In this document: piece by piece, positions 1-24,186 of the stretch
Numbering within the stretch: position 1 is the stretch's first letter
Layout: each line of letters begins with the position of its first letter
IMG/VR virus record: IMGVR_UViG_3300032820_000121
Span: 1 to 24,186 of that record
Direction: 5' to 3' (one strand)
DNA: 24,186 nt
Source of the DNA: a virus
Translations under genes and position numbers: made by a program
The notes under the pieces: generated by a model
The model's input: the letters and a program-made list of their open reading frames with translations, nothing else
Told to the model about the DNA's origin: nothing
Databases searched by the model: none

Positions 1-399
1 CCATTATTACAAAATGATTTTGATAGATTCATGTTAGATAAGTATGGAACATATGACAAAATGAATGATACACATCACTATGAAACCAAAGAAGTAAAAA
101 ATACAGCAGGTGCAGTAATAGTTCCCGAAGGATTACAAGTAGCTTCTGATTACTCAGTCACTTATTATGATTGGTATCAATCAGGAGAAGTAACACGCTC
201 CGATATTACTACTGAAGTCACTAACTATGACTATGAATCTAAATTAGAAGACGCAAAAAGAAATATATTCTTACTCAAAAATAGTTACTTACATATTATT
301 ACAGATGATCTAGAAGAAATGATGGAATATAAAAAAGGTTCCAGTCAATATGTGAGTGGAACCCTTAAAGCATCAGAAAATATTAAAATTTATTCGTAG
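1..399 (+). CDS. 53: Baseplate wedge protein gp53-like, 3' part
   Basis: The reading frame is open from base 1 and ends with TAG at 397-399, so only the last 132 residues are present. The segment around LDKYGTYDKMND followed by HHYETKEV, and the end containing KRNIFLLK and SQYVSGTL, resemble what I recall of the C-terminus of cyanophage gp53, a baseplate wedge subunit needed for tail assembly. It is one of only four plus-strand genes here and converges on gp32: its stop codon directly abuts the gp32 stop with no intergenic base, so no terminator fits between them. The family call rests on recall; another baseplate or neck protein is possible. Confidence 0.7.
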   Translation, partial: PLLQNDFDRFMLDKYGTYDKMNDTHHYETKEVKNTAGAVIVPEGLQVASDYSVTYYDWYQSGEVTRSDITTEVTNYDYESKLEDAKRNIFLLKNSYLHIITDDLEEMMEYKKGSSQYVSGTLKASENIKIYS

Positions 400-1299
400 T
401 TATTCCTCAGCAAGTTTCTGAAAATAACTTAGTGCATCATCTTCCTCTGAACTAGCAGATGCTACTGGTTCTGACTTACTTGTTTTAAAGTCAGGAGTAA
501 ATGATCCACGACCTTCACTCTCGTTCTCCAATTCTTCATCGAATACACGACGAGTAGGTTGCTTATGTCCTAAAACATAATCAAGACGCTTCTTCAAGTC
601 ATCATAAGACTTGAATTGATCAGCAGCAGTAACAGCAGCAAGAGAATACTGCTTCGTCCACAATGCTTCTAGTGCATCATCATCTTCAAGAAGAGGTGAG
701 ACTACATCGAACTCTGACTTATCATAGTTCCAGTAACCATCCTTCTTGACGATCTTCAACTTGAAGTTTGCACCTTGCCAGAAGTCAAAAGGATTAATTG
801 GAGTTTCATCCTCAAACTCTGGTTGCATTGCTTCCATTACTTTATCAAAGATCTTCTTACCAAACTTGTAGAGGAATACTCCACCTTCATTCTGAGGATT
901 GGTAGGATCTTTTACGACATAGATGTTTGCATAGTAGGAAAGCTTACGCTTCTGTCTACGAACAACATCCTTGTCGGATTCATTACCACTGTTCCAGAGT
1001 TCACGATTGTGCTCAGATACAGGATCTTTACCACCAGTGGTAGTTAAAGAATTTTCAATGTACCAACCACCAGGTCCTTGAAATGCATGGGAATACATCT
1101 TAGCCCATGGAATATCTTCACCTTGTGGTGCTGGTAAGAAACGGATAACAGCATAACCGTTACCTGTTTTATCTACTTCTGGTTTCCAGAGTCTTTCATC
1201 TGCTCCACCACTAGTAGTGTTCATCTTCTCCACTTCTTTAACCAATTTCTGGGTTAGAGATCCTAGAGAGGATTGCTTTTTTAAGTCTTTAAATGACAT
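400..1299 (-). CDS. 32: gp32 single-stranded DNA-binding protein
   Basis: T4-type ssDNA-binding protein that coats single strands during replication, recombination and repair. It is 299 aa against about 301 in T4. The core matches T4 closely, for example YANIYVVKDP, NEGGVFLYKFGKK and GGWYIE. The C-terminus is acidic (SSEEDDALSYFQKLAEE), as expected for the tail that recruits partner proteins. The start is the ATG at 1299, seven bases after a GAGG; the longer frame back to 1374 needs a TTG inside the promoter. Unlike T4 gp32 the protein has no cysteine at all, so the T4 zinc site is missing. It lies downstream of gp59 and the DUF1825 gene and has its own strong promoter. Confidence 0.96.
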   Translation of the reverse strand: MSFKDLKKQSSLGSLTQKLVKEVEKMNTTSGGADERLWKPEVDKTGNGYAVIRFLPAPQGEDIPWAKMYSHAFQGPGGWYIENSLTTTGGKDPVSEHNRELWNSGNESDKDVVRRQKRKLSYYANIYVVKDPTNPQNEGGVFLYKFGKKIFDKVMEAMQPEFEDETPINPFDFWQGANFKLKIVKKDGYWNYDKSEFDVVSPLLEDDDALEALWTKQYSLAAVTAADQFKSYDDLKKRLDYVLGHKQPTRRVFDEELENESEGRGSFTPDFKTSKSEPVASASSEEDDALSYFQKLAEE

Positions 1300-1345
1300 T
1301 AGATTACCTCGTATTTGTTGAGATTTGGCTTGTGTGTACCCTCTT

Positions 1346-1374
1346 ATTATAAAAGAATTAGATTCCTTTGTCAA
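1346..1374 (-). promoter_or_regulatory. Consensus sigma70 promoter of gp32
   Basis: On the minus strand a perfect TTGACA (1369-1374) is followed after 17 bp by a perfect TATAAT (1346-1351). The -35 box lies in the last codons of the upstream DUF1825 gene. Transcription would start near 1339, giving a leader of about 40 nt ending in GAGG before the gp32 ATG. Both hexamers and the spacing match the bacterial consensus, so host RNA polymerase should use it early in infection. Confidence 0.85.
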
Positions 1375-1693
1375 TCTGCTGTTTCATCATCCCCACTGCT
1401 TGTCCCATTTGATTAAACAGAACATTCATATCAACATTTTCTGGAAGACCAAACATAGATGCAGATTCTGTAATACGTTTCTTCATTTCTTTCGCTTGAG
1501 GATCCTCAGATAAACTCAAACGAGTATACATAACCTTCTGCTTTTCCAAAAGTCTTTCCAGAACATCAACATGATATTGTTGATCTTCCTTAGACATGGT
1601 AGGAAATTTAAATACATTACAATAAATCTCCTCTTGGAGTTCACTAATTTCCGCCATCTCTGCACGGACAACATCAGATTGGAAAAAACTCAT
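1358..1693 (-). CDS. DUF1825-like conserved protein
   Basis: A 111-aa protein beginning MSFFQSDVVRAEM, resembling the DUF1825 family (PF08855), which is found in cyanobacteria and their phages. Its function is unknown. It is mostly helical and polar, with a Met/Gln-rich end (FNQMGQAVGMMKQQID) and no membrane segment. Its ATG overlaps the gp59 stop (ATGA), so the two are likely translationally coupled. Its position between gp59 and gp32 suggests a role near DNA replication, but that is inference from context. Its last codons also carry the -35 box of the gp32 promoter. Confidence 0.82.
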   Translation of the reverse strand: MSFFQSDVVRAEMAEISELQEEIYCNVFKFPTMSKEDQQYHVDVLERLLEKQKVMYTRLSLSEDPQAKEMKKRITESASMFGLPENVDMNVLFNQMGQAVGMMKQQIDKGI

Positions 1694-2277
1694 AAGACAG
1701 TTTCCTTTAGAATCTTTTTATAACGTGATACATCTATATTTAGGAAAGGAGTATACTTTTTTATCTTGCGACTGACGGTTTCCCATACAGGATCATTCAG
1801 TCTCTCATCAAAATCTTTCCTATACTCAAATATTCTATCACATATTACCAAAGTTTCAAGTGAGGTTTTCTTCCCCAAATAACTCTTCAAAATTAAAGGA
1901 TGACCATTAGAACAATCAAATACATCATCTACTTTATTATTATCAAAAAGGTTATTAATTTCTTCTTTAAAAATATATGAAAGAGATTGAGTTTTCTTTT
2001 TCCATTCTTGATATCTTCCTTCACCTTCCTTAATCATCTCACCAATCCACATAGTTCCTGGATCAGTAGAATAAATGAAATTAGATACAAAAAATTCTTC
2101 TACTTCTTTATCACTCTTCTGTCGTGAAAACTTTTCAAACCAAAATCTATCCTTTCTTTTATAAAAGGCTTGTTGAGTAGCTCTCGTCTTACCACGATAC
2201 TTTATATAATCATAGTGATCTTTGGTAAAGTGATTTTTTAGAGAGAGATAACAACGATAGGCATCAAAGGGCATCAT
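1690..2277 (-). CDS. 59: gp59 helicase loader
   Basis: Loader of the replicative helicase gp41 onto gp32-coated forks, 195 aa against 217 in T4. The N-terminal half follows T4 gp59 well: FDAYRCYLSLKNHF, YDYIKYRGK, AFYKRKDRFWFEKFSRQ, then FVSNFI and MWIGEM. The C-terminus (PVWETVSRKIKKYTPFLNID) aligns with the T4 VWNNYSIKLKAYRKILNID region. It starts with two consecutive ATGs (2277 or 2274); either overlaps or abuts the upstream oxygenase stop. It is encoded just before gp32, as in T4, where the two proteins interact directly. Confidence 0.93.
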   Translation of the reverse strand: MMPFDAYRCYLSLKNHFTKDHYDYIKYRGKTRATQQAFYKRKDRFWFEKFSRQKSDKEVEEFFVSNFIYSTDPGTMWIGEMIKEGEGRYQEWKKKTQSLSYIFKEEINNLFDNNKVDDVFDCSNGHPLILKSYLGKKTSLETLVICDRIFEYRKDFDERLNDPVWETVSRKIKKYTPFLNIDVSRYKKILKETVL

Positions 2278-2894
2278 GCGTACACATTATCTGTTCTCAT
2301 GTCTACAAATTCACTTATATTAAATGCCAAAGTAATTCTTTCTTTATTAACTGTCTGTGGTTCTACATGGTGCAAAGTACTTGCAGGAAACATAACCATC
2401 GTTCCATCAAGACCTTCATATGCTAAACCATGTTCATCAAATATTGTAGGATGCTTATGATTCTTATAATATATCACACCTGAAAGAAATCCTGCATGGT
2501 TATGTGTGGGATTATCATCTCCTTTATATGCAAAGTTAGTCCATATATCATACCCATCAAAGTGACCATCCCACTTTCTTAATTTAAATGCTCTATTATC
2601 CTTACCCATTCCCCAATACTTTGCAGTCAATCTCAATACCCATGCTAACCAGAAAGATTGATCAACTAAATGAGGAGAGATGGAGCATTGATATGAATTA
2701 TGTTTCTTACCATCCATAGCAATATACCCTACATTCTCATGGGCTTTCAGTGATGCTAATGGACTGTTCTTAAACTTCTTACTTTCATTTACCCACCCAT
2801 CAATTTCCCTCTGAATCTGTTTAGGAAGCTTCGTAACCATCACTGGACACGTAGTGCCTGGTGCAAGTTTATGCATATGTAATAGATCTTCCAT
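2274..2894 (-). CDS. 2OG-Fe(II) oxygenase-like protein (PF13759-like)
   Basis: A 206-aa protein with a C-terminal double-stranded beta-helix signature. HNHAGFLSGVIYYKN (about residues 132-146) carries the proximal metal ligands, and LHHVEPQTVNKERITLAFN holds the distal histidine and the arginine expected to bind 2-oxoglutarate. This arrangement fits the 2OG-FeII_Oxy_5 group common in cyanophages, in which the proximal motif is HxH rather than HxD. The substrate is unknown. No good Shine-Dalgarno precedes the ATG at 2894; a second ATG at 2876 is an alternative start. It is inserted between gp33 and gp59 and overlaps the gp59 start. Confidence 0.82.
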   Translation of the reverse strand: MEDLLHMHKLAPGTTCPVMVTKLPKQIQREIDGWVNESKKFKNSPLASLKAHENVGYIAMDGKKHNSYQCSISPHLVDQSFWLAWVLRLTAKYWGMGKDNRAFKLRKWDGHFDGYDIWTNFAYKGDDNPTHNHAGFLSGVIYYKNHKHPTIFDEHGLAYEGLDGTMVMFPASTLHHVEPQTVNKERITLAFNISEFVDMRTDNVYA

Positions 2895-2934
2895 GCCAAA
2901 AGGTAATAAGGGTAAAAAATTGGGGGGGTATTTT

Positions 2935-2962
2935 TTCGACTTTTTTGGAATTAAAAGTCGAA
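2935..2962. repeat. Perfect 10-bp inverted repeat after gp33
   Basis: TTCGACTTTT (2935-2944) and AAAAGTCGAA (2953-2962) pair perfectly around an 8-base loop, six bases beyond the gp33 stop. On the minus strand no U-run follows, so it is not a standard intrinsic terminator for gp33. A run of seven G (2922-2928) lies just beyond. It could act as an mRNA 3'-end stabiliser or a processing site. Confidence 0.6.
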
Positions 2963-2968
2963 TTTCCC

Positions 2969-3229
2969 TCAGAGGGGAAGCTTTGCACGAGAAGTCTTCT
3001 TCATAAAGTTTAACTCCTGTGCATCACATTTAATCTTTTCTTTTAAAGGTTTAGATATAAGTTTAGGTACAGATTCAACATCAATATTATTTTGATCACA
3101 AAAGTGAACAATAGCATCAATATAATTCATGTCGGCATTATTTAAAACCAATGTTTCAATTTCCTCAGCAAAACGAGTAGAGCAAAAAAATTTACTCGCC
3201 ATCACCTTTTCTAATTCATTCTGGGGCAT
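2969..3229 (-). CDS. 33: gp33 late-transcription accessory protein
   Basis: 86 aa. The segment MNYIDAIVHFCDQNNIDVESVPKL and the following PLKEKIKCDAQELNFM match the T4 gp33 region MSYLEATTAFLEENSIPET...IIEKIQSEAIDENLL. In T4, gp33 bridges RNA polymerase and the gp45 sliding clamp to activate late promoters together with the sigma-like gp55. The start is the ATG at 3229, preceded by AGG; the longer frame to 3256 would need a TTG. The N-terminus overlaps the exonuclease gene by 14 bp. It has its own sigma70-like promoter inside that gene, consistent with expression before late transcription begins. Confidence 0.88.
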   Translation of the reverse strand: MPQNELEKVMASKFFCSTRFAEEIETLVLNNADMNYIDAIVHFCDQNNIDVESVPKLISKPLKEKIKCDAQELNFMKKTSRAKLPL

Positions 3230-3899
3230 TATTCGACCTAGTATTGTTTGATACAAATTCTTTAATATACCTCACTAATAATTTAATATAATCCCCTTTA
3301 TTTCTTTTGTCAAATACCTTTACCTCCCCACCAGGGGTAACCATAATAGTAATTAACTTCTTAACAGGGATCTCAGTTAGTTCATAGTATGCAGCAGCAT
3401 AGAAGGTCTCCTGTACAAAATAGTTTTCCAACCACTTCTCAGGTTTAATCTTCTCAGATGTTTTAAAATCTATTACCGCTAACTCTCCTTCATACTCCGC
3501 AATACAATCAACTCTACCTGCAAGACCAAGGTACTCAGAGTAAAGAGTTCTTTCTATAGCGTGTATGTTATTTATCTTATCCAGATATGGTGTAGCATGA
3601 TGAAACATAAACTTAGTAGCAGGAAGGTAATCCTCCCACACCAAATCTCTATTTTCCAAATATGCTTGAGCAGCTTCGTGAAAATCTGTGCCACGGGCGG
3701 TTGCTTTTCTGGTAATGGCATTTGCTTTTTCTTCTCCTATTCTCTTCCTCCACTCTACAAAAATCTGTCGATTATAGAAGGAAGTTACAGAAGTAATAGA
3801 TGGAACCCACTGACCATCAGGAAGTTCATAGAGTCTACATCCCGGAGTGTCTTTCTTTTTTAATTCAAGATCACCTAAGTGATTACAATGATGGAACAT
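3216..3899 (-). CDS. PD-(D/E)XK exonuclease (RecB/MGME1-like)
   Basis: 227 aa with the full PD-(D/E)XK core: an N-terminal helix with GTDFHEAA (70-77), the metal-binding GLAGRVD (Asp131), the catalytic VIDFKTS (Asp144, Lys146) and the downstream helix QETFYAAAYYEL (Gln163, Tyr167). This order fits single-strand exonucleases of the RecB/Cas4/MGME1 type. It lacks the Cys cluster of Cas4. It sits at the head of the gp33-gp59-gp32 block, suggesting a role in replication or recombination, or in degrading host DNA. No obvious Shine-Dalgarno precedes the ATG at 3899. Confidence 0.87.
   Translation of the reverse strand: MFHHCNHLGDLELKKKDTPGCRLYELPDGQWVPSITSVTSFYNRQIFVEWRKRIGEEKANAITRKATARGTDFHEAAQAYLENRDLVWEDYLPATKFMFHHATPYLDKINNIHAIERTLYSEYLGLAGRVDCIAEYEGELAVIDFKTSEKIKPEKWLENYFVQETFYAAAYYELTEIPVKKLITIMVTPGGEVKVFDKRNKGDYIKLLVRYIKEFVSNNTRSNNAPE
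3285..3313 (-). promoter_or_regulatory. Sigma70-like promoter of gp33
   Basis: On the minus strand TTGACA (3308-3313) and TATATT (3285-3290) are separated by 17 bp. It lies inside the last codons of the exonuclease gene, about 55 bp upstream of the gp33 ATG. Confidence 0.7.
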
Positions 3900-3975
3900 A
3901 ATTAAAATTAACTACCACTCTTCTTTATTCTCTACACTCTTTACTTTACCATATTTTTTGAATTCTGTCCATCCA

Positions 3976-4608
3976 TTAATTTATTTCATCTATAAAAGAT
4001 ACTAAGGTTAATCTAGAATTGGCAATAGAAGTTCCAAAAGATTTTTGTGATCGATGATAATAATGAGCAGGAAAAAAGAGAGCTCTGTTAAATTTATTAG
4101 GAACTTTTACTATTGGTTTAAAATAAGAATTTATTTTCTCTTTCAATCTAGCATATCTATATCTTTTTATTAAATTATGAGGATCCTTCTGAAAAGATCT
4201 TTTTTGATTGTCGATATAACTTCCGGTGATGTTCTGATCTTTTAATTTAGATGCAGCAGCAGGATGATCATAATCACACACCTCAGTTCCTGAATCAACA
4301 GGAATATCTAAAGACAAATAAAGTATAAAAATATAATCGTGAGGATCATTATGAAATTGACCCTCCCCATAAATTTTAGACATCACTTGAAAAAAAGAAC
4401 CACCACCAGTATAACGTGCTTCTCGTAATGAAGATTTTTGAGTAATATAGTTTACATAAGAACTAATATAATCTTTAATCTCACTCGGAATATTTGATGA
4501 TCTAACTCCTGGATAATTAAATGGTTCTTCGGTTATAAATTTCTGTTTCAATGCATGATTTCTAACTGTATAAGGATCAGTTAAAAAATCATCACAGATA
4601 TGAATCAT
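3976..4608 (-). CDS. DUF6445-like 2OG-Fe(II) oxygenase-fold protein
   Basis: A 210-aa protein that looks like a diverged 2-oxoglutarate/iron oxygenase. QFHNDPHDYIFILYLS carries the HxD pair, VDSGTEVCDYD resembles the GGT-type strand, and the C-terminal AHYYHRSQKSFG followed by SRLTLVSFID provides a distal histidine and an arginine. The layout fits what I recall of DUF6445. The substrate is unknown. Its ATG overlaps the phoH stop (ATGA), so it is likely co-translated with phoH. It is the second of three unrelated oxygenase-like genes in the window. Confidence 0.68.
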   Translation of the reverse strand: MIHICDDFLTDPYTVRNHALKQKFITEEPFNYPGVRSSNIPSEIKDYISSYVNYITQKSSLREARYTGGGSFFQVMSKIYGEGQFHNDPHDYIFILYLSLDIPVDSGTEVCDYDHPAAASKLKDQNITGSYIDNQKRSFQKDPHNLIKRYRYARLKEKINSYFKPIVKVPNKFNRALFFPAHYYHRSQKSFGTSIANSRLTLVSFIDEIN

Positions 4609-5357
4609 AAATTCAATTCCATCTTAGCAAGAATGTATTCTTTACATAGTCCTGAACGCACTATATCTTCTACTCCAAATTCAATAAGATCAACTGATGG
4701 CATTAACCTCAATACTCTCATGAAATCTACTACACCATTTCTTTCATTTTGTTTTACTAAATCCGATTGAGTAGCATCTCCACAGAACATGATCTTAGAA
4801 TCTTCACCTATTCTTGTCATTATACTATCAAGTTCATGGAAATTTAAATTCTGATACTCATCTACAATAACAATGGTTCTATCAAAAGTAGTTCCACGTA
4901 TGAATGAAGTGCTCCAAAAATCAATGGTTCCTTGTGCTTTCAAATTAGCATAAAGCATTTGGAAATCTGCCTCTGTTCGCATCTCAAACATATATTTCAC
5001 CATATGTTTGTAAGGGATTTGATAAAGTGAGGATTTATCTTCATGATCACCAGGAAGAAACCCAATTTCACGGGTAGCAACAAGAGACCTAACAATATAA
5101 ATTTTTTCGTAAGGTGTAGTTTCATCTAAAACTTCTTTAAGTGCGTTGTAAAGTGTAATAAAAGTCTTACCTGTACCTGCACAACCAAATGCACATAAAT
5201 TTTTATTCTCTGCATATGCATTGAATAAAGATTGCTGGTTTTCGGTGAGAGGCTCAATGTCTCTCATTAAATCCGTATTAATAGGTTTCTTTCTTTTCAT
5301 TTGTTTGGCCGTCATACCGACACCAATTGGGTCTGTTGTTTTCTTTTTACGTGGCAT
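4605..5357 (-). CDS. phoH: PhoH-like P-loop ATPase
   Basis: 250 aa. It has Walker A GCAGTGKT (58-65), Walker B/DExQ IVIVDEYQN (about 162-170) and the sensor-like GDATQSDL (193-200), in the order typical of PhoH-family ATPases. The N-terminus is basic (MPRKKK). PhoH is one of the most widespread cyanophage genes. It is named after the E. coli phosphate-starvation protein, but its molecular role in phages is not settled and RNA or nucleic-acid remodelling is often proposed. The usual DEAQN motif reads DEYQN here. It lies upstream of, and overlaps, the DUF6445-like gene. Confidence 0.94.
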   Translation of the reverse strand: MPRKKKTTDPIGVGMTAKQMKRKKPINTDLMRDIEPLTENQQSLFNAYAENKNLCAFGCAGTGKTFITLYNALKEVLDETTPYEKIYIVRSLVATREIGFLPGDHEDKSSLYQIPYKHMVKYMFEMRTEADFQMLYANLKAQGTIDFWSTSFIRGTTFDRTIVIVDEYQNLNFHELDSIMTRIGEDSKIMFCGDATQSDLVKQNERNGVVDFMRVLRLMPSVDLIEFGVEDIVRSGLCKEYILAKMELNL

Positions 5358-5358
5358 A

Positions 5359-5661
5359 CTATTCAGTGGGTTCCATGACAGATTGAGTGGTGGATTCGTA
5401 AGATCCTTTACGTGCTAATCTTCCCGAAACACCACCAGCTTTTTCAGCACTCTTAAGAACTTCACCCCATCCAGGATTCTTATTCACAAGTTTATCTCTC
5501 CATTCACCAACCTCAACTCCTAGAGCTGGCATGGTAGAAGGATCGGAGTAATCTCTTTCCCAACTAGGATTATCTTCTCTCCACTTATCCCAATCATGCA
5601 CACTCATTACTACTTCCTTTTGCTCACCACTTTCTTTATTAATAACGGGGTATGTTGCCAT
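5359..5661 (-). CDS. Conserved cyanophage protein upstream of phoH
   Basis: 100 aa, soluble, unknown function. The N-terminus (MATYPVINKESGEQKEVVMS then WREDNPSWERDY) faintly resembles the start of FmdB-type zinc-ribbon regulators (MPTYxY...CG...), but every cysteine is absent, so that link is weak. The middle has a Pro/Trp-rich stretch and the end is Ser/Thr-rich. It ends one base before the phoH ATG. No Shine-Dalgarno is visible; an ATAAATA late-type element lies about 20 bp upstream. Confidence 0.8.
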   Translation of the reverse strand: MATYPVINKESGEQKEVVMSVHDWDKWREDNPSWERDYSDPSTMPALGVEVGEWRDKLVNKNPGWGEVLKSAEKAGGVSGRLARKGSYESTTQSVMEPTE

Positions 5662-5683
5662 ATCAATACAATAAGTTTACAAT

Positions 5684-5690
5684 TATTTAT
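5684..5690 (-). promoter_or_regulatory. Late-type element upstream of the 5661 gene
   Basis: Minus strand CATAAATAAT, close to the T4 late consensus TATAAATA. It overlaps the thyX stop codon and lies about 22 bp before the ATG at 5661, a spacing similar to the other late-type elements in the window. Confidence 0.45.
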
Positions 5691-6340
5691 GAAACCCAGT
5701 CAAGGGCTTGGGAAACAATAGGAAATTGTTCTATAAAAATACTACGAACATTCTTAACAAGATCCATATGTTCTTTTTGTGTACCATGTGCAGACCGTAG
5801 ATCAATATAATGAATCCATGATCGTACTGAACCCGTCATATACAAACGAGTTGGTGTAGCAAGAGGAAGTACAAACCTAGCACACTCTTTTGCTATACCA
5901 GCATGAAGCATACTCTTATAGAGATCTATTCCTGCATCAAAATGCTTTCGCATTTCCTTGTTGAATCTATCAACCACTAGGGGATCTACATCATCAATAC
6001 TATTCTGTCTGTTCTTAGTATCTTGACTACGTAACTCAGGCAAAGGTATATGTTCCCGTAAATAAGAAACATCAGCATACCTCTGAGAAAACTCTTGGTA
6101 TGTGAATGAACGATGTCTTAGTATCTGGGCTGCAAGACCACGAGTAGTATTAATCTCTATCGTCATATGTGCCTGTTCAAAGACACTCCAATGCCCGTGC
6201 TTAATACAATAGGATAAAAGACCAGCAACCTTAGGATTGTCTTGATTATTAGGGTTACTCACACGAGCAACATACCCCATAGTCTTCTCAGCATCAGGGG
6301 TTACACTTACAAGTTTAATCTGCGTATCCATCGTCGTCAT
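5687..6340 (-). CDS. thyX: ThyX flavin-dependent thymidylate synthase
   Basis: Makes dTMP from dUMP using FAD and methylene-tetrahydrofolate, supplying thymidine for phage DNA. 217 aa from the ATG at 6340. The signature RHRSFTYQEFSQRY (75-88) is the ThyX motif RHRxxSxxExSxRY with Thr in place of the first Ser, and HGHWSVFEQA (48-57) is the second conserved block. The start is fixed by GAGG six bases upstream; the longer frame to 6400 adds residues with no family match. Its first codons overlap the upstream 58-aa gene in another frame by 26 bp, suggesting coupling. Confidence 0.95.
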   Translation of the reverse strand: MTTMDTQIKLVSVTPDAEKTMGYVARVSNPNNQDNPKVAGLLSYCIKHGHWSVFEQAHMTIEINTTRGLAAQILRHRSFTYQEFSQRYADVSYLREHIPLPELRSQDTKNRQNSIDDVDPLVVDRFNKEMRKHFDAGIDLYKSMLHAGIAKECARFVLPLATPTRLYMTGSVRSWIHYIDLRSAHGTQKEHMDLVKNVRSIFIEQFPIVSQALDWVS

Positions 6341-6491
6341 CAAAGACCTCATCGTAATCGGTAATTTTTCCTGCGAATGCTTTTGAATTTTGATAGGCAT
6401 CTACATCAGAATATACTTCTGATTCTAGTGCATCAACCAAAGACTTAAGATTTCTAACAATCAATTTAAGTTTTTCTCTGGAAGGATCCAT
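6315..6491 (-). CDS. Small acidic protein upstream of thyX
   Basis: 58 aa starting MDPSREKLKLIVRNL and ending in a strongly acidic tail (DYDEVFDDDDGYAD). It overlaps the thyX start by 26 bp in a different frame. There is no clear Shine-Dalgarno, but a sigma70-like promoter and a late-type element lie immediately upstream. The helical basic N-terminus plus acidic tail suggests a small binding or regulatory protein; the function is unknown. The placement, frame length and dense packing support it being real. Confidence 0.62.
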   Translation of the reverse strand: MDPSREKLKLIVRNLKSLVDALESEVYSDVDAYQNSKAFAGKITDYDEVFDDDDGYAD

Positions 6492-6502
6492 GGCTTTATT
6501 TT

Positions 6503-6509
6503 TATTTAG
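6503..6509 (-). promoter_or_regulatory. Late-type element CTAAATA before thyX operon
   Basis: Minus strand CTAAATA directly downstream of a sigma70 -10 box. It is only 11 bp from the ATG at 6491, so for late transcripts it would serve thyX better than the small gene. Similar heptamers precede 14725, 19685 and 22979. Confidence 0.35.
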
Positions 6510-6511
6510 AT

Positions 6512-6540
6512 ATTATAAGCATAAAAAAAGAAGGGGTCAA
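6512..6540 (-). promoter_or_regulatory. Sigma70-like promoter of the thyX operon
   Basis: On the minus strand TTGACC (6535-6540) and TATAAT (6512-6517) are spaced by exactly 17 bp. The -35 hexamer sits in the loop and 3' arm of the upstream terminator hairpin, and the spacer contains the terminator's T-run. Confidence 0.75.
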
Positions 6541-6550
6541 GCCCCTCCTT
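6523..6550 (-). terminator. Intrinsic terminator of the DUF4278-like gene
   Basis: On the minus strand a GGGG/CCCC core stem (6533-6536 with 6542-6545) with a 5-base loop, extended by partial pairing, is followed by seven T (6523-6529). It lies 28 bases after the stop of the 42-aa gene. Confidence 0.82.
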
Positions 6551-6577
6551 TATTTCTTAGTCCAAGTAAGACTTAAT

Positions 6578-6706
6578 TCACCTTGCACACACAGTCGTAG
6601 ACTCTGTATGCTTAATGCCTCTGTAAGTAAGTTCAGAGACCTGCTTCTGACAAGATTGCTTGTCGTTGGTGTCATAGGTGACACCTCTGTAAGTGACTTT
6701 CGCCAT
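6578..6706 (-). CDS. DUF4278-like mini protein
   Basis: 42 aa beginning MAKVTYRGVTYDT with a second TYRGIKH near residue 27, so the motif (V/L)TYRG occurs twice. This resembles DUF4278 (PF14105), short proteins of cyanobacteria and cyanophages with no known function. The start is well supported: AGGAG lies seven bases before the ATG. It is followed by an intrinsic terminator and preceded by a roughly 180-base leader holding a structured tandem repeat, so it appears to be its own transcription unit or the end of one. Confidence 0.8.
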   Translation of the reverse strand: MAKVTYRGVTYDTNDKQSCQKQVSELTYRGIKHTESTTVCAR

Positions 6707-6738
6707 GATTTTACTCCTAAAGTAGTTGGATTTTAAGG

Positions 6739-6823
6739 CCCGTTCCTTTAGTCGTTTGCGTCCCCGAAGGGATGAACGTACCCGTTCCGCGACTTACTTG
6801 CGTCCCACAATGGGATGAACGTA
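6739..6823. repeat. Tandem 42/43-bp repeat forming hairpins
   Basis: Two abutting units, 6739-6780 and 6781-6823, share CCCGTTCC at the left, TGCGTCCC in the middle and GGGATGAACGTA at the right. Between the last two blocks the sequence forms a hairpin. In unit 1, read on the minus strand, the loop is TTCG closed by TCCC/GGGA; in unit 2 the stem is TCCCA/TGGGA around TTG. The stem is kept while the loop differs. The repeat is GC-rich against an AT-rich background and lies in the leader of the 6706 gene. Confidence 0.85.
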
Positions 6824-6884
6824 TGGATATGCTAACATATCTGTATTATATATGCAAGTATGTATTCATTGCTACCTTTTTGTA

Positions 6885-7457
6885 TCACCCTGATACAGTT
6901 AAGAGACTATACCATCCCGTCGCAATGTATTTTGTCTGCGTCTTACTCACAATACCAAAATGTGTATGAGTAAAATAAGCAGGCCACATCAAAAAATCAC
7001 CTCTTCTAGGTTGAAACTTTATATTTTGATTTGGAAATTCAGTATATCCACCATCAGTCACATCATTTAAATAAATCATCCATGCCAAAACAGTGTCTTC
7101 ATCACCACTATTCTCACAATGCTCTCCAAAAAATCCCTCTCCTGGATTATATTTTTGAATCTTATGATGAGGATGAATACTAAATTTATTTAACTTATCA
7201 ACAGAAGGATATATTTTTGCATAATCATCTAGACTTTTAAACAATAAATCATGAAATATAACATGATCCTTACTTTTCAAAAATATTTCAGTGCATTTCT
7301 TTATACTATAATCAATTTTCATATCACATATTGTTCCAATCTGATGAAGGTCTCTTCTCTTTTCAAAATAATTAATGACATGAACACATGCTTCTTTTGA
7401 AAATGCATTTCTTTTATGAAGAATAAAGTTTTTTTTCCTCTTAAAATTAAACAGCAT
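6885..7457 (-). CDS. Prolyl-4-hydroxylase-like 2OG-Fe(II) oxygenase
   Basis: 190 aa with a P4H-type double-stranded beta-helix. NPGEGFFGEHCEN provides the proximal pair as HxE instead of the usual HxD. WMIYLNDVTDGGYTEFP matches the P4H YLNDxxxGGxTxFP strand, PRRGDFLMWPA is the PxxGxxxxF/WP strand, and THTHFG supplies the distal histidine, followed by TKYIATGWYS with Lys for 2-oxoglutarate. The N-terminus is basic. Its target is unknown. It is preceded by the 77-aa gene with a 7-base gap, and no Shine-Dalgarno is visible. Confidence 0.85.
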   Translation of the reverse strand: MLFNFKRKKNFILHKRNAFSKEACVHVINYFEKRRDLHQIGTICDMKIDYSIKKCTEIFLKSKDHVIFHDLLFKSLDDYAKIYPSVDKLNKFSIHPHHKIQKYNPGEGFFGEHCENSGDEDTVLAWMIYLNDVTDGGYTEFPNQNIKFQPRRGDFLMWPAYFTHTHFGIVSKTQTKYIATGWYSLLTVSG

Positions 7458-7464
7458 CTACAGT

Positions 7465-7698
7465 TTATTCATGATAGGTGACATCCTCCCCTACTGTATT
7501 GGGACATAATAAAGATGAAGCTAACTCTCTTGCATGAGGATTAGCATCACATAACTTTTTCATCCAGATTCTTTCTTCTAAGGAAACTGGTACACCATCA
7601 TCTGTTAACATTCGACAACAGATATCAGTGAGTTCTAACCTGTACTTAGTACTTAACATAGTCCAAAACCATAATCGGTAAGTGTCTTTAAAATGCAT
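7465..7698 (-). CDS. Conserved cyanophage protein after purN
   Basis: 77 aa from the ATG at 7698, overlapping the end of purN by 11 bp in another frame. The upstream extension to 7767 is antisense-like sequence within purN and was dropped. The protein is compact, with an aromatic start (MHFKDTYRLWFWTMLSTKYR), then LTDICCRMLTDDG and a C-terminal ELASSLLCPN. No family is recognised; it looks like a soluble helical protein probably coupled to purN. Confidence 0.72.
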   Translation of the reverse strand: MHFKDTYRLWFWTMLSTKYRLELTDICCRMLTDDGVPVSLEERIWMKKLCDANPHARELASSLLCPNTVGEDVTYHE

Positions 7699-8209
7699 TG
7701 ATAACCAAGGGAAGAAGATAATGTTCTGCCTGTTGAATTGCTCTTTGTAATGAATCCACCGTGTCACCAGGAAGAATAGGGACTGGTTGCTGTTTAATTA
7801 TAGCACCAGAGTCTAGATGTTCTGTGACAAAATGAACAGTGGCACCCGTCTCAGTTTCACCTGCTTTCATTGCCTGTTCAATAGCATGTAACCCCTTATA
7901 CTTAGGTAATAAAGATGGGTGAAGATTAATAAGTCTTCCAGCAAATGCTTCACAAAACTTTTTAGAAACTACTCTCATCCATCCCGCCATCACTATAAGA
8001 TCTACATTATATGCTTCAAAGATCTGAATGATCTGATCTTCATCCTTACTAGCAATACGAACTGATGGTATTTCCAACAGATCTGCTCTTCTTTTTGCAC
8101 CACATTTCTTTTTGTTGTAAACCATGAGTACAACTTCATGCTTAGGGCATGAGTGAACTATATTCTCAAAGTTAGTTCCTTCACCAGAACACATCACTCC
8201 TAGTCTCAT
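7688..8209 (-). CDS. purN: PurN phosphoribosylglycinamide formyltransferase
   Basis: Third step of purine synthesis: formyl transfer from 10-formyl-THF to GAR. 173 aa, shorter than the about 212 aa of E. coli PurN. The phosphate-binding loop is CSGEGTNFENI (7-17). The catalytic set is Asn95 and His97 in INLHPSLLP, and Asp133 in HLDSGAII. The spacings (2 and 36) equal those of E. coli Asn106, His108 and Asp144. The ATG overlaps the stop of the NdhS-like gene (ATGA). Cyanophages often carry purine genes to feed DNA synthesis; purC lies 4 kb upstream in the same orientation. Confidence 0.95.
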   Translation of the reverse strand: MRLGVMCSGEGTNFENIVHSCPKHEVVLMVYNKKKCGAKRRADLLEIPSVRIASKDEDQIIQIFEAYNVDLIVMAGWMRVVSKKFCEAFAGRLINLHPSLLPKYKGLHAIEQAMKAGETETGATVHFVTEHLDSGAIIKQQPVPILPGDTVDSLQRAIQQAEHYLLPLVINAF

Positions 8210-8391
8210 TTTGGTAACACTCCACCTTCATGTAAGTCTTTAATAGGAAATGTAATCATCTTCTCCCAAGGAGAATAATTATCAAAGAGAACCGCAGCAC
8301 GATCACCACTTATTCTCTGAACGAATCCAACATATCCCCAATAAATTGAAGAAGTATTTTTAATGGTTACTGTGGTTCCTGGTAAAATCAT
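8206..8391 (-). CDS. NdhS-like (DUF3252) SH3-fold protein
   Basis: 61 aa from the ATG at 8391 (MILPGTTVTIKNTSS), whose stop/start overlap with the upstream gene supports the start; the TTG at 8400 is less likely. GFVQRISGDRAAVLF and WEKMITFPIKDL closely follow what I recall of the NdhS family (PF11623, earlier DUF3252): VQRV.[24 protein letters not shown]. In cyanobacteria NdhS forms the ferredoxin-docking site of the NDH-1 complex used for cyclic electron flow. Whether the phage copy docks there is not known. It lies between a conserved unknown and purN. Confidence 0.75.
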   Translation of the reverse strand: MILPGTTVTIKNTSSIYWGYVGFVQRISGDRAAVLFDNYSPWEKMITFPIKDLHEGGVLPK

Positions 8392-8696
8392 TGACTCCAA
8401 TCCTCATAAGGTGGTTCTTCCTCACCAACATAATGTTTGAAATGTTGAGTGTCGAAGTAAGATACAGGTAATGGTTTCACATTATCATACGCTCCTTCCA
8501 TTCTCTTTTTATGTTCTCTCTCATCTAATACTTCATTAATTAATATCTTTAACTCCTTAACCATCTGAGGGGTAAATAACCTGCGAGGTGTAATGGTCGC
8601 AGGTTTATGTTCTTGTGGTTTTCCACTTGATTTGTAATTAGGATCAACGGGACCACCCATCCCTTGTGTATCAATCTTGCTTGAGCTGTCTTCCAT
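8388..8696 (-). CDS. Conserved cyanophage hypothetical protein
   Basis: 102 aa, soluble, unrecognised. The N-terminus is low-complexity and Pro/Ser/Gly-rich. The middle is a helix-prone charged segment (PQMVKELKILINEVLDEREHKKRMEGAYD), and the end is aromatic and acidic (FKHYVGEEEPPYEDWSQ). It overlaps the next upstream gene by 26 bp and its stop overlaps the NdhS-like ATG (ATGA). Confidence 0.72.
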   Translation of the reverse strand: MEDSSSKIDTQGMGGPVDPNYKSSGKPQEHKPATITPRRLFTPQMVKELKILINEVLDEREHKKRMEGAYDNVKPLPVSYFDTQHFKHYVGEEEPPYEDWSQ

Positions 8697-8961
8697 TTTT
8701 ATCCACCAATCCCATTTGTTTTACTTGATGTAAATTAGATTTCTTCTGCTGTTTCTTAATCTTCTTATATTCTTTAAGTAACCTTTCCACTTCGGCATTA
8801 GATATATTAACTTTTAATTCATCTTCATCCTCCTTCTCAACAAAACCCAGACCACTTTTCTTAGATTCTTCTTTCTGATCTACATAATCATTAATACCTT
8901 CCTGTATTTCAGCACGAATGAGCTCATTTATTTGAGCTCTGAGTAAATCATCTTCGTTCAT
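8671..8961 (-). CDS. Charged helical hypothetical protein
   Basis: 96 aa, very rich in Glu, Asp and Lys, with predicted helix or coiled coil throughout (LLRAQINELIRAEIQEGI; VERLLKEYKKIKKQQKK). The C-terminus (MGLVDKNGRQLKQD) is polar. No family is recognised. Its ATG overlaps the upstream stop (ATGA at 8958-8961). Confidence 0.72.
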   Translation of the reverse strand: MNEDDLLRAQINELIRAEIQEGINDYVDQKEESKKSGLGFVEKEDEDELKVNISNAEVERLLKEYKKIKKQQKKSNLHQVKQMGLVDKNGRQLKQD

Positions 8962-9326
8962 CCTTTTCTCCTCTTCTTTTTTTCGGGTTGTTTGTATCCA
9001 TATTGACTAGGGTTCACTGTACCATGACCATACTCAATTTGCTGGACTGAATCTTTCCCATATTTATCATAATAAAGATCAAAAACATTTACCATTTTAC
9101 CTGAGCGAGTAACATCCAAACGTTTCTCACCTTCTACAATATAAGTTACATTAAACGCATCACTAGGAAGTTTTCTATTATCCGCTTTATCCCTAGTAGT
9201 TTTCTCTAAAAGAACTTCGCAAGAATAATCAGAAGGATTAATCTTGCTCTTTTCTTCTTTCTTTTCTTCGGCGGCCAATTTTTCTGCTCCTCGATTAATC
9301 GTCTCACCCCCAACATTAATTCCCAT
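8958..9326 (-). CDS. Conserved hypothetical protein, basic tail
   Basis: 122 aa, soluble and unrecognised. The N-terminal third is a charged low-complexity linker (EKLAAEEKKEEKSK). A folded-looking middle follows (FNVTYIVEGEKRLDVTRSGKMVNVFDLYYDKYG), then a Tyr/Gln-rich end and a basic tail (PEKKKRRKG) that could bind nucleic acid. The ATG at 9326 has GGAG nine bases upstream. The product precedes three overlapping or coupled genes. Confidence 0.75.
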   Translation of the reverse strand: MGINVGGETINRGAEKLAAEEKKEEKSKINPSDYSCEVLLEKTTRDKADNRKLPSDAFNVTYIVEGEKRLDVTRSGKMVNVFDLYYDKYGKDSVQQIEYGHGTVNPSQYGYKQPEKKKRRKG

Positions 9327-9328
9327 AA

Positions 9329-9931
9329 TTACTTACTCCATGTCATCTTTGGAAATGCTTGCTTAACAACTGGCCAAGTTATCTTATATTGACTTTCTAA
9401 ATCTTTATCCTTAACCAGACATAGAAGCTCTGCTTCTCTGGGATGTAACCCACGTAGAAGATTAATAAACATCATTTCTCTACGAGTAGTAGCAAGAGCA
9501 TCATTCCCACCCTTTATATAATGATACAGATTCTTCCACTCTCTACGTAAAGAAGTCCTTCCCCTACCATCTAAGTCTTGTCCTGTGGCTGATTGCCCTC
9601 CTGCTGCCTCTCTACGGAGATTTTCTGATAGACTACCAGCATATGCTGTCTGCTCCTCTGGCTCGGCATAAGGGACTTCTCCGGGAGGTAAGAGACTTAC
9701 CAAACCAGGATCGAAATTCCATTTCAAAACCGACTTCAAAGCATCATGCTCATAAGTTGTTAAAACCTGAACCTTCTTTGCATTAGACTTTTGCTTACTT
9801 GTTAAATCTAATATTTCAAATATAAAAGGATTAGTAGGAAGACTATTTACTGCTGGTACAGGTGTAGGAAGACCTGCTTTAAGAGTTCTACTCTTTCTAG
9901 TCGTCGTCTTCTTCTTCGGTGTCGTTGTCAT
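9329..9931 (-). CDS. DUF6433-like conserved phage protein
   Basis: 200 aa from the ATG at 9931; the TTG at 9943 is less likely. The N-terminus is Thr/Lys-rich (TTTPKKKTTTRKSR). LKWNFDPGLVSLLPPGEVPY (about residues 69-88) resembles the DUF6433 block I recall from T4-like phages, and the C-terminal half (REMMFINLLRGLHPREAELLCLVKDKDL) is amphipathic helical, reminiscent of the same family. The role is unknown. It overlaps the upstream membrane protein gene by 35 bp in a different frame. Confidence 0.68.
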   Translation of the reverse strand: MTTTPKKKTTTRKSRTLKAGLPTPVPAVNSLPTNPFIFEILDLTSKQKSNAKKVQVLTTYEHDALKSVLKWNFDPGLVSLLPPGEVPYAEPEEQTAYAGSLSENLRREAAGGQSATGQDLDGRGRTSLRREWKNLYHYIKGGNDALATTRREMMFINLLRGLHPREAELLCLVKDKDLESQYKITWPVVKQAFPKMTWSK

Positions 9932-10133
9932 AATTGTTTTCAATTCTTAGAGCTAAAATTTCATCGGGAACTAACTGTCCATTTGCATCAAACATTTCTG
10001 GATGAGTATACACTATTTGAGGTGTGGTTTCATATGAATGCTGTCGTGCCATCCATCCTATCATACCTCCTACTAATAATGCAAGCAACGACACAACTGT
10101 CGTTAAAGTTAATGTTACTATGGTCATTTCCAT
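9897..10133 (-). CDS. Single-pass membrane protein with acidic tail
   Basis: 78 aa. Residues 4-27 form one hydrophobic membrane helix (VTLTLTTVVSLLALLVGGMIG), followed by WMARQ as a positive stop, a soluble stretch (YTHPEMFDANGQLVPDEILALR) and a tail of Asp/Glu. It likely sits in the host inner or thylakoid membrane with an acidic C-terminus. A GGGGGA lies just before the ATG. No family is recognised. Confidence 0.75.
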   Translation of the reverse strand: MEMTIVTLTLTTVVSLLALLVGGMIGWMARQHSYETTPQIVYTHPEMFDANGQLVPDEILALRIENNYDNDTEEEDDD

Positions 10134-10149
10134 GGCATCCCCCAGAGAG

Positions 10150-10332
10150 TTATTTTTTCTTAATATCCAAGAAGAAAGTAATCTCTCTATTAAAGAAAGA
10201 AAACTTAACTTGGAAGGTTTTAGACTTCGGTTTCTTCCTCCTATTGCGTAACAATAATTCCACTCCTCTGTTTATTTCCAGAGGTTTGTCTTTATTTAGA
10301 TCCTTTTTTTCGTCTTCCTGGTCTTCGGTCAT
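10150..10332 (-). CDS. Small basic hypothetical protein
   Basis: 60 aa; acidic at the N-terminus (MTEDQEDEKKD), then basic with RNRRKKPKSKTFQVKFSFFNREI and a KKK end. A GAGG eleven bases upstream of the ATG supports translation. The gene starts inside the end of the upstream 119-aa gene (41-bp overlap). No family is recognised; the composition suggests RNA or DNA contact but that is inference. Confidence 0.62.
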   Translation of the reverse strand: MTEDQEDEKKDLNKDKPLEINRGVELLLRNRRKKPKSKTFQVKFSFFNREITFFLDIKKK

Positions 10333-10651
10333 TACTATACCTCACTGCATCTTCAAGGATGCCTCCTAAGTAGTTCATTATTTTTCTTGCCTGAGGTTTA
10401 GGGATATGATGATATGCCTCACGCAATTGCTTATGTTCGTTATCTTTACCTCCTCTAATATATTCTCTCAGTTCTACTACCTCGTCAGCAAGTTCCTTGG
10501 CAGTAGAACTATTAAGAAAAGAATCCACCTCTGTCTTAGTGGTCTTACGATACTTCAAGAACTCATAAAATTTGAGTTGCATTTTTCCCTCGAAAGCATA
10601 CTCAATAGCATGTTCTATCATATCATATACATTTTCAAAGTCGTCTTTCAT
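10292..10651 (-). CDS. Conserved helical hypothetical protein
   Basis: 119 aa, all-helical in appearance (FENVYDMIEHAIEYAF; ELADEVVELREYIRGG; QLREAYHHIPKPQARKIMNYL) with a basic C-terminus (NDRRPGRRKKGSK). No membrane segment or known motif is visible. The start overlaps the glutaredoxin stop (TAATG), so the two are probably translated together. Confidence 0.75.
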   Translation of the reverse strand: MKDDFENVYDMIEHAIEYAFEGKMQLKFYEFLKYRKTTKTEVDSFLNSSTAKELADEVVELREYIRGGKDNEHKQLREAYHHIPKPQARKIMNYLGGILEDAVRYSNDRRPGRRKKGSK

Positions 10652-10899
10652 TAGACTAGATTATTCTTCTGTAAGTATTGTACAGTATCAGTGCAACCCC
10701 CTAGATTATCTCCATTTAAAACAACCTGAGGGAAGGTAGAACCTTCACCAAACTGTTGATAAAAACTTGGTCGATCAAAGTCCCTATCGAGTTTATATAT
10801 AACATGCCTTAATTCAGCAAGCTTTAACACCTCTTGAATTTTGACACAATAAGGACATCCCTCACGAGAATAAATCGTGAAATTCTGTAAGTCAGACAT
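10651..10899 (-). CDS. Glutaredoxin
   Basis: 82 aa thioredoxin-fold oxidoreductase with active site CPYC (15-18), the cis-proline motif TFPQVVL and the glutathione-binding GGCTDT near residues 67-72. It would reduce disulfides, most importantly recycling ribonucleotide reductase in the phage, equivalent to T4 nrdC in role. It is the size of bacterial Grx3. A late-type CTAAATA lies about 15 bp upstream, overlapping the previous gene's stop. No Shine-Dalgarno is visible. Confidence 0.93.
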   Translation of the reverse strand: MSDLQNFTIYSREGCPYCVKIQEVLKLAELRHVIYKLDRDFDRPSFYQQFGEGSTFPQVVLNGDNLGGCTDTVQYLQKNNLV

Positions 10900-10913
10900 A
10901 GTTTTTTAAAATT

Positions 10914-11174
10914 TTATTTAGTGTTTATGTCGTATTCAATAACGACTTTCTTACTCGATCTCCCACTCGAATTTAATGTTTGATACTCACTCCATTCACC
11001 TTTAAGTAGTTCTTCCATTAACTTCTTATCTAAACCTGCCAAATTGACACAGTTATCAACAGACTTCCTTACAGACTCCAATCCATTTGGATATAAGGGT
11101 GTCCAATCACCTATATGATCATTCTTCTTAGCATTCTCTAATGCCTTATCAATATCAATATCAAACTCACTCAT
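10914..11174 (-). CDS. Conserved hypothetical protein
   Basis: 86 aa, acidic N-terminus (MSEFDIDIDKALENAKK), then DWTPLYPNGLESVRKSVDNCVN and a C-terminal beta-like KKVVIEYDINTK. No recognised domain. Its ATG overlaps the stop of the 56-aa gene upstream (TAATG), forming a chain of coupled small genes leading to glutaredoxin. Confidence 0.72.
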   Translation of the reverse strand: MSEFDIDIDKALENAKKNDHIGDWTPLYPNGLESVRKSVDNCVNLAGLDKKLMEELLKGEWSEYQTLNSSGRSSKKVVIEYDINTK

Positions 11175-11344
11175 TAACGACCCTCCCTTGATTTGTTTCT
11201 AATAGTAATATGATTTCCCTCAATGGAAAAATCTAAGTAATCAGTATGATCCCAACCAAGTTCTTCATAAAGACCGTTTAATCTATCCATATCATCCCAC
11301 AGATCAGTAGGTGTAGGTTCACCCCAAAAAGGATTTTCTTCCAT
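11174..11344 (-). CDS. Small conserved hypothetical protein
   Basis: 56 aa: MEENPFWGEPTPTDLWDDM, then a helical NGLYEELGWDHTDYLDF and a terminal strand NHITIRNKSREGR. Both ends are TAATG overlaps with its neighbours, which strongly supports translation despite the short length. Function unknown. Confidence 0.72.
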   Translation of the reverse strand: MEENPFWGEPTPTDLWDDMDRLNGLYEELGWDHTDYLDFSIEGNHITIRNKSREGR

Positions 11345-11763
11345 TAACTATCTCCATTTTTGTTATTTATTTTTCTCCTAGGTACTTGAATAGTCCAAGA
11401 CCCACCTTCTAAATCTACCATCTCAAAATTCTTCTCAAACTCCTTCTTTCTTTTCTTTGCCTCAGCCTCCCTTTTGGTTAGTTCAGCTTCACGTCCAGGT
11501 TCAGGTGATATCTGTCCATACTGAGGAATCTGGAATCCAAAAGACTGACACTCTTCTGAATCACTAAGATCTATGTTACATTCTTCTGCATAATCCCAAA
11601 TAGCCTGATCCACTTGACTAAAAAGTGTATCATAAGTCATTCTTCTTCTCAAATCATTCGCAATATTATCCACATGTTGATCATCTAAATCAACTCCGCA
11701 TGGTCGTGTTTTGACCAATTTATTAAGATCAATAACGATCTTGCAGTCATTGTAAATCGCCAT
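11344..11763 (-). CDS. Conserved hypothetical protein, charged linker
   Basis: 139 aa from the ATG at 11763; the TTG at 11775 is less likely. An N-terminal folded region (MAIYNDCKIVIDLNKLVKT) leads into an acidic stretch and then a highly charged helix (ELTKREAEAKKRKKEFEKNF), ending in SWTIQVPRRK. Not recognised. The upstream gene's stop lies three bases beyond the start. Confidence 0.7.
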   Translation of the reverse strand: MAIYNDCKIVIDLNKLVKTRPCGVDLDDQHVDNIANDLRRRMTYDTLFSQVDQAIWDYAEECNIDLSDSEECQSFGFQIPQYGQISPEPGREAELTKREAEAKKRKKEFEKNFEMVDLEGGSWTIQVPRRKINNKNGDS

Positions 11764-11765
11764 AA

Positions 11766-12293
11766 TTAAATCCAATTTGGTTTTCTAGATGGGTCACGTA
11801 AATAATTAGATGCAACCCAAGGTTTACTGGCAAGATATTTCTTGTAAGCAGTAAAAGTGTCAATGCTTGTGTTATGTTTAAACTCATTAGGCATTGCTCT
11901 TGTAAACGATTCTACCATACAATGACAAGTAATTACCTCACCTGCCATCTGATGGAACTTTATCTTTGCATTAAACAAAGGTTTAGCACAAGCATGAATC
12001 TTACCATACCTATGCCAATACTCAAAAACTAATGCACAACCATGCTGGATTAACCATGCAGTATTGTACATACTCTCAGCCGCCCACTTGGTACAAGGAT
12101 GATTACGAAATGCACCCTTAGTAGTATCATAGGGAGTACCATCTTTTTTAAGGACTTCCCCCCAATCATAATACCAAGGAGAAAACAATAGAGAAACCAT
12201 CTGAGTGGTCTCTAAGGGCATCTTAACCACATGTTTATCTGGTAATACCATAGCAGACATGTGTGGATCAGGATGCGTTACGAAGATGTTCAT
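11766..12293 (-). CDS. Conserved phage protein, DKHVVKM family
   Basis: 175 aa starting MNIFVTHPDPHMSAMVLPD and KHVVKMPLETTQMVSLL. This N-terminal signature (MNIFxxxxDP...DKHVVKMxxExxQ) recurs in many T4-like and marine phages. I recall loose annotations as a pyrimidine-dimer glycosylase or endonuclease-V-like protein, but the sequence does not show the T4 DenV motifs, so I leave the function open. It has several conserved-looking His, Cys and Trp residues in the middle (WLIQHGCALVFEYWHRY). Its ATG overlaps the purC stop (ATGA). Confidence 0.75.
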   Translation of the reverse strand: MNIFVTHPDPHMSAMVLPDKHVVKMPLETTQMVSLLFSPWYYDWGEVLKKDGTPYDTTKGAFRNHPCTKWAAESMYNTAWLIQHGCALVFEYWHRYGKIHACAKPLFNAKIKFHQMAGEVITCHCMVESFTRAMPNEFKHNTSIDTFTAYKKYLASKPWVASNYLRDPSRKPNWI

Positions 12294-13051
12294 GCGAACT
12301 GTCGTAGATTTTGTAAAATGTACTGGTATGCTTCTACTATATCACCTTCATCCTTTCTAAACAAGTCTTTGTCAAATCTTTCTCCCGTACCCTTTTTCCA
12401 GAGTCTCATGTTGTCAGGTGATAATTCATCAGCTAAAAATAAATCGCCATAAGCATCATAACCAAACTCCAATTTAAAATCAACAATATCAATACCCATA
12501 AGAGTAAACAATGATTGCAACTGGTAATTAATTTCCAATGCTTGTTCCTTCATAGGTGCAGGATCAATGCCCATTAATCTTACACGATCATATGTAAGCA
12601 ATGGATCATCCTTAGCATCATCTTTCAAGAAGTACTCTACAATAGCAGGTTGAATGATAGTTCCCTCACTAATGTTAGTATTCTTTACAATACTACCAGC
12701 AGCAATATTCCTAACAATAACCTCCACAGGAATAATATCTAACTTTTTCACCAATAAGGTATCAAGAGAAGGACAATCAATATAATGGGTCTTAATTCCC
12801 CCCTTCTCTAAAACCTCAAAAAGAAGTGCTGAAATAAGACAACATACCTTTCCTTTTCCTTCGGGATACTCAACTAATCTACCGTTACCAGCAGTTACTT
12901 TATCATGAAAATGAATATGAACCCTTCCTGCATCCTCTGCAATCTGATAAACACTTTTTACTTTACCTTTTTGAAGCAAGATATCCTTTGCATCCGTCGG
13001 TTCCTTAGAATGAAATATATGGATCTTATCTAGACCTTGATCTCCACTCAT
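12290..13051 (-). CDS. purC: PurC SAICAR synthetase
   Basis: Ligates aspartate to CAIR in purine synthesis using ATP. 253 aa, close to bacterial PurC (about 237). Family blocks are visible: GKVKSVYQ near the N-terminus, PVEVIVRNIAAGS (SAICAR signature 1-like, VEVIVRNxxxGS), and LADELSPDNMRLW (LADExxPDxxRxW). Together with purN it points to phage boosting of purine supply. A sigma70-like promoter lies about 20 bp upstream, and no Shine-Dalgarno is visible. Confidence 0.96.
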   Translation of the reverse strand: MSGDQGLDKIHIFHSKEPTDAKDILLQKGKVKSVYQIAEDAGRVHIHFHDKVTAGNGRLVEYPEGKGKVCCLISALLFEVLEKGGIKTHYIDCPSLDTLLVKKLDIIPVEVIVRNIAAGSIVKNTNISEGTIIQPAIVEYFLKDDAKDDPLLTYDRVRLMGIDPAPMKEQALEINYQLQSLFTLMGIDIVDFKLEFGYDAYGDLFLADELSPDNMRLWKKGTGERFDKDLFRKDEGDIVEAYQYILQNLRQFA

Positions 13052-13070
13052 AATTTTATTATTTTTTTAT

Positions 13071-13099
13071 AGTATACATTACCAATCGGGATATGTCCA
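13071..13099 (-). promoter_or_regulatory. Sigma70-like promoter of purC
   Basis: On the minus strand TGGACA (13094-13099) and TATACT (13071-13076) with a 17-bp spacer, one mismatch per box. The promoter overlaps the stop of the zinc-finger gene, and the ATG of purC lies 20 bp downstream. Confidence 0.6.
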
Positions 13100-13309
13100 C
13101 TCAACCTTAGAACTATTATTCTTTTTTCTTCTCTCTTTTATACGCTGAATCGTACACTCTTTACACTCATAAGAATAAGAAGAACGCAAATTCATATTTT
13201 TTCTTACTCGATAATAACTATGAAGAAGATTTTTCTGCTCTCCACAGACTCTACAAACTCTTTCTTCTAATAGTAAATGGGCAAGTTGAAGTTGCTCGTC
13301 TAATTCCAT
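13079..13309 (-). CDS. Zinc-finger-like protein downstream of psbA
   Basis: 76 aa with CRVCGE at residues 19-24 and CKEC in the middle, about 30 residues apart, forming a CxxC...CxxC zinc site. A basic segment follows (IQRIKERRKKNNSS) and then WTYPDW. This resembles the zinc-ribbon found at the N-terminus of some phage HNH endonucleases, but the HNH part is absent, so it may be a stand-alone DNA- or RNA-binding finger or a remnant. Its ATG lies just after the psbA terminator and has no visible Shine-Dalgarno. Confidence 0.72.
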   Translation of the reverse strand: MELDEQLQLAHLLLEERVCRVCGEQKNLLHSYYRVRKNMNLRSSYSYECKECTIQRIKERRKKNNSSKVEWTYPDW

Positions 13310-13317
13310 GCATTAAA

Positions 13318-13345
13318 AAAGACCCTAAGTTAATTTAGGGTCTTT
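13318..13345 (-). terminator. Intrinsic terminator of psbA
   Basis: An 11-bp perfect stem (AAAGACCCTAA, 13318-13328, with TTAGGGTCTTT, 13335-13345) and a 6-base loop, 18 bases past the psbA stop. On the minus strand it ends in TTTTTT, the expected U-run. Confidence 0.9.
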
Positions 13346-13363
13346 ATAATTATGGAGTTGTTA

Positions 13364-14446
13364 TTAACCTATTGCAGGAGCAATAAGTGCAACCTCAGAA
13401 GTCTCAGCAGTTGCCAAGTCTAATGGGAAGTTGTGAGCATTACGCTCGTGCATTACTTCCATACCAAGGTTTGCTCTGTTAAGAACGTCACCCCATGTAG
13501 GAACAACCTTACCAGATGCGTCTACGACTGACTGGTTGAAGTTAAATCCATTAAGGTTAAACGCCATTGTGCAGATACCCATAGAGGTTAACCACACACA
13601 AACCACAGGGAATACTGCGAGGAAGAAGTGAAGTGAACGAGAGTTGTTGAATGATGCATACTGGAAAATAAGTCTTCCGAAGTATCCATGTGCAGCAACA
13701 ATGTTGTATGTCTCTTCTTCTTGTCCGAACTTGTATCCATAGTTCTGAGAATCTAACCCAGTTGTTTCTCTGATTAGAGAAGAGGTAACAAGTGAACCGT
13801 GCATAGCACTGAATAATGCTCCACCGAACATACCTGCTACACCTGCCATATGGAATGGGTGCATGAGGATATTATGTTCTGCTTGGAATACGAACATGAA
13901 GTTGAACGTACCAGATATTCCAAGTGGCATTCCGTCAGAGAATGAACCCTGTCCGAAAGGATATACTAAGAATACAGCAAAAGCAGCAGATACAGGTGCT
14001 GAATAAGCAACACAGATCCAAGGACGCATACCTAAACGGTATGATAATTCCCACTGTCTTCCCATGTATGCTGAGATACCGATAAGGAAGTGGAAGATAA
14101 CCAACTGATAAGGACCACCATTATACAACCACTCATCAAGAGTAGCAGCTTCCCATATAGGGTAGAAGTGTAATCCAATTGCGTTGGAAGATGGAACGAC
14201 AGCACCAGAGATGATGTTGTTACCATATAAGAATGAACCAGCGACTGGTTCACGAATCCCGTCAATATCGACAGGAGGAGCAGCGATAAAAGCTATGATG
14301 AAGCAAGTTGTTGCGGCCAATAGGCATGGGATCATCAAGACACCAAACCAACCAACATAGATGCGGTTGTTTGTGCTTGTAACCCACTCGCAAAACTGAG
14401 GCCATCCAGCTAATAACCCTTGCTCTCTTTTTGAAAGAGTTGTCAT
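13364..14446 (-). CDS. psbA: Photosystem II D1 protein
   Basis: D1 of photosystem II, the subunit that turns over fastest in light; phage copies are thought to maintain photosynthesis during infection. 360 aa, full length and uninterrupted. Numbering is one above the standard. The sequence shows [11 protein letters not shown] with Gln at the position of residue 130 (the low-light D1:1 form rather than Glu), the redox Tyr in WICVAYSAP, Asp in GSFSDGMP, and the QB-site segment [14 protein letters not shown]. The C-terminal extension after LDLA ([15 protein letters not shown]) is processed in hosts. It has its own promoter, structured leader and terminator, so it is a monocistronic unit. Confidence 0.99.
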
Positions 14447-14465
14447 GATTGCAACTTTAAGTAGG

Positions 14466-14549
14466 ACTGGTAGGGAGCCAGTAGAACTTAGGTTCCTTCA
14501 GTACCCTTAAAATCTGAAGGTAGGATGAGAGACATATCTCCTTGGTCTC
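14466..14549 (-). promoter_or_regulatory. Structured leader of psbA
   Basis: Three hairpins can form in the roughly 140-nt leader on the minus strand: GAGAC/GTCTC (14529-14533 with 14545-14549), CCTTCAG/CTGAAGG (14495-14501 with 14514-14520) and ACTGG/CCAGT (14466-14470 with 14478-14482). An AAGGAGAT lies inside the first loop, and no strong Shine-Dalgarno sits next to the ATG. This could regulate translation or mRNA stability. Confidence 0.55.
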
Positions 14550-14568
14550 GGTTTGGAGTATTAAAAGA

Positions 14569-14582
14569 TGAGCATATGCTCA
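14569..14582. repeat. 14-bp perfect palindrome at psbA transcript start
   Basis: TGAGCATATGCTCA is its own reverse complement. It lies a few bases downstream of the expected psbA start point, so it could be a repressor operator or a 5'-end hairpin. Confidence 0.6.
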
Positions 14583-14589
14583 CCGATGT

Positions 14590-14623
14590 TATTTATTATA
14601 AAGGAATGTTAAGCAAATAGCAA
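14590..14623 (-). promoter_or_regulatory. psbA promoter with overlapping late element
   Basis: Minus strand TTGCTA (14618-14623), 17-bp spacer, then a perfect TATAAT (14595-14600). An ATAAATA late-type element (14590-14596) directly overlaps the -10 box. It could be read by host polymerase early and by the gp55/gp33 machinery late. Confidence 0.75.
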
Positions 14624-14691
14624 GCCCTCTGTGCCACTATATGAGGTGGTATCATCCGACACATGGTACATATATATTAAGATTTATTTTG

Positions 14692-14698
14692 CTAAATA
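14692..14698 (+). promoter_or_regulatory. Late-type element before the exported-protein block
   Basis: GCTAAATAAC on the plus strand, 27 bp before the ATG at 14725. The leader has no Shine-Dalgarno. It resembles the T4 late octamer and is the only plus-strand copy among those noted, matching the only complete plus-strand genes. Confidence 0.5.
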
Positions 14699-14724
14699 AC
14701 GATAGGTATATTATCTCAAAAAAT

Positions 14725-15240
14725 ATGAAAAGGATTCTTCCTTTGATTATGTTAATGATGGCAGCAACTCCGATGGCGGCTCGTGCTGATTTAGTTCATA
14801 GATTGACAACTTCAACTCAGCTGACAGTTGATGCAGCTTATAGTTCTGGTACAAGGTTGGGCTCAACCTATACTGTAAGTGGTAATAACATTAAAGTGGC
14901 CTCAGAAAATGATCACTTTGGTAAACTAACTGCTGGTACGGCTACTGCGGCTGCAACCCTAGATGTTGGTGCATACGATATTAACACTAGCGGGTCGGCA
15001 TTCAGCTTTAGTGAATCCTGGACTCAAGGAGACGCGGTAAATCCCATTGGCACTGGTGTAGACGTATCAGCAGGTGTAGTAGCAGACATGCCAGCATACG
15101 GCACAAACTTTACGTCATCTGGTGGTGTTAAAGGAGACTTAGCTGGTACTATTACCTCCGCAGGTGTGATGACTTTAACGGCTGGTGGAGCAGGTACTTC
15201 GGCTACCGGACAATTTGTTAGCGAAATTACCGTGCGTTAG
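14725..15240 (+). CDS. Exported protein 1 of the plus-strand block
   Basis: 171 aa. Residues 1-21 are a Sec signal peptide: MKR, a hydrophobic core (LPLIMLMMAATP) and an ARA cleavage site before DLVH. The mature part is small, Gly/Ala/Ser/Thr-rich and beta-strand-like (STQLTVDAAYSSGTRLGS; TLTAGGAGTSATGQFVSEI). The start is the ATG at 14725 in front of the signal peptide rather than the frame back to 14641. I recall similar ADLVH-starting proteins in other cyanophages, but the function is unknown; a virion fibre, periplasmic or surface protein are all possible. Confidence 0.82.
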   Translation: MKRILPLIMLMMAATPMAARADLVHRLTTSTQLTVDAAYSSGTRLGSTYTVSGNNIKVASENDHFGKLTAGTATAAATLDVGAYDINTSGSAFSFSESWTQGDAVNPIGTGVDVSAGVVADMPAYGTNFTSSGGVKGDLAGTITSAGVMTLTAGGAGTSATGQFVSEITVR

Positions 15241-15250
15241 TAGTTAACTA

Positions 15251-15727
15251 ATGAAACGCTATATACCAATAACATTATTATTAATGTGTAGTAGTCTAGG
15301 AACTGCAGCGAATGCAGTTCCTGTAGTCCCTAATTTTACCCAGGGATCTATGCAGACTCAAACCACTACACAATCCCAAGTGACAGAAATTATCAATTCA
15401 GTGGATTATAGAACAGGATGGGAGTACACAGTAACCGGGGTAGGGGTAGACAACAACGGAGACGCATTGAATCCGACCCCCACTATGACAACCAATGCAG
15501 TAACAGCAGCCGTAGGAACAGGTCCCGACGACGCAATAGGGCTCTTAGACAGCTCCTTCGACTCACTAGATATGACCACAGCCGGAGAGTTTACAATAAC
15601 CGATCCGGGACAAGGATTTCAGTTTACCCAGAGTTACAACGGACCTGGGCTATCGAACCAGACCATAATAAAACGTGTAACCCAGATAGACAGCGTAACA
15701 AATACAACAAGTATCTTCTCAAATTAG
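15251..15727 (+). CDS. Exported protein 2 of the plus-strand block
   Basis: 158 aa. The first 22 residues form a signal peptide (MKRYIPITLLLM core, ANA cleavage site before VPVVPNF). The mature part is Thr/Asn/Gly-rich with QTQTTTQSQVTEIINSVDYRTG and a C-terminal VTQIDSVTNTTSIF, beta-like. It lies 10 bp after protein 1. GC content rises here: I count 34 of 60 bases at 15421-15480, well above the AT-rich surroundings. Its stop overlaps the start region of protein 3. The function is unknown; the shared signal peptide and tandem order suggest it works with its neighbours. Confidence 0.8.
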   Translation: MKRYIPITLLLMCSSLGTAANAVPVVPNFTQGSMQTQTTTQSQVTEIINSVDYRTGWEYTVTGVGVDNNGDALNPTPTMTTNAVTAAVGTGPDDAIGLLDSSFDSLDMTTAGEFTITDPGQGFQFTQSYNGPGLSNQTIIKRVTQIDSVTNTTSIFSN

Positions 15728-16986
15728 GAAAACAACTATGCCTACTCAGTGTCCTAGGTGCAACTGTAACCCCTGCGTATGCGGAAAACGTATCAGCCAC
15801 TGCTAATCCTATAGCCAACTCCTCTGGCTCAGTAACTAACCAGGCAATTCAGGTTTTACAAGGTCCTTATATAACTAACACTTATGGTAACCAGATAAGT
15901 TGCCAAGGTCCTACTGCTAACTTTACACCATATATTCAGTATAGTAACTCATGGAAGGATCCATTTGAGAGACATTATATGCAACCACAATATAATAATT
16001 CGGATTATACAGGACGAACCACCACCACAATGACAAGTGTGAAAAACTATCCTTGGTATGATGGATGGTTAAGAGGTCCTAATAATGCTGATGGTACAAT
16101 GGGGGACTTTATTCTAGACGATGATGGAAATAAAATACCTATTGAAGAAAATTGGTATAATGATTCTGTTAAAACAGATGCAAGTGGAAATATATTAACT
16201 GATGATGATGGAAATCCCATTCGCTATATTGAAGATGGTGCAGACATGGCAATCGAAGTCGAAGTAGATGGACCTGATGGTGTACCTGATAATCCTGGTC
16301 AAGTAATGTGGGAAAAACCAGTTCGTACTGAAATGAGTGCAAATAATAATTTTAACCTTGGTCTATCGGCTACCTTCTCTCTACCACTCGATAGAAAATT
16401 ACAGAACTTATGTAAGGAAGCCGCAACCACTCAGATAGCACAACAACAACAAATCACTGCTAACAAAAGATTAGACTTTGAAATAGCAAGACTTAAAAAT
16501 TGTGGTGAGCTCATGATGGCCGGAATAATGTTCCATCCTAAGTCACCTTATGCCTCTATATGTGCTGACGTTATAGTAACAAATCCACCAGGAACTTTAA
16601 CTCCTCATACTCACGACTTCCCTAGACCTATATTCAATGAGGATACTACTCAACCTAATGAGGAGGGTACAAAACAAATACAACAACAAACCCCAATAGA
16701 AGCAAAGGGTACTGCTGAAGATTTAGGAACTTATTCTATTGGTTCTCCTTCTTCTTCCTCTTCGAGTGCTCCTTCGCAAAATTTATCCCCAGAAGTCCCT
16801 TCTTCACCCGATACTCATTCGTCTTCAACTCCGATTGAGTCGGACGGTAAGGAGTCTTCCCAAGCTTCTTCTGGATGGTTCCGATGGCCTTTTTCACGGC
16901 AGGCTTCACCACCTTCAGAAGTAGATCAGCCAGCGGCTTTGCTAGGAGGGCCGATCCAGTTGCCACCGTCGCAATCGCTGCCGTAG
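15724..16986 (+). CDS. Exported protein 3, start codon unclear
   Basis: About 420 aa. The first 20 residues from the TTA at 15724 read as a good signal peptide (LGKQLCLLSVLGATVTPAYA, then ENVSAT), but no ATG, GTG or TTG lies nearby in this frame; the first in-frame ATG is 306 bases upstream, inside protein 2. The body has Tyr/Trp/Asn-rich sequence (YIQYSNSWKDPFERHYMQPQ), Asp-rich loops (DDDGNKIP, DDDGNPI), a helical middle (AQQQQITANKRLDFEIARLKNCGELMMAGIMFHP) and a Ser/Pro-rich tail. The last 251 bp are antisense to the 17662 gene. A frameshift, non-standard start or sequence error could explain the start. Confidence 0.7.
   Translation, partial: LGKQLCLLSVLGATVTPAYAENVSATANPIANSSGSVTNQAIQVLQGPYITNTYGNQISCQGPTANFTPYIQYSNSWKDPFERHYMQPQYNNSDYTGRTTTTMTSVKNYPWYDGWLRGPNNADGTMGDFILDDDGNKIPIEENWYNDSVKTDASGNILTDDDGNPIRYIEDGADMAIEVEVDGPDGVPDNPGQVMWEKPVRTEMSANNNFNLGLSATFSLPLDRKLQNLCKEAATTQIAQQQQITANKRLDFEIARLKNCGELMMAGIMFHPKSPYASICADVIVTNPPGTLTPHTHDFPRPIFNEDTTQPNEEGTKQIQQQTPIEAKGTAEDLGTYSIGSPSSSSSSAPSQNLSPEVPSSPDTHSSSTPIESDGKESSQASSGWFRWPFSRQASPPSEVDQPAALLGGPIQLPPSQSLP
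15738..15806 (+). CDS. Possible 22-aa cysteine-rich peptide
   Basis: An ATG with AGGA eight bases upstream opens a 22-codon frame containing six cysteines (CPRC, CNC, CVC and a final C). It lies in a different frame inside the signal-peptide region of protein 3. It may only be the by-product of a one-base shift relative to that gene. Confidence 0.2.
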   Translation: MPTQCPRCNCNPCVCGKRISHC

Positions 16987-17662
16987 TCGCTACAACTTGA
17001 GGTGCAGGAAGAAACTGTTCTACTGCTCCTATATCCTCATATAAAGTTACACATATTTTTACACCATCAGGATTCTTAGGATCCCTTTGCAATTCAAATC
17101 CACTGACCTTCTCTGTCTGATTCTGTGCTACGTCTCCTAAACGTGGAGCATTAGGACCAGGACAAGGAGGGTCTTCTAGTGTCTGCGAGGGAGTACTAGG
17201 AGGTTCAGGACTAGCACCTGGTGGTGATGGTGGTGCTGGTGGAATTTTTTGTGGTTCAAACTCTTGTTCTTCTTGGGGTGGAGTGATATTTTCTATCTTT
17301 AATTTACCAGGATCATAATCAAGTGGTCTAAAATATGGTTGCACCCCTGCATTAGAATCGCACAGTACTACATTTGCTCTAGGGTCATCAGTTACTTGAC
17401 TCTCATTAGTTCTTCTCGCATTCTCTTGATGAACCTCCACACAACCAGGCATTTCAACAATAGGTTTCTGTATATCCACTACCACAGAAGGTTCTACAGG
17501 AATAGAAGCAGAAGGTTCCATCATCCATATTCTCTGATCTGCAATCTGCATTATAGACGGAGTATTAATATAAGGTTGAGAGACATAGACATCACCAATA
17601 CCTACATCACCAATACCTACATTACCAACACCAACATTATTAATACGAATCTCAGGAATCAT
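16736..17662 (-). CDS. Proline-rich membrane-associated protein
   Basis: 308 aa. The N-terminus has pentapeptide-like repeats (NVGVG, NVGIG, DVGIG, DVYV). A long Pro-rich and acidic middle (PPAPPSPPGASPEPPSTP) follows, and then a C-terminal hydrophobic Ala-rich helix (about residues 227-250: VVATTAAIATVATGSALLA) with a basic tail (KKAIGTIQKKLGK ... SKRKKKENQ). I recall similar cyanophage proteins starting MIPEIRIN, function unknown; the Pro-rich spacer plus hydrophobic helix suggests an envelope-spanning or virion protein. Its end overlaps exported protein 3 on the other strand. Its ATG overlaps the upstream stop (TAATG). Confidence 0.8.
   Translation of the reverse strand: MIPEIRINNVGVGNVGIGDVGIGDVYVSQPYINTPSIMQIADQRIWMMEPSASIPVEPSVVVDIQKPIVEMPGCVEVHQENARRTNESQVTDDPRANVVLCDSNAGVQPYFRPLDYDPGKLKIENITPPQEEQEFEPQKIPPAPPSPPGASPEPPSTPSQTLEDPPCPGPNAPRLGDVAQNQTEKVSGFELQRDPKNPDGVKICVTLYEDIGAVEQFLPAPQVVATTAAIATVATGSALLAKPLADLLLKVVKPAVKKAIGTIQKKLGKTPYRPTQSELKTNEYRVKKGLLGINFAKEHSKRKKKENQ
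17591..17635. repeat. 15-bp tandem repeat, three copies
   Basis: ATCACCAATACCTAC occurs twice in a row without change, then a third diverged copy. It encodes the VGIGD pentapeptide repeat at the N-terminus of the 17662 gene. In-frame expansion or contraction is possible. Confidence 0.85.
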
Positions 17663-17928
17663 TACCTTGTGGGAGTTGTCTCTCTATAATCGCCCTTAGG
17701 ATCTGGTTTTGGATATGTTTTTACTGGTCCAGTTTTCTCTGGCCATGCTTCCCATAATACTTGCTTAAGTTCTTCTCTTACTATCATCCTAAGTTCAGTC
17801 TCTTCTGCCTGTGCTCTCTTCTGAGGACCACCAGTTTGCTGATCTATAAGTGTATTGCCACCCACAAAAGCACCAGTACTTATTACAGTTGCTGCTGTTC
17901 CATAGGTGGCCATCTTTTGCAAATCCAT
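17662..17928 (-). CDS. Small membrane-anchored hypothetical protein
   Basis: 88 aa with an N-terminal weakly hydrophobic segment (YGTAATVISTGAFVGGNTLI), a charged helix (EETELRMIVREELKQVLWEAW) and a Pro/Lys-rich end (KTYPKPDPKGDY). It is coupled to the next gene (TAATG) and abuts the previous stop directly. Unrecognised. Confidence 0.72.
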   Translation of the reverse strand: MDLQKMATYGTAATVISTGAFVGGNTLIDQQTGGPQKRAQAEETELRMIVREELKQVLWEAWPEKTGPVKTYPKPDPKGDYRETTPTR

Positions 17929-18174
17929 TTATGCTTCTTCTTCCTTCTTACTATTAGAACTAATACCTTTCTCAGCAGCATAAAGTGCGAAACTCTTTGT
18001 TGCTAATCCTTGCATTGTTTCTTTAATTGCTTGAGTGTCTGCATCAGTACAGATATCCTCCTCAAAACAACCCACTACAGTTCCTGCAACGATAGCAAGT
18101 TCTGCTACGACTACTGCAAATACTAAACGGAATGCCCATAGACCACCGTTAAATCCTTTTGATAATGCTTTCAT
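17929..18174 (-). CDS. Small membrane protein
   Basis: 81 aa with one clear membrane helix (residues 13-35, LWAFRLVFAVVVAELAIVAG), two cysteines just after it (CFEEDIC) that could form a disulfide, a helical middle and a basic/acidic tail (SSNSKKEEEA). It ends directly at the next ATG. Function unknown. Confidence 0.74.
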   Translation of the reverse strand: MKALSKGFNGGLWAFRLVFAVVVAELAIVAGTVVGCFEEDICTDADTQAIKETMQGLATKSFALYAAEKGISSNSKKEEEA

Positions 18175-18178
18175 CTGT

Positions 18179-18646
18179 TTAACCCTCTACTAGTGTACCG
18201 AATGATCTACGAATTTCACGCAGTTTCTCAAGGTTCATATCCTTGGTTCCACCATCATAAGCATGAGCATAACCTTCCGTGATCATCTGCTCATTAAGTG
18301 AAAGGGTATCTTCATTTATATATAACCATCCTAATAGTCTACCATACTTACCAGTACCACCAACAAGTTCAGTTCTGACAGTGAGTTCATCACCCTCACC
18401 TGCAATAGTATCTTCTAATTTTTTCTTCAACCAATTAGTAGCGTCAATACCAAGTGCCTTTTCTTCAAGGTTTCTAGTTCTCTTCTCTGGCGTATCGACT
18501 CCCGCCACTCTAACACGCTCTTTTTTAAAAAGATCGAATCCTAGATCAATAGTAACATCAATCGTATCTCCATCCAATACTCTGTTGATCTCCGTTACTC
18601 TGAAATTGTAGCAGCTCTTCCTGCTCGGTGGGGTCATTGCTCCCAT
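18179..18646 (-). CDS. Staphylococcal nuclease-like (SNase) nuclease
   Basis: 155 aa with the SNase fold: VLDGDTIDVTIDLG (start of the OB fold), RVRVAGVDTPEKR (the Arg and Glu of the active site, compare Arg35 and Glu43 in S. aureus nuclease), the Tyr-Gly-Arg of GKYGRLLGWLYI (compare Arg87) and NEQMITEGYAHAYDGG. It would cleave DNA or RNA using calcium. The start chosen is the ATG at 18646, with GGA about nine bases upstream; 18667 and 18637 are alternatives. There is no signal peptide from this start. It overlaps the upstream gene by 89 bp. Confidence 0.86.
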   Translation of the reverse strand: MGAMTPPSRKSCYNFRVTEINRVLDGDTIDVTIDLGFDLFKKERVRVAGVDTPEKRTRNLEEKALGIDATNWLKKKLEDTIAGEGDELTVRTELVGGTGKYGRLLGWLYINEDTLSLNEQMITEGYAHAYDGGTKDMNLEKLREIRRSFGTLVEG

Positions 18647-18980
18647 TGAAATATTCCGCAAGTGCATTATTTATATCAAATTCGGGATCACTTCTTTTTT
18701 GTTCCCTTTCCCAGTCTCTAAACTTGTTTATTAATTGTTGAGCACTTGCTGCACTATCAGGTAATGACCCTTCTATTGGTTGCTGTCTTTCTATCTCAAA
18801 TGCATCTGCTGGTGCTGCAAAATATCCGGCTCCAATAAAAGCGACTGCTATCGATCCTAAAAGACCAATAGCAGCCACTACCTTCTCATTAGCACGAACT
18901 CTTTCAGTGAGCTCCTTTTGTTTGTCCAGTAATCTCTCCACTTGGGATTCCAATACTGCTATCTTCACTTTGTTGGTCAT
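18558..18980 (-). CDS. Coiled-coil plus membrane-helix protein
   Basis: 140 aa from the ATG at 18980. An N-terminal coiled coil (KIAVLESQVERLLDKQKELTERVRANE) is followed by one membrane helix (VVAAIGLLGSIAVAFIGAGYFAA), then a charged tail rich in Glu and Gln. This plan recalls XhlA-type holin-associated proteins but the similarity is only architectural. It overlaps two neighbours (77 bp upstream, 89 bp downstream), the tightest packing in the window. Function unknown. Confidence 0.7.
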   Translation of the reverse strand: MTNKVKIAVLESQVERLLDKQKELTERVRANEKVVAAIGLLGSIAVAFIGAGYFAAPADAFEIERQQPIEGSLPDSAASAQQLINKFRDWEREQKRSDPEFDINNALAEYFNGSNDPTEQEELLQFQSNGDQQSIGWRYD

Positions 18981-19083
18981 TAGGATACCAAGTATCATAC
19001 ATGAATATGTAGTAGATGGCAATTCCCACAGCAACTAATAGGATTGCAATCATTATATTAACTGAGTGTACTACTTCACTCAT
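18904..19083 (-). CDS. Small single-pass membrane protein
   Basis: 59 aa: MSEVVHSV, a membrane helix (NIMIAILLVAVGIAIYYIF) and a polar tail (YDTWYPNDQQSEDSS...). The ATG overlaps the upstream stop (ATGA) and has AAGG six bases upstream. Its end overlaps the coiled-coil gene by 77 bp, so part of the tail is encoded in overlapping frames. The two may act as a pair, for example as membrane lysis or anchoring proteins; that is inference. Confidence 0.62.
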   Translation of the reverse strand: MSEVVHSVNIMIAILLVAVGIAIYYIFMYDTWYPNDQQSEDSSIGIPSGEITGQTKGAH

Positions 19084-19370
19084 GATACCTTGCTACCATA
19101 TGTACCTGCCTCTGTTGAATCAGGGTGATCTTTCAACCATTGCATATAATTAAAACCCCATCCTTCTGGGTAAATAAACTTCCCATTCTCATCAAAGTTA
19201 GGTAGTTTAGATCTAGACTCTGCTGTTGGAAATGTTTTCTTTGGACGCAACCCCGATCTAATCTCATTACCTATTCTTCTTCTAGTTAGATTACCCGATT
19301 CACCTGGTGGTTCAGGCCAAGAAGACCCTAAAATCTCCTTGATCATTTCTTTGGTGTAACCTTTAAACAT
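19080..19370 (-). CDS. Conserved hypothetical protein
   Basis: 96 aa from the ATG at 19370, with AAGG six bases upstream; the frame to 19385 needs a TTG. Soluble: MFKGYTKEMIKEILGSSWPEPP, a basic stretch (LTRRRIGNEIRSGLRPKK), then EGWGFNYMQWLKDHPDS. Not recognised. The Arg/Lys-rich middle may contact nucleic acid. Confidence 0.7.
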   Translation of the reverse strand: MFKGYTKEMIKEILGSSWPEPPGESGNLTRRRIGNEIRSGLRPKKTFPTAESRSKLPNFDENGKFIYPEGWGFNYMQWLKDHPDSTEAGTYGSKVS

Positions 19371-19461
19371 ATGCCTTAGCAGCAAGGGTTGCTGCTAACC
19401 CTAAAGAAGTTCCCATGATGGTGAGTCTACTCATCCACCACATAATTTCGTGCTTATTCAT
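19363..19461 (-). CDS. 32-aa membrane mini protein
   Basis: MNKHEIMWWMSRLTIMGTSL then GLAATLAAKAYV: short, amphipathic and hydrophobic, probably one membrane helix. Its ATG overlaps the upstream stop (ATGA) and its end overlaps the next ATG by 8 bp, which supports translation; a GGGAAG lies directly before the ATG, too close to be an ideal ribosome site. Function unknown. Confidence 0.5.
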   Translation of the reverse strand: MNKHEIMWWMSRLTIMGTSLGLAATLAAKAYV

Positions 19462-19685
19462 CTTCCCATTGGTATTCCGGACATCATAAGACGAGAGATG
19501 TTATCAATCTCTGAATGATTCTTACAATAATCAATAAAATGAGGATGATCCTTAAGATAGGATACATCCTCTTTACTATGTTCTATTGCGTCGTAGGCAC
19601 TCATTGCATACTCACATATTTCGTAGTGATGCTTCTGAGTGTCGTGATATCCGACGGTGTAATGCTTTTGTTGCGTTAGGGGCAT
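19458..19685 (-). CDS. His-rich conserved hypothetical protein
   Basis: 75 aa with MPLTQQKHYTVGYHDTQKHHYEICEYAMSA style aromatic/His-rich N-terminus, a charged middle (HSKEDVSYLKDHPHFIDYCKNH) and a hydrophobic end (ISRLMMSGIPMGR). I recall similar proteins in cyanophages with no function. The many His and Cys residues might bind metal. A late-type element lies 25 bp upstream. Confidence 0.74.
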   Translation of the reverse strand: MPLTQQKHYTVGYHDTQKHHYEICEYAMSAYDAIEHSKEDVSYLKDHPHFIDYCKNHSEIDNISRLMMSGIPMGR

Positions 19686-19710
19686 GATAATTTCAATCCC
19701 ATACTACCAA

Positions 19711-19717
19711 TATTTAG
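19711..19717 (-). promoter_or_regulatory. Late-type element CTAAATA
   Basis: Minus strand CTAAATA in the only gap (81 bp) between genes of this stretch, 25 bp before the ATG at 19685. Spacing matches the plus-strand copy at 14692. Confidence 0.45.
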
Positions 19718-19766
19718 TCTAAAAGTAGTAAAAAATACCTAATTAGGTGTGGACTCAAAGACACAG

Positions 19767-20057
19767 TTAGGGTTTGCCTACCTTTTCTTCAAAGAAGACT
19801 TGATCACCATAACCTATCATCAATTTATTCCATTCTCCATTCTCTAACTGCTGATATATCTCTCTAATAGACTCCTTCCCTTCATTGGTGGTCCAAGTTC
19901 TTTCATACCACTCATTACCCTTGTCATACATATATCCTTGTGATTCCAATCTATCAGGAAAGCAATCTACTTCCATCCCCTCGAAAGCATCTCGAATTAC
20001 TTTATCAGGATCCCACTTTGGATCTGAACTCCATAACCAATCATTCCACCAAGCCAT
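19767..20057 (-). CDS. Trp-rich conserved hypothetical protein
   Basis: 96 aa, unusually rich in Trp, Asp and Glu (MAWWNDWLWSSDPKWDPD; GNEWYERTWTTNEGKE), no membrane segment, strongly acidic. It abuts the NifU-like stop with no gap. No family is recognised. Confidence 0.72.
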   Translation of the reverse strand: MAWWNDWLWSSDPKWDPDKVIRDAFEGMEVDCFPDRLESQGYMYDKGNEWYERTWTTNEGKESIREIYQQLENGEWNKLMIGYGDQVFFEEKVGKP

Positions 20058-20300
20058 TTAAAGCACCTGAATAACACCAGTAACGTCGGGTATTTCCATC
20101 ATTAACTTTTTTTCAATACCCTGTTTAAGAGTCATAGAACTCATAGCGCATGTAGAACATGCACCACCAAGTCTAACTTTAACATATGCACCTGATTCTG
20201 TATAGTCAGTCTCAACATATTCTAACCACCCACCATCTGCCTCAATGTATGGTAGTAGTTCTTCAAGAACTTCTATTACATTACTGTCGTTTAATTCCAT
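20058..20300 (-). CDS. NifU C-terminal/Nfu-like Fe-S carrier
   Basis: 80 aa matching the NifU C-terminal domain (PF01106): VLEELLPYIEADGGWLEYV (the LxxIRPxLxxDGGxxE region) and VRLGGACSTCAMSS with Cys48 and Cys51, then TLKQGIEKKL. The CxxC pair holds a 4Fe-4S cluster for delivery to target proteins, in hosts notably photosystem I and other Fe-S enzymes. The phage copy may maintain Fe-S proteins such as ferredoxin or ribonucleotide reductase partners. It overlaps the upstream 54-aa gene by 10 bp. Confidence 0.93.
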   Translation of the reverse strand: MELNDSNVIEVLEELLPYIEADGGWLEYVETDYTESGAYVKVRLGGACSTCAMSSMTLKQGIEKKLMMEIPDVTGVIQVL

Positions 20301-20455
20301 TCCCTTAACATTTGTCTTACATCTGTCACACCAAAGAGTGCCTTACATCTTTGTTCAGCATCCTCTCTTAAATTAGATTCACAAAAGAATTCTACCTTCT
20401 TTAAACGATTAGAAGAAAGTAGAATTTGTGCTGACCATTTATATGGTGCCTTCAT
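20291..20455 (-). CDS. Small conserved protein before NifU-like gene
   Basis: 54 aa from the ATG at 20455 (MKAPYKWSAQILLSSNRLKK), then FFCESNLREDAEQRCKALFG and VRQMLREWN. The start overlaps the stop of the 52-aa gene (TAATG). The longer frame to 20566 runs through that gene in another frame and its first 37 residues are probably a shadow. It looks like a small alpha/beta protein; unrecognised. Confidence 0.68.
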   Translation of the reverse strand: MKAPYKWSAQILLSSNRLKKVEFFCESNLREDAEQRCKALFGVTDVRQMLREWN

Positions 20456-20613
20456 TACAATAAGATCGCGCCAATAATGAAACCCTTGGCGAAAGAAATA
20501 CACAACATCTGATAGTCTGTCAATCCAAACTTGTCTTGAAACTTCTTTGCTAAGGTACGATCCCATTCAACAACTTTATCAAATACTTTTTGTGCCTGGT
20601 CCGGTAGTCCCAT
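20455..20613 (-). CDS. Small membrane protein, strong ribosome site
   Basis: 52 aa: a charged helix (DQAQKVFDKVVEWDRTLAKKF), then LTDYQMLCISFAKGFIIGAI as a probable membrane segment to the end. GGAGG lies seven bases before the ATG, one of the best Shine-Dalgarno sequences in the window. A TAATG links it to the 54-aa gene. It is too short for ordinary gene finders. Function unknown. Confidence 0.75.
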   Translation of the reverse strand: MGLPDQAQKVFDKVVEWDRTLAKKFQDKFGLTDYQMLCISFAKGFIIGAILL

Positions 20614-20683
20614 TAGTTTTCCTCCATGGTTCTTGGTGCGATAAATCTAACCATCTTTTAATCCATTTTAAAATTTTCTTCAT
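20579..20683 (-). CDS. Possible 34-aa basic peptide
   Basis: MKKILKWIKRWLDLSHQEPW then RKTNGTTGPGTKSI: an amphipathic basic helix followed by a polar tail. The ATG overlaps the upstream stop (ATGA), and its end overlaps the 52-aa gene by 35 bp. It could be real or a by-product of dense packing. Confidence 0.38.
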   Translation of the reverse strand: MKKILKWIKRWLDLSHQEPWRKTNGTTGPGTKSI

Positions 20684-20886
20684 TCATTATCATCTCTATT
20701 AACAAGTTGCTTTCTTAAATTATCCATCATATCATTGGCATCAATAAGATTATCAATGTCTGCTAGGAAAGAAGCAATATGCTTGCTAATAAAAGGTTTC
20801 TCACTACGTGCTGCAAATGCTAAGGCATCACGTAGATCTTCCTGTGCGTCTCTTAAAGAGTCTTCTACTTGTTTAGATAATGTCAT
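20680..20886 (-). CDS. Helical conserved hypothetical protein
   Basis: 68 aa from the ATG at 20886, with GAGGAGG upstream and an ATGA overlap with the previous gene. All helical and acidic (VEDSLRDAQEDLRDALAFAARSEK; FLADIDNLIDANDMMDNLRKQL). Not recognised; likely a small helical bundle or coiled coil. Confidence 0.75.
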   Translation of the reverse strand: MTLSKQVEDSLRDAQEDLRDALAFAARSEKPFISKHIASFLADIDNLIDANDMMDNLRKQLVNRDDNE

Positions 20887-21506
20887 TTGATATCCTCCTC
20901 GACACATGCGTCGCTAAACTGTTCTGCTAAATCTCCACCTAAATCTGCACCCTGATCCATTCCAATCATCGACGCAGCACCTGCCAAAACCCAACCAATA
21001 AAAGGTATAGAGGTGAGACCAGAACCAACAGAAGCACCAACGCTACCGCCGACCATTCTTCCTGTTCCTTCACCACTACCTCGTGCTTTGATGCACTCAA
21101 TTGTTTTGGCACTAAGCTTCTTTTCGCCTTCACCTGTCAATCCTGATGGATCAATCCATGCACTTCGAGTAGATACTGGACCGTCATGATGCTCTGCACC
21201 ATCCATTGTATACTGTTTTACAATCTTAGTAGTAGGTTTACCACTAAACAATCCACCTTTTCCTTCTATTTCCTTAGTAGTTTGCATCACTAAAGGATCA
21301 TTTGCCCGATAGTTAATAGCATACCCTTCTTCATTTGCCTGAACACTATAAGAACTATACTCACTCACAGGAATGTTGAGTTGAGGGAACTTACTCTCTG
21401 GTTTCTTATTGGCAATGATACCAATCATCCCTAGATGAGAAAGACCAAGTAGTCCACCCAATCCAAGGGCAAACCACTTAGTCCATTTTACATCTTTAAT
21501 TTCCAT
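20883..21506 (-). CDS. Membrane protein with glycine-zipper segment
   Basis: 207 aa. One N-terminal membrane helix (residues 11-33, WFALGLGGLLGLSHLGMIGI), a soluble middle (YSVQANEEGYAINYRANDP; KPTTKIVKQYTMDG; LSAKTIECIKARGSG) and a Gly/Ala/Ser-rich C-terminal segment (MVGGSVGASVGSGLTSIPF IGWVLAGAASMIG) with a glycine-zipper look, ending acidic. GGAGGG lies six bases before the ATG. The family is seen in cyanophages as far as I recall, function unknown; an envelope-active or structural role is possible. Confidence 0.76.
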   Translation of the reverse strand: MEIKDVKWTKWFALGLGGLLGLSHLGMIGIIANKKPESKFPQLNIPVSEYSSYSVQANEEGYAINYRANDPLVMQTTKEIEGKGGLFSGKPTTKIVKQYTMDGAEHHDGPVSTRSAWIDPSGLTGEGEKKLSAKTIECIKARGSGEGTGRMVGGSVGASVGSGLTSIPFIGWVLAGAASMIGMDQGADLGGDLAEQFSDACVEEDIK

Positions 21507-21521
21507 GACGAACCCTCCGTC

Positions 21522-22019
21522 TTACATTTTGAATGTATCTGATGATTTGTCATCAACAGTACTTATTTTAATAGGTGCTTGCTCAATCTTAATTGTTTGA
21601 GTAGGACCAGTCTGTGATGCCTTTTCAATTAACATCTCAAGATCTTTCTTGCTGATGCCACCACCGCCACCGTTGCCGTTGCCGTTGCCGTTACCATTAC
21701 CATTCTGCATCTTCATAGTTCCGTCACCTTTCTTAGATGCAGTTTGAATTCCGAAGCTAGCTAAAACTCCTGTAAAAACTGAAGCTATAAAAGTTGGATC
21801 TATTTTTTGTTGTGGTACACCTGGAATGGCAACATAATTTAAAGTCAATATTCCACCGGACCAGACCAATACCCCAAGGCGAACAAATGTACTAATTATT
21901 GCTGCTTGTTCGTCAGCATCTGGAAGGATAGCATCTTTTAATTTTCCAAGAGGACCTTTCTTTTCTTTTACTTCCTCTTGAACTTCTTCTACTACTTCTT
22001 CCTTAATTTCTTCTGCCAT
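21522..22019 (-). CDS. Holin-like membrane protein with NG repeat
   Basis: 165 aa. The acidic N-terminus (EEIKEEVVEEVQEEVKEKK) precedes two hydrophobic segments (about 42-65, IISTFVRLGVLVWSGGILTL; about 76-92, FIASVFTGVLASFGIQ). Then comes a low-complexity NGNGNGNGNGNG plus five Gly, followed by a charged end. Two membrane helices with charged ends fit a holin-like or channel-like protein, but nothing proves it. It is preceded directly by a strong hairpin, and no Shine-Dalgarno is visible. Confidence 0.74.
   Translation of the reverse strand: MAEEIKEEVVEEVQEEVKEKKGPLGKLKDAILPDADEQAAIISTFVRLGVLVWSGGILTLNYVAIPGVPQQKIDPTFIASVFTGVLASFGIQTASKKGDGTMKMQNGNGNGNGNGNGGGGGISKKDLEMLIEKASQTGPTQTIKIEQAPIKISTVDDKSSDTFKM
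21670..21702. repeat. Hexanucleotide (NG) microsatellite
   Basis: Plus-strand period-6 repeat (CCGTTG units, then CCATTA-type variants) encoding alternating Asn-Gly in the 22019 gene. Each unit adds two residues in frame. Confidence 0.85.
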
Positions 22020-22025
22020 AAAAAT

Positions 22026-22053
22026 AAGGTGACTAGTTATATATAGCCACCTT
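22026..22053 (-). terminator. Hairpin directly upstream of the 22019 gene
   Basis: AAGGTG/CACCTT plus CTA/TAG form a 10-bp stem. The middle pair is G-U on the minus strand but A-C on the plus strand, so only the minus transcript folds fully. It is followed by TTATTTTT up to the ATG at 22019. It could terminate the 22330 gene or act as a leader hairpin. Confidence 0.7.
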
Positions 22054-22063
22054 AATATTTAAT

Positions 22064-22330
22064 TTAAAAGTTAGGAGTAGCAGAAGGAAGTCCAGCCGCT
22101 GATTGAGGTGCCTTTGCTTGTGGAGCATCAGGAGCAAGATCATTAGTTCCTAAGGGAAGTGTATCTCCACCCAATCCACCACCAAGACCACCCAGTGCTT
22201 TCTCTGTGACGCTTTCTATGATTGCGTCCTTGTTAACGTAAACGTAAGCACCAGTGCCAACAACGGCAACAGATACAACAGCAGACGCAACAGCAAGTAC
22301 ATTAATTACTCTCTGAAATGGACAATCCAT
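22064..22330 (-). CDS. Small membrane protein, Gly-rich
   Basis: 88 aa: a membrane helix (residues 8-31, VINVLAVASAVVSVAVVGTG), the segment YVYVNKDAIIESVTEKA, a Gly-rich turn (LGGLGGGLGG) and a Pro/Ala-rich end. Unknown function; likely anchored with the C-terminus outside or in the lumen. A late-type ATAAATA lies 22 bp upstream, following a TATAAT-like box. Confidence 0.75.
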   Translation of the reverse strand: MDCPFQRVINVLAVASAVVSVAVVGTGAYVYVNKDAIIESVTEKALGGLGGGLGGDTLPLGTNDLAPDAPQAKAPQSAAGLPSATPNF

Positions 22331-22350
22331 TTTTCTTTCTCTAAAATTAT

Positions 22351-22545
22351 CTATTTATTATAGTATGCTTTAAAGTATCCGACAAGCCCATTGGTAGTTA
22401 CTTGCTTACTACACCAATCATCAGCACATTCATAAATGGATCTATTTGAATATTTTCCTTTTCCAAATTCTTTAAAAAGAATTTTTAAAACTCTCTGACG
22501 AAGTTCTAATTCTCCTTCTGTAATTGTAGAATACTCAATAGTCAT
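22351..22545 (-). CDS. Conserved hypothetical protein
   Basis: 64 aa: MTIEYSTITEGELELRQRVL, a basic helix (KILFKEFGKGKYSNRS) and IYECADDWCSK with two Cys six residues apart. Resembles short cyanophage proteins with an ECADDW block; function unknown. The ATG overlaps the stop of the 42-aa gene (TAATG). Confidence 0.72.
   Translation of the reverse strand: MTIEYSTITEGELELRQRVLKILFKEFGKGKYSNRSIYECADDWCSKQVTTNGLVGYFKAYYNK
22353..22359 (-). promoter_or_regulatory. Late-type element ATAAATA
   Basis: Minus strand TATAATAAATAG, 22 bp before the ATG at 22330 and at the end of the 64-aa gene. It has the same TATAAT/ATAAATA overlap as the psbA promoter, but no good -35 is seen. Confidence 0.45.
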
Positions 22546-22673
22546 TAAATTAATCCTAATGATCCAGCGGTTATACCCACTGTAACAAAAAAAGCAAATT
22601 CCAGCAACCCATGGGCGGATGCTGGTGTGGATATTAATATATTATTGAAATACGATAGAACTGATAGGTCCAT
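22545..22673 (-). CDS. 42-aa membrane mini protein
   Basis: MDLSVLSYFNNILISTPASA then HGLLEFAFFVTVGITAGSLGLI: one C-terminal membrane helix. The stop overlaps the next ATG (TAATG). It overlaps the 26-aa gene upstream by 32 bp in another frame. An AGGAG lies too far upstream (about 15 bases). Function unknown; the size recalls the small photosystem or cytochrome subunits, but no match is recognised. Confidence 0.5.
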   Translation of the reverse strand: MDLSVLSYFNNILISTPASAHGLLEFAFFVTVGITAGSLGLI

Positions 22674-22722
22674 TAAAATAAATGTATGCTCCTATTAAAC
22701 CGAAAAAAACTGCTTGTGGCAT
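22642..22722 (-). CDS. 26-aa membrane mini protein
   Basis: MPQAVFFGLIGAYIYFNGPI then SSIVFQ: a single short hydrophobic helix. The ATG follows a perfect inverted repeat and a sigma70-like promoter. No Shine-Dalgarno. Real expression is plausible from the promoter but the frame is very short. Confidence 0.42.
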   Translation of the reverse strand: MPQAVFFGLIGAYIYFNGPISSIVFQ

Positions 22723-22729
22723 TTGACTA

Positions 22730-22769
22730 GGTAAAAATACTCTACAAATATTATATAGGTATTTTTACC
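22730..22769. repeat. 11-bp inverted repeat around a -10 box
   Basis: GGTAAAAATAC (22730-22740) and GTATTTTTACC (22759-22769) are exact inverted copies separated by 18 bases that contain the TATAAT. This could be a dyad operator or a leader hairpin. Confidence 0.75.
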
Positions 22770-22779
22770 GTTTAGTCAA
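22750..22779 (-). promoter_or_regulatory. Sigma70-like promoter of mini-gene cluster
   Basis: On the minus strand TTGACT (22774-22779), 18-bp spacer, TATAAT (22750-22755). The -35 box overlaps the stop of the 67-aa gene. It would transcribe the 26-, 42- and 64-aa genes. Confidence 0.65.
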
Positions 22780-22979
22780 GCCCCTGATGGAACTGCAACG
22801 GGAACTGATTCCATCTGACCGATGCGAACCCCTTTACCACCTTGAAAATCATCATCGTCGTCATCGTTAAATGAACGAAGTAATAATTCAACTAACACTA
22901 AAACAGCCATAGGGTAAAAACACCATAGGATTGCTGTTAGTGGAGATATACTGTCTGATGCGGCTACGAGGTCGCCCAT
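22776..22979 (-). CDS. Small membrane protein with Asp run
   Basis: 67 aa: N-terminal polar stretch, a long hydrophobic helix (residues 12-34, SPLTAILWCFYPMAVLVLVELLL), then RSFNDDDDDDFQGGKGVRIGQMESVPV. I recall proteins like this in cyanophages near hli genes; function unknown, probably thylakoid- or cytoplasmic-membrane located. A late-type CTAAATA lies 32 bp upstream. Confidence 0.76.
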   Translation of the reverse strand: MGDLVAASDSISPLTAILWCFYPMAVLVLVELLLRSFNDDDDDDFQGGKGVRIGQMESVPVAVPSGA

Positions 22980-23011
22980 TTTATTTTGATTCCCTGATAA
23001 GTACGAGTAAT

Positions 23012-23018
23012 TATTTAG
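23012..23018 (-). promoter_or_regulatory. Late-type element CTAAATA
   Basis: Minus strand CTAAATAATTAC, 32 bp before the ATG at 22979, in the gap between the hli genes and the 67-aa membrane gene. Confidence 0.42.
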
Positions 23019-23030
23019 TTTTGTTAACTT

Positions 23031-23132
23031 TTAAGTAAAATACTTAAAATGTGTATAAGCACCTACGACTGCCCAAAAAGCAACCATAGCAAACCTACCG
23101 TTTGCTCTCTGCCAAATTGCTACGTTACTCAT
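23031..23132 (-). CDS. Divergent short Hli-like protein
   Basis: 33 aa: MSNVAIWQRANGRFAMVAFW then AVVGAYTHFKYFT. NGRFAM matches the core of the chlorophyll-binding motif ExxNGRxAMxGF, but the Glu position is Gln and the Gly of AMxGF is Ala. It starts by TAATG overlap with the next hli gene upstream, so translation is coupled. Proteins of this type bind chlorophyll and carotenoid and quench excess light; with these changes pigment binding is uncertain. Confidence 0.75.
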   Translation of the reverse strand: MSNVAIWQRANGRFAMVAFWAVVGAYTHFKYFT

Positions 23133-23239
23133 TAGAATATACCTGGGATAATTTGTCCTGTTGTAGCATAAGCACCTAGTGCTGCAACTACTCCGATCAT
23201 GGCCATCCAGCCATTAAACTTTTCTGCTTCTGGTGTCAT
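23132..23239 (-). CDS. Short Hli (high-light-inducible) protein
   Basis: 35 aa: MTPEAEKFNGWMAMIGVVAA then LGAYATTGQIIPGIF. The helix has E..FNGxMAMIG and the typical C-terminal GQIIPGIF, so it is an Hli. The conserved Arg of NGR is replaced by Trp. AAGGAG lies eight bases before the ATG. It is followed by the 33-aa gene in TAATG overlap. Confidence 0.86.
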   Translation of the reverse strand: MTPEAEKFNGWMAMIGVVAALGAYATTGQIIPGIF

Positions 23240-23284
23240 TGTTTTTTCTCCTTTTGTTAGATTTGAGGGTTAAAAAGTAGCTAG

Positions 23285-23312
23285 AGGTCAACACTAGCGG
23301 TGTAAAAGACCT
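23285..23312 (-). terminator. Possible weak hairpin between hli genes
   Basis: AGGTC (23285-23289) and GACCT (23308-23312), with an inner ACAC/GTGT pair, can form a bulged hairpin on the minus strand, followed after a few bases by ACTTTTT. It may separate the long hli from the two short ones, or only slow polymerase. Confidence 0.35.
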
Positions 23313-23318
23313 TGATAT

Positions 23319-23534
23319 CTAAAAGATACCTGGCATAACTGCTCCAAATAGGATGTAGTTATGGATTGCTGCAAAGAAACCAATCATCGCTAGGCGACCA
23401 TTAAGTTGTTCTGCATTCTTCCAATATCCTTGATAGTTTTCAACGTACTGCATTTGTGGTTCCGCAGAGAACATGTTCTGCTTACCATACTCAGTAGTTG
23501 TGTAACGATCCATATTGGATGTTGAACTTGTCAT
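23319..23534 (-). CDS. hli: Hli high-light-inducible protein, long form
   Basis: 71 aa from the ATG at 23534 (MTSSTSNMDRYTTTEYGKQN); the longer frame to 23570 needs a TTG within the promoter. The single membrane helix carries the full motif AEQLNGRLAMIGF (41-53), followed by FGAVMPGIF. Hli proteins insert in the thylakoid membrane, bind chlorophyll and protect photosystem II repair, fitting the psbA gene 9 kb away. The N-terminal polar extension (about 40 residues) is typical of longer cyanophage forms. No Shine-Dalgarno. A consensus-like promoter lies just upstream. Confidence 0.95.
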   Translation of the reverse strand: MTSSTSNMDRYTTTEYGKQNMFSAEPQMQYVENYQGYWKNAEQLNGRLAMIGFFAAIHNYILFGAVMPGIF

Positions 23535-23558
23535 TCGTTTGTTAAGAAACGTAACATA

Positions 23559-23587
23559 ATTATATAGCAAAGATTAAACTCCGTCAA
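23559..23587 (-). promoter_or_regulatory. Sigma70-like promoter of hli
   Basis: On the minus strand TTGACG (23582-23587), 17-bp spacer, perfect TATAAT (23559-23564). It lies between the pstS terminator and the hli ATG, giving hli its own early-type start. Confidence 0.82.
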
Positions 23588-23621
23588 ATAGGTATTTGTA
23601 CGGGTACCAGAACATCAAAAA

Positions 23622-23639
23622 GGGGATCTTATGACCCCC
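23622..23639 (-). terminator. Intrinsic terminator of pstS
   Basis: On the minus strand GGGGGTC/GATCCCC (with one G-T pair) around an ATAA loop, followed by TTTTT. It lies 16 bases past the pstS stop. Confidence 0.9.
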
Positions 23640-23655
23640 ATAATTTTAACTTATA

Positions 23656-24186
23656 TTACTTTCCTATTCGTTCAACAGCAGCACGAGACTTCTCAAGGAT
23701 ATCACCTCTCAATGGTACATAACCTAATGTAGATGCCTTCTCTTGATACTCAGTACTGAGTAATCTTGATAGGGATGCCTTTACTGCTTCAGTCTTACGA
23801 CCATTACCAGTTTCATAAGCAAGTATCCATGTAAGCGTAGCAATGGGGTAAGCACCTTCTGCTGTGGGGTTAGGGTCTGTCCCTGCGAGGTTCTCATCGA
23901 GTGTAATACCATTGAGTGCCAAAGCACCCGACTCAACTGTTGGTGCAACAAAGTCACCATTCTTATTCTGCAATTCAGCAGCTCTAATTTCACCTTTAAC
24001 ATAAGATTGATTTACATATCCAATAGAACCTGGTGTAGTTCTGATATTACCAGCAACACCAGCATTACCTTTATTACCTATACCAACAGGCCAAGCAACT
24101 GACTTACCTGTTCCTAGTTTCCACTTCTTACTGAATGCTTTCATAGAGTTTGTGAAGGCAGCAGTAGTTCCTGAACCATCTGATCT
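23656..24186 (-). CDS. pstS: PstS phosphate-binding protein, C-terminal part
   Basis: Periplasmic phosphate-binding subunit of the Pst ABC transporter, truncated by the window edge. The frame is open to base 24186, so the last 176 residues are present. RSDGSGTT at the right edge is the PstS phosphate-binding loop. It is followed by WPVGIGNKGNAGVAGNI, TPGSIGYVNQSY, YPIATLTWILAYE and LGYVPL, all as in bacterial PstS. The phage copy may raise host phosphate uptake in poor water; a pho-box would lie outside this window. It is followed by a strong terminator. Confidence 0.95.
   Translation of the reverse strand, partial: RSDGSGTTAAFTNSMKAFSKKWKLGTGKSVAWPVGIGNKGNAGVAGNIRTTPGSIGYVNQSYVKGEIRAAELQNKNGDFVAPTVESGALALNGITLDENLAGTDPNPTAEGAYPIATLTWILAYETGNGRKTEAVKASLSRLLSTEYQEKASTLGYVPLRGDILEKSRAAVERIGK

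Follow-up and report, generated by a model that had tools for sequence, protein, structure and literature searches.

A cyanophage gene block with two predicted Sec-exported proteins and a conserved overlapping gene, a possible late envelope module

Do three tandem genes of a T4-like cyanophage encode three ordinary Sec-exported proteins, and what could such proteins do at the host envelope late in infection? This question is raised by the plus-strand block at positions 14725-16986 of a 24,186-base stretch of DNA, hereafter the window, which represents a virus record of a T4-like cyanophage. The T4-like source, proposed in an earlier note on this DNA, is borne out by the gene content of the window, which comprises psbA together with thyX-like, phoH, purN/purC-like, glutaredoxin-like, hli-like, pstS-like and gp32-like ORFs; names other than psbA and the PBP domain were assigned by reading the translations. 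No tRNA genes were found in the window. The same note had placed the block divergent from psbA, which is correct for the window (psbA, 13364-14446, minus strand), yet among 30 related loci of at least 6 kb psbA adjoins the block in only 3.

The three ORFs of the block are real genes. They belong to the families phrog_564, phrog_650/DUF6322 and phrog_848/1755, respectively, and each was matched in 404-408 of 50,697 phage records when the collection was searched by tblastn, with a second, more distant gene 3 query matching 443 records. The hosts of the matched phages are, nearly without exception, Synechococcus or Prochlorococcus. In P-SSM2 and P-HM1 the counterparts of genes 1, 2 and 3 are annotated as T4-GC 237, 236 and 235, and that of the neighbouring gene 4 as T4-GC 234. 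A host origin of the genes was considered and rejected: the scan of 84,980 prokaryote genomes returned 8 loci, each of which holds further genes of the phage cassette and therefore looks like a phage contig. These loci sit in MAGs, in a Prochlorococcus single cell and on a 188-kb contig of a Nonlabens isolate assembly. The sampled stretch of this contig (NZ_RMVE01000006.1, Nonlabens xiamenensis 1Q3) bears the whole cyanophage cassette and hsp20, for which reason it looks like a co-assembled cyanophage. The cassette was also seen in MAGs labelled Gammaproteobacteria, Euryarchaeota, Bacteroidetes and Chloroflexota.

Gene 1 (14725-15240, plus strand; 171 amino acids, T4-GC 237, sometimes annotated 'OMP1') and gene 2 (15251-15727, plus strand; 158 amino acids, DUF6322, T4-GC 236) both start with textbook signal peptides, predicted to comprise residues 1-21 and 1-22, respectively. 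The predicted cut lies between MKRILPLIMLMMAATPMAARA and DL in gene 1 and between MKRYIPITLLLMCSSLGTAANA and VP in gene 2. The calls were made with a crude signal-peptide rule and with alignments of relatives. Of the predicted window genes to which it was applied, the rule accepted genes 1 and 2 and an 81-amino-acid one-TM protein and no others; in S-SZBM1, where no cassette homologue was detected, it accepted 2 of 131 ORFs of at least 100 amino acids. In the alignments, the n-region, the hydrophobic core and the A-x-A motif were seen in nearly all relatives of either gene, so that both proteins show the basic n-region, hydrophobic core, A-x-A and conservation of Sec pre-proteins. The residue after the predicted cleavage site is an invariant Val (V23) in gene 2, and in gene 1 it is mostly either Asp or Gly. 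As judged from these sequence features, export by cleavable-type Sec signal peptides is well supported for both proteins. Moreover, the two genes are paralogues (hhalign probability 95.4, E 1.8e-8). The structure model of gene 2 is poor (pLDDT 56), and the beta-rich fold predicted for both proteins, modelled on gene 2 only, is of low confidence. Designed WRAP-T proteins appeared among the PDB profile matches of gene 2; they were taken as compositional and rejected as relatives. The 81-amino-acid protein (17929-18174) belongs to phrog_3189, and its match to a holin PHROG (E 0.03) is not significant.

The earlier note had ascribed Sec signal peptides with A-x-A sites to all three genes. This description fits genes 1 and 2, where the peptides are N-terminal and conserved, and fails for gene 3 (15418-16986, plus strand; 522-amino-acid ORF, phrog_848/phrog_1755, T4-GC 235, 'gp165'), in which the segment begins at residue 99. 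The ORF can be divided into a basic leader (residues 1-98), a Sec-like segment ending in AYA (residues 99-122) and a conserved domain predicted to be exported (residues 123-522). The Sec-like segment is encoded at 15712-15783 on the plus strand and reads YLLKLGKQLCLLSVLGATVTPAYA before the predicted cut, followed by EN. The hydrophobic segment is present in every locus with enough sequence, usually with A-x-A at its end and mostly with Glu, Gln, Ala or Asp as the next residue; hence a hydrophobic core and A-x-A are present, and the N-terminal location of a signal peptide is not. Near this segment, ATG, GTG and TTG are absent in most loci, as read upstream in the window and in 14 further loci. 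The gene 3 frame is open back through gene 2, in the -1 frame, as far as an ATG inside gene 2. In the window this ATG, at 15418 and 98 residues before the Sec-like segment, is the sole in-frame start, and gene 3 therefore has a basic leader of about 98 residues ahead of the segment. Across loci, 72-143 residues separate the internal ATG from the SATANP motif of gene 3. To regard gene 3 as a third ordinary Sec pre-protein is thus too simple, because it is an overlapping gene with a long leader that is predicted to be cytosolic. AlphaFold2 modelled strands at residues 153-319 and a helix at 326-367 with moderate to good confidence, and the leader with low confidence, as a disordered segment would give. 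The usable beta part and the 42-residue helix of this model yielded no significant PDB match; the best VIA-align rows match the single helix only.

In line with the late-type element that the earlier note had placed ahead of the block, CTAAATA is found at 14692-14698 on the plus strand, 33 nucleotides before the ATG of gene 1. This element is conserved: TAAATA or TATATA occurs at positions -44 to -21 relative to this ATG in 62 of 65 loci, against 3.7 expected from shuffling, as would be the case for T4-like late genes with a gp55-type late promoter upstream. For comparison, the late promoter of S-PM2 is NATAAATA, as quoted in PMC2984593. Late expression of the block is well supported insofar as it can be read from promoter sequence.

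The genes surrounding the block likewise point to the envelope. In 30 of 30 loci of at least 6 kb (29 IMG/VR loci and the window), genes 1, 2 and 3 face the convergent gene 4 (16736-17662, minus strand; phrog_570, T4-GC 234), which encodes a Pro-rich protein with one hydrophobic segment near the C-terminus and a basic tail. Beyond gene 4, many of the 30 loci carry genes for DUF6450, phrog_568 and phrog_605. In the window these correspond to a one-TM protein with a Gly-rich C-terminal part (phrog_605, 20883-21506), a DUF6450 membrane protein that is a candidate holin-like component (phrog_2714/721, 21522-22019), and a one-TM protein labelled 'plasmid stability' (phrog_568, 22064-22330), all on the minus strand. 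The last of these travels with the cassette, and its name looks misleading for a small one-TM protein of an envelope cassette. All cassette partners scanned in the window, except the one at 17662-17928, contain a hydrophobic segment or a signal peptide. Of 16 cyanophages, all except S-PM2 were described as carrying a hypothetical cluster of T4-GC 218, 219, 234, 235 and 237, which often occurs together with the 'plasmid stability' gene, and a functional link was suggested (Sullivan et al. 2010, PMC3037559). This cluster is made up of the genes described here; the portions of that paper available to us do not mention export, the conserved internal start, the podo- and siphovirus versions or the function.

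The cassette extends beyond T4-like phages, since the distant gene 3 query also matches T7-like cyanophages and siphoviruses. In the podoviruses NATL2A-133, NATL1A-7, SS120-1 and S-RIP1, genes 2 and 3 also overlap, their relative frame is unchanged and the ATGs lie on Trp codons of gene 2, and for the siphovirus MED4-117 the annotation itself gives a gene 2/gene 3 overlap of 139 nucleotides. DUF6450 is located directly 5' of gene 2 in the podoviruses, and in NATL2A-133 and P-SSP7 it is preceded by a Pro-rich one-TM protein that, by eye, resembles gene 4. The order in siphoviruses is DUF6450-gene 1-gene 2-gene 3, followed by convergent gene 4 and phrog_568; gene 4 (T4-GC 234) is present in siphovirus P-HS2. 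Genes 2 and 3 are hence accompanied by DUF6450 in T4-like, T7-like and siphovirus cyanophages, and T4-GC 234 occurs in myo- and siphoviruses. In the T7-like NATL2A-133 and P-SSP7, DUF6450-gene 2-gene 3 lies between tail-fibre-type genes and the small terminase gene. In T7, the holin gene 17.5 is located between the tail-fibre and small-terminase genes, and the spanin genes 18.5/18.7 just past the small terminase gene. Two of these genomes show irregularities. P-HS2 and MED4-117 are identical in the 500 nucleotides compared except for one T fewer in P-HS2, in a homopolymer just 3' of gene 2, which breaks the frame of the overlap; this difference is likely a sequencing error in P-HS2. In P-SSP7 (GU071093), gene 43 is gene 2, and the unannotated gap that separates it from gene 46 contains, at 5724-6496, a gene 3 homologue whose reading frame is interrupted, owing to either sequencing error or decay.

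What, then, might the proteins do? The earlier note had envisaged export during late infection and a role at the envelope, which stands for genes 1 and 2, given their signal peptides and the conserved late promoter, and has to be modified for gene 3, which is not an ordinary Sec pre-protein. Targeting of the module to the envelope is very probable. That the block represents, as a whole, a late-expressed and cyanophage-specific envelope module is a proposition we consider evenly balanced between right and wrong, and a role in lysis or egress, which we derive solely from genome position and membrane targeting, is a serious candidate that falls slightly short of an even chance. We prefer lysis or egress, a role that the earlier note had not put forward, to surface modification or a virion role on account of the late promoter and of where the genes lie in T7-like phages. 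For none of the cassette proteins did profile and family comparisons give a match to a known holin, endolysin or spanin family. Moreover, the module, if lytic, has to be replaceable, because it is reportedly absent from S-PM2 (PMC3037559, as far as the available text goes) and no homologue was found in S-SZBM1, of which roughly 149 of 178 kb were searched.

The strongest competitor, which we nevertheless hold to be rather unlikely, is that the module serves not lysis but the remodelling or shielding of the cell surface, in the sense of superinfection exclusion, receptor masking or altered permeability. The proteins are exported, several further ones are membrane proteins, the genes are conserved across phages that have hosts in common but unrelated virions, and the tentative beta-rich prediction for genes 1 and 2, taken from the gene 2 model, would also suit a surface function. 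However, exclusion is usually an early function, and a conserved late promoter together with a late-gene position in T7-like phages is less expected for it. In addition, no PADLOC family was matched, although PADLOC is not a direct test of exclusion. Still less probable is that the proteins are virion components which cross the envelope or join particles after lysis, as the earlier note had also considered. The late promoter would fit, and unassigned hypothetical proteins do occur in cyanomyovirus virion proteomes (PMC3037559, in the part available). Yet signal peptides direct proteins away from the cytoplasmic site of assembly, and the structural proteins named in the available part of Sullivan et al. 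2010 (PMC3037559) are T4-GC 15, 190 and 969, with 235-237 not among them; we thus found no support for this suggestion. The virion proteome of S-SZBM1 is uninformative here because no cassette homologue was found in the roughly 149 of 178 kb of this phage that were searched. A role in lysis or egress is more likely than one in the virion.

With lysis or egress as the preferred role, a comparison with known lysis genes is instructive. The spanin genes Rz/Rz1 of lambda and 18.5/18.7 of T7 are likewise overlapping, out-of-phase late envelope genes, and those of T7 occupy a position neighbouring that of the cassette in T7-like cyanophages. Unlike in spanins, no lipobox Cys follows the cleavage sites of genes 1, 2 or 3, and no sequence match was obtained; moreover, gene 3 starts in the -1 frame and extends far past the end of gene 2. 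Membership in the spanins fails because of the missing lipobox. As to gp17.5 of T7 and two-TM holins, DUF6450 likewise is a membrane protein of small size that seems to contain two hydrophobic segments and is encoded between tail-fibre and small-terminase genes in T7-like cyanophages. It differs in matching no holin family, and a holin role is put forward as a candidate.

The internal start of gene 3 bears signs of selection. The dual-coding overlap of gene 2 with the -1 frame leader of gene 3 covers 310 nucleotides in the window (15418-15727, plus strand), and across 78 non-redundant loci its length ranges from 166 to 325 nucleotides (median 310). In 74 of these 78 Kyanoviridae loci, the ATG is created by a Gly-Trp pair of gene 2 encoded as GGA TGG, and the other 4 have a later ATG, likewise over a Trp codon. 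Resampling of synonymous codons of gene 2 predicts 597 stops in the -1 frame of the overlap (7.6 per locus), whereas none was observed in the 78 loci; in the 5' part of gene 2, upstream of the ATG, 280 stops were observed versus 307 expected. In addition, we scanned the viral collection for the peptide DYRTGWEY in a codon-blind manner, allowing GGN and ACN, which gave at least 80 loci. Among the matches listed, all 80 Gly codons are GGA, the codon that creates the ATG, and all 80 Thr codons are ACA; the corresponding sequence around the internal ATG (15418-15420) is ACAGGATGG at 15413-15421 on the plus strand, with invariant synonymous choices. Among 72 unique complete cases listed, 71 have no stop before gene 2 ends, and in 69 the frame carries on into the gene 3 motif. 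The sole locus of the 72 with a -1 frame stop in gene 2 is L181. As the two sets have some contigs in common and related phages are not independent, we give counts instead of a P value. Selection maintains an open second frame downstream of a conserved start, as in an overprinted pair, and gene 3 is, as read from these sequences, almost certainly an overlapping gene with a conserved start within gene 2.

As an alternative to its own start, a programmed -1 ribosomal frameshift in gene 2 that leads into gene 3 and yields a gene 2-gene 3 fusion would agree with the invariable -1 relation of the two frames and with the lack, in most loci, of a start near the Sec-like segment. However, frameshifting would not account for a conserved ATG at the point where the open frame begins, made by invariant synonymous bases, nor for the other ATG found further along in the loci that lack the usual one. 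By eye, no conserved slippery heptamer was seen near either end of the overlap, and the second hydrophobic segment of a fusion would be wrongly oriented for cleavage by signal peptidase, so that we regard this route as very improbable. We give hardly any credence to a start of gene 3 at a non-canonical codon by the Sec-like segment, with the open -1 frame as a by-product of gene 2 codon usage: it would suit a leader for which no constraint was detected other than openness and some hydrophilicity, but it is contradicted by the missing stops with their change at the ATG, by the invariant GGA and ACA among the matches listed, and by the lack of a shared near-cognate codon at the segment.

Initiation at the internal ATG leaves the question of what is selected in the leader. 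Four-fold synonymous divergence of gene 2 is not lowered inside the overlap, being the same inside and outside, and the leader sequence is therefore without detectable conservation. Wobble T in gene 2 falls from 27.5% to 12.5% in the overlap. The leader is somewhat more hydrophilic than expected from stop-free resampling at background codon use (mean z -2.5); the same resampling revealed no extra charge beyond that given by its codon make-up. Amino-acid constraint on the overlapped part, as expected of an overprinted pair, was not seen, and the composition is near that expected from the absence of stops. An open frame with unreduced divergence implies that selection maintains openness and hydrophilicity, not a specific leader sequence. 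A dual-coding region of about 300 nucleotides that is open across many genomes while its amino-acid sequence is free represents an unusual evolutionary case.

We propose that a single late transcript would give rise to all three gene products. Those of genes 1 and 2 would be exported and cleaved, reaching the periplasm or the outer membrane, while gene 3 would be initiated inside gene 2 and inserted into the membrane through its internal Sec-like segment. Gene 3 might then be cleaved, with removal of the leader, or remain anchored with the leader in the cytosol. As infection ends, the three products would work on the host envelope together with DUF6450 and gene 4, and most likely contribute to its opening. 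It is conceivable, if doubtful, that marine cyanophages of three morphotypes have in common a hitherto unrecognised apparatus for opening the envelope. One stretch of DNA would then encode both an exported protein and its overprinted partner, the latter with a cytosolic leader of about 100 residues, so that export and membrane insertion would be coupled at translation; the apparatus would replace spanins or work alongside them. The ocean's dominant photosynthetic bacteria are killed by cyanophages, whose genes for progeny release are poorly assigned in the open-licence PMC literature; a module common to T4-like, T7-like and siphovirus cyanophages, with a conserved late promoter in its T4-like versions, offers a concrete candidate set.

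In the same literature we found no published account of the conserved overlap or of the function of gp165-gp167. The protein families are known but uncharacterised, and neither the conserved -1 overlap nor the occurrence of the cassette across morphotypes appears to be described there. Existing annotation already draws genes 2 and 3 as overlapping in Syn9 (gp165-gp167), P-HM1 and MED4-117 (CPWG_00048-00050). In P-SSM2, NATL2A-133 and others, however, the annotated gene 3 is cut short, and in P-SSP7 it is omitted, whereby the overlap pattern is hidden. Since gene 3 is misdrawn or missing in these genomes, mapping of transcriptomes and proteomes misses its N-terminus. At its other end, gene 3 overlaps gene 4 tail to tail in antisense, by 251 nucleotides in the window (16736-16986), 215 nucleotides in P-SSM2 and 4 nucleotides in P-HM1, and about 560 nucleotides of the gene 3 ORF of the window are also coding in another frame.
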